DNA from: Gammaproteobacteria bacterium
GTDB lineage: Bacteria; Pseudomonadota; Gammaproteobacteria; Enterobacterales; Alteromonadaceae
Assembly (NCBI GenBank): GCA_018825965.1
Contig: JAHKAA010000009.1
Coordinates: 54,072 to 118,071 of the forward strand
Length of the DNA stretch: 64,000 nt
Direction of reading: 5' to 3'
This document shows, piece after piece, positions 1 to 64,000 of this stretch (its first letter is position 1; each line of letters opens with the position of its first letter). The notes beneath the pieces are model-generated. The model was not told where the DNA came from and searched no databases. It saw only the letters and a program-made list of their open reading frames with translations. The translations under genes and the position numbers were made by a program.

Positions 1-1007
1 CGTTTAATGGCTAAATCACGGGCGTGATAGCGAAAACCGTCCTGCTGTTTAAAGGAGTTGTCGTGTTCTTCATCGATGATCAATAAATCAAGCTTAAAGA
101 AAGGTAAAAACAAGGCTGATCTGGTGCCTATCACTATAGCTAAATCACCGGTCTGGCAGCGTTGCCACACAGTAAAACGCTCCAGGTCTGTCATATTGGA
201 ATGCCAGACGCCAACAGGTACGCCAAAACGTTGTTCAAATCGGGCTAAAGTTTGTGGTGTTAAACCAATTTCCGGCACTAATACCAGCACCTGCGCGCCT
301 TTTTTCACCACAGGGCTGATGGCTTGCAAATAGACTTCGGTTTTGCCCGAACCTGTCACCCCTTCCAGTAAAAAACAGCTAAAACTGCCTAAAGCTTGTT
401 GTACAGCTGTCACAGCCAAAGCCTGTGCAGGATTTAAAGGCAAAGATTTTTGTTGTTCATCAGCTGTCTGATAAGGGCCATACAAAACTGGTGTTACTTG
501 AGCCCAGCCTTGTTCAACAAAATACTGTAGCTCTTTGCGCTGAAAATGTTCCAGCAACTGGCTTTCAGTTTGAGGCTGTTGCAGCTGTTGCCACAAAGCC
601 AGTCGTTTTTTCGCTGCTTTAAACTGCTCAGCAGTTAAATGCTGGCCTGCTTCAGTCAGGCTATAACTATGGCCTTTGACTGGATCGGCATTTTTACCGT
701 CGCGTAATAAAGCGGGCAGGGCACTGGTCAAAACATCGCCCAAAGGATGATGGTAGTAATCTGCGGCAAAACTTAATAACTGGCGAATAGGGGCAGCTAA
801 TACCGGAGTTTGATCCAATACCTGGGTCACAGCTTTCAGTTGGGCCGCGTCGTAGCTGTCGCTGGGGTTCAGTTGCCAGACAATACCTATCAGCTCGCGT
901 TTGCCAAAAGGCACTAAAACACGACAACCCAGGCTTACCTCTTTGTCACAAAGGTAATCAAAATGCACCCGAAGAGGAATGGGCAATGCTACCCGAATCA
1001 CTATCAC
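1..1007 (-). CDS. priA: Primosomal protein N' (PriA helicase), N-terminal part; runs off the window
   Basis: 3'-5' DNA helicase that reloads the replisome at stalled forks. Reading leftward from a GTG at 1007 (or the in-frame GTG at 1001) gives IRVALPIPLRVHFDY and VPFGKRELIG, the PriA 3'-binding domain, then a winged-helix region, the Walker A motif GVTGSGKTEVYL, GTRSALFLPF and the DEEH box (LLIIDEEHDNSFKQQDG). About 335 residues are present; the C-terminal helicase lobe and zinc-binding region lie to the left of the window. No ATG fits the conserved N-terminus, so a GTG start is needed. It is divergent from rpmE, an arrangement common in gammaproteobacteria. Confidence 0.95.
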   Translation of the reverse strand, partial: MIVIRVALPIPLRVHFDYLCDKEVSLGCRVLVPFGKRELIGIVWQLNPSDSYDAAQLKAVTQVLDQTPVLAAPIRQLLSFAADYYHHPLGDVLTSALPALLRDGKNADPVKGHSYSLTEAGQHLTAEQFKAAKKRLALWQQLQQPQTESQLLEHFQRKELQYFVEQGWAQVTPVLYGPYQTADEQQKSLPLNPAQALAVTAVQQALGSFSCFLLEGVTGSGKTEVYLQAISPVVKKGAQVLVLVPEIGLTPQTLARFEQRFGVPVGVWHSNMTDLERFTVWQRCQTGDLAIVIGTRSALFLPFFKLDLLIIDEEHDNSFKQQDGFRYHARDLAIK

Positions 1008-1090
1008 AGCCAAAATCCACCTGTTTTATCAAGTAATTAGTGTAAAGCGCTGGCATAGACAAAGCCATTAAAAATAAATTGGTCAATTTG

Positions 1091-1119
1091 TTGAAACTTT
1101 GAGCCTTAGCAATTAAACT
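1091..1119 (+). promoter_or_regulatory. Predicted sigma-70 promoter of rpmE
   Basis: TTGAAA at 1091-1096 and TAAACT at 1114-1119 are separated by 17 bases. The pair lies in the priA/rpmE intergenic region about 80 bases upstream of the rpmE start. A GAGG ribosome binding site (about 1190) precedes the rpmE ATG. Prediction by eye. Confidence 0.5.
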
Positions 1120-1200
1120 ACGCGCCCTAATTTAACTGAAATTACGTATGGTGTCTGACAACAGTTGATCAGATAGCGATACGGCCTAACGAGGTAACCC

Positions 1201-1413
1201 ATGAAACCAGGTATCCACCCGGAATACAAAGAAATCACTGCAACTTGTACTTGCGGTAATGCTTTCAAAACTCACTCTGCACTGTGCAAAGACATCCACC
1301 TGGACGTTTGCTCAGCTTGCCACCCATTCTATACAGGTAAGCAGAAAGTATTAGACGTAGGCGGCCGTGTTGACCGCTTCAAAAAACGTTTCGCAGTACT
1401 GGGCGCCAAGTAA
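1201..1413 (+). CDS. rpmE: 50S ribosomal protein L31, zinc-binding form
   Basis: Small protein of the large ribosomal subunit, 70 residues as usual for the family. It opens [12 protein letters not shown] and carries the four zinc-ligand cysteines C16, C18, C37 and C40 (TCTCG and [12 protein letters not shown]), so it is the C+ type rather than the zinc-free YkgM type. A good ribosome binding site (ACGAGGT) precedes the ATG and a strong rho-independent terminator follows, so it is probably a single-gene transcript. Confidence 0.97.
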
Positions 1414-1428
1414 TTTCAGGCATCAGTC

Positions 1429-1456
1429 AAAAAAGGCACCTTGGGTGCCTTTTTTA
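1429..1456 (+). terminator. Rho-independent terminator of rpmE
   Basis: AAAAAAGGCACC, a TTG loop, then GGTGCC followed by a run of T. It starts 15 bases after the rpmE stop. Confidence 0.85.
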
Positions 1457-1496
1457 CATTTTGCTGTCCTGCAAAATGCCCTTCGGGCCAGCTAAA

Positions 1497-1763
1497 GCTG
1501 TTAAAAAACAGCAGGACAGCTGTTTTTCACAGCTTTAGCTGCCGTAGGCGAACATCATGGACGATGTGAGTGAAAAATTGTTCCAGACGATTTTTTTATG
1601 GGCTGCAAAATGTTCCGGCCAGCGGTCAGAGCCACTGGCGTTCATCCGGGCCATCGTTGCTCCGCTGTTAAAAAACAGCAGGACAGCTGTTTTTCACAGC
1701 TTTAGCTGCCGTAGGCGAACATCATGGACGATGTGAGTGAAAAATCGTTCCAGACGATTTTTT
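1497..1763. repeat. Two direct copies of a ~100 bp non-coding repeat
   Basis: Copy 1 is 1497-1596 and copy 2 is 1664-1763, offset by 167 bases. I see one mismatch between them (TTG versus TCG near the end). Each copy starts with a hairpin-forming GCTGTTAAAAAACAGC and contains a second imperfect palindrome (AGGACAGCTGTTTTTCACAGC). The 67-base spacer has a related CTGCAAAATG...CCGGCC part also seen at 1470-1490. No credible reading frame runs through it. It fills most of the 490-base gap between rpmE and the next gene. Confidence 0.8.
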
Positions 1764-1837
1764 GTTGCCTGTAATTCAAGACGGGCGGGGATAAACCCGG
1801 CCCCTACGGTATTTTGACTATGACCAGAGGCATCGTA

Positions 1838-1860
1838 GGGGCGACCTTTATGGTCGCCCG
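1838..1860. repeat. REP-like palindrome (GGGCGACC / GGTCGCCC)
   Basis: Stem GGGCGACC, loop TTTAT, stem GGTCGCCC. Variants of the same palindrome occur at 7152-7175, 31720-31746 and 37545-37567, always intergenic and oriented either way. This suggests a dispersed REP-like family. Confidence 0.6.
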
Positions 1861-1914
1861 CTTTGGGCGCTCTGCCGAGCGGGTAAAAATCAATGCTTTC
1901 ATAATGCCCCCCAC

Positions 1915-1937
1915 AACTATATATTAAACATATAGTT
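1915..1937. promoter_or_regulatory. Inverted repeat upstream of the winged-helix/STAND gene
   Basis: Arms AACTATAT and ATATAGTT are perfect and separated by 7 bases (ATTAAAC). The repeat ends 17 bases before the ATG at 1955, overlapping where a promoter would lie. It could be an operator for the winged-helix domain of the gene it precedes; that is inference. Confidence 0.35.
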
Positions 1938-1954
1938 AACTTAAGGTTGTGGTT

Positions 1955-4900
1955 ATGATCGGTACTTTCTTTTTTGGCGAGTGGCAGGTGGACCCCAGTG
2001 CCAATACGCTGAGGCTTGGCAAACAGCTGATCCAGCTTGAACCTAAAGCTATGGATGTGCTGGTTTTACTGTGTCAAAAGGCCGGAGAAGTACAGAGTAG
2101 TGACGAGATTGTCAGCGCCTGCTGGCCTCAGACTGAAGTGGGCGATAACCCACTGCATAAAATTATCACGCAAATTCGCAAAGCCCTTGGCGATAGCGCT
2201 ACCTCCCCTTCTTATATTGAAACCATACGTAAACGCGGTTACCGCACCTTGGCTCAGGTGACTTTTCCGCTGGGGCAGGAACAAAGTGCGACACCACAAA
2301 GCTGGCAGGGCGGTTCGCCTTTTCCTGGCTTGCAGGCTTACGACGCCCGTTATGCCACAGTGTTTTTTGGCCGTGGCAGCCAAATTGAAACCTTGCTGGA
2401 ACGTATAGCGCAGCAAGTGCAGTACGGCAGAGCTTTTTGTTTAGTCTTAGGCCCAAGCGGCAGCGGTAAGTCCTCGTTAATTAATGCTGGTGTTATGCCA
2501 AATCTGATGCAAAATAGCGGCTACCATGGCGTTAAAGTAGAGTCGTACAGCAGCCTGGATTTAGCCGATCTGACACCAGGCCAATTATTGATTCAACTCG
2601 CCAGTGCTTTGCTGGATTGGGAAGTAGCGGACCAACCTGTATTTGACGGCTGCAGTGCTGAACAGCTCGCAGACAAATTACAACATCAGATGGACTGGGT
2701 GCTGCAAAGCTGTAAAAAAGCCCTGCACAACCAACAGGAAACCAAATCCCGTTTTGCTATTTTTATCGACCGGCTTGAAGTGCTGTTATCTTCGCCGCTG
2801 TTTAGTGAAGACGAACGGCTGCTGTTTATCGACCGGATGGAACAACTGGCTACTTCAGGTTTAGTCCTGGTATTAAGTGCCTGTCGTAACGAATTTTATC
2901 CTTTATTGGTTACTTACCCCAGTTTGATGGCAGGCAAAGCCCGTGGCGCGCATTTTGACTTAGCACCGCCAGGTAGAGCAGAACTGCTGCAAATGATCCG
3001 CCTACCTGCCATAGCCGCCAATTTAAGCTGGGATTTAGACCCAAACACAGCAGTACCGCTGGATGAGCTGTTATGCAGCGAAGCGGCCAGTAACCCCGAT
3101 GCTTTACCTATGCTGCAATACACTTTGCAGGAATTGTATTTACAGCGCAGCGACAGCAATCAGTTGCTGTTTTCTGTGTATAAAAACTTAGGCGGTATTG
3201 AAGGTGCTATAGGTAAAAATGCTGAGCAGGCTATAGCGCAGTTAAGCACAGCAGAAAAAGACAGCTTACCCAGGGTGCTCTCTTTACTGGTGACGTTACG
3301 TGAAGACGAACAGTCCATCACCAGCCGCACAGCACTCTGGCAACAATTACACAATGACGCTGAACGCGCTTTGGTGCAAGCTATGGTGGAGCATCGCTTA
3401 TTTGTCTCCCACCTGCACAATGCTGTGCCTTGTTTTAGCATAGCGCACGAAGCTTTGTTAAGACGCTGGCCAAGAGCGACCGCCTGGATAGCAGAACACC
3501 ATCAAAGTTTAAGTGTAAAAAGCCGCTTGCAGCATTTAACCAAACGCTGGCTGGCGGAAGATAAACACAGCGCTTATTTATTGGCCGACGGCAAACCTTT
3601 AGCCGAAGCTCAGCAGTTGGCGAAAAATGGCTTTTTTACCTTGGATGCCAACGAACAAGCTTTTATTTTGGCCTCAGGCCAAAGATCCAAATTAGTACGC
3701 ACCAGCAGGCGCTTCACCTTTGCTTTGCTCTGTGTGCTGACTTTTACCGCAGTGCTAATGAGCTTCAGAAGTTTTGAAGCAGAAAAACTGGCTCAGCAAA
3801 AACGTTTAGCGGCCGAAAGTTTATTAGGTTTTATGGTGGGTGATTTTGCCGATAAGTTACGCAGCATAGGCCGGATGGATTTATTGGATGGTATTAGTAA
3901 TAAAGCGCTGGAGTATTTCAGCGATTTTTCCAATGCCGACAAGGATCAGTATTTAAGCACTCAGGCCCGTTTGCAGCATGGCCAAACGCTGGAAGCTATG
4001 GGCGAAGTAGCTTATTCACGCGACAAAATTGATGAAGCTAAAACCGCATTATTTGCAGCCAGAGACAAACTGGCACCTGTACTTGCTGAACAGCCGGATA
4101 ATTTAGAGCTACTCAAAACCTTAGGCGCCAATGCCTTTTGGTTAGGTCAAATTCAGTACGATGCCAAAAACTGGCTGGCTGTAAAACCAGAATTTGAGCT
4201 GTATTACAGTTATAGCCAGGCTATGTACAAAATAGCACCCGACAGTGTAGATGCCTTAATGGAGTTATCTTACGCTACTAATTCTTTAGGCTCTTTGGCG
4301 ATGAATTTGCAAGAGTTTGAGCAAGCTACGGCTTTTTTTCAGGAGTCTTTAACGCTAAAACTGCTGGCGCAAAAAACACAGCCCGGCAATACAGCTTTAC
4401 TGGCCGATATTGCCGATACCCGCTCATGGCTGGCAGGTGCGGCGTTAAGCGAAGGCGATGTGCAGCAGGCCATTACTATTCACAAGCAAATTCAGGCTGA
4501 GTTTGAACAGCGCAGTGTAGAGAATAGAGTCGATGCTTATGAGATCGAGAAAGTGTTTAGCAGCTATAGGATTTTAGCTTTGGTGTATGACAGCCAGGGT
4601 CTGACCCGGCAGGCGTTTAACCAAGCCTATCAGGCACATCAACTGCTGATTCAGATGTTAGCGCAGGACCCAGCAAATCAGCAGTGGCGTAATGATTTGT
4701 TTTATTTAAAACCACAATTGATGCGGATAAATTCGTTGCTGCACGACGGCAGAATTACCTATACGCCGGATTCAATAAAACAACAAATTGACCATGAAGC
4801 TCTGGATAGTCGCAGTAAGGCCGTCATCATTGTTTATTGGTTTAAAGAATCTGTAATGTATTATCAACTTCGCAAGCAGTGGCCACAAAGTGATGTGTTA

Positions 4901-5197
4901 TTGTCACAAGCATTTGCTTATATCAAGGAACTGACACAACTTCAGTCCGATACTTCAAAATTAGTTGTAAATAACGCTGAACTGGAGTTATTGCATGCGG
5001 TGCAATTACAGCATAGCGGGCTGCATGCTCAAAGCCTGGAGGCTTGCCACAGAGCCAAAGGCTTATTGGAACCACTACAGCGCGATAAAAAACCACAGCT
5101 GCTGCAGCCTTTTGCGAAAGCGCTTCGTTGTTTAGGCGAACTGGAACAGCAGCCAGAGCTGCAGCAACTACTGAAAATATCGGCAATACAACTATAA
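1955..5197 (+). CDS. Winged-helix / STAND NTPase / TPR transmembrane signalling protein
   Basis: 1080 residues. Residues 1-100 are an OmpR/CadC-type DNA-binding winged helix (GEWQVDPSANTLRLG, LEPKAMDVLVLL, RKRGYR). Residues ~120-560 are an nSTAND1-type NTPase with FFGR, the P-loop GPSGSGKSS near residue 165 and a Walker B-like FAIFIDRLEVLL near 267. A single hydrophobic segment near 588-604 (FALLCVLTFTAVLM) should cross the membrane, leaving a C-terminal TPR-like region outside. A CadC-like one-component regulator driven by the external part is a reasonable guess. The ATG at 1955 is preferred to the GTG at 1949 because AAGG at 1943-1946 is correctly spaced only for the ATG. The palindrome at 1915-1937 precedes it and a small gene follows 46 bases downstream. 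Confidence 0.85.
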   Translation: MIGTFFFGEWQVDPSANTLRLGKQLIQLEPKAMDVLVLLCQKAGEVQSSDEIVSACWPQTEVGDNPLHKIITQIRKALGDSATSPSYIETIRKRGYRTLAQVTFPLGQEQSATPQSWQGGSPFPGLQAYDARYATVFFGRGSQIETLLERIAQQVQYGRAFCLVLGPSGSGKSSLINAGVMPNLMQNSGYHGVKVESYSSLDLADLTPGQLLIQLASALLDWEVADQPVFDGCSAEQLADKLQHQMDWVLQSCKKALHNQQETKSRFAIFIDRLEVLLSSPLFSEDERLLFIDRMEQLATSGLVLVLSACRNEFYPLLVTYPSLMAGKARGAHFDLAPPGRAELLQMIRLPAIAANLSWDLDPNTAVPLDELLCSEAASNPDALPMLQYTLQELYLQRSDSNQLLFSVYKNLGGIEGAIGKNAEQAIAQLSTAEKDSLPRVLSLLVTLREDEQSITSRTALWQQLHNDAERALVQAMVEHRLFVSHLHNAVPCFSIAHEALLRRWPRATAWIAEHHQSLSVKSRLQHLTKRWLAEDKHSAYLLADGKPLAEAQQLAKNGFFTLDANEQAFILASGQRSKLVRTSRRFTFALLCVLTFTAVLMSFRSFEAEKLAQQKRLAAESLLGFMVGDFADKLRSIGRMDLLDGISNKALEYFSDFSNADKDQYLSTQARLQHGQTLEAMGEVAYSRDKIDEAKTALFAARDKLAPVLAEQPDNLELLKTLGANAFWLGQIQYDAKNWLAVKPEFELYYSYSQAMYKIAPDSVDALMELSYATNSLGSLAMNLQEFEQATAFFQESLTLKLLAQKTQPGNTALLADIADTRSWLAGAALSEGDVQQAITIHKQIQAEFEQRSVENRVDAYEIEKVFSSYRILALVYDSQGLTRQAFNQAYQAHQLLIQMLAQDPANQQWRNDLFYLKPQLMRINSLLHDGRITYTPDSIKQQIDHEALDSRSKAVIIVYWFKESVMYYQLRKQWPQSDVLLSQAFAYIKELTQLQSDTSKLVVNNAELELLHAVQLQHSGLHAQSLEACHRAKGLLEPLQRDKKPQLLQPFAKALRCLGELEQQPELQQLLKISAIQL

Positions 5198-5243
5198 AAT
5201 TTCTACCTGTAATTATTCGTTTATTCACTATAAGGATACATTT

Positions 5244-5630
5244 ATGACTGCTAATACACAGTTGGTTCAAGGCCCTACCATTAATGTTACTATTACTTTA
5301 GATGAAAATAAGGTTCCACATTTTACTTATACAAAGGAAGACGGCTCGCCTTCAACAGGTAACGTTGTAGTTCACCGCGGTCAGTTTATTACTTATCAAT
5401 TAGTTAATTCCGCTGGTTTTTCTTTTGTCGGTGCCGGTTTTGCAACTCCGTTTGATGGCATTATTGATGCGATGAACGTAAGTGCCGATGGGCAGCAATT
5501 GGTTCTGCTGGATGAAAACAACGTATCGGGTTCAACTGGCTTTCAACTGATTTTTAAAGACACAATAAATTCTTTATTACTATTAAGCCCGGATCCTCAA
5601 GTCATTAATAAAGAAAAACCACAAGCTTAA
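5244..5630 (+). CDS. Small protein of unknown function, possibly DP-EP family
   Basis: 128 residues with no signal peptide or membrane segment. The sequence is rich in beta-strand pattern (INVTITLDENKVPHFTYT, VVVHRGQFITYQLV). Near the C-terminus it has SPDPQVINKEKP, resembling the DP...E-P tail of the uncharacterised DP-EP family; I am not certain of that assignment. A clear AAGGA site precedes the ATG. It follows the STAND-TPR gene closely in the same direction and ends before a terminator, so the two probably share a transcript. Confidence 0.65.
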   Translation: MTANTQLVQGPTINVTITLDENKVPHFTYTKEDGSPSTGNVVVHRGQFITYQLVNSAGFSFVGAGFATPFDGIIDAMNVSADGQQLVLLDENNVSGSTGFQLIFKDTINSLLLLSPDPQVINKEKPQA

Positions 5631-5743
5631 GCGCTTTAGTCACAGTACATTATTCGGCCAGCGTTAACTGGCTTATGCAGCTGATACGAAGTGATACAGC
5701 ATACTGCTGGCATAAAGTAGTGTGGATGCTGTTACATCCTCCT

Positions 5744-5769
5744 AAAAAGACCCTGCCGGGTCTTTTTTT
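5744..5769 (+). terminator. Rho-independent terminator after the STAND / small-protein pair
   Basis: AAAAAGACCC, loop TGCC, GGGTCT followed by seven T. The rest of the 5631-5942 gap shows nothing else recognisable. Confidence 0.8.
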
Positions 5770-5957
5770 CTTGAGATTTGAATTTTGTCAGCAAGCTCTG
5801 TGTGCAGTTTATGTGCAGAATGAAAATATTTATCCTTTTAAATTCAATATCTTAAATCAGAAGGTTGCCGGAAGGTTTGTTTTTTCCATAAGTTCTAAAG
5901 TCAAGCTCAGTAAACGCAGTAATTGCGTCGGTACAAGGGCTTATGGAGCACAGATCG

Positions 5958-6995
5958 ATGACAGGTTCAACACAACGTAAAAGATTATATTTAACCTCTG
6001 CACCAGTAAGTGAAGCGAATGGCAGCCCAACTGAGCTGAACCCTTCGCTTTATAACCGCAACGATATAAGCCGGATCGATTTTTCTGGTGCTGGTGGTTA
6101 TGCGGTGCCCCATCTTGAAACTTTACCTGCTTTGATTGAGTATTTGTCTGAAGCTGTTTTAGTGGTGAACTCCAGTGGCAGTATTGTTTGCATCAATAGC
6201 AAAGCAGCACAGTTTTTGGGCCATACCCAAGGTGCATTACGTGGTCATTGCTGGCCGGACTTTTTAGTTAAACGTTATCAGCCGCATTATCACAGTCTGG
6301 TGGATATGGGGCGTCGTGGTTTGTTGTCGCAGCAGCAGAATCCGGCTGAAATGGCCATTATTTGTGCCAATGGTGATTTCAAAGATATTGAGCTGTCTTT
6401 GTCTTATTTGCCTTCAGATGATCCATTGCTGGTGATAGTGATACGTGATTTATCCTCTTACAAAGCCGAATGTTACAAATTGCATACGCTGGCTTCTACT
6501 GACCCTTTAACTGCTTTGGCCAATCGTCGTCATTTTGAAGCAATGCTGCAGCAGTACTGGGATGAATGTAGCCGCAAGCAAAACCCCGTCAGTGTGCTGA
6601 TTGTCGACGTAGATCACTTTAAACAGTTTAATGACCAATACGGCCATATTCAGGGTGATGAATGTTTACGTCGTATTGCAGCTGCAATTTCATTGGCTCT
6701 TCCCCCTGGCCAGGGGTTAGCGGCCCGTTATGGCGGTGAAGAGTTTGCGCTTATTCTGCCTTACCACGACGAAGCTATGGCCAAAGCCGTAGCCTTAAGA
6801 GTGCAGCATTATGTACGTCAGTTAAGTTTCTGCGAACAAGGTTTGCCAGCAGATGTATCTGTCAGCGTCAGTCAGGGTTTTGCCAGTGAAATCAACGGCC
6901 AGTTCCGCACTCCCTTTGCTATGTTATGTGCAGCAGATACGGCTTTGTATCGGGCTAAGGCAGAGGGCAGGGATTGCATTAGCGCCTGTTGTTAA
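5958..6995 (+). CDS. PAS-GGDEF diguanylate cyclase
   Basis: Predicted to make cyclic di-GMP from two GTP. About 345 residues. A PAS-like sensor region at ~60-165 (LPALIEYLSEAVLVVNSSGS) is followed by a GGDEF domain with the signature TDPLTALANRRHFE, VDVDHFKQFNDQYGH and an intact GGEEF (RYGGEEFALILP). The inhibitory I-site RxxD normally just before the signature is absent (PGQG in its place), so product feedback is not expected at that site. No membrane segment is seen, so the protein is probably cytosolic. The ATG at 5958 has GGAG nine bases upstream; an in-frame ATG at 5943 is the alternative. Confidence 0.9.
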   Translation: MTGSTQRKRLYLTSAPVSEANGSPTELNPSLYNRNDISRIDFSGAGGYAVPHLETLPALIEYLSEAVLVVNSSGSIVCINSKAAQFLGHTQGALRGHCWPDFLVKRYQPHYHSLVDMGRRGLLSQQQNPAEMAIICANGDFKDIELSLSYLPSDDPLLVIVIRDLSSYKAECYKLHTLASTDPLTALANRRHFEAMLQQYWDECSRKQNPVSVLIVDVDHFKQFNDQYGHIQGDECLRRIAAAISLALPPGQGLAARYGGEEFALILPYHDEAMAKAVALRVQHYVRQLSFCEQGLPADVSVSVSQGFASEINGQFRTPFAMLCAADTALYRAKAEGRDCISACC

Positions 6996-7286
6996 TTTAC
7001 CCGAAAAACTGTAGAGGCGGGTCTTGCACCCGCCCGTCTAATGATACCGAGGTGTCCATAGAAGGGCCGGGACAAGCCGCGGCCCTACAACCCGCCCGTC
7101 CATCAGTTTGAAATAACAGGCGTTGGTGTCTGGAATTTATGTTGCTGCTTTGCGGGTGACCATAAAGGTCGCCCCTATATTTACGCCTCGCTGCAAAGGG
7201 GCGTTTTTTATTTCTGGCCAGGCTCTTTTGTCATGGCTGCAGTACGCCTAAGATAAGCCACTTTACATAGCTTTTAAGTTCTTCCT
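6996..7286. repeat. Intergenic REP-like palindromes
   Basis: No gene is visible here. The stretch has three GC-rich palindromes: GGCGGGT/ACCCGCC near 7016-7034, GGGCCG.../CGCGGCCCT near 7064-7086, and a GGTGACC-type unit at 7152-7175 that matches the dispersed element at 1838-1860. The first may act as the transcript end of the diguanylate cyclase gene, though it lacks a T-run. Confidence 0.5.
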
Positions 7287-7856
7287 ATGGCGCTCCAACT
7301 TATCTCCCCCAGCCAATGGCAAACCCAAGCCTGGAAAAATGGCGGTGGCATTACGCATCAGCTCGCCCGCTCTGACGACGATATCGGCATGCGCTGGCGT
7401 GTTTCCATAGCCGAAGTCGCCAGCGACGGTGCTTTTTCCCGCTTTGAACAAACCGACCGCATTATTATGCTGCTGCAAGGTAAAGGCTTTTGTCTGCATG
7501 GCGCTGAAGAGCCGCCCATAGTGTTGGATAAAGCCTTGCTGCCTTTTGCTTTTGCCGGCGAAACCGCCATTGACTGCACTTTAATAGCAGGGCCAGTGCG
7601 GGATTTTAATCTGATGACCAGGCGCGCTGATGTAAAAGCCAGTTTGCAGGTATTGCCTGTGGCCGAACCTTTGTCTTTGGTGTTGGCGCAAGAATCATTA
7701 GTGTATTTGGCTTCTGGCCAGCTGCAGCTGAGTTTCAAAGAGCAGAGTTATCAATTGGATGCAGGGCAAAGCTTGTTATGCACGGATGAGGTAGGGGAGT
7801 TGCAGATGAAAGCCAGTGTGGAGCCATGTCAGTTGGTGTGGATTAGAATTTTGTAG
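7287..7856 (+). CDS. HutD/Ves family protein
   Basis: 189 residues of the cupin-like HutD/Ves family. The hallmark WKNGGGITHQLA is at the N-terminus, followed by RVSIAEVASDGAFSRF and the GKGFCLHG strand. In some genomes the family sits with histidine utilisation genes (HutD); here no hut gene is nearby, so the cellular role is open. The enzymatic activity of the family is not settled. It stands alone between repeat-rich gaps. Confidence 0.85.
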   Translation: MALQLISPSQWQTQAWKNGGGITHQLARSDDDIGMRWRVSIAEVASDGAFSRFEQTDRIIMLLQGKGFCLHGAEEPPIVLDKALLPFAFAGETAIDCTLIAGPVRDFNLMTRRADVKASLQVLPVAEPLSLVLAQESLVYLASGQLQLSFKEQSYQLDAGQSLLCTDEVGELQMKASVEPCQLVWIRIL

Positions 7857-7909
7857 TTCTGATTTGGTGGCAGTTTGCTACTGAATTAAAACGCTTTCGC
7901 CGTTGGCGA

Positions 7910-8034
7910 GCCACTTTCTTTTGCGTCGCCAAAAGAAAGTGGCACAAAGCAGAAAAGTACAGGAGTACTTTTCAACAGCTGAAAGCTGGACCGAAGGTTG
8001 AATTACATGGATGTAATTCATAAAAGGCTGTTGT
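7910..8034. repeat. Structured intergenic element with nested hairpins
   Basis: The gap 7857-8212 has no gene but several perfect inverted repeats in a row: GCCACTTTCTTTT/AAAAGAAAGTGGC (7910-7943), AAAAGTAC/GTACTTTT (7953-7972), and GAATTACAT/ATGTAATTC (8000-8019). The last two hairpins are enclosed by or adjoin CAACAG...CTGTTG arms. It looks like a multi-hairpin dispersed element of the kind common between genes in this group, not a coding remnant. Confidence 0.5.
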
Positions 8035-8212
8035 GCAACTCGTTCGTCGCTAACGCTCCTCTCTCAAACACTCCTCGTCTTAAAACCTTGGCCACCCATT
8101 TTTGAACGGCTTGCGGCTAAGGGAGAAAAGAGGTAGCTTCGTTTTATATTGATTTAACTTGCGCTGCCATTGATTAAAAACAGTGGCTAAATGTAATTAC
8201 AAGAAGGTTTTC

Positions 8213-8587
8213 ATGTCCAAACAACATTCCCCAGGTTTTCTGGCTGTAGTCGACGATGCCAAAAGCAGGGTTAAAGAGCTGACTATTGCTGATTTACAGC
8301 AGTTTCCAACCCCTTATGTGCTGGTCGATGTGCGGGAAGATTTAGAGTGGCTGGCCGGGCATTTGCCTGCTGCTATTCATTTGGGTAAAGGTGTGATTGA
8401 GCGGGATGTGGAAAAAGCAGTGCAGGATAAACAGCAAACGCTGATTTTGTATTGTGGTGGTGGTTTTCGTTCAGCTTTAGCGGGCGATATGTTGCAGAAA
8501 ATGGGTTATCAGGATGTCCGGAGTCTGGCTGGTGGTTATACAGCCTGGATCAATGCAGGTTTGCCTTTGACTAAGCCACAAGTCTGA
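8213..8587 (+). CDS. Rhodanese-like sulfurtransferase domain protein
   Basis: Single-domain rhodanese of 124 residues. It has VLVDVREDLEWLAGHLPAAIHLG and the active-site loop CGGGFRS with the catalytic cysteine at residue 81, followed by AGGYTAW. It should carry sulfur as a persulfide on that cysteine; the acceptor is unknown. The start is the ATG at 8213, which has AAGAAGG seven bases upstream, rather than the upstream GTG at 8183. It has no signal peptide, so it is cytosolic. Confidence 0.9.
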   Translation: MSKQHSPGFLAVVDDAKSRVKELTIADLQQFPTPYVLVDVREDLEWLAGHLPAAIHLGKGVIERDVEKAVQDKQQTLILYCGGGFRSALAGDMLQKMGYQDVRSLAGGYTAWINAGLPLTKPQV

Positions 8588-8603
8588 CGGTGAGCAGAAA
8601 TAA

Positions 8604-8628
8604 GCGGGACGGCATAAAACCGTCCCGC
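8604..8628. terminator. Bidirectional hairpin between the rhodanese gene and suhB
   Basis: Perfect stem GCGGGACGG / CCGTCCCGC with loop CATAAAA, lying between two convergent genes. There is no strong T-run on either side, so termination is inferred from position. Confidence 0.55.
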
Positions 8629-8634
8629 AGCGTA

Positions 8635-9438
8635 TTATTTCAGTAAAGATTCAGTCAAATGGGGGCGCATGCCTTTTAACATGGCACCTAATACTTTTGG
8701 ACTGCCTGCAACTATGTTGCCGCTGCGCAGGTAGTTGTTGCCACCAGCGAAGTCACTGATTAAGCCACCGGCTTCACGTAAAATCAGCTCGCCTGCAGCA
8801 AAATCCCACGGCTTTAAACCAATTTCCCAGAAACCATCAAAACGACCTGCTGCGACATAACATAAATCCAACGCTGCTGAACCAGTGCGACGTACGTCTG
8901 CTGCCTGAGTCATCAGAGTTTTAAAAGTCTCAGTGTAAGCTTCTAAATGGTGTTTATGTTTAAACGGGAAACCTGTGGCCAGAATAGCGCCGCTCAATTC
9001 AGGTAAATTGGTAGTACGGATACGACGGCCATTTAACTGAGCGCCTGCACCACGGGATGCTGTGAATACTTCACCACGTAATGGGTCAAAAACCACGGCC
9101 TGATCCAGTCTGCCCTGATGACGCAGAGCTATGGATACAGCAAAGTGAGGAATGCCTTTGATAAAGTTGGTGGTGCCATCAAGCGGGTCGATGATCCACT
9201 GGTAATCGCTATTGTTGTTGCCATATTCGCCGTTCTCTTCACCGATAATATCGTGATCCGGGAATGACTTACGTAAAACATGCACTATGGCTTGTTCTGC
9301 TTCTTTATCGATGTTGGTCACAAAGTCATTGGTGCCTTTCTGAGTCGTCTGAACTAAGTCCATCTGACCACAAGCTTTAGCGATGACATTACCTGCGCTA
9401 CGGGCAGCACGAATTGCGATGTTTAACATCGGATGCAT
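8635..9438 (-). CDS. suhB: Inositol-1-monophosphatase SuhB
   Basis: Mg-dependent sugar-phosphate phosphatase, 267 residues from MHPMLNIAIRAARSAG, the same length as E. coli SuhB. The metal-binding motifs are present: GEEN around residues 66-69, DPLDGTTNF from D84 to F92, and WDFAAGELILREAGG near the C-terminus. In enterobacteria SuhB also joins the Nus complex on rRNA operons. The frame stays open upstream of 9438, but the conserved N-terminus begins at this ATG. Confidence 0.95.
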   Translation of the reverse strand: MHPMLNIAIRAARSAGNVIAKACGQMDLVQTTQKGTNDFVTNIDKEAEQAIVHVLRKSFPDHDIIGEENGEYGNNNSDYQWIIDPLDGTTNFIKGIPHFAVSIALRHQGRLDQAVVFDPLRGEVFTASRGAGAQLNGRRIRTTNLPELSGAILATGFPFKHKHHLEAYTETFKTLMTQAADVRRTGSAALDLCYVAAGRFDGFWEIGLKPWDFAAGELILREAGGLISDFAGGNNYLRSGNIVAGSPKVLGAMLKGMRPHLTESLLK

Positions 9439-9517
9439 AACGATTACCTTATTGTATAAAGAACAGTCAAAAGAGCGGCGCGTATTGTAGCCGCTGACAA
9501 GAAAAAGTAAAGCGAAT

Positions 9518-10030
9518 TCAGGGCCTGTGTTTTTGTAGTTTGCGTTGCAAGGTGCGCCTGTGCATAGCCAGAGCTTTAGCTGTCTGGGATATATTGCCCT
9601 GATGTTGTTCCAGAACCCGTTGAATATGCTCCCATTCCAGCTGATCTGTGGATAAAACATCGGCCTCATTTGGCGCAGTTGGGCTGACGTTACCACTTAA
9701 AGCCTGAGTTAAAGTGGCAAAATCTACAGGTTTGGTCAGGTAGTCATCGGCACCTGCTTTTACCGCCTGCACTGCTGTGGCTATGCTGGCGTAACCGGTC
9801 AGTAATACGATGCGACATAACGGCAGTTGTTGTCGTAATGGCAATACATAATCCAGGCCTGAAACAGCACCAAAACGTAAATCCAGCAGGTAACAATCGG
9901 CCTGTTCTGCGACCAGTTCATCAGGGCTTACCGCTTGGTTGTAGCTTTGCACCTGATGACCCAAGCTTTCCAGCCTGCGACTTAATGTGCGGGTTAAGGT
10001 CACATCATCGTCCAGTAATACCAGTTTCAT
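9518..10030 (-). CDS. RegA/ActR-type response regulator
   Basis: 170 residues. The receiver domain has DDD at 7-9, the phospho-acceptor D50 (CYLLDLRFG), T78 and K100 (DDYLTKPVD). A Fis-type helix-turn-helix follows at ~133-168 (QGNISQTAKALAMHRRTLQRKL). This is the layout of the RegA/PrrA/ActR family that controls redox-responsive genes. Its ATG overlaps the stop of the histidine kinase gene by 4 bases (ATGA), so the two are translationally coupled and are almost certainly partners. Confidence 0.9.
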   Translation of the reverse strand: MKLVLLDDDVTLTRTLSRRLESLGHQVQSYNQAVSPDELVAEQADCYLLDLRFGAVSGLDYVLPLRQQLPLCRIVLLTGYASIATAVQAVKAGADDYLTKPVDFATLTQALSGNVSPTAPNEADVLSTDQLEWEHIQRVLEQHQGNISQTAKALAMHRRTLQRKLQKHRP

Positions 10031-11298
10031 GGCTGTTTTCCGCTAAAAATAATACGGGTTAATACGCCCAGGTCAGCACAATTTTCACGCTCCACTTTGC
10101 CGCCTAAGCTGTCAATCGACACATTTGCCAGAAACTGACCCAAGCCTAAGCCTTGTTCACTTTGTTGTGGTCTTTTGCCCAGCTGCGCCAGAACAGAGTC
10201 GGGTAAACCAGGGCCATAATCCCGGATTTGTAGTTCAAGCTGGCTGTTGTGTTGCAGCATAGTCAAACTTAACTTTGGTTTTTTGTTTTGCAGGCTGGCA
10301 TCGGCTGCATTGTCCAGAATATTAAATAACGCCGCTGCCAGGCTGATACTGTCGCTTATGCTCAAAGTGGACTGATCGCGGCTGAAGTGTTGCTGCATGC
10401 TGATCTCAGGTCGGCTGACCAGCCAAAGCTGAATACTGTGCTCTATAGCGTCATACAAAGGCTGGGACTGCAGTTCACCTTTTTGCAGTTGCTGAGCATT
10501 GCTGCGAAGTTGCTGCACTATCTGCTGGCAACGTTGTAATTGCTGACGCAGATCGGCTGCTAAGGCCGGGTCTTGTTGTTGCTCTGTCAGCTCGTCAGTC
10601 AGCAGCACCAGATTTTGCAGTGGTGTGGCTAAATCATGAGCCGCATTGGCGGCATAAGTCGCCACAGCCAGTACTTGCTCATGCTGCAGTTGTTTTTGTT
10701 GCAGCTTATTTAGTTGGGCTGAAGTAGTACGAATGCGTTGAGTTTGTGCGCTGATAAACCAGCTGACAATAAAGGCACTGAAACTAAAAGCCCACCACAT
10801 TTGGCTGATATGCTGGCTAAAAGGTTCTGCATTTGTTTGAGCTGCATGCTGGTGCGCTGAATGCCCGCCCGCCAGCGGAATTTGTAACAGCAGGCTGTAA
10901 CAGCCAATAGCTAAAGCCGCCATCAGATAACTGGGGCCAGCAGAAAACAACACAGCAGTCACAGCAACAGGCAGCAATAAAATGGCGACAAAACCATTGC
11001 TTGCGCCTCCTGTCATCGCCAATAAAGCGGTGATCATAAAGAGATCAATAAAAATGCTGATGGCGATAAAACCTTGCTCTGAGTTTTTCTCACCACGCCA
11101 GAGTTTCAGGCTGATATTGGTAAATACATGCACAGCTAAGACAAAAGACAGCAGGCTCCAGCTATGGATAGGGTAATGCAGCAGATAAGCGGTCAGGCTG
11201 GCCAGCAGCTCTAAGCTGATAAGTACCCAACGAAAACGCTGCAGTTGCTTTAGTGGATGATCTGTAGTGAATTCGGCGCGGGAAAAAATGCTGTTCAT
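10027..11298 (-). CDS. RegB-type sensor histidine kinase
   Basis: 423 residues. About six membrane segments lie between residues 25 and 185. The H-box AANAAHDLATPLQNL has its phospho-accepting histidine at 221, and the ATP-binding domain has NILDNAADAS, DYGPGLPD and GLGLGQFLA. The family's quinone-binding loop is usually GGxxNPF; here it reads GGASNGF (97-103), with the proline replaced. Kinase and regulator form an operon reading leftward. The PepSY gene's terminator lies just upstream, so the pair needs its own promoter in the short gap. Confidence 0.88.
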   Translation of the reverse strand: MNSIFSRAEFTTDHPLKQLQRFRWVLISLELLASLTAYLLHYPIHSWSLLSFVLAVHVFTNISLKLWRGEKNSEQGFIAISIFIDLFMITALLAMTGGASNGFVAILLLPVAVTAVLFSAGPSYLMAALAIGCYSLLLQIPLAGGHSAHQHAAQTNAEPFSQHISQMWWAFSFSAFIVSWFISAQTQRIRTTSAQLNKLQQKQLQHEQVLAVATYAANAAHDLATPLQNLVLLTDELTEQQQDPALAADLRQQLQRCQQIVQQLRSNAQQLQKGELQSQPLYDAIEHSIQLWLVSRPEISMQQHFSRDQSTLSISDSISLAAALFNILDNAADASLQNKKPKLSLTMLQHNSQLELQIRDYGPGLPDSVLAQLGKRPQQSEQGLGLGQFLANVSIDSLGGKVERENCADLGVLTRIIFSGKQP

Positions 11299-11304
11299 GG
11301 CGTC

Positions 11305-11333
11305 TCAAAAAAAGCGGCTGCCAGGCAGCCGTT
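11305..11333 (-). terminator. Rho-independent terminator after the PepSY/TonB-receptor operon
   Basis: On the minus strand CGGCTGCC, TG, GCAGCCG is followed by seven T. It is about 130 bases beyond the stop of the PepSY gene and just upstream of the RegB-type kinase start. Confidence 0.75.
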
Positions 11334-11464
11334 GCAAAAAACTTACAATCCAGATTATAGGAGTGGGAACACCTTGTCATCTGATGGAAGTCAAAGTCAT
11401 TCTGGTCTGCTCTGGCACTTTGTGCAATGTGGCAAAAGGTCGCACCTCCTTGCCCTTAGCTTGC

Positions 11465-12895
11465 TCAGCGACTGGTTTTGTATCGCATCACAAAACCAGC
11501 CGCAGCCAATACCACTATCAGCAGCATCATTAATTCCACCAGAAGGTCGCGATAAAAACGACCTGTCAGCGGCATCAGCAGATTCCATTTGTGCAGCAAG
11601 GAAAAACTGGTTCTTTCCAACTGATCGCTCTGGCGTAATTGCTCTATCCTTTGCCCTGTTGAGGTATCCACAAACAGCAAGTCACCCTGAGCAGTTTGCA
11701 ATTGCCAGACAGGTAACCTCTTATTGCGGAAATCGTAATTCATACCAAAATGCCTGACTTGCTGCAGTGTCTCTGCTTGCCAGTCTGGTGAATAAAAACT
11801 GGCCAGAAATTCTGCGTAGTTGCTGTCATCCAGCTTCTGTCTGGTTTTTTCGGGTTGCAGCGGCAGGTAAATCACCTGTTGCTCTGTGGCTTGCCCCTGA
11901 AAACGTTGCTCCCGCTTAGTACTAAGTTCTGCAGTGGTGATGGCCATACGCCAATACCAAGCTTGCTCCGGGCCCTGCACCAGAGTGAGTTGACGTACAC
12001 TGGTGTTTTGATTCAGTTCTGGCCAGTGTTGAGTTGCGGTGCTGAAATCCGGCAACAGGGCAGGGGCGGGTAACGCCAAACCTATCAGCTGATCTTTTTG
12101 GCTGTTATGCAGCAGATGATAAAAACCTGTGATGGCATAGCAGGCCACAGGGATAAAGACTATCCAGGCTAATCTGTAGTGCCAAAGCCGCAGGCCCCGG
12201 CGTTTTATTTTTGATGGCAATGACCAGAGCAAATAGCTGCCGGTGAACAATAACACCAGCACAGAAACCAGCAACAGGCTCATTAAAGCTAACCTGAGTT
12301 CTGGCACTGCTTTCAACCAGTTCCAGCTATGTAAAGTACGGAATACCAGTTGCAGACTGTCTTTGTAGCTGTTGCTCAGCGAGGCCAGGCTTTGGCTTTC
12401 TGTATGAATGTAGGCGGTCAGATCCCCCAACTGAACTTTATACACAGGTAAAAGCCGGTTGACCTCTGGGTAGCTATGGTCAAAAGTGGTTTGAAACTGC
12501 ACTGACTTCAGCTCTGTTTCCGCAATCCCGGTATACCAGCTTGCAAGCCAGACTGCCATTTGCTGATCTGCTTCTGCAGAAATAGCGTGCCCCGCCAAAC
12601 TCTGATATTGCCGGGGTTCTGATTTATCGCTACTTAGCTGGATCCAGATCTCATTCTGATAAGGCAGCAGTTTTACCAGTGCATGGGCTTCACCCTGACG
12701 TTGCTGCAGCTGTTGCTGGGCTTGTTGCAACTGCTGCGGGCTCAGTTGCATAGCAGGAGGTTGCATTGTGGCCGCTGTTGGCCCTGTCCAGCTCATTAAA
12801 GGATGTAAAAATCCCGACACCGCAAAACTGAGTAAGGTCAGGCCACCCAACCAAATCAGTCTTTTGTGCCAGCGCATCAGGTTTCTGTTTTGCAT
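11465..12895 (-). CDS. PepSY-associated transmembrane protein (iron-uptake partner)
   Basis: 476 residues. An N-terminal membrane helix (RLIWLGGLTLLSFAVSGF) is followed by PepSY-like periplasmic regions and further membrane helices near 205-225, 245-265 and the C-terminus (LMMLLIVVLAAAGFVM). Proteins of this type are commonly encoded beside TonB-dependent siderophore receptors and are thought to help reduce or handle the imported iron complex. AGGA precedes the ATG at 12895. The TonB receptor gene lies directly upstream, ending 19 bases before this start. Confidence 0.85.
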   Translation of the reverse strand: MQNRNLMRWHKRLIWLGGLTLLSFAVSGFLHPLMSWTGPTAATMQPPAMQLSPQQLQQAQQQLQQRQGEAHALVKLLPYQNEIWIQLSSDKSEPRQYQSLAGHAISAEADQQMAVWLASWYTGIAETELKSVQFQTTFDHSYPEVNRLLPVYKVQLGDLTAYIHTESQSLASLSNSYKDSLQLVFRTLHSWNWLKAVPELRLALMSLLLVSVLVLLFTGSYLLWSLPSKIKRRGLRLWHYRLAWIVFIPVACYAITGFYHLLHNSQKDQLIGLALPAPALLPDFSTATQHWPELNQNTSVRQLTLVQGPEQAWYWRMAITTAELSTKREQRFQGQATEQQVIYLPLQPEKTRQKLDDSNYAEFLASFYSPDWQAETLQQVRHFGMNYDFRNKRLPVWQLQTAQGDLLFVDTSTGQRIEQLRQSDQLERTSFSLLHKWNLLMPLTGRFYRDLLVELMMLLIVVLAAAGFVMRYKTSR

Positions 12896-12914
12896 TCGTT
12901 ATCCTCAATGGTCC

Positions 12915-15041
12915 TTAGAAACTTAGATTCATGCCAACAAACAGGCTGCGTGGCATACCTGGTCTGTATTCAATGGCACTGGAACCCACCTGATTGCTGG
13001 TATAGGTGGAGTACACTTTATCGCTCAGGTTCATCAGTCTGGCGTACAGGCGCAGAGCCTGGTTGTATTGATAATTTGCCCGCAGATGCCAGAGTTGGTG
13101 GCCCTGGTAACTATGGGTATTGGTTTCATCAGTGAAGTAGGCCCCAACTTTTTGCCATTCCAGCTCCAGTTGCAGCTGCTGCAAATAAGCCGGGTTGTAA
13201 CTCAGATTGGCATTGGCCAGTTGCTCTGGTGCTTTGCCCACATCAAAACCACTGAAGTTACGGGTTTCGGTCACTGGCGCTGCACAAGCAGGTGGAAAAC
13301 AGGAATACAGGTATTGGAAATCGAGGTACTTCTGATCCGTGATGGTAAAACCACTGCCCAGTTTCCATTCTTCTGTCAAAGCCCAGACTAAGGCGGCTTC
13401 AATGCCTTTGTGACGGGTATGACCCGCATTGGTGACTTTGCGTTCGTTGCTGTCGATATAGCTGACCACATCATCTTTGATATCCAACTGATAATAAGCT
13501 AAATCCAGACTGTAGTTTTGCCCCTGTAAACGCCAGCCCAGCTCTGAATTGCGTGCTTTCACCGGCTCTAAGTCTGTACTGTTTGTCGTGGATCCCGGTC
13601 TGAAGACCTGGCCCACAGAAGGAACCCGGAACGCATGCCTGTGGTTAAAGTAAAGCTGCTGCCGGGCACTGAGCTGGTACAAGGCACCTAATTTTGGGCT
13701 CAGGGCTTCATAGCTCAACTTTGTATGATCAGGCCTGAGCCAGTTGCTGCGGCCTATAGTTTCAGGCACTGATGCTGGTAACAAATCGCGGTAATCTACC
13801 TTGAAATAGTCATAACGCACGCCAGCCGTCACACTCAAGGCTGCTGTAGCTTGCCATTGCAGTTGGCTATAGGGCGAAACAGAGCTTTGATCGGCGTCAA
13901 AGTCATAATGCAGGCGGCCTGTTTTTTCATAAGCTGTGTAAATGCCATTCTGGCGCTGCACTGTAATTTGCCATTCGCTGTATCGGGCAGGGCTGTAGTC
14001 ATAGTCCAGACCGCTGATCCATTGCAGGTGTTTATTCAATTGACTGGACCATTGTGCCAGTAATCCCATGGAGTAAAACTCAGTCTGACTTGTGACAGGG
14101 TCGTAACTCAGCATCCAGCTTGGCATCAGGCTGGATTTGTTGTCGCGGTAAAAAGGTAACAACATTAGCTCGGATTGATCCGACCATTGATGGCGGATTT
14201 CAGCGGATAAACGCAATGCCTGTACGTCCCGAAAGGCGATATCACCAGTGTAATAATTTGTTTGGGGGCGCTGCAGATAATCTTGTTCATTTAAAGCTGA
14301 AACCCCACTTTGATCAATTTTGCCAAAGCTGGCCAGATACTTGATTTTAGTGGCTGTACTCCAGTCCTGATCCAGTCGCAGACTGCTGGATAGGCGGTCA
14401 TAGCCAGCGTTTTCACGAAAACCGTCACTTTTGGTCCAGTTTAAATCCCAGCGTGCAGCACTCTGCTCTGTGACTGGTGCTCCAACTGCAATTAACCCCC
14501 TGGTCCAGCCATCACTGCCACTTTCCAGGCTAAGTTCAGTTTCTCTGCTAACTGGTGTTGCTTTAGTCAGAATATTAAAAATACCGCCTATGGCATCACT
14601 GCCGTATAAAGCTGAGCCAGGACCTTTGGTGACCTCAACACGGCCAGATTGTGGAATATCAATTTCATACAAGCCATTGTGATTAAAAAAACCTGTGGGT
14701 CTTGTTGGCAGGCCATCTTCCAAAAACAAATAAACACCGCTGGTGGAGATAGGCTGACGAATGGCTGTCATATGGCCTTCGCCACCTAAATCATTTACAT
14801 GGACCCCAGCCACTCTGTTCAGTAAATCTGCAGGATGGCCAGGACTCACTTTACGAATATCTTCTTCACTTAACACAGCCACAGATTCTGCCAGTAGCTT
14901 CAATTGCTGCTGTTGCCGGTTACTGGTCACCACCATGACTTCAACTTGTTGTTCTTTGGCGTTTTTGTGCTGTACCTCAGCCTGGGCTGAAACAGAAATG
15001 AAACTGAGCAGACAAAAAGGAAAAATGATAGCTTTTGACAT
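12915..15041 (-). CDS. TonB-dependent outer-membrane receptor
   Basis: 708 residues. A signal peptide (IIFPFCLLSFISVSAQA) is followed by a TonB-box-like EVMVVTS, a plug domain (DLLNRVAGVHVNDLGG, VEVTKGPGSALYGSDAIGGIFNILT) and a 22-strand barrel ending in a C-terminal phenylalanine (LFVGMNLSF), the usual outer-membrane sorting signal. Substrate is not evident; pairing with a PepSY protein points to an iron complex. A perfect palindrome at 15101-15117 lies 60 bases upstream of the start and may be its operator. Confidence 0.9.
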   Translation of the reverse strand: MSKAIIFPFCLLSFISVSAQAEVQHKNAKEQQVEVMVVTSNRQQQQLKLLAESVAVLSEEDIRKVSPGHPADLLNRVAGVHVNDLGGEGHMTAIRQPISTSGVYLFLEDGLPTRPTGFFNHNGLYEIDIPQSGRVEVTKGPGSALYGSDAIGGIFNILTKATPVSRETELSLESGSDGWTRGLIAVGAPVTEQSAARWDLNWTKSDGFRENAGYDRLSSSLRLDQDWSTATKIKYLASFGKIDQSGVSALNEQDYLQRPQTNYYTGDIAFRDVQALRLSAEIRHQWSDQSELMLLPFYRDNKSSLMPSWMLSYDPVTSQTEFYSMGLLAQWSSQLNKHLQWISGLDYDYSPARYSEWQITVQRQNGIYTAYEKTGRLHYDFDADQSSVSPYSQLQWQATAALSVTAGVRYDYFKVDYRDLLPASVPETIGRSNWLRPDHTKLSYEALSPKLGALYQLSARQQLYFNHRHAFRVPSVGQVFRPGSTTNSTDLEPVKARNSELGWRLQGQNYSLDLAYYQLDIKDDVVSYIDSNERKVTNAGHTRHKGIEAALVWALTEEWKLGSGFTITDQKYLDFQYLYSCFPPACAAPVTETRNFSGFDVGKAPEQLANANLSYNPAYLQQLQLELEWQKVGAYFTDETNTHSYQGHQLWHLRANYQYNQALRLYARLMNLSDKVYSTYTSNQVGSSAIEYRPGMPRSLFVGMNLSF

Positions 15042-15100
15042 AGCTAAATACCTGAACTTTATAAAGTTGAAATCCTACAGACTTTAACTACAAAACAGCA

Positions 15101-15117
15101 TGCGACAAATTGTCGCA
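15101..15117. promoter_or_regulatory. 17-bp perfect palindrome in the promoter region of the TonB receptor
   Basis: TGCGACAAATTGTCGCA has 8-base arms around a single centre base. It sits between the leftward receptor (start 15041) and the rightward sixA-like gene (start 15212). The half-site TGCGACA is the same as in the BlaI-type operators at 37490-37539, but the spacing is three bases instead of two. It does not resemble a Fur box. Confidence 0.45.
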
Positions 15118-15211
15118 GTTCAGGGAACGTGGTTAAACAGAACTTAAGTCATACAACTGTCATGACTTGGCTATAGGCTGCCATCATTTTCTGCTGTTAA
15201 AGGTGAAATTG

Positions 15212-15697
15212 ATGAAAGCTGTACTCTATCTGATGCGTCATGCGACTGCTGATATACGAAACTCACTGGTGGATGAAGCCGATCGTTGCCTGAATGAAAA
15301 AGGCAGATTACAGGCTCGCCGTGTCGCTGATTTTATGCACAAACAGGGCTTAATACCGGACCGCATTTTTTGTAGCCCACATACCAAAGCTGTGCAAACC
15401 GCTGCTTTAGTGCGTAAAGATTCTGGTGTCAAAACAGCTGTTGAAGAATGGCACTGTTTATTGCCAGCTGTAGCTGCAACTGAAGTAAAAGAACATTTAT
15501 TCAGTCAGTTACAGGACAATGAGGCTGTGCTGCTTGTAGGGCATGAACCTGAACTTGCCTTGCTGATCAATGAATTATTAGGGCTGGACAAAACCTTTAT
15601 CGAGCTGAAAAAAGCCTCTTTAACTTGTCTGGAACTGGACTCTGAAGCGGCAGTACCTGTGCGACTGGCCTGGTCTGTGCCTGCTAAGTTTATGTGA
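15212..15697 (+). CDS. sixA: SixA-like phosphohistidine phosphatase
   Basis: 161 residues of the histidine phosphatase superfamily. The catalytic RHATAD motif has the nucleophile at H10 (LMRHATAD), with R and S/H pocket residues in FCSPHTKAVQTA and the second histidine at H111 (LVGHEPEL). This short form matches SixA, which removes phosphate from histidine phosphotransfer proteins. The ATG at 15212 has AAGGTGA seven bases upstream; the frame is open to 15167 but without a good site. It lies between two receptor operons without an obvious functional link. Confidence 0.85.
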   Translation: MKAVLYLMRHATADIRNSLVDEADRCLNEKGRLQARRVADFMHKQGLIPDRIFCSPHTKAVQTAALVRKDSGVKTAVEEWHCLLPAVAATEVKEHLFSQLQDNEAVLLVGHEPELALLINELLGLDKTFIELKKASLTCLELDSEAAVPVRLAWSVPAKFM

Positions 15698-15753
15698 TCG
15701 GAACAGATAAAAGCCAACAACGCACAGACAAGGCGCAGTGCAATGAATTAACT

Positions 15754-15775
15754 TGAATTGCGAATCATTCTTGTT
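15754..15775. promoter_or_regulatory. Possible Fur box
   Basis: The A/T-rich segment containing AATTGCGAATCATTC resembles the AATxATxATCATT half of a Fur box and lies about 40 bases upstream of the siderophore receptor start. The match to the 19-base consensus is partial. Confidence 0.4.
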
Positions 15776-15811
15776 TAGGCTGTGCGCCTTTATTGTTGCT
15801 TTGAGGCTGTT

Positions 15812-17935
15812 ATGTTGTCCTTACCATCTCCTTCGTTACTGGCTATTGCTGTTATTGCTGCTTTGAATTCTATTCCGTCTTATGCCCAAGAATCAGATAA
15901 AGAGCTTGAAGTGATAGAAGTCAAAGGCCGCGCTCAGACTTTATACCGGGCTTCTCAAAGCAGTGTAGGCACCAGAACAGATACAGATTTAGAACTGGTG
16001 CCTCAGAGCATTCAGGTGTTGCCCGAAGCCCTGATCCGCGATCAGGCCGCCCGGCAGGTGACAGATTTATACCGCAGTATGAGTGGTGTCAGTGCTTTTA
16101 GTTACTCAGGTGTCACCTTTCGTGGTTTCCGTCAGGACGAAATTTTATATGACGGCGTAAGAGGCGACCCATTTAATGGTTTTGCTGTGCCTCAGCTGTT
16201 TAACGTGCAGGAAGTGCAGATACTCAAAGGCAGCAGCGGTGCTTTATATGGCAGCAGCGCTCCTGGTGGCTTCATTAACTATGTGACTAAAAAGCCACAA
16301 CGAAGCAGTAAAAATCAGCTGGAATTTGCTGCAGGCAATGATAGTTATTGGCAAGGCTCGCTGGAGTTGAGTGGCCCTTTAACAGAGCAACAAGCTTATC
16401 GTTTGGGTTATTACCGTGATTCTGAGCAACCTTTTCGCTGGAATACCAAAGTTGAAAACGACATTCTGGACTTAGGTTATCTGATAGATATCGCTGACAG
16501 CACCAGTCTGACTCTGCAATACAACACTGTCACTCAGGATTATCAGGGCGCCCGTTTACGGGGTGTGCCTGCAGATGATCAGGGTAATTTCCTCGGTGAC
16601 AGAGCCTGGAACCATAACGAAGCCACAGATTTTCAGTCCTTAGAAGCTGATGTCTGGCAGGTTCGGGCCGATCATGAATTTAACAGCAACTGGCGCACCG
16701 ATCTGACCTGGCGTCGTTATGAAAACACTGAATTACAAAACTACCATGAGCCTTTTTGTAGCTTTGATACAGACGGCGATGGTGTGGTGGATTATTGCCG
16801 CCGTCAGTTCAGGGACCAGCGCCGTGAAAATACCGCAGACAGTCTGACCTGGAACAATATTGTTGAATTCAGTACAGCGGGTTTGAATCATCAGCTATTG
16901 CTGGGTGCGGACACTATGACGCAGGATTCGTACTTTTTAGGCCGCAACGTAGCGCCGATAGAGCAGGGCGGTAAAGCTTTGGGCATCAGTTTAATCAATC
17001 CTGTGTATGGCCTGACGTCAGCTGCTGATTATGATATCGACAGCATAAAATCTACTCCTACAGATACCACTGCAGTGCGTCAGGGCGTTTATCTGCAGGA
17101 TCAACTGGATCTGACCTCAAGCTGGAATCTGTTGCTGGGTATACGCTGGGACAGTTATGAAGATAAAAACAATAGGGCCTTGTCCAAAGTGAATGGCAGC
17201 GACAGCTCCTGGCGTATAGGTTCTACTTATCAGTTGACCGATTGGGTACGTTTGTATGCGCTCAAAGGCACTGGCTTCAGCCCTCAGGCCAGCACCTCTC
17301 AGGTGCCTGAAGTGGGAGGTCCTTTTGACGCTGAGCAATCCGGTATTGTCGAAGCTGGTGCACGTTTCTCTTTACTCAATGATGCGATACGGCTGAATGT
17401 GGCAACCTACGGGATGATCAGAAACAACATTTTGCAAACTGATCCTCGTGGTGATGTCGGCGGTGATGGCCGTGATGATTTAATTGCTCTGGGTGAAGTA
17501 AAAAGTAAAGGTGTGGAACTGGATCTGTTAGGGGATTTAACCGACTCCTGGGTGCTGAATGTCAACTATGCCTACAATGATACCCGCATAGTGGAAAGCA
17601 ACAGTGCTATCACCAATGCGGTGGGTGACAAGTTCGCCAATGCGCCACAGCATCAGATTGGGATCTGGAGCCGGTACGAGCTGGATAGCATCAACTCAGC
17701 GATAGCAGCTGGTATGGATTATGTCAGCGACCAGTTAAGTATTAATGGTCAGCCTGTGAAATCCTACACAGTTTTTGATATGAGCTGGCAAACCCGCTGG
17801 CAGCAATGGTTGTTTCAGGCCAATGTGAAAAACCTGTTTGATAAAACCTATGCGACATCTGGTTTTATTCAGCGCACAGGGCATTTTCCGGGCGAGCCAC
17901 GGCGTTTAATAGTGACCGCCAGTTATCAGTTCTAA
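15812..17935 (+). CDS. TonB-dependent siderophore receptor (FhuA/FpvA type)
   Basis: 707 residues. Signal peptide ending IPSYA, then a TonB-box-like LEVIEVKG, a plug of the siderophore class (VPQSIQVLPEALIRDQ, GVTFRGFRQDEILYDGVRGD, VQILKGSSGALYGSSAPGGFINYVTKKP) and a barrel closing with ...RRLIVTASYQF. A DTDGDGVVDYC stretch in an external loop resembles a calcium-binding loop. The start at 15812 places the signal peptide correctly; the frame is open 30 bases further upstream. A possible Fur box precedes it and a PepSY gene follows after 7 bases. Confidence 0.92.
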   Translation: MLSLPSPSLLAIAVIAALNSIPSYAQESDKELEVIEVKGRAQTLYRASQSSVGTRTDTDLELVPQSIQVLPEALIRDQAARQVTDLYRSMSGVSAFSYSGVTFRGFRQDEILYDGVRGDPFNGFAVPQLFNVQEVQILKGSSGALYGSSAPGGFINYVTKKPQRSSKNQLEFAAGNDSYWQGSLELSGPLTEQQAYRLGYYRDSEQPFRWNTKVENDILDLGYLIDIADSTSLTLQYNTVTQDYQGARLRGVPADDQGNFLGDRAWNHNEATDFQSLEADVWQVRADHEFNSNWRTDLTWRRYENTELQNYHEPFCSFDTDGDGVVDYCRRQFRDQRRENTADSLTWNNIVEFSTAGLNHQLLLGADTMTQDSYFLGRNVAPIEQGGKALGISLINPVYGLTSAADYDIDSIKSTPTDTTAVRQGVYLQDQLDLTSSWNLLLGIRWDSYEDKNNRALSKVNGSDSSWRIGSTYQLTDWVRLYALKGTGFSPQASTSQVPEVGGPFDAEQSGIVEAGARFSLLNDAIRLNVATYGMIRNNILQTDPRGDVGGDGRDDLIALGEVKSKGVELDLLGDLTDSWVLNVNYAYNDTRIVESNSAITNAVGDKFANAPQHQIGIWSRYELDSINSAIAAGMDYVSDQLSINGQPVKSYTVFDMSWQTRWQQWLFQANVKNLFDKTYATSGFIQRTGHFPGEPRRLIVTASYQF

Positions 17936-17942
17936 GTTGGCT

Positions 17943-19154
17943 ATGACTGCTAAAAGCTGGTTTAAGCTACATTCTTTTGCAGGCTTTGCTTTTGGCCTGC
18001 TGCTGTTACTGGTGTGCTTTACCGGTACTCTGGCTGTGGTTAGCCACGAAATTCAGTATCTGTCGCATCAAAAATACAGGGCTTTGTCTGAACGACAAGG
18101 CCCTGTGCCCTGGCAGGTGCTGGAGCAGAATTTAGCTAAAGCTTATCCCGACTATCAAATCAGTAACCTCAATGTACCGCAGCAGTGGTATCTGGCAGGT
18201 AGTGTCAGTTTGAATAAAGGCTCGGAGTTTTTATTTGTCTATTTTGATCCTGCTTCCGGAGCCTTAACAGGCGAAGGCCGCTGGGGCACTGTGTCGCGGT
18301 TTTTACGTAATATTCATATGTACCTGTCGCTTGGGCCTACAGGCAAAATAGTGGTGACCAGTTTAAGTTTTTTACTACTGATTATTTTGGTCAGCAGTTT
18401 TTATGTGTACCGGCAATGGTGGCGTAAAGGCTTTCAGCTGCCTTCAGCGACTAAAGTATCGGGCCGTACTTTTTGGTCCGACTGGCATAAATGGACAGGG
18501 GTCTGGTGTTGGGGCTTTATTCTGTTGATGTTTTTAACAGGCCTTTGGTACTTCACCGAACACTTTTTACTGAAGTTTAAAGTAGAGCACTATCCAAAAG
18601 CCCCCAAGCTGGAGCTGGTTACAGCGCACTATCAAGCCTTGTCTTTAACTGAACTACTGCAGGCCGCACAAAAAGCCAGACCAGAGCTGGATATCAGAGC
18701 GTTGAATTATCCATTCTCTGAAAAGTCAGCAGTGGTGATCACAGGTCAGGACAATAGCCTGCTGGTAAGGGACAGAGCCAACCGCATTTACCTGGATCCG
18801 GTGACAGCGCAAGTGATCCATATTCAGCGCGCTGCTGATTTAAAAGTAGTGGCTTATATAGCTGATATGGCCGATCCGCTGCATTTTGGTAACTTTGCAG
18901 GGCTTGGTGTCAAGCTGCTGTATTTTGTATTTGGGCTGGGTTTTACCTTTTTAGTGGCAGGTGGGGTTTGGATGCATTGGCTGCGTACCAAAAGACAACA
19001 ACCACAACTTATACGCTGGTTAGGCTGGACCGGAGCTGTTTCATCCGTTTTAGTGATCGCCGCTTTAGTGGTCACTTCAGTGCAGTTTTCACAGCGTGAA
19101 GTAGAAAACTTACCTTTGTCGCCTGTATTAGGCTCTTTGAAGAACAACTTATAG
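17943..19154 (+). CDS. PepSY-associated transmembrane protein
   Basis: 403 residues with four to five membrane segments: FAGFAFGLLLLLVCFTG near the N-terminus, VTSLSFLLLIILVSSFYVY, WGFILLMFLTGLWYF and two near the C-terminus. The histidine-bearing segments W-K-L-H-S and DWHKWTG are typical of the family. It follows the siderophore receptor almost without a gap, so the pair is an operon, and it mirrors the pair at 11465-15041. Its likely job is handling the imported ferric siderophore at the inner membrane. The ATG at 17943 is preferred over TTG at 17937. Confidence 0.85.
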   Translation: MTAKSWFKLHSFAGFAFGLLLLLVCFTGTLAVVSHEIQYLSHQKYRALSERQGPVPWQVLEQNLAKAYPDYQISNLNVPQQWYLAGSVSLNKGSEFLFVYFDPASGALTGEGRWGTVSRFLRNIHMYLSLGPTGKIVVTSLSFLLLIILVSSFYVYRQWWRKGFQLPSATKVSGRTFWSDWHKWTGVWCWGFILLMFLTGLWYFTEHFLLKFKVEHYPKAPKLELVTAHYQALSLTELLQAAQKARPELDIRALNYPFSEKSAVVITGQDNSLLVRDRANRIYLDPVTAQVIHIQRAADLKVVAYIADMADPLHFGNFAGLGVKLLYFVFGLGFTFLVAGGVWMHWLRTKRQQPQLIRWLGWTGAVSSVLVIAALVVTSVQFSQREVENLPLSPVLGSLKNNL

Positions 19155-19166
19155 CTTCATTGTTTT

Positions 19167-19204
19167 GCATAAAAAAACGGCAACCGAAGCTGCCGTTTTT
19201 ATGC
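19167..19204. terminator. Bidirectional terminator between PepSY gene and purH
   Basis: GCATAAAAAAACGGCA and TGCCGTTTTTATGC pair around an ACCGAAGC loop, giving an A-run and T-run for both directions between two convergent genes. Confidence 0.85.
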
Positions 19205-19220
19205 TTATTTCAGCCAGAAC

Positions 19221-20807
19221 TTAGTGACGGAAATGACGCACGCCAGTGAAGATCATCGTCATGCCATGCTCATCTGCTGCGGCAATTACTTCTGCATCAC
19301 GCATAGAGCCACCAGGCTGGATCACGGCTTTGATACCGGCTGCAGCTGCTGCATCTATACCATCACGGAACGGGAAAAACGCGTCTGATGCCATGACTGA
19401 ACCTTTGACTTCCAGGTTCTCGTCAGCCGCCTTGATACCGGCGATTTTAGCGCTGTACACGCGGCTCATCTGGCCTGCACCAACCCCAATAGTCATGCTG
19501 TCGTTGGCATACACAATAGCGTTAGATTTCACATATTTTGCGACTTTCCAGCAGAACAATAAGTCACGTAACTCATCTGCTGTAGGCTGGCGTTTAGACA
19601 CTACTTTTAAGTCATCCAGACCAACCATTTTCTGGTCACGGTCTTGCACCAATACACCACCGTTAACTCGTTTGATATCAAAACCTGTGGTTTTGCTTTC
19701 CCACTCGCCACAGACCAATAAACGCACGTTTGGCTTGGTAGACACCACAGCAGCAGCTTGGGCTGTAGCGCTTGGTGCTATGATGACTTCAACAAACTGA
19801 CGGCTGACAATAGCTTCAGCAGTTTTAGCATCCAATTCGCGGTTAAAGGCGATAATGCCACCAAAAGCAGAAGTTGGGTCTGTTTTATAAGCACGTTCGT
19901 AAGCGGCCAGAATATCGTTGCCAATAGCCACACCACAAGGGTTGGCATGTTTAACGATGACGCAAGCTGGTTCGTCGAATTCTTTGACACACTCTAAAGC
20001 GGCGTCTGTGTCAGCGATATTGTTGTACGACAGCTCTTTGCCTTGCAGCTGAGTAGAACTGGCGATTGATGCTTCCTGAATGCTGTTTTCCACATAAAAA
20101 GCCGCGCTCTGGTGGCTGTTTTCACCGTAACGTAAGTCTTGTTTTTTCACAAACTGAGCGTTAAAAGTGCGTGGGAATTTGCTTGGCTTGGTCTCTTCAT
20201 CACCATAGGCTGCTAACATGGTGCCGAAGTAGTTGGCAATCATACCGTCGTACTGAGCTGTATGCTCAAAAGCGCTGATGGCTAAACTAAAACGGGTGGC
20301 ATGCGTAGTAGAACCGGCGTTCGTTGCCATCTCAGCTAATACTTTGTCGTAATCGGCCGCGTTGACCACTATAGTCACGTCGTTATGGTTTTTTGCTGCG
20401 GCACGCACCATAGTTGGGCCGCCGATATCGATGTTTTCAATGGCGTCTTCTAAAGTACAACCTGCTTTGGCCACAGTATTGGCGAACGGATACAGGTTCA
20501 CTACCACCAGGTCGATAGGATTGATATTGTTTGCTGCCATGACAGCTTCATCCATACCACGGCGGGCCAGAATGCCGCCATGTACTTTTGGATGCAGCGT
20601 TTTGACGCGGCCGTCCATAATTTCCGGGTGACCTGTGTAATCAGACACTTCAGTGACCGCTATGCCTTGTTCTGCCAACAACCTGGCAGTGCCACCTGTG
20701 GACAAGAGTTCCACACCCTGGGCGGCTAAAGCACGGGCAAATTCAACTATACCGGTTTTATCAGACACGCTTAATAAGGCGCGACGGATTGGACGAGCTG
20801 CGTTCAT
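19221..20807 (-). CDS. purH: Bifunctional AICAR formyltransferase / IMP cyclohydrolase
   Basis: Catalyses the last two steps of IMP synthesis. 528 residues, close to E. coli PurH (529). The N-terminal MGS-like cyclohydrolase domain ([45 protein letters not shown]) is followed by the formyltransferase domain ([50 protein letters not shown]). The ATG at 20807 has GGAG nine bases upstream. In many relatives purD follows; here purH is followed by a terminator, so purD is not linked on this side. Confidence 0.97.
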
Positions 20808-20991
20808 TGGATCATTCTCCGCTGTAATGGTTAATTCGGACCAGCACTGCTGTTTTAGACAGCTTTTGGATAGCACACAAAGCCAGAACATAAGCATAGA
20901 GAAAAATGGCTTTGATGTATCGCCGGGATCAGCTGGTGAAATCCCTTATTTATTTTAAATATTACTTAGAGTGCTCCGCTAAGCGGACAAC

Positions 20992-21015
20992 AAAAAAGCA
21001 CCCTAGGGTGCTTTT
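20992..21015 (-). terminator. Rho-independent terminator of the dusB-fis operon
   Basis: AAAAGCACCC TA GGGTGC followed by T-run on the minus strand, 28 bases past the fis stop. A second GC hairpin (CGGGACTCCTCCCG) lies between it and fis. Confidence 0.8.
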
Positions 21016-21042
21016 CACTGCGGGACTCCTCCCGCGGGGGCA

Positions 21043-21333
21043 TTAACTCATGCCGTATTGTTTCAGCTTCTTACGCAGAGTACCGCGGTTGATGCCCATC
21101 AGGTTGGCAGCGCGGGTCTGGTTGCCGCGAGTGTATTTCATCACTTCTTCTAATAACGGCTTTTCTAATTCGGACAACACTAATTCGTACAGGTCGTTAA
21201 CGTCCTGACCGTTTAGTTGTTGTAAGTAGTTCGCCACCGCTTTTTGTACCGCGTTGCTTAAAGGCTGCGGTTTTTCTTGCGTTTGAACATGGGCGTTGGT
21301 GATAAATGGCGAAGTCACGTTTTGATTAAACAT
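21043..21333 (-). CDS. fis: DNA-binding protein Fis
   Basis: Nucleoid protein that bends DNA and activates rRNA and other promoters in fast growth. 96 residues. The C-terminal helix-turn-helix is near-identical to the enterobacterial protein ([28 protein letters not shown]), and the [18 protein letters not shown] region matches the dimerisation core. It lies 18 bases downstream of dusB, the classical dusB-fis operon. Confidence 0.97.
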
Positions 21334-21351
21334 TGCCTAGTCTCTTTTACG

Positions 21352-22338
21352 TTAGGTTGCTGCTAGTAATTGCTCGAAATACACATATAAGGTATCCAGC
21401 TGCTGTTGGGCCTGCTCGATGCCATTAAATTCACTGCGAAACATGCCTTCGCTGTCATGCTCAGCCAGGTACCAACCCACATGTTTGCGGGCAATACGTG
21501 AGCCAGGCACTTCACCATATAACTGGTGTAAGCCACGGACATGCTCCAGCAAAATATCCCTGACGTCACCCGTTGAAGGCGAAGCCAGATGTTCACCAGT
21601 TTGCAGATAGTGCACCACTTCACGGAAAATCCAGGGCCTGCCCTGAGCGGCCCGGCCAATCATGACCGCGTCTGCTCCGGTATAGTCCAATACAAATCTG
21701 GCTTTTTCCGGCGTGGTGATATCGCCATTGGCAATCACCGGGATAGACACTTTTTGTTTAATAGCGCGGATAGTGTCGTATTCCGCCTCTCCTTTATACA
21801 TACAGGCTTTGGTGCGGCCATGAACCGCTAAAGCCACAATGCCGTTGTCCTGCGCTATTTGCGCTATCTGTACGCCATTTTTATGTTCGATGTCCCAGCC
21901 AGTCCGGATTTTTAAAGTCACAGGTACTGTGACTGCCTGAACTACGGCCTGAATAATCTGCTGTACTAAATCCGGATACTGTAACAGTGCCGAACCCGCC
22001 AGTTTTTTATTCACCTTTTTTGCCGGACATCCCATATTGATGTCGATGATTTGGGCGCCATGTTCAACATTAAACACAGCAGCTTCAGCCATCTGAATTG
22101 GATCTGAGCCGGCAATTTGCACCGAGCGAAGACCAGATTCATTTTGGTGAGTCATACGATTTAGCGATTTTTCACTTTGCCAGACCAAAGGATTACTCGA
22201 CATCATTTCTGATACAGCTAAACCTGCACCAAAACGACGGCAAAGCTCACGAAAAGTGTAATCAGTCACTCCAGCCATAGGAGCACAGATTACGTTGTTC
22301 GTTAATTGATATGGACCTATGCGCACCGCTAAAACCAA
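21352..22338 (-). CDS. dusB: tRNA-dihydrouridine synthase B
   Basis: FMN enzyme that reduces uridine in the tRNA D-loop. 328 residues. It has APMAGVTDYTFRELC, the catalytic cysteine in INMGCPAKKV, KIRTGWD and ANGDITTPEKA for FMN binding, and GRAAQGRPWIF. The TTG at 22338 is supported by an AGGGTAGAG ribosome binding site, but a GTG at 22326 (V-R-I-G-P-Y) matches the E. coli N-terminus and cannot be excluded. Confidence 0.95.
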   Translation of the reverse strand: MVLAVRIGPYQLTNNVICAPMAGVTDYTFRELCRRFGAGLAVSEMMSSNPLVWQSEKSLNRMTHQNESGLRSVQIAGSDPIQMAEAAVFNVEHGAQIIDINMGCPAKKVNKKLAGSALLQYPDLVQQIIQAVVQAVTVPVTLKIRTGWDIEHKNGVQIAQIAQDNGIVALAVHGRTKACMYKGEAEYDTIRAIKQKVSIPVIANGDITTPEKARFVLDYTGADAVMIGRAAQGRPWIFREVVHYLQTGEHLASPSTGDVRDILLEHVRGLHQLYGEVPGSRIARKHVGWYLAEHDSEGMFRSEFNGIEQAQQQLDTLYVYFEQLLAAT

Positions 22339-22653
22339 GGCTCTACCCTAAAGGGGCGCTAAGTTTACGGATTTTTGCCAACAATGCAAAGGTTATTATT
22401 TAAACAAAAGTATAAATTTATAGGGGGTTGATGGGTTGACAATAGCTAAACGCCTGAAAACTAGACTTTCTGAAAAACAAAACCCAATAAAATCAGGGGG
22501 GCAACTTGCAGATAATTGTACGGCTGTTGTTTTTCTCACCAATGCAAAAGAAAAAGCCGTTCACAAAAAAGTCAATACTTTTCTTTGGCCGGGCATGTCT
22601 GCCTTGCCTGAGTCGTGTAAGATAAAGTGATGATCCTAAAAGGAGAACTTTGA

Positions 22654-23079
22654 ATGAAGCAGTGGATATGTGCTCTGTGGTTGGGCTTAGGCAGCTGTGT
22701 GGTTGCGGCTGAGGTGATGGTGACCGATGCGACAGTCCGGGAGATGTTACCTGGCCGGAGTATGACCGCAGGTTATTTCAGTATCAGCAATAAGAGTGCT
22801 GCAGAAGTGGAACTTATCAGTGCCAGTAGTCCGGCTTTTGGCTCCATAGAGCTGCACCAGCATAGCCATAAAGATGGCATGATGAAGATGGAGCAGGTGT
22901 CATCTGTAAAAATTGCTGCAGGAGAAGCTGTGCTGTTTCAGCCCGGAGCTTTACATCTGATGTTATTTGATGCCAAAACCAGCATTACTAAAGGCCAGAA
23001 AATTCCATTGCGTTTAGAGTTTAAAGATGGTCAATCCATCGACATTCAGGCTGAAGTCAGCGCTATCCCCACTCATTAG
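22654..23079 (+). CDS. Periplasmic copper chaperone PCu(A)C
   Basis: 141 residues with a signal peptide (WICALWLGLGSCVVA). It binds Cu(I) and delivers it to cytochrome c oxidase in the best studied relatives. The family motif H-x10-M-x21-H-x-M is fully present as H68, M79, H101 and M103. AGGAGA precedes the ATG. The next gene starts 10 bases downstream, so it heads a three-gene operon. The 315-base gap on its left shows no convincing gene or element. Confidence 0.92.
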   Translation: MKQWICALWLGLGSCVVAAEVMVTDATVREMLPGRSMTAGYFSISNKSAAEVELISASSPAFGSIELHQHSHKDGMMKMEQVSSVKIAAGEAVLFQPGALHLMLFDAKTSITKGQKIPLRLEFKDGQSIDIQAEVSAIPTH

Positions 23080-23089
23080 GAGCAATTCA

Positions 23090-24067
23090 ATGAACAGATT
23101 CAGGATTGTCAGTTTAACCGTGCTGTTCGTTTTTATTTTAGGTTACGGCACAGCCTGGTGGGCCAGCAGTGAGCCTGAAGTCTTTGATGTGAAAGATTTA
23201 TCCGCACAGCTCAGTCCGGAGCATAAACAAACAGTAGGTTATACCACCACCAGTGCGCTTATTCGGGTGTTGGAAACCTTGTTGACTAAAAATGGCGGTT
23301 TTATCAGTAATGATGTGACTCCGCCCTTTTCCCTGCTCGACAATATGCCGGCATGGGAGCTGGGCGCTTTAGAAATGTCGCGTGATTTGGCTTTGGCTTT
23401 ACGCAAAGACTTAAGCCGTTCACAGTCGCAGTCTATAGAAAATCAATATTTAAAACTGGCGCAGCCTATGCTGAATATTGATCATCGCAGTTGGGCAGTG
23501 CCTGCGGCTGAAACAGAATACAAAAGTGCAATCAAAGAGTTAGCTTTGTACCGTGCTGCTTTATTGGACCCGGCAAAAACAGAGAGTCAGTTTTACACCA
23601 GAGCAGATAATTTGCGTGACTTGCTGAAAAACGTTGAAAAACGTCTGGGCAGTTATAGCCAGCGTTTGAGTGTCAGTGTGGGGCAGGACAGGCTCAATAC
23701 AGACTTAGCAGGAGATATTAATGCCAGGCAGTCTACTGCAACAGCAGAATCCAGCAGGATAAAAACCAGTTGGTGGAGCATAGATGATGAATTTTATGAA
23801 GCGCGTGGCGCTTGCTGGGCTTTGTTACATTTCTTAAAAGCGATAGAATTGGATTTCGCTGAGGTTCTGACCAATAAAAACGCGATGATTAGCTTAAGGC
23901 AAATTATCCGTGAACTGGAAGCGACCCAGGAGCCAGTCTGGAGTCCAATGATTCTGAATGGCCGGGGTTTTGGTTTTATGGCCAATCATAGTCTGGTGAT
24001 GGCGAATTATATCTCCAGAGCCAATGCGGCTCTGTTGGATTTGACTGAATTATTAGCGCAAGGATAA
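23090..24067 (+). CDS. DUF2333 family membrane-anchored protein
   Basis: 325 residues. One N-terminal membrane anchor (IVSLTVLFVFILGYGTAWW) and a large periplasmic part with the DUF2333 hallmarks TTSALIRVLETLLTKNGGFISND, PPFSLLDNMPAWELGAL and, near the end, SPMILNGRGFGFMANHSL. Function unknown. TTAGGAGC is ideally spaced before the ATG at 23090; the frame is open further upstream only because it overlaps the copper chaperone gene. Confidence 0.88.
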   Translation: MNRFRIVSLTVLFVFILGYGTAWWASSEPEVFDVKDLSAQLSPEHKQTVGYTTTSALIRVLETLLTKNGGFISNDVTPPFSLLDNMPAWELGALEMSRDLALALRKDLSRSQSQSIENQYLKLAQPMLNIDHRSWAVPAAETEYKSAIKELALYRAALLDPAKTESQFYTRADNLRDLLKNVEKRLGSYSQRLSVSVGQDRLNTDLAGDINARQSTATAESSRIKTSWWSIDDEFYEARGACWALLHFLKAIELDFAEVLTNKNAMISLRQIIRELEATQEPVWSPMILNGRGFGFMANHSLVMANYISRANAALLDLTELLAQG

Positions 24068-24070
24068 AGC

Positions 24071-24820
24071 ATGAAAAAGTCTGTTTTGAGTATGGTATTT
24101 GTAGCAGCTCTGGCTGCTCCGGTTGCAATGGCGGATACCATTGCCGGAGTTTATATAGGTGCCGATTTACATTTCGCAGAGACGAAAGGTGGTTTTGGCC
24201 AAACGGGCAACCAGCAGAACTTCAGTTTTGAGGATGAAAACTTAAGCAGTTTCTATATCAAAGTGGAACACCCTGTGCCTTTGTTGCCCAACATCAAGCT
24301 ACAACGTAATAGCTTAAACTCAGAGGGTAACACTACTTTAGACCGGACTTTTGAGTTTGATGGTCAAACCTTTGCTGTAGGCACTAATGTTGCCCAGGAT
24401 GTGGATTTATCCAACATAGATGCCACCTTTTATTATGAAATTCTGGACAATGATTTAGTCAGTCTGGATTTAGGTGTGACTGCTAAATACATAGATGGCG
24501 ATATCAGCGTAGCCGCTGGCGGTGCAAACGCGACTCAGGACTTGTCTGCTGTTATTCCTATGGGCTATGCCTATGGTAGTTTTGGTTTATTAGGCACTGG
24601 CACTAAACTTTTCGCTGAAATCAATTACGTCAGCTATGACGGTAGTGCTTTGTCTGATATGCAGTTTGGTATTGCTTATGAGCTGATCGACTCACTGGCT
24701 GTGGATCTGTCATTAAAAGCTGGCGTGAAACAAACCAAACTTGAACTGGACGATATTGACGATATTGACGCAGATTTAACCTTTGAAGGTGCTTTTATTT
24801 CTGCTGAACTGCATTTCTGA
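24071..24820 (+). CDS. Outer-membrane beta-barrel protein (TIGR04219-like)
   Basis: 249 residues with signal peptide MKKSVLSMVFVAALAAPVAMA. The body alternates as short beta-strands with GVYIGADLHFAE at the front and ends FISAELHF with a C-terminal phenylalanine, as expected of an outer-membrane barrel. An acidic run (DDIDDIDAD) lies in a late loop. Resembles the TIGR04219 family of unknown function. It follows the DUF2333 gene after 3 bases, so is in the same operon; a CAAAGCAGAA/TTCTGCTTTG hairpin at 24853-24881 may end the transcript. Confidence 0.8.
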   Translation: MKKSVLSMVFVAALAAPVAMADTIAGVYIGADLHFAETKGGFGQTGNQQNFSFEDENLSSFYIKVEHPVPLLPNIKLQRNSLNSEGNTTLDRTFEFDGQTFAVGTNVAQDVDLSNIDATFYYEILDNDLVSLDLGVTAKYIDGDISVAAGGANATQDLSAVIPMGYAYGSFGLLGTGTKLFAEINYVSYDGSALSDMQFGIAYELIDSLAVDLSLKAGVKQTKLELDDIDDIDADLTFEGAFISAELHF

Positions 24821-24852
24821 ACCCTGAACAATTTATAAGCTGATCCAAAACT

Positions 24853-24881
24853 CAAAGCAGAATAGCTATTGTTCTGCTTTG
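24853..24881 (+). terminator. Possible terminator hairpin after the barrel protein
   Basis: Ten-base perfect arms CAAAGCAGAA / TTCTGCTTTG around TAGCTATTG, lying 33 bases after the stop. No T-run follows, so termination is inferred from position only. Confidence 0.4.
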
Positions 24882-24891
24882 AGGTCCTGTC

Positions 24892-25157
24892 TATACCCAA
24901 GTCACTTCAATATGCAGAATTCAGCGGGAGATAAAAGCGCTTTAGGCAAGGCAGCTGTTGAAAGCTTTAGTGGTTCTAAAGCGACAACAGTTAACGCGGC
25001 ATAAAGCGCTTTTAGCCCCGCCCGAAGGGAGTCGCTGGGCGATTGCACTGCGGTGTTAGCCTGTCTCACAAGGTAGCCGACATTGCTTCGCCAGGCTGCC
25101 TTGCATTGCAAGCGCCCAGCGGCTCTGAAACTCGCATCTTGAGGTCACTTGGGTATA
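24892..25157. mobile_element. MITE-like element, copy 1 (266 bp)
   Basis: Bounded by imperfect terminal inverted repeats of about 24 bases that begin TATACCCAAGT and end ACTTGGGTATA. It has no transposase gene. The interior contains AAAGCGCTTT palindromes and ACAACAGTTAACGCGG. A second copy of exactly the same length lies at 43737-44002 with about a dozen differences. A reading frame crossing both copies on the minus strand is a by-product of the repeat. The remaining 25158-25422 segment shows nothing else. Confidence 0.85.
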
Positions 25158-25422
25158 TAAGCCATTGATCAAACAAATTAAGTTGCAAAGCCATCGGATA
25201 AACAGTCCTTTGATGAGGGCAGATTTGAAAAATGAAATTCAGGGCTCACTTGTAACATTGCTTTTGTTTTAGCTCAATTCTGTGGCTGATAAATTTTAAG
25301 TTTCACCAGCAAGTGACCCTGAGTTGGTCGCTTAAATTATTCCATTGAACCGGATTTAGCTTGTTGTTTGTTGGTGCTTTGGTCACTCTTTGCTGCACTA
25401 CAATAAAAAAGGAAACACCTCT

Positions 25423-26940
25423 ATGAAAACAGTGATGACCAGTCTTGCCACTTTGCTCTTGTCCTACTCTGCTGTAGCCGCAGTCCCGGCTATTGAAATG
25501 AACCAGAAAGCTGAATTGGATGCCGATACACTGGTGCTGTTGGTCAGCCCTGAGCAACTGGCTCAGCCTTCTTCTGCAGTGTTGCAACACAAAGCCATAC
25601 AACATGCTATTAAAACCGCAGAATTTAAAGCCAAAAAAGCCGCTCAACTGGATGTGTTGGCTGAAGTCGCAGGTTACAACAGAGTGGTTCTGCTCGGAAC
25701 AGGCGAACCTAAAGATCTAACCGCTGCAATCAGCAATAACCTGGGGGCAGATATTGCCGCCTGGATGAAAAAAGACAACGCCAGCTCTTTTACTGTAGAC
25801 ACAGCAGCTGTGCAATCGGCTTTAAGCAATGCTGATTTTGCCGCTCAGCTGGCTCATGGTATTGAGTTACGTTCTTACCGCTTCGACCGCTATTTCACAA
25901 AAAACCAGGCAGAAAAAGCCAAAAAGCTGGAAATACTGGTGACAGATGAAAAAGCGGCACAACGCCAGTTCAGCAAGCTGCAAGCTGTTACTCAGGGCGT
26001 ATTTTTGGCACGGGATCTGGTGAACGAACCAGCGGCAGGCTTAACGCCGGAAACTTTTGCCGCGCAAGCCAAAGCACTGGAAAAGCTGGGAGTTAAAGTG
26101 CGGGTGCTGGATGTGCCTGCTATGGAAAAACTGGGCATGGGGGCATTATTGGCTGTGGGTAAAGGCAGCAACAGACCACCACGTTTAGTGGTGGCCCACT
26201 GGCAGGGCAGTGAGCAGAAACCGCTGGCTATTGTCGGCAAAGGTATCACTTTTGATACCGGCGGTTACAATCTGAAAACAGATTCCGACTCTATAGTGAG
26301 AATGACCAGCGATATGGCAGGTGCAGCAGCGGCTTTAGGCACGATCAAAGCGCTGGCGCTGCAAAAAGCCCCTGTCAATGTGGTGGCTGTGATGGCAATG
26401 GCTGAGAATATGGTGTCTGATAAAGCCATGTTGCCAGGCGATGTGTTGAAATCTGCTGCGGGTTTAACTATTCAGGTCACCAATACAGATGCCGAAGGCC
26501 GTTTAGTGCTGGCTGATGCCTTGTGGTATGCCAATAAAGAATTCCAGCCGCGCGCTATGGTGGATATTGCAACCTTAACTGGTGCCAAAGTGGGTGCTGT
26601 AGGCACTTATTATGCCGGTTTGTTTTCAGAGCAACAGGCGCTGGTGGATCAACTGACCTTAGCGGGTGAAAAAGTAGATGAGCCAGTCTGGCGTTTGCCT
26701 TTAGGTTCACAGTTTGCCGATGAAATCGAAAGTGATATTGCTGATATGAAAAACACCGGCAGTAGCACTGGTGCTTCCACTGCAGCCTGGTTCTTAAAGC
26801 AATTTACCGGTGACACGCCCTGGGCTCACCTGGATATCGCAGGCAATGCGTTAAGCAGAAAAGATCACGAAGTGAATACCAAAGGTGCAACGGGTTATGG
26901 CGTGCGTTTACTGACTGAATGGGCTTTGCAACAGCCGTAA
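25423..26940 (+). CDS. Exported leucyl aminopeptidase (M17 family)
   Basis: 505 residues. Two-metal aminopeptidase with GKGITFDTGGYNLK, MTSDMAGAAAAL and the family signature NTDAEGRLVLADAL, all with metal and catalytic residues in place. The Y-N in GGYNLK differs from the usual GG(I/L)SLK. Unlike cytosolic PepA it starts with a signal peptide (MKTVMTSLATLLLSYSAVAA), so it should act in the periplasm or outside the cell on peptides. The ATG at 25423 is chosen because the signal peptide begins there and AAGGA lies upstream. Confidence 0.92.
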   Translation: MKTVMTSLATLLLSYSAVAAVPAIEMNQKAELDADTLVLLVSPEQLAQPSSAVLQHKAIQHAIKTAEFKAKKAAQLDVLAEVAGYNRVVLLGTGEPKDLTAAISNNLGADIAAWMKKDNASSFTVDTAAVQSALSNADFAAQLAHGIELRSYRFDRYFTKNQAEKAKKLEILVTDEKAAQRQFSKLQAVTQGVFLARDLVNEPAAGLTPETFAAQAKALEKLGVKVRVLDVPAMEKLGMGALLAVGKGSNRPPRLVVAHWQGSEQKPLAIVGKGITFDTGGYNLKTDSDSIVRMTSDMAGAAAALGTIKALALQKAPVNVVAVMAMAENMVSDKAMLPGDVLKSAAGLTIQVTNTDAEGRLVLADALWYANKEFQPRAMVDIATLTGAKVGAVGTYYAGLFSEQQALVDQLTLAGEKVDEPVWRLPLGSQFADEIESDIADMKNTGSSTGASTAAWFLKQFTGDTPWAHLDIAGNALSRKDHEVNTKGATGYGVRLLTEWALQQP

Positions 26941-26945
26941 GTCTT

Positions 26946-27032
26946 ATGTCCAATAAAGATTTGTTTGGAATTTTAGAAGGGCGACGTGCAGCGGCTGAGG
27001 CAGAAGCCCAGCCAGCTGCGTTTGACTGCTGA
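26946..27032 (+). CDS. Possible 28-residue small protein
   Basis: A short frame beginning MSNKDLFGILEGRRAA and ending AFDC sits in the 155-base gap between the aminopeptidase and DsbD-like genes. It starts 5 bases after the aminopeptidase stop. No clear ribosome binding site is seen; translational coupling could replace it. Composition is protein-like but nothing else supports it. Confidence 0.2.
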   Translation: MSNKDLFGILEGRRAAAEAEAQPAAFDC

Positions 27033-27095
27033 TCCCTGCTGCGGTAATGCCGTACACTAAAAACATCCAGGTAATACAGGTTTAAAATTTAACAG

Positions 27096-29174
27096 ATGAC
27101 TTTGTTTTTGAGACTCTTTTTCTCTGCTGTATTACTGCTGTTGGCGACAGGCTTTGTTCAGGCTCAAAGCAGTGGCTGGGTCAAAGCCAGCCATCTGAAA
27201 GCTGAGCTGGTCAGTGATCATCAGGACCTCAAACCTGGGCAGAGATTTAAACTGGCGCTGCATTTTATTCCGGATGACCATTGGCATACTTACTGGCAAA
27301 ATCCAGGAGATTCAGGCTTAGCCACCAGTATTGACTGGACTTTGCCTGAAGGTGTTACGGCTGGTGCTATCCAGTGGCCTGCTCCTATGGCTATAGCTGT
27401 ACCCCCGCTGGTCAATTACGGTTTTGAAGGCCCTACTATTCTGGTGTCGGAGTTAACGGTCCCTGCCACTTATAAAAACTCCCAACTTTTGATCAAAGCC
27501 AAAGTGGACTGGCTGGTGTGCAAAGAGGTTTGTATTCCGGCAGAGGCCGGTTTTGAGCTGAATTTGCCTGTCACCCAAACCGCTATTGAAGCCCGTGACT
27601 ACAAACAACTTTTTGAGCAAGCCAGCCAGAAGCAAGCCAGGCCTGTGTCGCTGCAAGGCCGCTATGATGTGCAAAACCAGAAGTTTTCAGCTGCAGTACA
27701 GATGCCGGAAGATTTAAAAGTATCAGCTTTTTTTGTCTCAGCGCCTGAGCTGGTGGATCATGCTGCAGCGCAGGAAATTGAATGGGTTGACGGCGAGTTG
27801 TTATTACGCCAGCAGAAAAATACCTATTTCAGTCAGGCTCCGGCCCGGTTTGAGCTGGTGTTAAATACTGTAGCTGGCCCTGTATTGCTGCATCTGCAGC
27901 ACGAAGGTATGCCGGTCGCCTCTGAACTCAGTCTGGCCAGCTTCAGCCTGCTGGATTGGTTGAGAATGCTGGTGTTGGCCGCTGCAGGTGGTTTAATCCT
28001 GAACCTGATGCCTTGTGTATTTCCAGTCTTGTCTTTAAAAGCTCTTAGTCTGGTCAATGGCCAGAATTCGACACCGCAGATCAAAGCTGAAGCTTTATGG
28101 TACAGCGCTGGTGTCATCCTTAGTTTTGTGTTGTTAGCTGCAGTATTACTGATGTTCAGAGCTGCTGGTCAGGCAGCGGGCTGGGGTTTTCAGTTACAGA
28201 ATCCATTTGTAGTTGGTGCATTGGCTTATCTGCTGTTTGTTTTGGGTTTAAGCTTATCTGGTGTGATGCAACTGGGCTCAGGCTGGATGAATTCAGGCCA
28301 GCACCTGACGCAAAAACAAGGTCATAAAGGTTCGTTTTTCACTGGTGTTTTGGCAGTGGTCGTCGCCAGTCCTTGTACAGCTCCTTTTATGGGCACTGCT
28401 TTAGGTTATGCCGCCACTCAGCCAGCCTTGGCGGCTTTGGCTATTTTTGCAGCTTTAGGCCTGGGTATGGCGTTGCCTTTCCTGCTATTGGCCTGGTGGC
28501 CTGGTTTTGCTGCTGTGCTGCCTAAACCCGGGCTTTGGATGGAAAAGCTAAAGCAATGGCTGGCTTATCCGCTGTATTTCAGTGTGGTCTGGCTGCTGTG
28601 GGTTTATGGTCGTCAGCAAGGTGTAGATGCCCTGGCATTGGCATTAGTTGGGCTGGTCCTGGTGGGCGCAGCGTGTTGGTTGTGGGGGCAACAGCAACTG
28701 CAACAAGCAGGTAAAGTCAGCAGCCTTATAGCCCTGTTGTTTGTGGCAGGCTCCATGGCTTTACTCTGGTATCCACAGCCTGTAGCTCAGAAGATTACAA
28801 AAACTGATCATGCTGAAGCCTGGTCAGAACAACGCTTAAAGCAACTGGTGCAGGAGGGGAAACCTGTACTGGTGAATATGACAGCCGACTGGTGTATTAC
28901 TTGTTTAGTCAATGAGCGGGTGGCACTCAACACAGACAGCAGCAAAGCGGCTATGGCATTGTATAACCTGACTTATTTAAAAGGCGACTGGACTAATAAA
29001 GACCCGGCCATTAGTGCCTACTTACGCCAGTTCCAGCGCGACGGTGTGCCTTTGTATGTGTTGTATTGGCCAGGTCAGCCGCCGGAAGTTTTGCCCCAAA
29101 TTTTAACGCCGGATTCATTACGTCAGGCGTTAGAGCAATTGAGCAGTAAACAACCCTTAATTACCAGTTATTAG
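27096..29174 (+). CDS. DsbD/ScsB-like thiol:disulfide reductase
   Basis: 692 residues. Carries electrons from cytosolic thioredoxin across the inner membrane. A signal peptide is followed by an N-terminal periplasmic domain with CKEVC (C141, C145), a membrane domain of about eight helices with the paired cysteines in NLMPCVFP (~305) and ASPCTAPF (~426), and a C-terminal thioredoxin domain with CITC (~600-603). The N-terminal region is larger and differently built from E. coli DsbD and is more like ScsB. A redoxin gene follows after 16 bases and is a likely electron acceptor. Confidence 0.88.
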   Translation: MTLFLRLFFSAVLLLLATGFVQAQSSGWVKASHLKAELVSDHQDLKPGQRFKLALHFIPDDHWHTYWQNPGDSGLATSIDWTLPEGVTAGAIQWPAPMAIAVPPLVNYGFEGPTILVSELTVPATYKNSQLLIKAKVDWLVCKEVCIPAEAGFELNLPVTQTAIEARDYKQLFEQASQKQARPVSLQGRYDVQNQKFSAAVQMPEDLKVSAFFVSAPELVDHAAAQEIEWVDGELLLRQQKNTYFSQAPARFELVLNTVAGPVLLHLQHEGMPVASELSLASFSLLDWLRMLVLAAAGGLILNLMPCVFPVLSLKALSLVNGQNSTPQIKAEALWYSAGVILSFVLLAAVLLMFRAAGQAAGWGFQLQNPFVVGALAYLLFVLGLSLSGVMQLGSGWMNSGQHLTQKQGHKGSFFTGVLAVVVASPCTAPFMGTALGYAATQPALAALAIFAALGLGMALPFLLLAWWPGFAAVLPKPGLWMEKLKQWLAYPLYFSVVWLLWVYGRQQGVDALALALVGLVLVGAACWLWGQQQLQQAGKVSSLIALLFVAGSMALLWYPQPVAQKITKTDHAEAWSEQRLKQLVQEGKPVLVNMTADWCITCLVNERVALNTDSSKAAMALYNLTYLKGDWTNKDPAISAYLRQFQRDGVPLYVLYWPGQPPEVLPQILTPDSLRQALEQLSSKQPLITSY

Positions 29175-29190
29175 CCACAGGAGTTACAGC

Positions 29191-29787
29191 ATGAAACTCA
29201 AGTTTGCTTTAAGTTTATCTGCGTTATTTTTTGCCGGCACTTTGTTCGCCGCACCCCAGGTAGGCCAAAAGGCGCCCGCCTTCAACCTGACAGACAGTAA
29301 AGGTCAGAGTCATTCGTTAGCTGACTTCGCTGGTAAAACTGTAGTGCTGGAATGGACCAATCACGACTGTCCTTTTGTGGTGAAACATTACAGCGGCAAT
29401 ATGCAGGGCCTGCAAAAACAATTTGGTACTGACGACCTGGTCTGGCTGACTGTGATTTCATCAGCTCCGGGCAAACAAGGCCATGTTACAGCAGCCAAAG
29501 CCGATGAGCTGACCAGCAGCCGTAACGCAACTCCGGATGCCGTTTTGTTTGATGAAACAGGCGTCACAGGCAAAGCTTATGATGCCAAAACCACACCTCA
29601 TATGTATGTAATTGATCAAAAAGGTGTATTGCAATATATGGGCGGTATCGACAGCATTCCGTCGGCCAAAGTGGACGATATTGCCAAAGCCACACCTTAT
29701 TTTTCCAACGCCTTAACAGCAGTACTGGCAGGTAATCCGGCTGATCCGGCAATAACTAAACCTTATGGTTGCAGTATTAAGTACTGA
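29191..29787 (+). CDS. Periplasmic redoxin-domain protein (AhpC/TSA-like)
   Basis: 198 residues with signal peptide ending TLFA. Thioredoxin-fold redoxin with VGQKAPAFNLTDSKGQ and a single active-site cysteine in NHDCPFVVKHY, without the resolving C-x-x-C; a second cysteine is near the C-terminus (YGCSIKY). Probable periplasmic peroxidase or thiol oxidoreductase kept reduced by the upstream DsbD-like protein, with which it shares an operon. The function is inferred from fold and neighbour. Confidence 0.88.
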   Translation: MKLKFALSLSALFFAGTLFAAPQVGQKAPAFNLTDSKGQSHSLADFAGKTVVLEWTNHDCPFVVKHYSGNMQGLQKQFGTDDLVWLTVISSAPGKQGHVTAAKADELTSSRNATPDAVLFDETGVTGKAYDAKTTPHMYVIDQKGVLQYMGGIDSIPSAKVDDIAKATPYFSNALTAVLAGNPADPAITKPYGCSIKY

Positions 29788-29806
29788 TTGAACTTTCCCT
29801 CTGAAA

Positions 29807-29830
29807 AGCCGCCTTAACCAGCGGCTCTTT
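29807..29830 (+). terminator. Probable terminator after the redoxin gene
   Basis: AGCCGC, loop CTTAACCA, GCGGCT followed by CTTTCTTT, 20 bases after the stop. Confidence 0.55.
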
Positions 29831-29895
29831 CTTTGCCTTGATAAAAAACCGGATTTACTCTTTTACCCCCGCCTTAAACAAGGTATAAGTGCGCA

Positions 29896-30753
29896 ATGAA
29901 AACTCCAAAACGCATTCAACCCCTGATCGATGAAGGTCTGGTGGATGAAGTACTCAGGCCACTGATGAGTGGCAAAGAAGCCTCCGTATACGTGGTACGT
30001 TGCGGGGACGATATTCGCTGCGCCAAAGTATATAAAGATGCCAGTCAGCGCAGCTTTAAAAAAGCTGTGCAGTATCAGGAAGGCCGTAAAGTCCGGAGTT
30101 CCAGACGGGCCCGTGCTATGGAAAAGGGGTCCAGCTTTGGCCGTGAACAAGCCGAAGAAAGCTGGCAAAACGCTGAAGTAGATGCTTTGTACAAACTGGC
30201 GGATGCTGGTGTGCGGGTACCTGTGCCTTACGGCTGTTTTGACGGCATTTTGTTAATGGAACTGATTTTAGATGCCGAAGGGGATGTAGCCCCTCGCCTC
30301 AATGATATTGAGCTGACCGCCGAACAAGCCCGCCGTGACCACAAAACCATGATGCAGGATATTCTGCGTATGTTATCTGTTGGTTTGGTGCATGGCGACT
30401 TATCCGAATTTAATGTACTGCAGGACCCACAAGGCCCTGTCATTATCGACTTGCCGCAAGCCGTAGACGCTGCGGCGAACAACAATGCACAGTGGATGCT
30501 GGAGCGGGATGTCAATAACATCACCCAGTATTACGCTCAGTTTGCACCTGAACTTGCTGCTACTAAATATGCTAAAGAAATCTGGGCCTTATTTGAAGCT
30601 GGCAATTTAAATCCAAATACCGAACTGACAGGCCAATTCGCTGAAGCAGAGCAGGCGGCTGATGTTGGCGCTGTGCTGGATGAAATCAACGCCGCTTTTG
30701 CCGAAATGCAGGAACGCAAAGAACGGCAACAGGCCGCCAATGAACCGGATTAA
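29896..30753 (+). CDS. RIO-type serine/threonine protein kinase
   Basis: 285 residues of the RIO1-like atypical kinase family found in many proteobacteria. The nucleotide loop is MSGKEASVYVVRCG with CAKVYKD supplying the lysine, the catalytic loop is LVHGDLSEFNVL and the metal-binding motif is IIDLPQAVD. Cytosolic. Substrate unknown; related bacterial proteins have been linked to stress and pathogenesis. The isochorismatase-like gene starts 13 bases downstream and is probably co-transcribed. Confidence 0.92.
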   Translation: MKTPKRIQPLIDEGLVDEVLRPLMSGKEASVYVVRCGDDIRCAKVYKDASQRSFKKAVQYQEGRKVRSSRRARAMEKGSSFGREQAEESWQNAEVDALYKLADAGVRVPVPYGCFDGILLMELILDAEGDVAPRLNDIELTAEQARRDHKTMMQDILRMLSVGLVHGDLSEFNVLQDPQGPVIIDLPQAVDAAANNNAQWMLERDVNNITQYYAQFAPELAATKYAKEIWALFEAGNLNPNTELTGQFAEAEQAADVGAVLDEINAAFAEMQERKERQQAANEPD

Positions 30754-30766
30754 CGGAGAAAACATC

Positions 30767-31312
30767 ATGTTAGTCAAGCAGATGGACAGCCTGGTATTAC
30801 TGATTGATATGCAGGAAAAACTGGCTGCTGTGATCGATCAAGGCAAAGAAGTAGAACAAGCAGCGGCCTGGGTATTACAAATTGCTGTGCAACTTGGGGT
30901 GCCTGTTCTTGCCACCGAACAATATCCACAAGGTTTAGGTGTTACTTTACCCGCTTTGGCTGAGTTAGTGCCTGAAGACCATGTGATGGAGAAAATCCAT
31001 TTTAGCGCCTTGCGTGAACCTCTGATCGCTGAGCGTTTAAAGCTAAGTGGCAAAACCCAACTGGTGATCATAGGCACCGAAACTCATGTGTGTGTGCTGC
31101 AAAGCGCCATGGATGCCTTAGCTGCCGGTTATCAGGTGTTTATTGTGGAAGAAGCAGTAGGTTCACGTACTGAACAAAACCGCCAACTGGCATTATTACG
31201 TTTACAGCAGGCCGGAGCCCAAATTATCAGTAAAGAAATGCTGGCCTTTGAATGGCTGGATAAAGCAGGTACAGATAACTTCCGTACCATCAGCAAAGGC
31301 TGGATCCGCTAA
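30767..31312 (+). CDS. Isochorismatase-family hydrolase (YcaC-like)
   Basis: 181 residues. The catalytic triad of the cysteine hydrolase superfamily is present: D14 (LLIDMQEKL), K76 (MEKIHFSAL) and C109 (GTETHVCVLQSA). No isochorismate or nicotinamidase-specific residues can be assigned by eye, so the substrate is open. The true start is the ATG at 30767 with ACGGAG upstream; the frame extends into the kinase gene. Confidence 0.88.
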   Translation: MLVKQMDSLVLLIDMQEKLAAVIDQGKEVEQAAAWVLQIAVQLGVPVLATEQYPQGLGVTLPALAELVPEDHVMEKIHFSALREPLIAERLKLSGKTQLVIIGTETHVCVLQSAMDALAAGYQVFIVEEAVGSRTEQNRQLALLRLQQAGAQIISKEMLAFEWLDKAGTDNFRTISKGWIR

Positions 31313-31339
31313 ATAGGAAGAGAAAGCGGTGAAGTTGTT

Positions 31340-31708
31340 ATGTTAAAGCTGTTGAAGATCTCCTGCTGGCGTTTTCTCGCTAGTATCAGTTTGTTGTTGG
31401 GCTTAATAGGTGTAGTTTTACCTGGTTTGCCCACTGTGCCTTTTTTACTGGTGTCTGCCTGGTCTGCAGGTAAAGGCTGGCCTCGGTTAGAACTCTGGTT
31501 ATTAGCACACCCCAGCTTAGGTCCGCCACTCAGACGCTGGCGTGAACATGGCGCAGTGCCCCGCAAAGCCAAATATATGGCGATTGGGATGATGTCCTTG
31601 TCGGTGGTTATGCTGCTGTTATCCGCAGCCCCCTTCTGGCTCAAACTTGCTTTACCAGCTTTTCTCTGTTGTGTTGCTATCTGGTTATGGCTTCGCCCGG
31701 AAGCCTGA
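31340..31708 (+). CDS. YbaN/DUF454 family inner-membrane protein
   Basis: 122 residues. Two pairs of hydrophobic segments (FLASISLLLGLIGVVLPGLPTVPFLLV and MAIGMMSLSVVMLLLSA, LALPAFLCCVAIWLWL) around the family motif GLPTVPFLL and WL..HP.LG..L..W. Function unknown. It follows the isochorismatase-like gene by 27 bases in the same direction. Confidence 0.9.
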   Translation: MLKLLKISCWRFLASISLLLGLIGVVLPGLPTVPFLLVSAWSAGKGWPRLELWLLAHPSLGPPLRRWREHGAVPRKAKYMAIGMMSLSVVMLLLSAAPFWLKLALPAFLCCVAIWLWLRPEA

Positions 31709-31719
31709 TGGTTATCTGA

Positions 31720-31746
31720 GCGGGCAGTCATAAAAGTCGCCGCTAC
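31720..31746. repeat. REP-like palindrome variant
   Basis: GCGGGCAGTCATAAAAGTCGCCGC is a degenerate member of the GGGCGACC/GGTCGCCC palindrome family described at 1838-1860. It lies between convergent genes. Confidence 0.4.
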
Positions 31747-31752
31747 GAAAAC

Positions 31753-32205
31753 TTAAAACTCTGGCTGAAAATGAAAGGCCACTGCGATGCGGTTCCAGCT
31801 GTTGATGGTGACGATGAGCGCCGTCAGGTTCAGAATTTCCTGCTCTGAGTACTGGGCTGCAACAGCAGCATAGTCTTGATCCGACACCCCTTTATCTGCC
31901 ACTAAAGTTAAGGCTTCAGTCCAGAGCAAGGCTGCCTGCTCACGGGCGGTAAAAGCAGATTTCACTTCCTGCCATGCTGGCAAAACATCTAAACGATCTT
32001 GTCGTTCACCCTCTTTTCTTGCTTCACTGGCATGCATATGCTGGCAAAAAGCACAGCCATTGAGCTGGGAAGCACGAATTTTCATTAAGTGGATCAGGCT
32101 TTTATCCAAACCAGAATCTTCCGCTGCTTTGGCAAGGCCAACCAGATGCTGCACTATAGCAGGCTGGCTTTTATAAACTTGAGTTCTGCTGATACGTTCT
32201 GACAT
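31753..32205 (-). CDS. Carboxymuconolactone decarboxylase / AhpD-like protein
   Basis: 150 residues of the alkylhydroperoxidase AhpD core family. The redox motif is CAFCQHMH (C51, C54, H58) with ASQLNGC before it, and LNLTALIVTINSWNRI follows as typical. Probable peroxidase or decarboxylase activity; not resolved. The ATG at 32205 has a GGAGG site; the in-frame ATG at 32217 overlaps that site and is rejected. It lies downstream of an AraC-type gene in the same direction, which probably regulates it. Confidence 0.9.
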   Translation of the reverse strand: MSERISRTQVYKSQPAIVQHLVGLAKAAEDSGLDKSLIHLMKIRASQLNGCAFCQHMHASEARKEGERQDRLDVLPAWQEVKSAFTAREQAALLWTEALTLVADKGVSDQDYAAVAAQYSEQEILNLTALIVTINSWNRIAVAFHFQPEF

Positions 32206-32245
32206 AAACACCTCCATTGGTTGAGGTTTTTAGTGTACAAAGAGG

Positions 32246-33064
32246 CTATGTGGAAGAATTGGAAAATTGCGACATCTTACGTTTTTTATACTGACCAGGG
32301 GTTTGCCCTGTGATACGGACAAAATGCTGATGCATATGGGCCTGATCATAAAAACCAGCTTGTTGCGCCACACTGGCTAAGTCAATAAGCGGATTGTTAC
32401 TGATTAAAAATCTCGCCAGCTTTACTTTAAACAACAGCTGTAATTGCGCCGGTGATAACCCTGTTTCCAGCTTAAACAAACGTTCAAATTGTCTGCGGCT
32501 TTTTGGCAACTGGCTGTACAAGTGCTGCAAATCGGCGGCTGGTTGTTTTAACAACGTCAGGCTTTTTTGCACCAAAGTTGTGTTCGACACCCTCTGTTCG
32601 GCCAGATGCAATAACCAGCATTCAATAGCCGTAAGCCGGGCTGGCAGATTGGGGCTATTCGCCAGTTGATCCAATAACCAATCCAGACCGACCAGATCAC
32701 ACAGGCGAATATCCAAAGCTGCTTTCGTCAGTTCTGCAGGACTAATACCCAATAACTGAAAAGCTCCAGTGGCAAGGAAACGCACACTCAGCAGATGCTG
32801 GCCTGGTAAAAATGAACTTTGGTTTAATTGCTGGCTGTAGTGAATATAGGCCGAAGGTAGCTGGTTTGGCAGGAATTCAAAAGTCAGATTACTGCCGCCA
32901 TCCGGATATTGTGGATAAGGTTGGCTGCTATCCACTTGCTCCGGAACCTGTATGGTCCAGTATTGCTGCACCCAGGGTGTTAGCTGCTCAGATGGCAGAT
33001 GCTGGCTAAAACCCAAAGCAGTCAGGCTGCTATTGGGCTGAAAATACCACTCTTGGGTGCTCAT
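32246..33064 (-). CDS. AraC family transcriptional regulator
   Basis: 272 residues. An N-terminal ligand-binding-like domain (LTPWVQQYWTIQVPE, PDGGSNLTFEF) is followed by two helix-turn-helix units at ~180-265 (KSRRQFERLFKLETGLSPAQ, VAQQAGFYDQAHMHQHFVRITGQTPGQYKK). The ATG at 33064 is preferred because GGA precedes it; the frame runs on to 33103, which would overlap the DUF4920 gene. Neighbouring AhpD-like gene is a likely target. Confidence 0.88.
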   Translation of the reverse strand: MSTQEWYFQPNSSLTALGFSQHLPSEQLTPWVQQYWTIQVPEQVDSSQPYPQYPDGGSNLTFEFLPNQLPSAYIHYSQQLNQSSFLPGQHLLSVRFLATGAFQLLGISPAELTKAALDIRLCDLVGLDWLLDQLANSPNLPARLTAIECWLLHLAEQRVSNTTLVQKSLTLLKQPAADLQHLYSQLPKSRRQFERLFKLETGLSPAQLQLLFKVKLARFLISNNPLIDLASVAQQAGFYDQAHMHQHFVRITGQTPGQYKKRKMSQFSNSST

Positions 33065-33086
33065 GCCCGTTCCGCGCGACCAGATT

Positions 33087-33551
33087 TTAATCTGCAATCT
33101 CAACAGCGACAGGCACTAACTGATACAAAGTGATGGCTTCAGTCACGCTTTGCGGATCAAAGGCTTCACCTTGTTCTTCGGCTTTATGCGCCAGATATTC
33201 GCGGGTTGATTCTAAATCCATTTTGATAGGGTCCAGCTTACCGCTGGCATAAGCAGTTTTACCTTTGGCGCTAACCGGAAACACCATATCGCCGTCTTTT
33301 ACTTTAATACGAAAAGTAGGTTGATTTTTCCCAGCAGACAACTGCATCCAGCAGCCTTTTTTCTGGCAGACCGCTTCTACAGTGCCTTTCACCGTCACTT
33401 GTTGCTGCAGGTAACTTTGTGGTTTCGCCAGAATATCAGCGACCTCAACCAGCTTGGTTTTATCGACAACACCACCAAAAGTGCTGGCTGAAGCGTTAAA
33501 AGCAGCGAAAGTCAGTGCTGTAGTCAGCAGTATTTGTTTAACTAATTTCAT
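33087..33551 (-). CDS. DUF4920 family exported protein
   Basis: 154 residues with signal peptide ending SASA. The core has GTVEAVCQKKGCWMQL with C62 and C67, the DUF4920 hallmark, followed by IKVKDGDMVFPVSAKG. The C-x4-C pair with nearby residues suggests a metal site, and the fold is likely an OB-type barrel. Function unknown. It is 22 bases upstream of the AraC gene, in the same direction. Confidence 0.87.
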   Translation of the reverse strand: MKLVKQILLTTALTFAAFNASASTFGGVVDKTKLVEVADILAKPQSYLQQQVTVKGTVEAVCQKKGCWMQLSAGKNQPTFRIKVKDGDMVFPVSAKGKTAYASGKLDPIKMDLESTREYLAHKAEEQGEAFDPQSVTEAITLYQLVPVAVEIAD

Positions 33552-33615
33552 AGTGCTTTCCTGTGCTTCTTATTCAAGGTTCAAAGCATTATGCGCTGAC
33601 GGCATCAGGCTGTCA

Positions 33616-34515
33616 TCAGCCCGGTGTATAAGGGCCATATCCCGGCAATAGTTTGAGCAAAGCCCGGCTTATCATGGCTGGGAACACAGACAAATGATCT
33701 TCGTCGGCAATAATCTGGCTTTGAATGCCCAAGCCCGGGTAACTGCGGCTTTTCAGCGTTTTCTCAAACAGCAGCGTATCGTCCACTATGCTTACTCTTC
33801 TTGCATAACGTGAACCTGGTTTTATCTGTTCATACTCAGCGGCATACAGCTGTACTCTGGCTTTTAAATCTTTGTGGTTGGTTGCGTACTGTTGCTCCAG
33901 CTTGAACATCATTTTGTCGTCAAACCACAAAGACGGGCTGCTTAAAATATAAGTATCAAAAGTATCGGGTTGGGTCAGCAGTATTTGTGCGCCTAACAAG
34001 CCACCATAAGAATGACCAACAAAAAGCTTACGTTTTGGGTCAACCTGATAGTTGTTTAATACAAAAGGGATCACTTGTTGTCGCAGGTAATCGGCATATA
34101 AAGCTGCGCCACCATAAGCTTTGGCTGTTAAATTTTTGCTCCGTTTTTTGCCATTCGCCAGAATATTGGTTGGGGTGAAATCCAGGCTGCGACTATCGGT
34201 TGGGTTATCTTCTTTGGCGTAGGACAAACCTACAATCACAAAGTCTTCAATATTCTGACCACCAGCGCCTAAACGGTTGCGGATACTACGGATCAGCGGA
34301 AAAGCGTAATTGGCATCAGACACAAAAAGTACCGGAAACTTTTTCTCTGTTTTGCCATAGGAAGGCGGTAGTTCAACCCAGACTTCGTAATGGCGGCCAT
34401 TGCTTTGAGCTGGCAACTGATGCACTTGGGTATTGGGTAATTCCCAGGCCGGAAATTGTTCTTCTGCCACTAAGTTCAGGCTGAATAAGGCACACAGAAC
34501 TATAAATAATCTCAT
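33616..34515 (-). CDS. Exported alpha/beta-hydrolase, esterase D / siderophore-esterase type
   Basis: 299 residues with signal peptide (LFIVLCALFSLNLVA). Strand and helix pattern of an esterase-D-like fold with VLFVSDANYAFP, the nucleophile elbow GHSYGG and a late histidine in DEDHLSVFP. Relatives hydrolyse formylglutathione or trilactone siderophores; the exported form favours the latter or a cell-wall ester. It follows the class C serine hydrolase with a gap of 16 bases, so it belongs to the bla-like operon. Confidence 0.82.
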   Translation of the reverse strand: MRLFIVLCALFSLNLVAEEQFPAWELPNTQVHQLPAQSNGRHYEVWVELPPSYGKTEKKFPVLFVSDANYAFPLIRSIRNRLGAGGQNIEDFVIVGLSYAKEDNPTDSRSLDFTPTNILANGKKRSKNLTAKAYGGAALYADYLRQQVIPFVLNNYQVDPKRKLFVGHSYGGLLGAQILLTQPDTFDTYILSSPSLWFDDKMMFKLEQQYATNHKDLKARVQLYAAEYEQIKPGSRYARRVSIVDDTLLFEKTLKSRSYPGLGIQSQIIADEDHLSVFPAMISRALLKLLPGYGPYTPG

Positions 34516-34531
34516 ATCGAATCCTTGTGAA

Positions 34532-35659
34532 TTAAGAGCTTAACACCTGTTGCCAGAACCATTTGGCTAAATCACCTGTGATATCGGCTTCGGCATTGGT
34601 CAGTAGCACTAAACCTATATCCTGCTCTGGTGAATAAGCAATGTAAGGCCGGAAACCATCTACAACACCGCCGTGATAAAACAGTTTATTTTCATCGTAT
34701 TGGATCACACGCCAGCCACGGCCATACCAACTGGAGACTTGTTTGAACTGCTGCCAGACCGGCCAGCGAGGTTTGCCGCGTAATTTCACCATAGGTTGTT
34801 GCAACTGAGCTAAAGCTTCAGCGCTGAATACGCCGGGTTTATGCCCCAACATGGCTATCAGATATTTGGCCATATCATTGACGCTGGCATTGACACCGGC
34901 TGCCGGATTAACCCAATAAAAGTTCGGGTCTATTTTGACAGGCCGCCAGCCTTTGCCGCCTCTTTTATGTGGCATGGCTTTGTTTTTAGTGGCTAAAAAA
35001 GGAGCATAACCCACAGAAGCTGTATTCATTTGCAGGGGGTTAAAAATACGTTCCGGCAATAATTCTTCGTAACTTTGACCAGTACCACGGTTGAGCACCT
35101 GATCCAGTAAAGAAAACACTATGTTTTGGTAGCTGTAACAAGTGCCGGGTTTGCAGCCCGGAGTCAGCTCCCGAAATTTAGGTAAAATTTGTGCCGGGGT
35201 TTGTTTGTCTTCCAGCATATTTTCATACGCATGAGGCATTAACCCGGTGCTTTGGCTCAGCACCTGATCCACTTTGATCTGGCGGGTTGCAGCTGCTGTT
35301 TTTAATTTAAACTCAGGCACATAGTTCATCAGTGGCAAATCTAAATTTACTTTGCCTTGCTGGGCAGCCAATACGCTGATGCCACCGGTAAAGGTTTTCG
35401 ACACCGAGGCCAGCCTGAATACGGTGTCGGCATCAATCTTTTCCGGTTTGCCCATAGCCCGTACACCATAACTGCCGGTGGCAATAATCTGGTTGCCACG
35501 TACTACGGCATAAGCGCCGCCCGGCACTTTGGCTTTGTTTAGCTGCACACGGAATTGCAAATCCAGCCCTTGCAGCAGTTCGGTTTGTTGCACCTGTGCT
35601 GAGGTTGAAAAAACGCAGAGCAAGAGGCCGTATAAGGTGGTTTTTATAAATAATTTCAT
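34532..35659 (-). CDS. Class C beta-lactamase-like serine hydrolase
   Basis: 375 residues with signal peptide (TTLYGLLLCVFSTSA). It has the three serine-penicillin-recognising motifs: S85-V-S-K88, Y177-Q-N179 and a YHGG element near 325 in place of the KTG box. This is the beta-lactamase / D-alanyl-peptidase / esterase superfamily. Whether it cleaves beta-lactams cannot be told; its place behind a BlaI repressor and BlaR1-like protease makes that a fair hypothesis. The gap to the BlaR1-like gene is 12 bases. Confidence 0.88.
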   Translation of the reverse strand: MKLFIKTTLYGLLLCVFSTSAQVQQTELLQGLDLQFRVQLNKAKVPGGAYAVVRGNQIIATGSYGVRAMGKPEKIDADTVFRLASVSKTFTGGISVLAAQQGKVNLDLPLMNYVPEFKLKTAAATRQIKVDQVLSQSTGLMPHAYENMLEDKQTPAQILPKFRELTPGCKPGTCYSYQNIVFSLLDQVLNRGTGQSYEELLPERIFNPLQMNTASVGYAPFLATKNKAMPHKRGGKGWRPVKIDPNFYWVNPAAGVNASVNDMAKYLIAMLGHKPGVFSAEALAQLQQPMVKLRGKPRWPVWQQFKQVSSWYGRGWRVIQYDENKLFYHGGVVDGFRPYIAYSPEQDIGLVLLTNAEADITGDLAKWFWQQVLSS

Positions 35660-35671
35660 CAGGTTGCCTTT

Positions 35672-37054
35672 CTACAACTTTAAGTAAGGAGTTGGATCTT
35701 GCTGCTTGCCGTCGACCAATAATTCAAAATGTAAATGTGGCCCTGTCACCCGGCCTGTGGCCCCAACTTTGCCTATAGGCTGACCTGGTTCTACCGTCTG
35801 GCCTGCTTTGATATAAAAATCATCCAGATGAGCGTACAAGGTTTGATAACCGTGACCATGGTCGATCAACACAGTTTTGCCATATCTGTCATGTAAGCTT
35901 TTGTCGTCGGCAATCAGTACTTTGCCTTTTTGTGCTGCTTTTACTGTCGCACCAGGTTTGGCGCCAAAATCCAGCCCTTGATGTGGACGGTTCTGGCGAA
36001 ACGGATGTTTTACACCATAAAAAGAGGTGATAGGTACTTTGCCTACCGGCAATAGCCATTCTTCAGGTGGCGAGCTGAAGCTAAGCTGAGCGCAGCCCAC
36101 ATTCAGCAGCAAAGCTGTGCTGCATAAAACCGCTGTAGCGCGCCATTTTTGCCAGAAAGACAGCACAGGAGCCGGCTGAAATAACTGCTGCAAACGTTGT
36201 TGGTAAAAACTTTGGCTTGCTTGGTTTTGAATAAAACCCGGCATCAACGCTGGCATTTGTTGTGCCTGACTTTGTTTTAAGCTGCAAAGCAGAGTTTGAC
36301 CATACAACAGCGCTTGTTCGGGCTGCTTTTTAAGTACAGCTTTGTCCACCGCCAACTCCATACTGCGGATAAAGGCCTGCTCAATCAGTCGTAATACAGG
36401 GTTAAACCAACACAAAGCCACCAGAATCCTCAGTAGTAACAGCTGCTGTGGGTCGCGTCGTTGCAAATGAACCAGTTCGTGTTCTATCAATAACTGGCGC
36501 TGCTGTTCAGACATAGTCTCTACATAAGCAGGTAACACCAATACCATATGCTTCCAGCCGCTAATAAAAGGTGAGACAGCAACTTGGGTTTGGCGAATTT
36601 CAAAGCTGTGAGGTAAGAGTTTCAGCTGTGCCTGGCTTAGTAATGACGCTGTATCTACCTGTTCTGCCTGAGCGATCAGTTGCTGTACCTGCTGCCATTG
36701 TTTCACTAAGCGCCATAGCAGTAACAGGCTGACAATACATACAAAACTCAAGCTGATATACCAATAAAGCGCGGTATTCGCAGCTGGTTCCACTAAGCCG
36801 GGGTGTTGCGGTTGAGCAGCGAAAGCCTGCACTGAAGTCACAGTGTCTTGCAGCAGTACAGACGGAATACTCCAGTCTTGATAAAGCTCTGGCATAGGCA
36901 GCAGAGGTAAAAAACTTAAAATAAGCAGGCTCCAATACAAAGCAGGCCAATGCTGTAAAGCGCTGAATTTTTTCAGTAAAGGCTGAGTAGAAAACCAAAG
37001 CAATCCGGACCACAGGCTACAAAGCAGTAGAGAAAACAACAATTGTTCTGCCAT
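35672..37054 (-). CDS. BlaR1/MecR1-type M56 protease fused to an M23 (LytM) peptidase domain
   Basis: 460 residues. About four membrane helices carry an M56 zinc-protease with H192-E193-x-x-H196 (IEHELVHLQRRD) and a third-ligand candidate E233 (SMELAVDKAV). A fourth hydrophobic segment near 306-320 ends LNVGC. After it, outside the membrane, comes an M23 domain with the metal ligands H358 and D362 (HQGLDFG), H409 (YAHLD) and H440-x-H442 (TGPHLHFEL). In BlaR1 the external domain is a penicillin-binding sensor; here it is replaced by a cell-wall endopeptidase fold. It starts one base after the repressor stop, so the two are coupled. Confidence 0.88.
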   Translation of the reverse strand: MAEQLLFSLLLCSLWSGLLWFSTQPLLKKFSALQHWPALYWSLLILSFLPLLPMPELYQDWSIPSVLLQDTVTSVQAFAAQPQHPGLVEPAANTALYWYISLSFVCIVSLLLLWRLVKQWQQVQQLIAQAEQVDTASLLSQAQLKLLPHSFEIRQTQVAVSPFISGWKHMVLVLPAYVETMSEQQRQLLIEHELVHLQRRDPQQLLLLRILVALCWFNPVLRLIEQAFIRSMELAVDKAVLKKQPEQALLYGQTLLCSLKQSQAQQMPALMPGFIQNQASQSFYQQRLQQLFQPAPVLSFWQKWRATAVLCSTALLLNVGCAQLSFSSPPEEWLLPVGKVPITSFYGVKHPFRQNRPHQGLDFGAKPGATVKAAQKGKVLIADDKSLHDRYGKTVLIDHGHGYQTLYAHLDDFYIKAGQTVEPGQPIGKVGATGRVTGPHLHFELLVDGKQQDPTPYLKL

Positions 37055-37055
37055 C

Positions 37056-37454
37056 TTAAGCCCCGCCGTTTTTGCTTGGTGCTGATTGCTGCTGTGCTAA
37101 ATCGGCCAGCAGTTTTTCTAAGTCAGCTATTTCATCCGCATTCACCAGCTTGCTGTTGGCAAACATAGCTACAGGCAAAGGACCATTCAGTTCAAATACC
37201 CTGCGGCCAAAATCTTGTGCAAAAGCCGCCAGCGTAGGCATTTTATCCCGTAGCGCTCTGTAGCTGTTTTTATTGCCCAGAGTTTCACAAGCGACAAAAC
37301 CTTTTTCACCCATCCGCTCCAGAGTTTTACGGGTAGAGGAATAACCCCAGCCCAACACAGACTCCAGCCCGTCATGCAATTCACGAGCAGTAAGAGGTTG
37401 TTTTAACCAGAGTAATTTAAGAATTTCCAGCTCAGGAGCAGTAGGTTGGTGCAT
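37056..37454 (-). CDS. BlaI/MecI family repressor
   Basis: 132 residues. The winged helix PTAPELEILKLLWLKQPLTARELHDGL, GWGYSSTRKTLERMGEKGFV matches BlaI/MecI/CopY repressors, which are cleaved by the partner M56 protease. The start at 37454 places the conserved N-terminus correctly; a TTG at 37478 with AGGGG upstream is possible. Two matching palindromes lie at 37490-37505 and 37524-37539, so it probably represses its own operon. Confidence 0.88.
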   Translation of the reverse strand: MHQPTAPELEILKLLWLKQPLTARELHDGLESVLGWGYSSTRKTLERMGEKGFVACETLGNKNSYRALRDKMPTLAAFAQDFGRRVFELNGPLPVAMFANSKLVNADEIADLEKLLADLAQQQSAPSKNGGA

Positions 37455-37489
37455 AAAAATAAGTGCGTTAATCAACAATGCCCCTAGAG

Positions 37490-37505
37490 TGCGACAGATG
37501 TCACA
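37490..37505. promoter_or_regulatory. Putative BlaI-type operator 1
   Basis: TGCGACAGATGTCACA is an imperfect palindrome of the form TGCGACA-N2-TGTCACA. It lies 36 bases upstream of the repressor ATG, and shares its half-site with the copy at 37524. Confidence 0.6.
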
Positions 37506-37523
37506 TTGAGGTCAAGCAAAATC

Positions 37524-37539
37524 TGCGACATTTGTCGCG
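37524..37539. promoter_or_regulatory. Putative BlaI-type operator 2
   Basis: TGCGACATTTGTCGCG is a near-perfect palindrome of the form TGCGACA-N2-TGTCGC. It is centred 34 bases from operator 1, roughly three helical turns, so two dimers could bind on one face. Confidence 0.65.
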
Positions 37540-37544
37540 GAGGT

Positions 37545-37567
37545 GGGGCGACTTTTATGGTCGCCCG
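37545..37567. repeat. REP-like palindrome
   Basis: GGGCGACTTTTATGGTCGCCC, another member of the family at 1838-1860. The rest of the gap to 37932 is A/T-rich compared with its surroundings and shows no convincing gene. Confidence 0.55.
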
Positions 37568-37932
37568 AGGGTAGCTGTTATTTAATTGATTCTAAAATGT
37601 GCAATATGAGAGTTATTAAGTTTTGATCTTTTACGAGAATTGCATAGAGCAATATAGAAGAAAATGACAGATTGATACGGACTTGGATTTTCATGAATAT
37701 GCCTTTTGTTGTTGAAAGTCATATTCTCTCCGATATTCCCTTTCTTAGGTTTTATTAGAGGGTATGATTTGTTCATCCTTAATAAAAAATTGAGTAGTAA
37801 AAGTGAAAAAATCGGCAATCCTTTAACTGGGTTGCATTGCTTTTGGAAACAGCCGTTGCTATGTTGGTTCTGACATAACAAAAAGCTAATACACCAGCAG
37901 TTCGGGTGTGTTGATAACGCAAGGATATCGAG

Positions 37933-39015
37933 ATGGATTTTGTCGAACGTTTACAGGTTTTATCCAGAAAAATAGGCCAAATTTCCGCAAACCTGATTAC
38001 GGAAGAAGCCACTAAAACAGCGCTGGTCTTGCCCTTTCTCAATTCAGTTCTTGGCTACGATGTATTTGATCCCACAGAAGTTGTGCCTGAGTTCACCGCC
38101 GATACAGGTATTAAAAAAGGTGAAAAAGTTGACTATGCCCTGATGAAAGATGGCGAAGTTCAGATACTGATTGAATGCAAAAAGTATGGCGAGAATATTA
38201 ATTCCAGGCACTCAGGCCAATTATTCCGCTATTTCTCAGTGACTAAAGCCAGAGTTGCCATTCTAACTAACGGTTCTGTTTATCAGTTTTACACCGATCT
38301 GGATGCGCCTAATAAAATGGATGAAAAACCATTTTTGACGCTTGATCTGGAAGATATCGACGAGCATATAGTGCCTGAAGTAAAGAAGCTGACGAAGTCA
38401 TCTTTTGATGTAGAGTCGATCGTCGGAGCAGCAGGTGAGCTCAAATACCTCAATCAGATCAAAAAGTTATTAGCCGAGCAGTTTTTAGCTCCAGAAGAAG
38501 AATTTGTGAAGTTTTTTGCGTCTCGCGTGTATGACGGTGTTTTGACTCCGAAAGTTAAAGCTCAGTTTATGGAAATCACCCCCAAAGCCATAAAACAGTT
38601 TTTGAATGACAGTATCAACGCCAGGCTGAAGTCGGCAATTGGTGGTGAAGTGAAAGCCCCTCTTGCAGAAGAAAAACCTGACGTCGCTGTAGCATCTGAA
38701 GCTCAGTTGGATAATGAAAAATCAAAAGTAGTGACCACAGCCGAAGAGCTGGAAGGCTACAATATTATCAAAGCCATCCTTCGGCAAAAGGTCGCGGTCA
38801 GTCGTATCGTTGCCCGTGATACTCAGAGTTATTTTGGCATTTTATTAGACGACAACAATCGTAAGCCAATAGCCCGCCTGCACTTTAATGCCAAACAAAA
38901 ATATCTTGGCTTATTCGACGCAGATAAAAACGAAACCCGGCATCCGATAACGTCTGTGGATGATATTTTTGGGTTTAGTGAGCAGCTTTTAGCAGGGCTG
39001 AGCTTCTACATCTAG
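37933..39015 (+). CDS. Orphan HSDR_N-type PD-(D/E)XK nuclease-like protein
   Basis: 360 residues. The first ~130 resemble the N-terminal nuclease domain of type I restriction R subunits, with the PD-(D/E)XK residues D67 (KVDYALMKDG) and E81-C-K83 (LIECKK). No helicase motor follows; the rest is a helical and then mixed domain. Such solitary proteins are usually annotated as restriction endonuclease or methylase of unknown function. It starts after an A/T-rich gap and is followed by a HigA-like gene after 55 bases. A good AAGGATATCG site precedes the ATG. Confidence 0.8.
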   Translation: MDFVERLQVLSRKIGQISANLITEEATKTALVLPFLNSVLGYDVFDPTEVVPEFTADTGIKKGEKVDYALMKDGEVQILIECKKYGENINSRHSGQLFRYFSVTKARVAILTNGSVYQFYTDLDAPNKMDEKPFLTLDLEDIDEHIVPEVKKLTKSSFDVESIVGAAGELKYLNQIKKLLAEQFLAPEEEFVKFFASRVYDGVLTPKVKAQFMEITPKAIKQFLNDSINARLKSAIGGEVKAPLAEEKPDVAVASEAQLDNEKSKVVTTAEELEGYNIIKAILRQKVAVSRIVARDTQSYFGILLDDNNRKPIARLHFNAKQKYLGLFDADKNETRHPITSVDDIFGFSEQLLAGLSFYI

Positions 39016-39070
39016 TTGTAAGAACTATTGTCCGGGACGCTGAAATTGTTAACTACGAGGATTATCACTA

Positions 39071-39367
39071 ATGAGTATGCATAACCCGGCTCACCCTGGT
39101 GAGATTCTGAAAGAGCTGATTATTGAGCCTTTGGCTTTAACTGTGACTGATGTTTCGGCGCATTTAAATATCAGCCGTAAAACCTTATCCAAAGTACTGA
39201 ATGCCAGAGGTGCTATTACACCGGAAATGGCGCTTCGTCTGGAGTTAGCATTTAGCAAACCTTCGGCTGAGCATTGGCTTCGATTACAGAATGCCTACGA
39301 TCTGTGGCTGCTGCGTGAGCAACAATCGGAGTTACAGGTGCAGCCTTATCAATTGGAGTTTGCTTGA
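39071..39367 (+). CDS. HigA-family antitoxin without a visible HigB
   Basis: 98 residues. HigA-type helix-turn-helix: NPAHPGEILKELIIEPL, VTDVSAHLNISRKTLSKVLN, GAITPEMALRLELAF. In HigBA operons the toxin gene lies directly upstream, but here the upstream neighbour is the HSDR_N protein and the 55-base gap has no room for a toxin. It is either orphaned or acts as a regulator of the adjoining genes. Downstream is a second, truncated antitoxin-like ORF. Confidence 0.9.
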   Translation: MSMHNPAHPGEILKELIIEPLALTVTDVSAHLNISRKTLSKVLNARGAITPEMALRLELAFSKPSAEHWLRLQNAYDLWLLREQQSELQVQPYQLEFA

Positions 39368-39388
39368 AAAAGCCGATGGAGTGCAAAA

Positions 39389-39562
39389 ATGACCAATGCT
39401 CATGACAGTATCGCTCAAGGTTTAAAAGAGGCCATCGAATTAATCTACGGTGAAAAAGCGGCAGTGCAAATACATAAACCAGAAACCGCAACGGATTTAA
39501 TTATTCAGGAAGTTGACGTTGCAGAATCGCAGGATAACCAAAAAGATCAACCCTGCGTATAA
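39389..39562 (+). CDS. Small 57-residue protein, resembles the N-terminus of an XRE antitoxin
   Basis: The frame starts MTNAHDSIAQGLKEAIELIYG, like the leader of HTH antitoxins of the MqsA/HigA2 kind that begin with DSIxxGLxEAI before the DNA-binding domain. It then ends without the helix-turn-helix, so it may be a truncated remnant or a stand-alone peptide. GGAG lies eight bases before the ATG and it follows HigA by 21 bases, so it is likely translated. Its 3' end overlaps the convergent Fic gene by 16 bases. Confidence 0.55.
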   Translation: MTNAHDSIAQGLKEAIELIYGEKAAVQIHKPETATDLIIQEVDVAESQDNQKDQPCV

Positions 39563-40656
39563 GCTTCCACCATATTATGTTCTGTAGTCATTAACCGAAC
39601 TAACTTTGGATGCACAAACAGCTTTTCTTTGCCGAAGCTGACTTCATTTAAAACACCTATATCACATAGCTGCTTCAGGTACACTGATGCAGTTTGGCGT
39701 TTGGCTACATCACGTTCCACCAGCGAACCAATGCGGCAATAAGGTTGTTCAAAAATCAGTTGGATCAATTCGTAGCTGTAGATTTTTGGCAGTTGCTGTT
39801 GTACATAACTAGTGGTGTCTTCCATTAATTGGCGTACTGCGGCAATTTTTGCTGTAGTCCAGCGCGATGTTTCTTCCACAGCTTTGAGCATAAATATGAT
39901 CCATGGCTGCCAGCTTTGCTCGCGGGTAACGTCCAATAGCAGGCGGTAATAGTCTTGTTTGTTTTGTACTATGTAGCGGCTTAAATACAGTATGGGCAGG
40001 CTAAGTAATTGCTGTTCTATTAAATACAGAATGTTCAGAATACGACCAGTCCGGCCATTGCCATCAATAAAAGGGTGAATGGCTTCAAATTGATAGTGTG
40101 CCATTGCCATCTTAATCAGTGGGTCCAGCCCATCGTCGTTGTGTAAAAACTGTTCCCAGTTACTTAATAAATCGCGGATCACAGTTTCACCTACAGGAGG
40201 TGTATAAATAGTCTCTCCTGTTGCCTGATTCGTCAGGCTGGTGCCAGGCACTTTACGAATATCCATTTGCACTTCTTTGATTGTGCTGCAAATATCAAGA
40301 GCGGTATTGGTGCATAACGGTCGTTTAGCTAACGCTTTAAAGCCAGAAAATAGTGCAGTGCGGTAGCGCAAAGCTTCTTTGGTTGCCGGGTCAGCCATAC
40401 TGTCTTCCTGTGCAAACTGAAACAGTTTGTCTGTGGTTGTGACAATATTTTCTATTTCAGAACTACCCTGAGCTTCCAGAAGTGGCAACAAGTTGATCAG
40501 TAAGCCCTGATTAGGTAGTAACTCTCCCGCTTGTTTCAGTTCAGCCAAAGCAGCTCTGGCCGGAATACAAGCTCTTAATACCGCTAGCGTTTCTATTTCA
40601 GAAGCTGGTGGTAATAAAGGAAGTTGGTTGTAAGGCTGATTGGCTTGCCAATTCAT
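39547..40656 (-). CDS. Fic family AMP-transferase, class II (SoFic-like)
   Basis: 369 residues. The catalytic motif HPFIDGNGRTGR is complete at 194-205. The auto-inhibitory motif (S/T)xxxE(G/N) is N-terminal, SSEIEN at 65-70, making it a class II Fic. A C-terminal winged helix (YCRIGSLVERDVAKRQTASVYLKQL) could bind DNA. It should transfer AMP to a target protein or itself when the inhibitory glutamate is displaced. The start at MNWQANQPYNQLP fits the Shewanella homologue; upstream starts at 40671 and 40692 are less likely. A repeated palindrome region lies upstream. Confidence 0.92.
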   Translation of the reverse strand: MNWQANQPYNQLPLLPPASEIETLAVLRACIPARAALAELKQAGELLPNQGLLINLLPLLEAQGSSEIENIVTTTDKLFQFAQEDSMADPATKEALRYRTALFSGFKALAKRPLCTNTALDICSTIKEVQMDIRKVPGTSLTNQATGETIYTPPVGETVIRDLLSNWEQFLHNDDGLDPLIKMAMAHYQFEAIHPFIDGNGRTGRILNILYLIEQQLLSLPILYLSRYIVQNKQDYYRLLLDVTREQSWQPWIIFMLKAVEETSRWTTAKIAAVRQLMEDTTSYVQQQLPKIYSYELIQLIFEQPYCRIGSLVERDVAKRQTASVYLKQLCDIGVLNEVSFGKEKLFVHPKLVRLMTTEHNMVEAYTQG

Positions 40657-40690
40657 AGGTAAAGGGTCCATTAGTATTGTGCAGATAAAC

Positions 40691-40823
40691 ACATGTTTAA
40701 AAAAACGCTTTTTTTCGACACGTTATTAAGATATGTCGATACCATCGACATATCAAGAAAACATGTTTAAAAAAACGCTTTTTTTCGACAGGTTCTTGCG
40801 TCATGTCGATGCCATCAACATCA
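40691..40823. promoter_or_regulatory. Tandem 70-bp repeat with palindromes upstream of fic
   Basis: A 30-base block starting ACATGTTTAAAAAAACG occurs at 40691-40720 and again at 40761-40790, exactly 70 bases apart. Each is followed by a palindrome: ATATGTCGAT-ACC-ATCGACATAT at 40731-40753 (perfect ten-base arms) and ATGTCGAT-GCC-ATCAACAT at 40803-40821 (one mismatch). The arrangement suggests a duplicated promoter/operator unit, perhaps bound by the Fic protein's own winged helix. It lies between fic and the divergent DUF1993 gene. Confidence 0.65.
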
Positions 40824-40924
40824 GTGGGCTGTATTCAACCCATTTTGGCGTTATGCTGATGGTGCTGAGCGGGTTATCTCTGTAACTAACTCAAAGATTT
40901 TTAGCATTGAGCAAGGATACCTCT

Positions 40925-41422
40925 ATGTTACCCAACGAGCTTTTTATTCATCCTTTGCGCCAGTTCGCCTTGTTGCTGCAGAAAATTCAGCAACATGATG
41001 CCGATTTGCTGAATGCAGCTTTAACGGCTGAGCAGTTTCCGTTGTGGCAGCAGGCGCAGACAGTTATTGGTTTTTCATTGCGTGCTTGTTGTGCTTTATG
41101 TGAAAAAGAACTGCCAAATTTTACTAAACCTGGGCCTGTGTGGCTGGATCTACAGCAACAAATTCAGCTGAGTCTGGATTATTTAACTTTGCTTACAGCA
41201 AAAGACTTTGCTGGTTGGCAGCAAAAACCTATAGCAACTACAGCGGGTTTTGCAGAGCTGGAGCTGGCGGGTGAGCAGTTTGTTTATTTGTATGCCTTAC
41301 CGAATTTTTACTTTCATTACAGCATGGTATACGCCATAGCACGGGCTCAGCAGGTGCCTTTAAGTAAAGCTGATTTTGATGGCTGGCATCAGTATCCGGC
41401 TGGTTTTTCTTTTCTGCGTTAG
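40925..41422 (+). CDS. DUF1993 family protein
   Basis: 165 residues, all helical, with no signal or membrane segment. It resembles the DUF1993 / DinB-like four-helix proteins (IHPLRQFALLLQKI, PNFYFHYSMVYAIAR, PLSKADFDGW). Function unknown; relatives may bind metal with histidines on the bundle. The ATG at 40925 has AAGGA upstream; a TTG at 40907 is in frame. Confidence 0.8.
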   Translation: MLPNELFIHPLRQFALLLQKIQQHDADLLNAALTAEQFPLWQQAQTVIGFSLRACCALCEKELPNFTKPGPVWLDLQQQIQLSLDYLTLLTAKDFAGWQQKPIATTAGFAELELAGEQFVYLYALPNFYFHYSMVYAIARAQQVPLSKADFDGWHQYPAGFSFLR

Positions 41423-41430
41423 AAGACTAA

Positions 41431-41456
41431 GAAAAAGGGCAAAGTAAATTTGCCCT
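41431..41456 (-). terminator. Terminator of the arabinofuranosidase gene
   Basis: On the minus strand GGGCAAATTTACTTTGCCC is followed by TTTTTC, 24 bases beyond the stop. The hairpin can also serve the convergent DUF1993 gene. Confidence 0.7.
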
Positions 41457-41480
41457 GTTCAGGTTTGAAAGGTTGCTCGC

Positions 41481-43022
41481 TTATTGCACTTTTACAACCA
41501 GTATTGATTTCGCAGGCAACTCCAGGCTCAACCTGCCGTTTTTACCTTTGGCACTAAAAGCTTTTGGCTTGATGGCCTCTGGTTTGGCGAAGGTATTGTG
41601 CGCGTCCATTGTTTCAGCTGTCAGTAACTGGCCTGATACAGTGTTGATACTAATGCCTGCCAGGTTAATCTCTGCTGTTTCTGCTTTGTTTGGATTGGCA
41701 TTTACCAGCGCGAGATATACATGGCCGTCTTTGGCTTTTGCTGCTGTGGCACTGACTGCTGGTATTGAAACCTCACCCAGTTTGTAATGCGGTACATTGC
41801 TCAGCTTCAGCGGTAAGGCGGTGGCATCCTGAAAAGGCACATACATTTTAAAGGCATGATAAGTAGGAGTCAGGAGCATTTTTTCTTTATCTGTCAGTAT
41901 CATGGCCTGCAATACATTCACCATCTGAGCAATATTGGTCATATGCACCCGGTCGGCATGCTTATGAAAAATATTGAAATTCAGCGCCGCCACTATGGCG
42001 TCTCTTAAGCTGTTTTGCTGGTACAAAAAGCCCGGGTTGTCGCCTTTTTCAACGTCATACCAGGTGCCCCATTCATCGACATAAAAGCCTACTTTTTTCT
42101 CTGGATCCTGTTTATCCATCACCTTTTTGTTATTGGTAATAAAACCATCCATTGCCAAAGTACGATGCATGGTGCTGATCCAGTCGCTCTCCGGGAATTG
42201 CAGCGCTGCGCCTTTCACGTCCCATTTGCCTGTTGGCAAGGTGTAATAGTGAAAACTAACCGCATCCATTTTTTGTTTTACATTGGCTGTCAGATATTCA
42301 GCCCATGAGGTGTCTTCGCTGTGGCCGCCGCTGGCGATCCATTTGGGCGTATTGTTCGCCGGAGTTTTCAGGAAGGTGGTGTAATGTTTATACAAGTTGG
42401 TGTAGTACTCTGGCGTCATGTTGCCACCACAGCCCCAGGCTTCGTTACCCACAGCAAAATAATGCACTTTAAACGGCTTATCGCGGCCATTTTTACGGCG
42501 TAATTCAGCCAGGCTGGATTTTCCTTCGGCTGTCATATATTCCAGCCATTCAGCCATTTCCTGTGGCGTGCCTGTGCCGAGGTTGCCGTTGACATAAGCT
42601 TCAGCGCCGAGCATTTCCACCAGCTCAAAAAACTCATGGGTACCTACAGCGTTGTCTTCTTCCACACCACCCCAGTTGGTGTTTACTTTGACTGGTCTTT
42701 GTTGATGTGGGCCTATGCCATCACGCCAATGGTATTCGTCGGCAAAGCAGCCGCCAGGCCAGCGGACCAGAGGAACCTGTAAGTCTTTTAGCGCGGCTAA
42801 CACATCGTTACGCCAGCCTTTGGTGTTGGCAATTTTTGAATCCGGGCCAACCCAAATCCCTTCATAAATGCCGCGGCCTAAATGTTCGGCAAACTGACCG
42901 TAGATATTTTTATTGATCACAGCGCCTTGAGTGCTGCTATCGAGCTGAATTTGTGTGGCGGCCAGCGCTGTAGCGCTCAGGCCAAAACCAAGGGCCAGCA
43001 ATAGTGGTTTTATAACTCGCAT
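41481..43022 (-). CDS. Exported alpha-L-arabinofuranosidase (GH51)
   Basis: 513 residues with signal peptide ending ALA. The GH51 acid/base glutamate sits in YFAVGNEAWGCGG and the nucleophile in FYVDEWGTW. The N-terminal GGCFADEYHWRDGIGP and C-terminal beta-sandwich are in place. It should remove arabinofuranosyl groups from plant polysaccharide outside the cytoplasm; most GH51 enzymes in other bacteria are cytosolic, so export is notable. No other carbohydrate-use gene adjoins it. A leading region of 350 bases upstream holds a gene remnant. Confidence 0.93.
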   Translation of the reverse strand: MRVIKPLLLALGFGLSATALAATQIQLDSSTQGAVINKNIYGQFAEHLGRGIYEGIWVGPDSKIANTKGWRNDVLAALKDLQVPLVRWPGGCFADEYHWRDGIGPHQQRPVKVNTNWGGVEEDNAVGTHEFFELVEMLGAEAYVNGNLGTGTPQEMAEWLEYMTAEGKSSLAELRRKNGRDKPFKVHYFAVGNEAWGCGGNMTPEYYTNLYKHYTTFLKTPANNTPKWIASGGHSEDTSWAEYLTANVKQKMDAVSFHYYTLPTGKWDVKGAALQFPESDWISTMHRTLAMDGFITNNKKVMDKQDPEKKVGFYVDEWGTWYDVEKGDNPGFLYQQNSLRDAIVAALNFNIFHKHADRVHMTNIAQMVNVLQAMILTDKEKMLLTPTYHAFKMYVPFQDATALPLKLSNVPHYKLGEVSIPAVSATAAKAKDGHVYLALVNANPNKAETAEINLAGISINTVSGQLLTAETMDAHNTFAKPEAIKPKAFSAKGKNGRLSLELPAKSILVVKVQ

Positions 43023-43174
43023 TAAGTTCTCCCATGAATAGGTATGGAGTTTGATTGGTGCAGTAGGTTGAATGCTGTGCAGTTTTTATACATCCTATTG
43101 TAGGACAAAACAACGTTTCACAGACTTGAAAGGAAAAAGATCAATAGGTGTTGAGAAAAAACATAAAGCGGCTG

Positions 43175-43291
43175 TTACCAGTTAGCGCTTTCAGTCCATA
43201 ACAAACTGACGCCAATGAACAGCAATAACAAAGCGCTGATCCGGTTCAGCCAGCGGCCATGCTGCCTGATCCGGCTGATAAGACTGTTTCC
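43175..43291 (-). pseudogene. Remnant of a LysE/RhtB-family exporter (C-terminal 38 residues)
   Basis: Reading leftward from 43291 gives ISRIRQHGRWLNRISALLLL then FIGVSLLWTESANW and a stop at 43175. This matches the last membrane helix of LysE-type amino-acid exporters. A stop codon sits directly before it and no upstream exporter sequence is found, so only the tail remains. Further left of it to 43023 and right to 43385 nothing but a GGGCGACC/GGGCCCGCCC-like palindrome (43350-43378) is seen. Confidence 0.5.
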
Positions 43292-43385
43292 TTAAGTATT
43301 TTACTACGGAAGGTTTTTGTTTTAGTCCGGAGATGGGAAACTGCAGAAAAGGAAGCGGGCGACCAGGGCCCGCCCGTCTGAGGTA

Positions 43386-43634
43386 TTAAACCGATGCTTC
43401 AGCTGCTTTGATCATCCTATATAAATCATCTTTTAAGTGCAGGCGCTGTACTTTTTGCTGCTCCAGATAATCGTCGCTGCATATCTCTGAACCTTGCTCA
43501 ATACGATGTATTTCGTGGTCAATTTCATGGTAGCGGCTAAACAACAGGGCAAAGTGGTTATTGTGTTGTTTTAAATGATGAATTTGTTCTTTGTATTCCG
43601 GAAATTCAGAATGTAAATCGTGTTTATCTGGCAT
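43386..43634 (-). CDS. YdcH/DUF465 family small protein
   Basis: 82 residues, charged and all helical, likely coiled coil: HDLHSEFPEYKEQIHHLKQ, FSRYHEIDHEIHRIE, LKDDLYRMI. This matches DUF465 (YdcH). Function unknown. It stands alone before a MITE copy. Confidence 0.9.
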   Translation of the reverse strand: MPDKHDLHSEFPEYKEQIHHLKQHNNHFALLFSRYHEIDHEIHRIEQGSEICSDDYLEQQKVQRLHLKDDLYRMIKAAEASV

Positions 43635-43736
43635 AGTTTTTCCCCGTTGGTTTATGGTGCGCTGGGCTGGTAAAACATGCTCCAGTTCAGCATTACAGCT
43701 TGATGATGCGTTGTTGCAGTTTTGCTGTCTGTGCTA

Positions 43737-44002
43737 TATACCCAAGTAACTTCAAGATGCAGAATTCAGCGGGAGAAAAAAGCGCTTTAGGCAAGGCAGC
43801 TGTTGGAAGCTTTAGTGGTTCTAAAGCGACAACAGTTAACGCGGCATAAAGCGCTTTTAGCCCCGCCCTATGGGAGTCGCTGGGCGATTGCACTGCGGTG
43901 TTAGCCTGTCTCACAAGGTAGTCGACATTGCTTCGCCAAGCTGCCTTGCATTGCAAGCGCCCAGCGGCTCTGAAACTCGCATATTGAGGTCACTTGGGTA
44001 TA
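43737..44002. mobile_element. MITE-like element, copy 2 (266 bp)
   Basis: Same length and ends as the copy at 24892-25157 (TATACCCAAGT at the left, ACTTGGGTATA at the right), and about 95 percent alike by eye. Differences include TCACTTCAATATGC versus TAACTTCAAGATGC at the left end and CCGAAGG versus CTATGGG inside. Flanked by TA-rich bases; a target duplication is not clear. Confidence 0.85.
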
Positions 44003-44131
44003 TACATCATGCTACACCTTTGTTCTGACAGTTTTTTGATCCAGCACAAGCATAGTGAATATAACAAATAATTTACATTGCCGGTGCATTTTGTGTCGTT
44101 TACAGGTACTTTTATTTCAGTGGGCAAAGAC

Positions 44132-44157
44132 CGGGTACTGCAACACTACAGTACCCG
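44132..44157 (-). terminator. Possible terminator of the 925-residue protein gene
   Basis: Nine-base perfect arms CGGGTACTG / CAGTACCCG about a CAACACTA loop, just past the stop. Only a short pyrimidine tract follows on the minus strand. Confidence 0.45.
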
Positions 44158-44164
44158 TTCAGAG

Positions 44165-46942
44165 TTATTTCAGCAGACTATGTTGTAGTGCTTTTGTTGC
44201 TCCCTGTTTTATTTCTAAAACACTAACCTGCAGAGGATCAAGCCGACAGCTGTGGCAAAGTAACAGCGCAAGCGCTGCTATACGCCAACTGATGCGGTCT
44301 TTGTTGAATGCGTCTTTGGTCACAACCCAGCGTGATAATGCTGTGCTCATCTCCTTGCTGATCTGCTGAAGCTGCTCATAACTTAAGCCAGCGGGCCTCT
44401 GAAAACTTTGCCGTACAATGTTCAGTTGTTGCAGATAGTTTTGCCAGCCGTCAGCACCGCGAGCCACTTGCCAGATCAGCCTTTCATAGTCCCGCACCGT
44501 TATGCCACCTGAGTCAGGCCCTATAAAGTTGGGTGCAGTGTTGGACTTCGCCAGTTGGCGCAAAGCTGCAGGGTTTTGTGTCCAGTCGGAGTATTTTTCA
44601 TAACACTTTCCATTTTTCCACCATGGCACTATCAGTTCTGCCACTTCAAACTGAAGAGCGCAGGCGGTTGCAAATACTTGATCCGGGTTTTGATCCGCCA
44701 GACTAAAAAGTTGATCAGTGGACAGCTGCAACGCCAGATTTAACGACACATTACGCCAGCTGTTTTGTTGTCGTGCTGAACCTGTGTCTAACAAAGCCAG
44801 GGCTCTGGAGTTTAATCCCTGGCTGGCTAAACCTGCTGCGACCAGGCTGTTAAAAAACTCTGTGGCATCATCAGCTTTAAGTTTTTCTTCGCTATAGCTG
44901 TAACTTAAGGTCAGGCTACCTTGAGTCCGGGGCGCAGATTGGACATCTATCAGCTCTTCTATGCTGGTTAAGCTGGCCTCCCGTTGCTCACCCAGCCACT
45001 TAAAGCGGGCACTGATATCAGCAGTGCTTTTGGCTGCTACCACATGGCCATGCATATCGACCGCAAATACAGCACCGTAACTGACTAGTTTTTGCCAGCT
45101 TAATTCAAAGCCAAACAAATCAAAGGTTAAGCCAGTGGTCGTGGTCTGATTGAATTGTTGTTTAAACAGGTATTCAACCTGGCTGATGCTGCCCTCAGCA
45201 AGGGCCCCTTTAAGTAATTCCGGTAAGGTTTTAAGCTGCCCTGTCAGGCAGGATTTAAATAAAGCCCGGCTTATGGTGGAGCTTTGACTGACAACAAAAC
45301 TACATAAGGTCTGGCTCTGGTTATTTTGTTGTACCGAGGTCATAAAACTTAACCCCAGCTGGCGTTCGGACGCTTGAGTGATAGCCTCTGCTAAAGCCTG
45401 GCGTTTTTGGCCATACAAAGTTAACCAGTTTTGGCTGCGCTTTAAAACGGCTTGCAAAGGTGCGGGTAAAGCCACCAGATCCTGCAATTTCAGGCCTGCA
45501 GCATCCAGTTTTTTGAACAATTGCGGTTGTTCAATCACCTGCTGTGCCCATTGCTCCAGCTGTTGTTGCAGGTTTTGCCGAACCTCAGTGGTCAGTTTAT
45601 TCAGTTCAGGGGTCAGCAAGGTGCTGAGTTCTTGTTGCAGTTCAGGCTGTGCCGTCAGCGATGTCACCAGCTTGTTGATCAGTTGAGGTGACTCAGCCTG
45701 CCATGGGTCAAAATGTTTGCTCAGCAGATCGGTAATTTGTAGCTGCAGGTAATTTTGCAGCTCTGCATTCACATCTTCTGGTTCAGTTAAATTAAACAGC
45801 AAAGCGCCCAGTTGAACCAGCAGTGGGTTTTCTACTCTACTCAGCCTGGTTTTTACGTTTTCCTGCAACAGCGCATAAGGGTTGGCCAGTTGTTTTAGCT
45901 TCTCCAGTAATGGCTCCGGATCCGGGGTTTCGCTCAGTAATTTTTCGGCCAGCTGTTCAGCACCTGTTATTTTAAGGCTTCCACCTAAAGTTAAACCTGC
46001 TTGTTTTTCGTGTGCCTTGGTTCTGGTTAATTTGACTTCCAGTTCTGTCGCATTGAGTTTGGTCAGGATCAGTTCAAAAGCACCGGACAATAACAAGCTA
46101 CTGCTCAGTGTGGCTGCTACTTTGAGCTGAACGCCAGGAGCATTTGCATCAGATCCTGCTTTAGCAAAAGTGCGGATCAATTGTTGGCCTACACTGAGTT
46201 CAGTTGTTGCTTCTACGCTGCCTGCCAGCGCCAGGCTAATCCTCTGCGGTGCATAAGGCTCGTTCAACTGCTGCAGCGCTGAATCCAGATCTGCCCATTT
46301 GGGCAGAGCGCTGATAGCCTTAGGCAGCACCTGAATTAAATCCTCCTGCTCAGGTGCGGCAAAAAACAGATCATAACTGGCTTTTTGCTCACTTTTTGCG
46401 CTGATGCCCCAACTGCCATTAGCAAGTGGCACTGTGCCTGTACCAAAGTTTGTGCTGAGCTCTCCATCCAGCCCCAGCCTGACCAAGGCCTGACTAAGGC
46501 GGATCTCTAACTGATGATCAGTGGCCGCATCTGCTTTGTTGTACACATCAAGTTCAGCCTGCACTCTGGCCTGGCCACTCAAGCTTAAAGGTACTGCAGC
46601 TGCCTCTGTTTCAAGTGCTGTCTCTTTTGTCAGCAGTTCAGTGTGGTATTCCCATTCTGGTGTGAAATCTTTCAGAGGTTTAGAGAAATCCAGCAGCAAG
46701 TTCAGTAGTTTGTTTTCGTCTTGTGCGGCTAATTGCTGGCTGAGTAGCTGGTAGTTATTGTCGTATTCAGTCAGGTAAGCAGGCCAGTTGTTTGTTGCTG
46801 CGTAACTGATCAAATGCCTTAATGCGGTTAAAGTGGAGTGGTCAGGATGTTGCTGCTTTTCAGCTTGGATCACATCATCCAGTGTCAGGGCAAAAAACAG
46901 CCATTCTTTGGCTTGATCCATAGTGGACAGGGTTTGCGGCAT
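44165..46942 (-). CDS. Large protein of unknown function (925 residues)
   Basis: I do not recognise this protein. It has no signal peptide or membrane segment. The first ~120 residues are helical (MDQAKEWLFFALTLDDVIQAE). Residues ~120-330 have repeated beta-strand-like segments (SLSGQARVQAELDVY, LSLALAGSVEATTELSVGQQL), a helical leucine/glutamine-rich stretch follows to ~530 (LQQQLEQWAQQVIEQP), then further beta-rich parts and a C-terminal helical region. Such a build suggests a large scaffold or surface protein. AGGAGA lies six bases before the ATG at 46942. It is divergent from a patatin gene, with a shared 188-base promoter region. Confidence 0.8.
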   Translation of the reverse strand: MPQTLSTMDQAKEWLFFALTLDDVIQAEKQQHPDHSTLTALRHLISYAATNNWPAYLTEYDNNYQLLSQQLAAQDENKLLNLLLDFSKPLKDFTPEWEYHTELLTKETALETEAAAVPLSLSGQARVQAELDVYNKADAATDHQLEIRLSQALVRLGLDGELSTNFGTGTVPLANGSWGISAKSEQKASYDLFFAAPEQEDLIQVLPKAISALPKWADLDSALQQLNEPYAPQRISLALAGSVEATTELSVGQQLIRTFAKAGSDANAPGVQLKVAATLSSSLLLSGAFELILTKLNATELEVKLTRTKAHEKQAGLTLGGSLKITGAEQLAEKLLSETPDPEPLLEKLKQLANPYALLQENVKTRLSRVENPLLVQLGALLFNLTEPEDVNAELQNYLQLQITDLLSKHFDPWQAESPQLINKLVTSLTAQPELQQELSTLLTPELNKLTTEVRQNLQQQLEQWAQQVIEQPQLFKKLDAAGLKLQDLVALPAPLQAVLKRSQNWLTLYGQKRQALAEAITQASERQLGLSFMTSVQQNNQSQTLCSFVVSQSSTISRALFKSCLTGQLKTLPELLKGALAEGSISQVEYLFKQQFNQTTTTGLTFDLFGFELSWQKLVSYGAVFAVDMHGHVVAAKSTADISARFKWLGEQREASLTSIEELIDVQSAPRTQGSLTLSYSYSEEKLKADDATEFFNSLVAAGLASQGLNSRALALLDTGSARQQNSWRNVSLNLALQLSTDQLFSLADQNPDQVFATACALQFEVAELIVPWWKNGKCYEKYSDWTQNPAALRQLAKSNTAPNFIGPDSGGITVRDYERLIWQVARGADGWQNYLQQLNIVRQSFQRPAGLSYEQLQQISKEMSTALSRWVVTKDAFNKDRISWRIAALALLLCHSCRLDPLQVSVLEIKQGATKALQHSLLK

Positions 46943-47130
46943 GAGTATTCTCCTTTTGTCATGTGATCCCCCCACATCTTGTGTACAACAGAGGGCAGCG
47001 TAAAAGCTGGGTTTAGTGTGTGGTGTTTTTGGGTATTGTCAAGTCAGGGGCAATAAAGCCGGATAACTTTTGCTTAATTTAAAAAGCCTGCTTTACTCAT
47101 GTTGTCAAAATGAAGACAAGGAACAAGGTC

Positions 47131-49041
47131 ATGCCCGATCCACTTGATATTCCCGACATTCAAACCACAGAAACTGAAGCTGTTTTCCATCTCGGACTCA
47201 CCATGGCCGGAGCCATTTCTGCTGGCGCTTATACGGCAGGCGTATTTGATTGTCTGATCGCTGCTCTGGAGTTGTGGCAACAAAAAGCCGGGCAAGCCAA
47301 TGTGCCCAAACACAAAGTGGTTATTTCAGTGATGTCGGGGGCTTCGGCTGGCAGCATAGTAGGGGCAGTCGGGGTGGCTGCAGCTGCAGACAGTAAAGCC
47401 GGGTTACAGCATGAGCAAGTGCCGCAGGTTGGACAGGTCAGTTACACCTTACCCATGTTGTATCAGGCCTGGGTTCGTTTGCCGGCATTTTTATCAGAAA
47501 CGCAGCAGGCTTTATTGGGCCTTGATGATTTAATGGCTAAGGCTCCTTTGGTGTCAGTTCTGAATTCGGCTGCACTGCCCGGTATTGTTGAGCAATGTTT
47601 TGCCAATTATCAAAAAACGGCTGAGCTGAAAGCTTATTTCAGTACTTCGCTGCATTTGTTTTTTACCCACTCTAATTTGCGTGGTGTGGGTTATTCGGTA
47701 CCTTTTGCCACAGAAGGTCGACTCAAAACGGGTTATGCCATGACCAATCATGCCGACCGCACACATTTTGTAGTCACCGATCTGGGGTCTGCTGATGTGA
47801 CTAGTGCATGGGCTGATGCTGACCCTGCCATTTTAATGCAATTGCAGGGCTTACAGACTGAAAAAATAACGGCCAAAGATATCCTTGATCCCAGTCAGGA
47901 CTACAACACCGGACCCTGGGCCAAATACGCCGGTGCGGCTTTGGCATCCGGCTCTTTTCCTGCAGCCCTGGCTGCCCGTTATGTCAGCGTCAATACCTTA
48001 GGCCATTATGTAGCCCGACAGTGGCCTTTGCAGTTTCCCGATTCGTACAGAGCGAAGTATAACTTTCGTTTATTGCCACGGCTGTCATCACAAGTGATCA
48101 GCCCGGAAAAACTGACAGAGCTTTTTACTGAAAAAGATACCAGGGTTCTGATGGCCGATCCGGTTGCTGCTGTCACTTTGCCTTACACAGCGGTAGACGG
48201 TGGTATGTTTAATAATGAACCTTTTGAATTAACCCGCTTTAGTTTGATGAAAAATCCGCCAAAGCCAAACCCAAGAGATGAAAAGTTTGCCGCTTTAGTC
48301 GACAGGGCCGTCGTGATGATTGACCCTTTCCCGCCGCAGCATGCACAAGAAGCGAAAGAGACGGCTGATGGCGCGTCCACTGAGCCTTTTGCTGATGCTT
48401 TGCTGCTGAAGGTTATAAAGGCGTTAATCCCTGCTTTTCTGAATCAATCCAGATGTAAATTTGATGAACTGGTGGCCGCTTATGACGAGCAGGTGTATAG
48501 CCGTTATCTGATTTCTCCTTCGCGGAAAAATGCCGCTGAGCAAGCGGAAGAGCATGCTTTGGCGTCAGGTTTAGTGGGCGGTTTTGGTGGCTTTTTAGCA
48601 GAAGCTTTTCGTGCTCATGATTATCAGTTGGGACGGCGGAATTGTTATCACTTTTTAAAACATCACTTTAGTTTACCTGCAGATTATGAGGTGGTTCGTA
48701 AAGGGTACGCTCAATGTGGCGGAGAGGGGTTTTACACTGATCTAACCGAAAAAGAACTGCAGATTATCCCCATCTTTAGTGACTTTCCTGAACCCAGGCA
48801 GCCGGACTGGCCTTTAGCTGGAGCAACTGAACTCAATGCGCTGGTGGATGCTGCGGCAAAAAGAGCTGATTTGCTGGTGCCCGCTTTAATAAAGGAGTCA
48901 GAACCCAAATTTTTCATCAAGCTGGCCGCTACACTCGTTTGGAAATTATGGGGAAAAAAGGAGTTAAAAACAGCTCTGTATAAGCTGCTGGAAACCGATC
49001 TGAAAAAGAGAAAGCAGTGGAGATCGTCTTCATCAGGTTGA
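47131..49041 (+). CDS. Patatin-like phospholipase
   Basis: 636 residues. Patatin catalytic dyad: the nucleophile S72 in MSGASAGSIVG (GxSxG) and D356 in YTAVDGGMFNNEPFEL. The oxyanion loop is GLTMAGAISAGAYTAGV, a variant of the usual GGGxRG. Patatins hydrolyse acyl esters of membrane lipids; the long insertion and C-terminal half (to DLKKRKQWRS) are unassigned. No signal peptide. The ATG at 47131 is preferred over 47110 because AAGGAACA precedes it. Divergent from the 925-residue protein, which may be its partner. Confidence 0.87.
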   Translation: MPDPLDIPDIQTTETEAVFHLGLTMAGAISAGAYTAGVFDCLIAALELWQQKAGQANVPKHKVVISVMSGASAGSIVGAVGVAAAADSKAGLQHEQVPQVGQVSYTLPMLYQAWVRLPAFLSETQQALLGLDDLMAKAPLVSVLNSAALPGIVEQCFANYQKTAELKAYFSTSLHLFFTHSNLRGVGYSVPFATEGRLKTGYAMTNHADRTHFVVTDLGSADVTSAWADADPAILMQLQGLQTEKITAKDILDPSQDYNTGPWAKYAGAALASGSFPAALAARYVSVNTLGHYVARQWPLQFPDSYRAKYNFRLLPRLSSQVISPEKLTELFTEKDTRVLMADPVAAVTLPYTAVDGGMFNNEPFELTRFSLMKNPPKPNPRDEKFAALVDRAVVMIDPFPPQHAQEAKETADGASTEPFADALLLKVIKALIPAFLNQSRCKFDELVAAYDEQVYSRYLISPSRKNAAEQAEEHALASGLVGGFGGFLAEAFRAHDYQLGRRNCYHFLKHHFSLPADYEVVRKGYAQCGGEGFYTDLTEKELQIIPIFSDFPEPRQPDWPLAGATELNALVDAAAKRADLLVPALIKESEPKFFIKLAATLVWKLWGKKELKTALYKLLETDLKKRKQWRSSSSG

Positions 49042-49119
49042 TTAGCAAAAGCTTTGACGCCCTTTTCACTTTTGTTTTGTCAGGCTATTGAAAATGCTAT
49101 GACAACGGAGTAACAAAAG

Positions 49120-50256
49120 ATGAAATCAACTTTATGTAAAAAGGCAGGGCTTTGGCTGCTGGCTGTTATGTCGCTATTGAGTGCTGGTGTCTGTAGTGGT
49201 GCTGCTCAGGCTGAAGAGCCTTTGCAGAAACCTAAAGTGTTATTAGTAGGCAGCAGCTATGGCGTGGCCGATGACCCGAAAAAGCCAGGGTTGGAGTTTG
49301 ATGAATATGCCATGGCTTATCAGTTGCTCAGCCCACAAGTGCAGCTTGAACTGGCCAGCCCCAAAGGCGGCAAAGTGGAAGTAGGTCAATACAACAAAAC
49401 TAAAGTTTATAACACCGCAGTACTTGCTGACCCAACTGCTATGCAGTGGTTAGCTGGCAGTAAAAAAATAACTGAAGTTAAAGCGCAGGATTATCAGGCT
49501 GTGCTGGTGCTGGGGGGCAAAGGCGCTATGTTTGATTTAGCCGATCATCAGCCTTTACAGCAATTACTGGCGGATATGGCGGAGCAGCAGAAGGTGATAG
49601 CTGCTGTGTGTCATGGCCCTGCGGCTTTAATTCATGTGAAAAACAAAGATGGTTCGCTGTTGCTGCAAGGCAAAAAAGTAGCGGGTTTCAGCAATCAGGA
49701 AGAAAGCATGTTTGCCAAAGAAATGCTGCCGCTTTATCCGTTTTTGTTGCAGGATGGCTTAACCAAAGCCGGAGCTTTATATCAACAAGCTGGCCCTATG
49801 CTGCCGTTCACTGTGCAGGATGGCACACTGATCACTGGTCAGAATCCCTACTCAACTCCGGCTCTGATTGATGCGATATTAACTCAGTTAGCATTGAAAA
49901 CGACACAGCGTCAGGCTTATCCGGACGAACGTGCTGTTCGTTTAATTCAGCAGTTTTTAGCAGGTCAGCCTGTGCCACAACCACTGGATGAAAAGCGGGT
50001 AGATATTCCGTTGATGGCGGCTTGGGGTTATTACTCTCTGCAATTTGCCAAAGACGGATCAGAGCGTCAGCAAGCGGTGCAAGTGATGGAGATGGTCAGT
50101 GACAGCTTTACCGATCCGCAGTTCTTAATGGTATTGGCGCAAGGCCAGTTGCAACTGGGCAATACAAGTCGGGCTGTTGAACTGGCAAAAGCTGTGTTAA
50201 AACAACAACCAGACTCCAAAGCAGCAGAAGAGTTGCTGATCAAAACGAAGGGATAA
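49120..50256 (+). CDS. Exported DJ-1/PfpI-family protein with TPR-like C-terminus
   Basis: 378 residues with signal peptide ending AQA. The DJ-1/PfpI domain (~35-270) has LVLGGKGAMFDLAD and the nucleophile elbow AVCHGPAAL with C164. A short region of TPR-like helices follows (QFLMVLAQGQLQLGNTSRAVELAKAVLKQQP). Relatives are chaperone-like or glyoxalase-like; exported members with a TPR tail are less usual. A response regulator starts 1 base after the stop, so it heads a three-gene operon with a two-component system. Confidence 0.85.
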   Translation: MKSTLCKKAGLWLLAVMSLLSAGVCSGAAQAEEPLQKPKVLLVGSSYGVADDPKKPGLEFDEYAMAYQLLSPQVQLELASPKGGKVEVGQYNKTKVYNTAVLADPTAMQWLAGSKKITEVKAQDYQAVLVLGGKGAMFDLADHQPLQQLLADMAEQQKVIAAVCHGPAALIHVKNKDGSLLLQGKKVAGFSNQEESMFAKEMLPLYPFLLQDGLTKAGALYQQAGPMLPFTVQDGTLITGQNPYSTPALIDAILTQLALKTTQRQAYPDERAVRLIQQFLAGQPVPQPLDEKRVDIPLMAAWGYYSLQFAKDGSERQQAVQVMEMVSDSFTDPQFLMVLAQGQLQLGNTSRAVELAKAVLKQQPDSKAAEELLIKTKG

Positions 50257-50257
50257 G

Positions 50258-50971
50258 TTGAAAAACCAAACTCAGCCCGGCCTGCGTATTCTGCTGGTGG
50301 AAGATCAGCAGGCGCTGGCCTGCAATATTATCGATTATCTGACTTCTGCCGGGCACCAGCTGGATTATGCGGCCACTGGCGCTTTGGCCTTGCAGCTGGC
50401 GAAACAGCATAGCTACGATTTAGTGCTGCTGGATCTGATGTTGCCGGATATGGATGGCAGACAGCTGTGTGTGCAGTTACGGCAGTTGTGGCTGAAAGCC
50501 GTACCCGTACTGATGCTGACCGCTTTGGATAGTCTGGATGATAAGTTACAGGGTTTTGCTGCTGGTGCTGATGATTACCTGACCAAACCTTTTGAGCTGG
50601 CCGAATTGGCGGTGCGTTGTTTGGCTTTAAGCCGTCGTCATTTATTGAGTCTCGACCCGCTATTACAGCTGGGGCCTTTAGTGATAGACAGATCGCAACA
50701 ACAAGCCAGCCGGGCAGGTAAGCCGCTGGATTTGCATCCGCTGGGTTACCGTATTTTAGTGGTGCTGGCTGAAGCTTATCCGGCTTTGGTCAGCCGCTCT
50801 GATTTAAGTTATCAGCTATGGGGCGATGAGCCGCCGGATTCTGATGCTTTGCGGGCTCATATCTACCTACTGCGTCAGCAATTGGATAAACCTTTTGCGG
50901 ACAGTATGTTGCATACAGTCTACGGCATAGGTTTTAAGCTGGTGTTGCCGCAGGAGCAAGCTGATGCATAA
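50258..50971 (+). CDS. OmpR-family response regulator
   Basis: 237 residues. Receiver domain with D16, phospho-acceptor D59 (DLVLLDLMLPD), T88 and K110 (DDYLTKPFE), then an OmpR-type winged helix (LHPLGYRILVVLAE, RAHIYLLRQQLDKPF, YGIGFKL). It begins at a TTG (50258) with AAGGGAT well placed; no better start exists. The stop overlaps the next gene's ATG by 8 bases. Confidence 0.9.
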   Translation: MKNQTQPGLRILLVEDQQALACNIIDYLTSAGHQLDYAATGALALQLAKQHSYDLVLLDLMLPDMDGRQLCVQLRQLWLKAVPVLMLTALDSLDDKLQGFAAGADDYLTKPFELAELAVRCLALSRRHLLSLDPLLQLGPLVIDRSQQQASRAGKPLDLHPLGYRILVVLAEAYPALVSRSDLSYQLWGDEPPDSDALRAHIYLLRQQLDKPFADSMLHTVYGIGFKLVLPQEQADA

Positions 50972-52226
50972 ACCTGCCCGCAGTTTAGGCCAACGTATTA
51001 TTTGGGCTTTTGTGATCCTGGCGCTGCTTTGTGCCTCTTTATTCAGCTTTTTTAACGTAATTTTTGTATATACGGTGGAAGACCAGTTTTTTCGTCATCA
51101 GTTAATGGACGAACAAAAACGCCAACTGCAACAGCAGCAGTTGTCAGCACCACAATCTCCGGCTATTCAGATTTACCTTCAGACTAAAGATTTACCGGCA
51201 GACCTGCAGCTGGTACTTGAACCCGCCACTCAACGCACTGAATACAGTGGTTTGGATGGTCGGCATTATCACCTCCGTCGTTTTGTTCATCCAGCAGCCA
51301 AAGAGCCGGTCTGGCTGGTGGCGGAAGTCAGTCAGCAACTGGTAGTGCGGCCTATTCGTGATGAAATGTTTTTATTTTACGGCATTAGTACTTTATGCAT
51401 GTTACTGCTGGCCGCTGCTTTAGGCTTTGCTTTGGCGCGCCGGGCTACCCGGCCTTTAACTCAACTGGCAGAGCTGGTGCAAAACGATCGGTTTAGTCCG
51501 GGTTTTGCAAAAGCATTTCCAAATAATGAAATAGGCGTGTTGGCAGAAGCTTTAGAGCAAAACTGGCAAAGAGTGCAGGCCTTTATTGCTCGGGAACAAG
51601 CCTTTAGCCGCGATGCCAGCCACGAATTGCGTACCCCATTGGCGGTGATCCAAAGCAGTTGTGAGTTGCTATTGGCGCAAGGATCAACACAAGCATGGTC
51701 AGCAGAGCAGCAACAACGCTTAGAACAAATTCAGCACAGCAGCAGGCAAATGAACCAACTGATCAGCACCTTGCTTGCTGTGTCACGCGAGCAGCATCTG
51801 GGGCAAAAGGAAAACATCAGGCTGGCAGCTTTGCTGGAGCAACTGGTACTGAATTTATCGCCTTTGCTGGACGGTAAAAGCATAGAACCGGAGCTGCAGG
51901 TGGCACCTGATTTGCAATTGCAGCTCAACCCGGTATTGCTGCAAATGGTGCTGACGAATTTATTACAAAATGCCTTTTTACATAGTGCCCCTGGTACTGT
52001 GCATATCAGCGCCGACTCCCTGGGTTTGCTGATCAGTAACCCCTTGCAAGCCGAAGAAGCACCCACTGAGTTAACCGCCTTATTTGCCAAAGGCCGGCAA
52101 AGTACTGGTTATGGCCTGGGGCTTGGCATAGTGCAGCGGCTCTGTCAGCAAACCGGGTTAGAGCTTCAGCTAAACCGCTCAGAGCAACAACTGATCGTCA
52201 GGCTGATCTGGCCTGGCTCAACCTAA
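50964..52226 (+). CDS. Sensor histidine kinase (HisKA type)
   Basis: 420 residues. Two membrane segments (IIWAFVILALLCASLFSFF and ISTLCMLLLAAALGFALA) enclose a ~110-residue periplasmic sensor. A HAMP-like linker, then the H-box SRDASHELRTPLAVIQS with the histidine at 220, and the ATPase motifs NLLQNAFLHS and GYGLGLGIVQRL. Probably phosphorylates the upstream regulator; the exported DJ-1/PfpI protein at the head of the operon may modify or reflect the signal. Its last 9 bases overlap the convergent DUF3224 gene. Confidence 0.92.
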   Translation: MHKPARSLGQRIIWAFVILALLCASLFSFFNVIFVYTVEDQFFRHQLMDEQKRQLQQQQLSAPQSPAIQIYLQTKDLPADLQLVLEPATQRTEYSGLDGRHYHLRRFVHPAAKEPVWLVAEVSQQLVVRPIRDEMFLFYGISTLCMLLLAAALGFALARRATRPLTQLAELVQNDRFSPGFAKAFPNNEIGVLAEALEQNWQRVQAFIAREQAFSRDASHELRTPLAVIQSSCELLLAQGSTQAWSAEQQQRLEQIQHSSRQMNQLISTLLAVSREQHLGQKENIRLAALLEQLVLNLSPLLDGKSIEPELQVAPDLQLQLNPVLLQMVLTNLLQNAFLHSAPGTVHISADSLGLLISNPLQAEEAPTELTALFAKGRQSTGYGLGLGIVQRLCQQTGLELQLNRSEQQLIVRLIWPGST

Positions 52227-52607
52227 CCCTGAAGAGCCTATGATGTAATTCGCTTGACCGGCTTCGCCTGAGGTAAAACCCCCGGTAACACCCAGCAACT
52301 CAGCATGGGTAAGGCTACTGACAATTACAAACTGGCTTTTTGCCACCCCCTTCTCAAAAGACCCATGGTGTTTCAGGGTTAATGTACAGGGCCTATCGCC
52401 AATAGTGCCGCTAATAAATTCAAAACCATTAAAGCAGGCATCTCCGTTGCTTTCGTAGTTCAGTTGATAGTGCACTTCACTGCTGCCTGTGATCTCGCCG
52501 CTATAGCTTTGGCTTACCAGCGCTTTGCTCAGTTTTGCGCCATGATCAAAAGATTGGGTGACTGATTCTTGCCAGTTAGTAATTTGGAATATGCCTTTAA
52601 GTTGCAT
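52218..52607 (-). CDS. DUF3224 family protein
   Basis: 129 residues forming a single beta-barrel-like domain (GEITGSSEVHYQLNY, GDRPCTLTLKHHGSFEKGVAKSQFVIV). Matches DUF3224, of unknown function, with the typical ending ANYIIGSSGLG. Convergent with the histidine kinase gene. Confidence 0.82.
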   Translation of the reverse strand: MQLKGIFQITNWQESVTQSFDHGAKLSKALVSQSYSGEITGSSEVHYQLNYESNGDACFNGFEFISGTIGDRPCTLTLKHHGSFEKGVAKSQFVIVSSLTHAELLGVTGGFTSGEAGQANYIIGSSGLG

Positions 52608-52717
52608 CAGTTAGTATTCCTGTTGTGCTGAAAAGTACAGATTAAACAGTATCATGGGGTTGAACTGGGGTATTGTAAAAACACGTCATTCAGACAGTTT
52701 CCTTGTAGGGCTAAACT

Positions 52718-53518
52718 TTGCAAAGCAACCACAACAAAATCTCCGGAGTGTTGCATCAACGCCAAAGCGCTGAGTTGTATCAGCTACGCCGGTACTTTCC
52801 CGATCCGGCACTTGCGGAATTAATTGAGCAATTTTGGCTGGTGGATTGGGACTTGCGTGGTCAGGCTGCTCATATCCAACAAAACTTACCCGATCCTAAT
52901 TTCCACCTGTTTGTCAGCAACGGCAAGGTCACTATGCCTGGGCCTGTCAGCAAAAGTTATAGCTATGAAATGCAGGGCAAAGGGCAAATTATTGGCGTTA
53001 AATTTGCGTTGGGCGCATTAGCAGAAAAACTGAATCTCAAGCCTGCCGACTTTATTGATCGACAAATTGATGTACAGCAGATTTTTAATCTGGATACCAG
53101 CAGGCTGCTGTCTGAGTTGTCTGCGGCAAACTCAGATCAACAAATAGTGGCCATACTTCAATCCTGCTTTTTGCCCTTTGCTATTCGGCCTTCTTTGCAA
53201 CGAACAAGAGTACGGCAACTGGTGGAGCTGATTAAACAGCACTCAGACATCACCAGAGTTGAGTTGTTGTCTGAGCGCAGCGAAATTTCAGTGCGGGCCA
53301 TTCAGCGATGTTTTCTGCGGTATTTGGGCATCAACCCCAAATGGCTGATCCGGAAATACCGGCTACATCAGGCGTTAGAGCTATTGGAGCAACAATCTGT
53401 AGCGGTTGCCGATCTGGTGGGATCTTTAGGTTATACCGACCAGTCGCATTTGATCCGGGACTTTAAAGAATTTTTGGGCCTGACTCCAGCAGCCTATAGC
53501 CTTCATCCTGAAGGCTGA
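52718..53518 (+). CDS. AraC family transcriptional regulator
   Basis: 266 residues. An N-terminal domain of the DUF6597 kind (YFPDPALAELIEQFWLVDW, QNLPDPNFHLFVSNGK) and two C-terminal helix-turn-helix units (SERSEISVRAIQRCFLRYLGINP, VADLVGSLGYTDQSHLIRDFKEFLGLTPAAY). The start is a TTG at 52718 with AGGG upstream. It is divergent from the DUF3224 gene, which may be its target. Confidence 0.87.
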   Translation: MQSNHNKISGVLHQRQSAELYQLRRYFPDPALAELIEQFWLVDWDLRGQAAHIQQNLPDPNFHLFVSNGKVTMPGPVSKSYSYEMQGKGQIIGVKFALGALAEKLNLKPADFIDRQIDVQQIFNLDTSRLLSELSAANSDQQIVAILQSCFLPFAIRPSLQRTRVRQLVELIKQHSDITRVELLSERSEISVRAIQRCFLRYLGINPKWLIRKYRLHQALELLEQQSVAVADLVGSLGYTDQSHLIRDFKEFLGLTPAAYSLHPEG

Positions 53519-53577
53519 AGGCAAAGCAGTTAAAATCCGTTACCATAACGGCAGCTTTTACCGGATGAGACAACACT

Positions 53578-54096
53578 GTGATTGGATTAGGGGATCAAAA
53601 TGCCAGCTTTAGGGTGTACGTGGAAAACAGACCCAAAATGCCACAGTACCAGCAGTTATTCGACTGTGAAGCTTTGCAAGCAGGCGATATAGACCTGGTT
53701 TATCAGCATTGCGGTAATGGCTGGCGCAAGCTGTTTAATGTTTATGCCAAACTGTTGTGTGTTTTGGATCCAAAGCTATTTCATTTCCCGACTCAGGCCG
53801 CTAGCTGGCAGCAGTATCGTGACCAATTTTTACTGCAAAAAGCGTCAGATACAGCGCTGTTATTCGATGCCCCTTTGCTAAAGCCAAAAGACAGCACCAT
53901 TCATTTAATAGCTGGACGCACTCATGCGAAGCAGCTAATCCAGCAAGGTTTAGGGTGTCAGTTGTATTGGCTGAATGAAGAGTTTGCAATAGACCCAACT
54001 AACAAAGTACTGGTTACCCCCTATTTTGATTACCGGCAGTTGAGTAATGAGAAGATAGAGCGTTCGGCCAAGTTGTTGAGTTCCTTGCTGATTTAG
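53578..54096 (+). CDS. Conserved hypothetical protein (172 residues)
   Basis: I cannot assign a family. It opens MIGLGDQNASFRVYVENRP and has a mixed fold with TAASWQQYRDQFLLQKASDT-like helices and a Rossmann-like LIAGRTHAKQLIQQGLG near residue 113. No signal or membrane segment. GTG start at 53578 with GGATGAG upstream. A GGGCCTG/CAGGCCC hairpin (54129-54147) follows. Confidence 0.6.
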   Translation: MIGLGDQNASFRVYVENRPKMPQYQQLFDCEALQAGDIDLVYQHCGNGWRKLFNVYAKLLCVLDPKLFHFPTQAASWQQYRDQFLLQKASDTALLFDAPLLKPKDSTIHLIAGRTHAKQLIQQGLGCQLYWLNEEFAIDPTNKVLVTPYFDYRQLSNEKIERSAKLLSSLLI

Positions 54097-54203
54097 AATT
54101 TTTCACTTTAATGCTGGCAAATTTTATTGGGCCTGCACTTCAGGCCCGAGGTATGATAAGGCATTAAATTTTGTAGTTACTTTATTCCATACAGGATAGT
54201 TGT

Positions 54204-57200
54204 ATGAGCTCTGCTGTTTCTTTGCCTTCTGACTTAACCCCCACCGAAATTGCCTTATTGTCTTTTATTGCGCTTTGGGGTGGCTACACCAGTCAATCCT
54301 ATTTGCTGAAGTTTCTGGTTCTCAGCGGTGTTAAAGCCCCGGATGGCATGGCCTTTTCACAACCCAAACTGAAATTATTGCTAAATGAGCTACGGCTAAG
54401 GCAGTTGGTTGAATTGCATGAAGGCATGGGGTACTTGTTGCATAGTTCACGGGGCCTTGATTTGAAATGGGCCTTGTTGCGGAACCTGAAACCGGATGAA
54501 TTATTAATTGGCATCAACACTATCAGGCAAATCCTGGCTAAAGAGGGTGGTTACCACAGATGGCAGAGGCATCCGCGGTCTTTTTGTCAGCGGGAAATGT
54601 TTTTTGCAGCCTTACTGAATAATGTGGAAGAGCTGCTGAGTTGGCGGACTCAGTACTTTTCAGCAGAACCAGATGGGGAGCAGATACTTGCCTATGTATT
54701 TTTTGAGCATACTTCAGGCCTCGAAACCTTTGTGGCGCTGGATCTTCGCATTCAACAAATACTGCTGCAGGAAGTGCTGATGGAGGCGAATAGCGACCTG
54801 ATCCTTTGTACATCGGAATACAACTATTGTTGTGCATTACAGGATCAGGGTGTCGATATTAGCCGCTTAGCGCCTTTGCTGGCGACGCAAGCCCTATACA
54901 GGGGCGATTTTGCTGGCCTGCAGTTGCTGACGGATGCTTATCCTGAGTTTTGTTCTGGTGCTGCGTTTGCGCTGGCCACTATGCAGGGCAATTTTGATCT
55001 GGCAATGACTCTGGCGGACAAGCATCTTAAGGACTTAAGAAAATCCACAGGCAAGCGAAAAGTCTTTATGCCTGATTTCGGCGGCATGATTTATCTTGTG
55101 TTGCTGTTGGGTAAAAGCTCCCCTGCCAGTTTAAAACTGGCGCACGAGTTTGCTGATTTTGGTGAACAGACAGGCATTTATCTGAGTTACTCCGTCATCA
55201 TGCCTTTTGTAGAACATCTGGCAACAGGTGTTCCGTTAAATGCCTTTCCGAGGCATAGCTACGATGTGCAGTACCTTGATTTGGATGCACTTTTTACTTT
55301 TTATGCTATGTATTGGCAGGGTATAGAAGCCAATGAAGACGAAATAAGCCTGCTAAAAGAGGCACGGCAAGAGATGCAAGTCTCTGGCTATTTGTGGCTT
55401 GTTGCTGAACTGGACCAACTGTTAAAGCAGTTTGCCGGGCTGGAGGCTTTATTGCCGGACTGGCATCAGCAACATGCTTTAGTGCCTTTGCTGCAGGCTG
55501 TACAAAAAGAAGAAAGCTGGCAGCGTGCATTAAAAGCTCTGGTGCAACTCAAACCTGATAGCGGCAGTGAAAAAAACAATAAAGCCGAACGTTTAGTCTG
55601 GTTTTTGACTATGCATGGTTCACAGCTGCATGTAGAACCACGTGAACAAAAACTCAGTGCTGCCGGGCGTTGGAGTAAAGGCAGGCCCGTTGCTTTAAAG
55701 CGTTTACTGCGTGAACCGGAAACAGTACCTGGCCTTACCGGTCAGGACAAGCAAGTGGTCGCCTGTATTCAGCGTTTTGAAAACTACAGAGGCAGCACCT
55801 ACGAACTAAACATGAAGGAAGCGCTGCCAGCGTTAATAGGGCATCCTGCGGTCTTTTGGGCCGATGCGCCGGATAGCAGAGTTGATCTGGCCAAAGCTGA
55901 GGTGGTATTGCAGCTGAAAGAGAAAGCTGGCCATATAAGTTTGCAGTTGGATCCGCCTGTGCCAGCAGACAATCAAATGCTGTGGCGCAAAGAAACCCCA
56001 ACTAAAGTCGCTATTTATCAACTGACACCAGCAGTTAAGCAAGTGGCAGTTATTGTGGCGCAAGGAGTGAAAGTGCCAGTTGCAGCCAAAGCTCAACTGG
56101 TAGAAGCTATTTCGGCTATAGCACCAGTGTTGAGCGTACACTCTGATTTACCCGAATTGTCAGCGGCTTTGCCGGACGTGCCAGCCGATAGCTGTTTATA
56201 TGCCCATTTATTGCCTTACAGTCAGGGTTTACGGCTGCAAATTTCAGTGCGGCCTCTGGCCGATGGCAGCTGGTTTACACCGGGCAAAGGCAGTGCCACT
56301 TTAGTGGGTGAGCAAAAGGGCAAAGCAGTACAAACCAGTCGCAACTTAAAGCAGGAAAAAGCCAGTTTTAAGAAATTACTGCAAGCTTGCCCTGCTATTG
56401 AAGCGGCAGAGCAGGAAGGTGAACAGTGGTTATTTGCTGAACCAGAGCATAGCCTGGAGCTACTGACGCAGTTAAAAGTTTTGCCTGAAGCTGACCTGCA
56501 AATGGTCTGGCCCGAAGGCGAAAAATTCCGTCTTAAAGCCAGCAGAACCCTGAAAGAATTCAGCTTAAGCATTAAAAAACAAGGCGACTGGTTTATTGCC
56601 GATGGTGAAATTCAGCTGGATGACAATAAAGTTATAGCCTTGAAAGAACTGCTGCAGATGGTGGCCGGCACCTCAGGGCGTTTTTTGAAGTTGTCCGACA
56701 CCGATTATCTGGCCTTAACCGAAAGTTTGCGTAAACGCCTGGCTGAACTTGGCGCTTTAGGCGAACAAAGCAAAACGGGTTTACGTTTTAATCACCTGAC
56801 CTTACCTGCTTTAAGTGAGCTGACGGCTGAAGTCGGTCAGCTAAAAACCGACAAAGCCTGGAAAGAACAACTGAATAAGTTTGAAGCTTTGGCCGATTTT
56901 GAGCCTGCTTTGCCTTCTACCTTGCAAACAGAATTACGCGATTATCAGCTGCAAGGTTATCAGTGGCTGGCGCGTTTAGCCCAGTGGGGTGTAGGCGCTT
57001 GTCTGGCTGACGATATGGGTTTGGGCAAAACAGTACAAAGCCTGGCCTTATTGTTACAACGGGCACCACAAGGCCCGGCTTTAGTGGTGGCTCCGGTGTC
57101 TGTGGCGATGAACTGGCAGGCTGAAGTATTACGTTTTGCTCCAACGCTGAATGTGCGGCTGTATCAGCAAAACCGATCACTGGAAAACCTGGGTGCTTTT

Positions 57201-58292
57201 GATCTGGTGATCGCCAGTTATGGCATGCTGCAGTCGGACTCTGAGCTGTTTCAGGCGCAGCATTGGCATACGCTGGTGCTGGATGAAGCTCAGGCAATAA
57301 AAAACGAACAAACCAAACGCAGCCAGGCCGCTATGGCGCTTCAGGCTGATTTTCGCATGATAGCGACCGGTACTCCGGTGGAAAATCACTTAGGCGAGCT
57401 GTGGAATTTATTCCGTTTTATCAACCCTGGTCTGTTGGGTTCAAAAGATCAATTTAATCAGCGTTTTAGCAGTCCTATAGAAAATGGCGACAAAGCGGCG
57501 CGCTTGCATCTTAAAAAACTGATCCAGCCTTTTATTTTGCGTCGTACTAAAACTCAGGTGCTGAGCGAATTACCGTCCCGCACTGAAATTACTCTGCAGG
57601 TGGAGTTAAGCGACGACGAGCGGCATTATTACGAAGCGTTGCGCCAGCAAGCTATTGAGAATGTAGAACTGGTGGCGGCTGATAAAGGCAAAGCCATGCA
57701 GGTGTTGGCGGAGATTACTAAACTGCGGCGCTTTTGTTGCCATCCGCAATTGGTAGCACCCAACAGCGGCATGACAGGCAGCAAGCTGGCAGTATTTATT
57801 GACACAGTGGAAGAGCTGTTAGACAACAAACATAAAGTGCTGGTGTTCAGCCAGTTTGTTGATCATCTGGCGATAGTACGCACTGTGCTTGAGCAAAAAC
57901 AGATCAGTTACCAGTATCTGGATGGCAGTACTCCGGCTCTGGAGCGTAAAAAGCGGGTAGACGCCTTTCAGGCGGGCGAAGGCGAAGTGTTTTTAATTAG
58001 CCTGAAAGCTGGTGGTACAGGCTTAAACCTGACGGCGGCTGACTATGTGATCCATCTGGATCCATGGTGGAACCCGGCGGTAGAAGATCAGGCCTCAGAC
58101 CGCGCCCACCGTATGGGCCAAACCCGGCCAGTGACTATCTATAGATTAGTTACACAAAACACCATTGAAGAAAGAATCATAGCTTTGCATGGCCAAAAAC
58201 GTGATTTAGCAGATAGTTTGCTGGAAGGCGGCGATGTAGCAGCACGACTGGATACAGCGGCTCTGCTGAAGTTGTTAAAAGAACTGGATTGA
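54204..58292 (+). CDS. SNF2-family DEAD/DEAH helicase
   Basis: 1362 residues. The C-terminal ~470 are a SNF2 double-stranded DNA translocase: Walker A DDMGLGKTVQS (~936), DEAQ box LVLDEAQAIKNEQT (~1026), TGTPVENHLGELWNLFRF, LRRTKTQVLSELP, and the helicase C part VLVFSQFVDHL, LKAGGTGLNLTAADYVIHLD, SDRAHRMGQTRPV. The N-terminal ~900 residues are helical with no motif I can place. Similar long proteins are found widely in gammaproteobacteria. It could take part in chromatin or transcription-complex remodelling; a defence role is not excluded because a methyltransferase system follows. Confidence 0.9.
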   Translation: MSSAVSLPSDLTPTEIALLSFIALWGGYTSQSYLLKFLVLSGVKAPDGMAFSQPKLKLLLNELRLRQLVELHEGMGYLLHSSRGLDLKWALLRNLKPDELLIGINTIRQILAKEGGYHRWQRHPRSFCQREMFFAALLNNVEELLSWRTQYFSAEPDGEQILAYVFFEHTSGLETFVALDLRIQQILLQEVLMEANSDLILCTSEYNYCCALQDQGVDISRLAPLLATQALYRGDFAGLQLLTDAYPEFCSGAAFALATMQGNFDLAMTLADKHLKDLRKSTGKRKVFMPDFGGMIYLVLLLGKSSPASLKLAHEFADFGEQTGIYLSYSVIMPFVEHLATGVPLNAFPRHSYDVQYLDLDALFTFYAMYWQGIEANEDEISLLKEARQEMQVSGYLWLVAELDQLLKQFAGLEALLPDWHQQHALVPLLQAVQKEESWQRALKALVQLKPDSGSEKNNKAERLVWFLTMHGSQLHVEPREQKLSAAGRWSKGRPVALKRLLREPETVPGLTGQDKQVVACIQRFENYRGSTYELNMKEALPALIGHPAVFWADAPDSRVDLAKAEVVLQLKEKAGHISLQLDPPVPADNQMLWRKETPTKVAIYQLTPAVKQVAVIVAQGVKVPVAAKAQLVEAISAIAPVLSVHSDLPELSAALPDVPADSCLYAHLLPYSQGLRLQISVRPLADGSWFTPGKGSATLVGEQKGKAVQTSRNLKQEKASFKKLLQACPAIEAAEQEGEQWLFAEPEHSLELLTQLKVLPEADLQMVWPEGEKFRLKASRTLKEFSLSIKKQGDWFIADGEIQLDDNKVIALKELLQMVAGTSGRFLKLSDTDYLALTESLRKRLAELGALGEQSKTGLRFNHLTLPALSELTAEVGQLKTDKAWKEQLNKFEALADFEPALPSTLQTELRDYQLQGYQWLARLAQWGVGACLADDMGLGKTVQSLALLLQRAPQGPALVVAPVSVAMNWQAEVLRFAPTLNVRLYQQNRSLENLGAFDLVIASYGMLQSDSELFQAQHWHTLVLDEAQAIKNEQTKRSQAAMALQADFRMIATGTPVENHLGELWNLFRFINPGLLGSKDQFNQRFSSPIENGDKAARLHLKKLIQPFILRRTKTQVLSELPSRTEITLQVELSDDERHYYEALRQQAIENVELVAADKGKAMQVLAEITKLRRFCCHPQLVAPNSGMTGSKLAVFIDTVEELLDNKHKVLVFSQFVDHLAIVRTVLEQKQISYQYLDGSTPALERKKRVDAFQAGEGEVFLISLKAGGTGLNLTAADYVIHLDPWWNPAVEDQASDRAHRMGQTRPVTIYRLVTQNTIEERIIALHGQKRDLADSLLEGGDVAARLDTAALLKLLKELD

Positions 58293-58332
58293 TGCCTCAA
58301 TAGCTGGGGTATGTCTGTAAGCAGACGACATT

Positions 58333-58384
58333 GTGAACTGGTTTTGCCGCTGTGCACATAATGGCAGCGGCAATGGCAGTTCAC
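58333..58384. repeat. Long two-part hairpin after the SNF2 gene
   Basis: GTGAACTG...CAGTTCAC and, inside it, TTGCCGCTG...CAGCGGCAA form a stem of 17 pairs interrupted by a 3-by-3 internal loop, with a 12-base loop (TGCACATAATGG). It lies 40 bases past the SNF2 stop and lacks a T-run. Nothing else is seen between 58293 and 58604. Confidence 0.5.
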
Positions 58385-58604
58385 TCTGGTCTTTCAGCAT
58401 CTGACGCAAAGTGTCATAGGTTAGGTAGCAGGTTATCCTGAACCACAGCGTTATGGCTGCACATCAACTGCATATAGAAAAGCATTTAACCCAGATTGGG
58501 GTGGGTTGACTGCAAAGTCATTTGGGTTGTGACTTATAGTCCATTGTACAACTGCGCTTAACGTTGCACTCTGGTTGAATTCGATTCAGCCAGAGCAAAA
58601 CCAG

Positions 58605-58829
58605 ATGCAACAACCGACAGAAGACGATCTGGCACTGCCATACCATGAAGTTTTCCAGACTTGTGAAATCTATATTGACCACAACCCAGATCGTTGGAGA
58701 GGCGGTTATGTGTGGGTGGTTGGCCAAAACAATAGTGAGTTGGAAACTGGGCTGTGTTTTGAAGTAAGAGATGCGGTACATAGTGCTAAAGCACACATAA
58801 TGAACAACTTAGAACTTAATTCATGGTAA
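58605..58829 (+). CDS. Small hypothetical protein (74 residues)
   Basis: Starts MQQPTEDDLALPYHEVF and contains IDHNPDRWRGGYVWVVG and CFEVRDAVHSAKAHI, a plausible compact alpha/beta fold. An alternative TTG start lies 30 bases upstream (58575). No family recognised. It stands between the SNF2 gene and the methyltransferase gene; codon use is like its neighbours. Confidence 0.5.
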   Translation: MQQPTEDDLALPYHEVFQTCEIYIDHNPDRWRGGYVWVVGQNNSELETGLCFEVRDAVHSAKAHIMNNLELNSW

Positions 58830-58913
58830 GGCCGTTTAGTGCTGTTAACTCAGCCGCCATCTGAATATAATCCAGGACTTGACGATTTGGCTGAAATAAG
58901 TTTTTGAAGGTAT

Positions 58914-60488
58914 ATGAAACGGAATTCGATCCCCGTTGTTGATCTATTTGCTGGACCAGGTGGTTTAGGTGAAGGATTCTCTGCACTTAATGACGGTAAA
59001 TCGTTTCATATAGTTGTTTCTGCTGAAAAAGATCCTGTAGCTCACCTCACCCTGCGCTTACGTGCGTTTTATCGGTTGTTGCGTTCTGAACGTCCAGAAC
59101 TGCTTTCAGATTACTATTCCTATTGTCATGGTGAAACCACTCAGCCTTACAGTGAGACTAGTGACGATTTATGGAAAAAAGCTGGTAAAGAAGCTTTATG
59201 TATAGAGTTAGGTACTGAGGAAGGTAATTCAGCTTTAGACCAAGCCATTACTGGTGCTTTACGAAGTGAACCTGATAAAAATACTCCCTGGGTACTGATC
59301 GGTGGGCCACCATGCCAAGCATATTCATTAGTCGGCCGTGCACGAAACCGAGGGAATGCTGAGTATAAAGCCGAAGCTGATCCCAGACATTTTTTATATA
59401 AAGAGTACCTCCGTATCATTCAAAGATACAAACCAGCTCTTTTTGTGATGGAAAATGTTAAGGGTTTATTGTCCGCCAAGGTGAATGGCAGTCTTATCTT
59501 TCACGAAATATTACGTGACCTTGCATGTCCGGAACGAGCTATAGAAGGCGTTTCGGATGGAGTACGCTATAAAATCTTCTCTATGGTATCGGACCAATCT
59601 TTTTCGGCTGATGATGATCCCGCCAAGCTGGATGCTAACTCTTTTATCATCAGAGCAGAAGAGTATGGTATTCCGCAGGCTCGGCATCGTGTTATTTTGG
59701 TAGGGGTAAGGGAAGACCAGGTATCTGGCGCTATGCCTAATCTTGTAAAACAAGCAGTGGTAAGTGTTGAAGACGCAATTGATGTACTGCCAAAACTTCG
59801 TAGCCGTTTGAGTAAACAGCCTGACTCTCCAAAATTATGGGCAGGTAATGTTGGTAAGTTATTGGATGAATTAGCTACCAGTGCAGATGATTATGCGATG
59901 CAAGATATTGCTACTTGTCTGCGGCAGGCTTCGGCTAACTTACTTAAATGCTCCGAGCATGGAGCAAACATTTACCCCAAAAAATATGATGCTGAAACAG
60001 GTTCTGAACAATTAGATACCTGGTTGATGGATAAGAACCTTTCTGTTTGGTTAAACCATGAAAGTCGTTCGCACCGCATTGATGACTTAGGCCGGTATGC
60101 TTATGCCGCAGTATTTGCCGAACTGCGTGCCAAGTCGCCCAAGGGGCATGCTGAATTTATGCTCCCAGGTTTAGCGCCAGCTCATAAAAATTGGGAAAGC
60201 GGCAAGTTTTCAGATCGCTTCCGGGTGCAAACACGTAACGGTCCTGCGACTACCATCACAAGCCATATCTCAAAAGACGGTCATTACTTTATTCACTATG
60301 ATCCGGCTCAATGTCGAAGTTTAACTGTCCGTGAAGCTGCACGCCTACAAACCTTCCCTGACAACTATTTTTTCCAAGGGCCAAGGACCGATCAGTTTCA
60401 TCAGGTAGGTAATGCAGTCCCACCATATCTGGCAAATCAAATTGCCGCTATTGTATTGGATTACATAAACGGCGTTGAGGAAGTTTAA
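58914..60488 (+). CDS. DNA (cytosine-5) methyltransferase
   Basis: 524 residues. C5-methyltransferase motifs in order: I FAGPGGLGEGF (12-22), IV GPPCQAYS with the catalytic cysteine C134, VI ENVKG (180-184), VIII QARHRVILVG, and X QVGNAVPP near 505. The target-recognition region between VIII and X is long (~250 residues), including SHISKDGHYFIHYDP. It should methylate cytosines in its own recognition sequence to protect it from the partner nuclease. GAAGGTAT precedes the ATG. Its end overlaps the convergent AIPR gene by 4 bases. Confidence 0.94.
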   Translation: MKRNSIPVVDLFAGPGGLGEGFSALNDGKSFHIVVSAEKDPVAHLTLRLRAFYRLLRSERPELLSDYYSYCHGETTQPYSETSDDLWKKAGKEALCIELGTEEGNSALDQAITGALRSEPDKNTPWVLIGGPPCQAYSLVGRARNRGNAEYKAEADPRHFLYKEYLRIIQRYKPALFVMENVKGLLSAKVNGSLIFHEILRDLACPERAIEGVSDGVRYKIFSMVSDQSFSADDDPAKLDANSFIIRAEEYGIPQARHRVILVGVREDQVSGAMPNLVKQAVVSVEDAIDVLPKLRSRLSKQPDSPKLWAGNVGKLLDELATSADDYAMQDIATCLRQASANLLKCSEHGANIYPKKYDAETGSEQLDTWLMDKNLSVWLNHESRSHRIDDLGRYAYAAVFAELRAKSPKGHAEFMLPGLAPAHKNWESGKFSDRFRVQTRNGPATTITSHISKDGHYFIHYDPAQCRSLTVREAARLQTFPDNYFFQGPRTDQFHQVGNAVPPYLANQIAAIVLDYINGVEEV

Positions 60489-62557
60489 ACTTCAAACCCC
60501 ATTTCTTTTAACTTATTCAAAGTTATCAGAGCTACGGCGCATTGTTTTGCAGACGGTAATTTCTTCGGAATTGCTATGCAAGTTTCTAATATACCCTTCT
60601 CTTTTGGGCTGAGTAGATCTTTGCTTGTACCCCATGTTAAAGCTGAGCGCCATAGCTCCGCCCCCAAATTAAAAACCTCTATTTCTGCATTAACACTCTG
60701 ATCAAGTTCCGCTGAGCGTTTCGCATCTTTTGCTCTGCTTGTTGCGAGTTCTTTGGAAATGCATATTTTGTCTGGCTTAAGCATGTATTCCGTTGTCTTC
60801 TCAAGCAGCCATTTCCAACATGTTTCTTTTTTCGCCCATTCACTGGCGTTTTGAATACCTTTGGGGGGGGCTGTAATAACTTCCTGAGCAATTTTTCCCG
60901 CTTCAAGTAACGCGATACTTAATGGCACAGGCAAAGTTTGATTTTTCCAGATCAAGTCAAAATCAATAACCTTATCAATATGGCTGAGATCATAAACGAC
61001 TTTCGCTATCCCAAATGTAACGATATTCGCTCGATACCCCCCCTGATACCAGTCTGCATTAGATACAAGTTTCTCCATAGCTCGGAATAAAACAACTTTA
61101 GCAATAAGTCTTTTAAACCATAACTCATCAAAAGACTCGCCGCTCTTACCCCAAGTTTCACCAATGTTTTTCGCAAACGCAGTAAAGTTTTTCTGTGCAC
61201 CCAAGCTCACAATATATGGTAAGCAACTAAAGGTATTTTCAATTTTTGCCAAGTCTGTTTTTGTGAAAAACTGATTCTTCGGAAACTCCGCATCAAATTT
61301 TTTGCGTTCAGCAATAGTTCGTCTGGCACGTTCGTCAGCATATTGTCCTCTTGCCCGCTCATAAAACCACTTTGTCTCGCGGTATCCAAATTCACCTGCA
61401 GGCGCTAACAATTTACGTGATAGTTCTTCTACTCTGACATGGAAAGGGTGGTTAGCGAAGAAATCAGCCGCGTTAACTTTATTTTGGCTGTTGGCGTATT
61501 CAGAAATCCTTGGAACAACTTGTTCTGAAAGCAAGTTTGGTACTATGGTTAGCTTCATTTGTACATGCACCTCTTGTAGTTGCTGTTCAAACAACTTTCT
61601 GGCGGCATGTAAAGATGCTGTAGTCTGCCCTCCATTTACAATCTGAAGGTTAGTGGCATGTGACAAGGCCAGACCATGCTCAGTTTTTTCCAGTTCAATG
61701 CTATCTGCTGTCGCACTTAAACCATTGTTATAGGCAAAGAACATATGAGGTTCATCTTTTATTGTATCTCTTATGCCCTTGTTAACCTTGCCCCGTGCCT
61801 GAAGAAAGCTTCTGACGTTTGCTTCCAGTAATCTTGGTCCCCATTTGTCATAAATATTGGCTAGCTGCCAGCCAGGTATAACAGCCAGATAACTTTCAAG
61901 GGTATTACTGCCAGCAGATGCTTTGAGTAGAGGTACACTGCCACCAAAATCGTCGGCGAAGTTTATTACAAGGTCAGCTCTCGCCTGACCCTGTTCAACA
62001 AACTGCTTAAGCCTCTTTAAATCCCAAACGCTCAGACTAATTGGCTTGTCATCCGCGGGTTCAAGAGGTTCCGCATCAGAGTAGGCATTGAAACTGGCAT
62101 TAGTGGCAATGATAAATTTAATTTTTTCAATGCTTTGCCATCTGACACTTATCATTTGGGCAAGACTGAAACCATTACTGCTTTCTTCAAGTGAATTTCT
62201 GAAATTTGCATTCAAACTGGCTTCAAGGAAGCGGTACAACTTTTTTTGAAAGCTTTCTACATCAGCTTTATTAACCGCTCTAACCTCATTACCAACAGCG
62301 AAATCGCAGATAATTAAAGTGAGTATGTTAGCGTTTTCTACAGGGTCACCAGCGTATCCATCAACTTTAAGAGCATACCTGCCAAATGAACCCTCATAAT
62401 AAGCTCTGTTGGCTTCATCAATTTCACCGGTCTCGGTAAGTAAGTCAGTTACTTTTTCAAAAAAAGCTTCTGTGGTGATTAAGCCCTGAACATCTGCGTC
62501 ACCCTGGATATCCGCGATCAGCTCCCGATGAAACTCTATTAATTCAATCATTAGCAT
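60485..62557 (-). CDS. AIPR-family protein (abortive phage infection / restriction partner)
   Basis: 690 residues. Hallmarks of the AIPR family: FFAYNNGLSATADS and IVNGGQTTASLHAAR around 270-310, ISEYANSQNKVNAADFFANH at ~350, and ETKWFYERARGQY. AIPR proteins occur in phage-defence and restriction operons; their biochemical role is not settled. The ATG at 62557 overlaps the stop of the DUF4420 gene by 14 bases, so the genes are translationally coupled. In-frame ATG at 62551 is also possible. Confidence 0.9.
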   Translation of the reverse strand: MLMIELIEFHRELIADIQGDADVQGLITTEAFFEKVTDLLTETGEIDEANRAYYEGSFGRYALKVDGYAGDPVENANILTLIICDFAVGNEVRAVNKADVESFQKKLYRFLEASLNANFRNSLEESSNGFSLAQMISVRWQSIEKIKFIIATNASFNAYSDAEPLEPADDKPISLSVWDLKRLKQFVEQGQARADLVINFADDFGGSVPLLKASAGSNTLESYLAVIPGWQLANIYDKWGPRLLEANVRSFLQARGKVNKGIRDTIKDEPHMFFAYNNGLSATADSIELEKTEHGLALSHATNLQIVNGGQTTASLHAARKLFEQQLQEVHVQMKLTIVPNLLSEQVVPRISEYANSQNKVNAADFFANHPFHVRVEELSRKLLAPAGEFGYRETKWFYERARGQYADERARRTIAERKKFDAEFPKNQFFTKTDLAKIENTFSCLPYIVSLGAQKNFTAFAKNIGETWGKSGESFDELWFKRLIAKVVLFRAMEKLVSNADWYQGGYRANIVTFGIAKVVYDLSHIDKVIDFDLIWKNQTLPVPLSIALLEAGKIAQEVITAPPKGIQNASEWAKKETCWKWLLEKTTEYMLKPDKICISKELATSRAKDAKRSAELDQSVNAEIEVFNLGAELWRSALTWGTSKDLLSPKEKGILETCIAIPKKLPSAKQCAVALITLNKLKEMGFEV

Positions 62558-63512
62558 TACTCTCAAGTATCAGGGAGGTTGGATCTATGTCTGTTATAAA
62601 CGCGCGGCAGGCGTCGAGTGCTATTGAGTACCTCACCATTTCGACACCTGGCAATAATGGTGTGGTTATACGTGGGAAACCATCTTTGACTTCATACGTT
62701 TCATCTGTAAATAAATGCCAACGTCGTTCCTCGTAGTCATTAGCGGGGTCGTAGCCGGTTGAGTAAAGCGACTCTTCCCATTTATCAAAAGCGTTAGAAG
62801 AGCTTTGAAAATGTTTTGCAGTCAAGGCAACATGATCATGCAAAGTCAGGCCATCCGAAGTGACGGCTGATGCCACGTTTTGAACGTTAAGAAAAATGCG
62901 GCAGTCATTGATGTCGGCCAACTGTTCTGCTGATGAAATGGATACATAAGGCTTGGCCGCGACTCTTTTGGTCTTAACTTCGATGCAGGTGTTTATAAAC
63001 TCAAAATCGCGAGCTGCCCCGCTTGGGCCTGTCCATCCTTCAATGGCCATATCAGGGCCGATGTTTGCAGCCAATTTACGCAAGTAAGCTAATTCTCCAA
63101 CCAGACCGCGCTGTTCTTCGGTGCTTAACCCAGTAGGTCTTCCGCCTCGCAGCAAGTGATGCCAGCGATATGTTCTTTGTATTGTTCGTGACAATGCGTC
63201 ATCAATATTTTCTGCTGTTTCACCAGCATCAACAACATTACGGCAAAGCGTCTCAAATACGTCAATTTGGCTTAATTCTTTCAGTGTTAATACGAAGGCA
63301 TATCCCGCGCCGGCATTTCTAAAAGAAGCACTCAGGTTTTTCAACTTTGGTAAACGATGCAATGGGGTAGTTTTTTGATTGAACCGCAACATCAAACCAG
63401 GTGTGCCTTTTTCAGGTTTCACCCAAAAAAAATCAAATTTACCAGACGCATTGATTCTTAATGCATCATCAGCGTTTAGATTGTTCCAAGGACTGTTAGT
63501 TGTCATCATCAT
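62544..63512 (-). CDS. DUF4420 PD-(D/E)XK family protein
   Basis: 322 residues. Nuclease-like residues D169 (AARDFEF) and E178-V-K180 (CIEVKTKR), with E140 in GLVGELAYL, match the PD-(D/E)XK family called DUF4420. It is the likely endonuclease of the system. The ATG at 63512 is overlapped by the stop of the upstream Z1 gene (63496), indicating one operon. Gene order methylase / AIPR / DUF4420 / Z1 is characteristic. Confidence 0.88.
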   Translation of the reverse strand: MMMTTNSPWNNLNADDALRINASGKFDFFWVKPEKGTPGLMLRFNQKTTPLHRLPKLKNLSASFRNAGAGYAFVLTLKELSQIDVFETLCRNVVDAGETAENIDDALSRTIQRTYRWHHLLRGGRPTGLSTEEQRGLVGELAYLRKLAANIGPDMAIEGWTGPSGAARDFEFINTCIEVKTKRVAAKPYVSISSAEQLADINDCRIFLNVQNVASAVTSDGLTLHDHVALTAKHFQSSSNAFDKWEESLYSTGYDPANDYEERRWHLFTDETYEVKDGFPRITTPLLPGVEMVRYSIALDACRAFITDIDPTSLILESNAND

Positions 63513-63863
63513 TTAGAAGGTCCTCGTCTTCTTCATATTCACCAAACATTTCTTGATATCGAATAGTATTCACTAAATATTCAACTCGAACAGATGGTTT
63601 ATTTGATAAAGGTAAGCTCATGCCCCAAGCTACAACAGGCGAGTTAGGGATTAATGCAGACTTTGGATCAACTTCTCTACCTTTTGGCGGAGTTGCCTGA
63701 ACATAGTAAATAACAAAAAGGGCTCTCTCTCTTATCTTTCGATATATGCTGTCTGGATAGTTTAATTTTTCATCTGAACTTTTTTTCTTATCTAGTCTAT
63801 ATTCCTCTTCGGCTTTTTCGGCTCTTTCTGAAACGATACCTGCTCTTTCAATGCCTCGGCTAG
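63496..63863 (-). pseudogene. 3' end of a Z1-domain gene, cut by an IS5-like element
   Basis: Reading leftward, about 122 residues: IERAGIVSERAEKAEEEYRLD, IYRKIRERALFVIYYVQATP, SALIPNSPVVAWGMSLPLS, VRVEYLVNTIRYQEMFGEYE and the acidic tail EDLLNDDDN. This matches the C-terminal part of Z1-domain helicase-like proteins that sit with DUF4420 and AIPR. Its frame meets foreign sequence at 63863 and then a stop. The upstream part should resume beyond the IS, outside the window. Confidence 0.75.
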
Positions 63864-64000
63864 AGCGTGTTGATCTTTACGGTATGAAAAATAGGCGGCA
63901 AATGAGTGCGTTATAATGGTTTCGCCAAAAAACAAAACAAAGCACTCAAATGCCAAGACAAATGTTATCAGATAAAGCCTGGAAATTACTATCACGGGCC
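63863..64000. mobile_element. IS5-family-like insertion sequence, left end only
   Basis: At 63860-63863 the host sequence has CTAG, then foreign sequence begins GAGCGTGTTGATC, as in IS5-family ends. The insertion site fits a TA or CTAG target duplication. The element runs off the window. Its right end and the second target copy are not visible. Confidence 0.6.
63950..64000 (+). CDS. IS5-like transposase, first 17 residues
   Basis: ATG at 63950 reads MPRQMLSDKAWKLLSRA, the typical opening of IS5-family transposases (M-P-R-x-x-L-x-D-x-x-W). The rest is outside the window. Confidence 0.6.
   Translation, partial: MPRQMLSDKAWKLLSRA

What the first reader, a model, noticed from the sequence alone, without database searches (positions are those of the whole stretch)
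35672..37539. Bla-type repressor/protease pair whose sensor domain is an M23 cell-wall peptidase
The M56 protease has HExxH at 192-196 and four membrane helices like BlaR1, but its outer domain is a LytM/M23 fold with ligands H358, D362, H409, H440 and H442 all present, so it may be active or a muropeptide sensor. It is coupled to a BlaI repressor and followed by a class C serine hydrolase and an exported esterase. A hypothesis: cell-wall damage or fragments are read by the M23 domain, the M56 site then cleaves the repressor, and the hydrolases are released. Similar fusions may be annotated in databases, but I know of no described mechanism.
Basis: partly seen in the sequence, partly recalled or inferred. 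Interest (0 to 1): 0.78.

Follow-up and report, generated by a model that had tools for sequence, protein, structure and literature searches.

The report
BlaR1-like switch with cell-wall enzyme sensor
A Rheinheimera-like genome carries a BlaI-family repressor gene beside a BlaR1-type membrane protease whose predicted outer part is an M23 cell-wall peptidase with all its catalytic residues; the same pair of predicted repressor sites stands before this operon and before a separate esterase gene, so the system likely reads the state of the cell wall and would release wall-modifying hydrolases.

The parts
37525..37538 (.). distal operator dyad GCGACAAATGTCGC (predicted BlaI site)
   Evidence: conserved upstream of blaI in relatives
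37510..37515 (-). -35-like TTGACC between the two dyads (predicted promoter element)
   Evidence: a TTG-containing stretch between the dyads recurs in most of the 29 two-dyad loci (by eye)
37491..37504 (.). proximal operator dyad GTGACATCTGTCGC, in the presumed -35/-10 spacer
37056..37457 (-). blaI repressor (PF03965); F98 aligns with Phe102 of MecI
35672..37054 (-). M56-M23 fusion (460 aa), BlaR1-like protease with M23 outer domain
36251..36982 (-). M56 domain, residues 25-268, with H192, E193, H196, D201, E233, D237, Y251; F274 (aligned to the BlaR1 autocleavage Phe) and R287 follow it
36086..36139 (-). fourth membrane helix, residues 306-323, ending G-C-A322/Q323, signal-peptidase-like
35693..35986 (-). 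M23 (LytM) domain, residues 357-454, with H358, D362, H409, H440, H442
34532..35659 (-). class C-family serine hydrolase (PF00144) with S85-VSK, Y177-QN and H329-GG
33616..34515 (-). IroE-like esterase (PF00756), GHSYG at 167; the N-terminus reads as a signal peptide (by eye)
33087..33551 (-). DUF4920 protein (PF16267), possible operon tail, 64 bp gap

Best explanation
This is a BlaR1/BlaI-type gene pair in which an M23 peptidase domain with all its catalytic residues stands where BlaR1 has its beta-lactam sensor, and it likely works by letting a change in the periplasmic cell wall, met by the M23 domain, activate the membrane M56 protease, which would cut the BlaI repressor beside its conserved Phe98 and so release the operon and an unlinked esterase gene that carries the same predicted operator. 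Shown by sequence: the architecture, the conserved catalytic positions of both halves, the blaI adjacency, the tandem operator, its co-occurrence with the fusion in the genus, its presence upstream of separate esterase genes, and the lineage-specific set of neighbouring hydrolases. Inferred: that BlaI binds these dyads, that the M56 site cuts it, that the M23 domain binds or cuts peptidoglycan, and that this is the signal. The regulon most likely serves cell-wall remodelling or repair.
Against: No experiment shows induction, BlaI cleavage or M23 activity. 7 of 41 loci have none of the searched hydrolase families beside them, and 19 of the 34 that do are one genus. Across the order the pair pattern alone is not specific: 8 of 295 genomes match, while the reversed control matches in 12; only place (6 of the 8 at blaI-fusion) separates signal from chance. 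In G298 and G301 the unlinked dyads also lie upstream of a divergent gene. The esterase is IroE-like, a family not known to me to act on peptidoglycan. A class C gene also follows the genome's M56-ankyrin pair, so class C beside M56 is not specific to the M23 type. In the distant locus L194 the cleavage Phe reads Leu.
Confidence: 0.6

Rival explanations
1. The M23 domain is an effector, not the sensor: a membrane-tethered murein endopeptidase made together with partner hydrolases when some other input (the first outer loop, or peptidoglycan fragments bound by BlaI) lifts repression.
For: H409 and H440, which in M23 enzymes are catalytic and not zinc ligands (recalled), are as invariant as the ligands. 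In G305, which lacks the fusion, a free M23 protein with a lipobox-like start sits 43 bp before a class C gene, so M23 and class C are linked without M56. PMC3305447 (abstract) reports a peptidoglycan dipeptide that binds BlaI/MecI directly.
Against: The domain sits where BlaR1 has its sensor, and the genome's other M56 proteins carry unrelated modules there: TonB-C, ankyrin, and TPR-like below Pfam's cut-off, as expected of interchangeable inputs.
Confidence: 0.22
2. An ordinary beta-lactam response: the pair induces the class C gene as a beta-lactamase when penicillins are present.
For: The BlaR1/BlaI half and a PF00144 gene directly downstream.
Against: No penicillin-binding sensor domain is found in the fusion. 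The class C protein scores 113.9 against NCBI's class C cut-off of 415 and has HGG instead of KTG. 21 of 41 loci have no class C gene beside the fusion.
Confidence: 0.08
3. A scavenging or competition regulon: the exported hydrolases digest foreign wall or ester substrates, and the M23 domain reports such material rather than self damage.
For: The operator also stands before esterases and, in two distant loci, before M1 peptidases.
Against: MltD-type and Csd3-type enzymes, found beside the pair in other lineages, usually work on the cell's own wall (general knowledge).
Confidence: 0.1

Closest known systems
BlaR1/BlaI and MecR1/MecI of staphylococci
   Same: M56 gluzincin membrane protease with the same active-site positions, adjacent BlaI-family repressor with the P1' Phe, dyads upstream, a signal-peptidase-like site after the last membrane helix
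   Different: Outer domain is M23, not a penicillin-binding domain; operator is TGCGACAnnTGTCGCA; the presumed targets are other hydrolases
M23/M56 family metallopeptidase (NCBI product name)
   Same: Same architecture; named relatives bear this name
   Different: A name only; my searches gave no mechanism, operator or regulon
M23 murein endopeptidases (Pgp3, ShyA, MepM, LytM)
   Same: Fold and all catalytic residues
   Different: Joined to a signalling protease
EnvC/NlpD-type LytM regulators
   Same: LytM fold in a regulatory setting
   Different: Those are catalytically inactive (general knowledge); here the residues are kept
BlaI bound by a peptidoglycan dipeptide in Bacillus licheniformis (PMC3305447, abstract)
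   Same: Links wall turnover to BlaI
   Different: There the fragment acts in the cytoplasm on BlaI itself

Membership tests
BlaR1/MecR1 receptors | HExxH and ExxxD gluzincin motifs with Asp210, Tyr261 and Arg294 equivalents | tested here: met
BlaR1/MecR1 receptors | BlaR1 membrane-protease fold | tested here: met
BlaR1/MecR1 receptors | adjacent BlaI/MecI repressor | tested here: met
   38 of 38 loci, the window's own included
BlaR1/MecR1 receptors | bulky residue at the autocleavage P1' position | tested here: met
   F274 aligned to Phe284; F, L or V in 116 of 120; cleavage itself untested
BlaR1/MecR1 receptors | penicillin-binding (SxxK) sensor domain | tested here: not met
   Pfam and NCBIfam find M23 there instead
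BlaR1/MecR1 receptors | induced by beta-lactams | not testable with these tools
   needs a bench test
BlaI/MecI repressors | Penicillinase_R domain | tested here: met
   PF03965, 72.9 bits against cut-off 22.6
BlaI/MecI repressors | Phe at the P1' cleavage position | tested here: met
   F98; 22 of 22 aligned; Leu in L194
BlaI/MecI repressors | dyads upstream of its own gene | tested here: met
   binding untested
M23 peptidases | HxxxD and HxH motifs plus the further His | tested here: met
M23 peptidases | peptidoglycan hydrolysis | not testable with these tools
   needs the purified domain
class C beta-lactamases (34532-35659) | curated NCBIfam cut-off | tested here: not met
   113.9 against 415
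class C beta-lactamases (34532-35659) | KTG third motif | tested here: not met
   HGG at 329-331; SxxK and YxN present

The most novel reading that the evidence does not exclude
The receptor doubles as a delivered wall enzyme: signal peptidase clips the fusion behind its last membrane helix and sheds an active M23 endopeptidase into the periplasm. What is mere receptor turnover in BlaR1 has become regulated enzyme delivery, so one polypeptide senses the wall, frees its hydrolase regulon and then cuts the wall itself.
Probability: 0.15. Interest if true: 0.8.

Novelty: new variant of a known kind. Interest (0 to 1): 0.62.

Why it matters
To my knowledge BlaR1-type receptors are studied mainly as beta-lactam sensors, above all in staphylococci. 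This case, with its operator and regulon, gives a concrete and easily tested Gram-negative system in which the same protease chassis is joined to a cell-wall enzyme. If true, it would show a way in which bacteria measure their own peptidoglycan across the membrane by proteolysis of a repressor. The same genome has three further BlaI-M56 pairs with other outer modules and other dyads, which points to a wider and little-explored signalling family.

Tried and rejected
Lipobox at the last helix: in the window this helix ends LLLNVGC, like a lipoprotein site, but most of the 120 homologues lack the Cys; dropped as a general feature. Exact homology of A322/Q323 with BlaR1 G331/Q332: the profile alignment seemed to allow it, but mapping the profile back puts BlaR1's site about five residues further on in a poorly aligned stretch, so I claim only a signal-peptidase-like site in the same linker.

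Signal-peptidase test: a loose rule found a site in 115 of 120, but shuffled tails gave 88.8 and the second helix 24 of 113, so that rule says little. A strict rule (Ala at -1) gave 76 of 120 against 25.5 in shuffles, 29 of 46 against 11.0 in the thinned set, and 0 of 113 (0 of 45) at the second helix. The sequences are related and the rule was chosen after the first look: support, not proof.

Operator searches: in the window's genome matches with up to one mismatch (23 forward, 25 reverse) were fewer than for the reversed control, so single inexact sites were not read as sites. An exact-dyad search in 15 genomes matched in 13 (not G330, G406), and the reversed control also matched in 5. Of its places away from the fusion, G343 C11 lies among unrelated genes and G300 C61 was not examined; both may be chance. 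The order-wide pair search matched 8 of 295 genomes; G006 and G059 have no fusion that or 24 found and their matches are not clean dyads; the reversed control matched in 12 of 295, and in 4 of 22 in the genus.

A domain tree of M23 parts put the free M23 proteins of L196, L044 and L096 among the nearest stand-alone relatives of the fusion's M23; the domain is short and the script mislabelled one fusion (L194), so I say only 'possible source'. The class-wide search found the fusion in 4 of 369 genomes with at most four candidates scored per genome: a lower bound. In the order-wide search at most five were scored per genome. Gene calls missed some neighbours (for example class C in L091); the counts use.

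Papers: PMC9834060 and PMC9662197, passages; PMC3305447, abstract and section list; PMC2405808, one passage; all others only as search listings. Searches for prior work on this architecture or its regulon; one search was for the BlaR1 structure.

Full report
What is there. The window lies in a 4.65-Mb genome whose nearest named relatives are Rheinheimera. On the minus strand a BlaI gene (37056-37457) is followed after one base by a 460-residue protein (35672-37054), a class C-family hydrolase (34532-35659), an esterase (33616-34515) and a DUF4920 protein (33087-33551). The 460-residue protein is Peptidase_M56 at 25-268 and Peptidase_M23 at 357-454.

The repressor. BlaI matches MecI (E 0.0004). 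PMC9834060 states that BlaI is cut between Asn101 and Phe102 and that this Phe is almost invariant. The aligned residue here is F98, kept in 22 of 22 aligned loci and in all 38 printed; in the distant locus L194 it reads Leu.

The operator. Upstream of blaI stand two dyads, 37525-37538 and 37491-37504, with TTGACC between them. With one fixed pattern, 37 of 38 loci (the window's own included) have at least one dyad in the 180 bp before blaI and 29 have two, 32-34 bp apart; 50 dinucleotide shuffles of each gave none. Eight loci have one dyad by this pattern: L046-L051 from other families, and L099 and L102, where the second is degenerate by eye. The exception, L052, has CTACATTTGTAG instead.

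The regulon. The pair pattern, searched in 22 genus genomes, is found at 24 places in 19 genomes; the reversed control matches in 4 genomes. The fusion is in 19 of 22, the same 19. Nineteen places are at blaI. The other five (G000, G300, G311, G298, G301) are each upstream of a PF00756 esterase, 36 to about 190 bp away, with the TTGAC box pointing to it in 5 of 5 (by eye). Pfam was run on two of the five; the others are alike by BLAST. In G298 and G301 the dyads also lie upstream of a divergent gene. Three of the five are a second esterase 32-33% identical to the operon's; two (G298, G301) are 74-75% identical to the operon's own esterase, which in those genomes is not found in the operon. G305, without the fusion, has a related esterase (67%) and class C gene (56%) but no operator pair, and no site within three mismatches in the stretches read; in this one comparison the operator goes with the regulator and not with the esterase.

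Wider. Over the order 8 of 295 genomes match the pair pattern, 6 of them at blaI of a fusion (G000 with its second place), 2 elsewhere and apparently by chance; the reversed control matches in 12 of 295. So the pattern alone is not specific at that scale and its position carries the weight. In two distant families a wider-spaced dyad pair (45-47 bp) stands before an M1 peptidase gene: between blaI-fusion and an M1-esterase pair in L192, and unlinked in L134.

Neighbours. The 38 loci are 13, 17 and 8; two family matches covering only the M23 part (G340, G347) were not fetched, and L007-L010 were left out as duplicates. Over these 41 (families by Pfam for ten members and some, otherwise by tblastn): class C directly downstream in 19 (all 19 genus loci); esterase first in 4, two of them followed by an MltD-like SLT-LysM protein; MltD-like first in 2; another M23 protein first in 5; polysaccharide deacetylase first in 2; divergent hydrolase genes in 2 (L192, L049); none of the searched families in 7.

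How it most likely works. In BlaR1, ligand binding outside shifts the protease inside towards cutting BlaI (PMC9834060, abstract and passages). Here the outer domain is a peptidoglycan-enzyme domain. I infer that its encounter with wall material (substrate, product or their loss) is the input, that the M56 site cuts BlaI next to F98, and that the operon and the unlinked esterase are released. I put 0.6 on this.

Sensor or effector. Conservation of H409 and H440, catalytic and not ligands in M23 enzymes (recalled), speaks for activity. In G305 a free M23 protein with a lipobox-like start precedes a class C gene by 43 bp, so the two belong together even without the receptor. PMC9834060 (passages) reports that the signal peptidase SpsB cuts BlaR1 after its last helix, between Gly331 and Gln332. 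The fusion's last helix ends with a strict signal-peptidase-like site in 76 of 120 relatives, against 25.5 in shuffles and 0 of 113 at helix 2. Shedding of an M23 enzyme is therefore possible and is my novel case.

Inside one genome. Three more BlaI-M56 pairs have TonB-C, ankyrin and TPR-like (below cut-off) outer parts; two weaker M56 matches in contig C56 are below cut-off and were not followed. The stretches before their blaI genes hold other dyads by eye: TTACAnnTGTAA (TonB), CTACAnnTGTAG (TPR-like), ACTAA...TTAGT (ankyrin); none has the GCGAC type before its own blaI. The second esterase lies beside the TPR-like pair yet carries the M23-type operator.

Known or new. NCBI names the architecture and PMC9662197 (passages) lists M56 among rare partners of M23, with no role in peptidoglycan cleavage shown. 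Searches listed no paper whose title or abstract start describes its mechanism, in a library that lacks most subscription journals. I file it as a new variant of the BlaR1/BlaI kind.

Noticed in passing
L175, L177, L178 (same genome, contigs C70, C48, C20): Three further BlaI-M56 pairs with TPR-like, TonB-C and ankyrin outer modules and different dyads before blaI: perhaps insulated parallel channels.
   Followed up: partly
L178:3341-4501: A PF00144 gene lies directly behind the M56-ankyrin pair, so class C proteins recur beside M56 receptors.
   Followed up: partly
L177:2910-4701: The M56-TonB pair is followed by what reads by eye like a sigma-factor gene, a FecR-like gene and a secretin/TonB short-domain protein.
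   Followed up: no
L196:2415-3458: Free M23 protein with lipobox-like start and a long Lys/Thr/Ala-rich tail, directly before class C in a genome lacking the fusion; relatives (54-63% identical) lie about 4 kb upstream of the fusion in L044 and L096.
   Followed up: partly
G000:C41:88036-89109 and like places in genus genomes: A second class C paralogue (42-49% identical) lies elsewhere in most genus genomes; no operator pair was found there.
   Followed up: no
window 32246-33103: A gene that reads by eye like an AraC-type regulator follows the DUF4920 gene; a similar protein follows it in L088.
   Followed up: no
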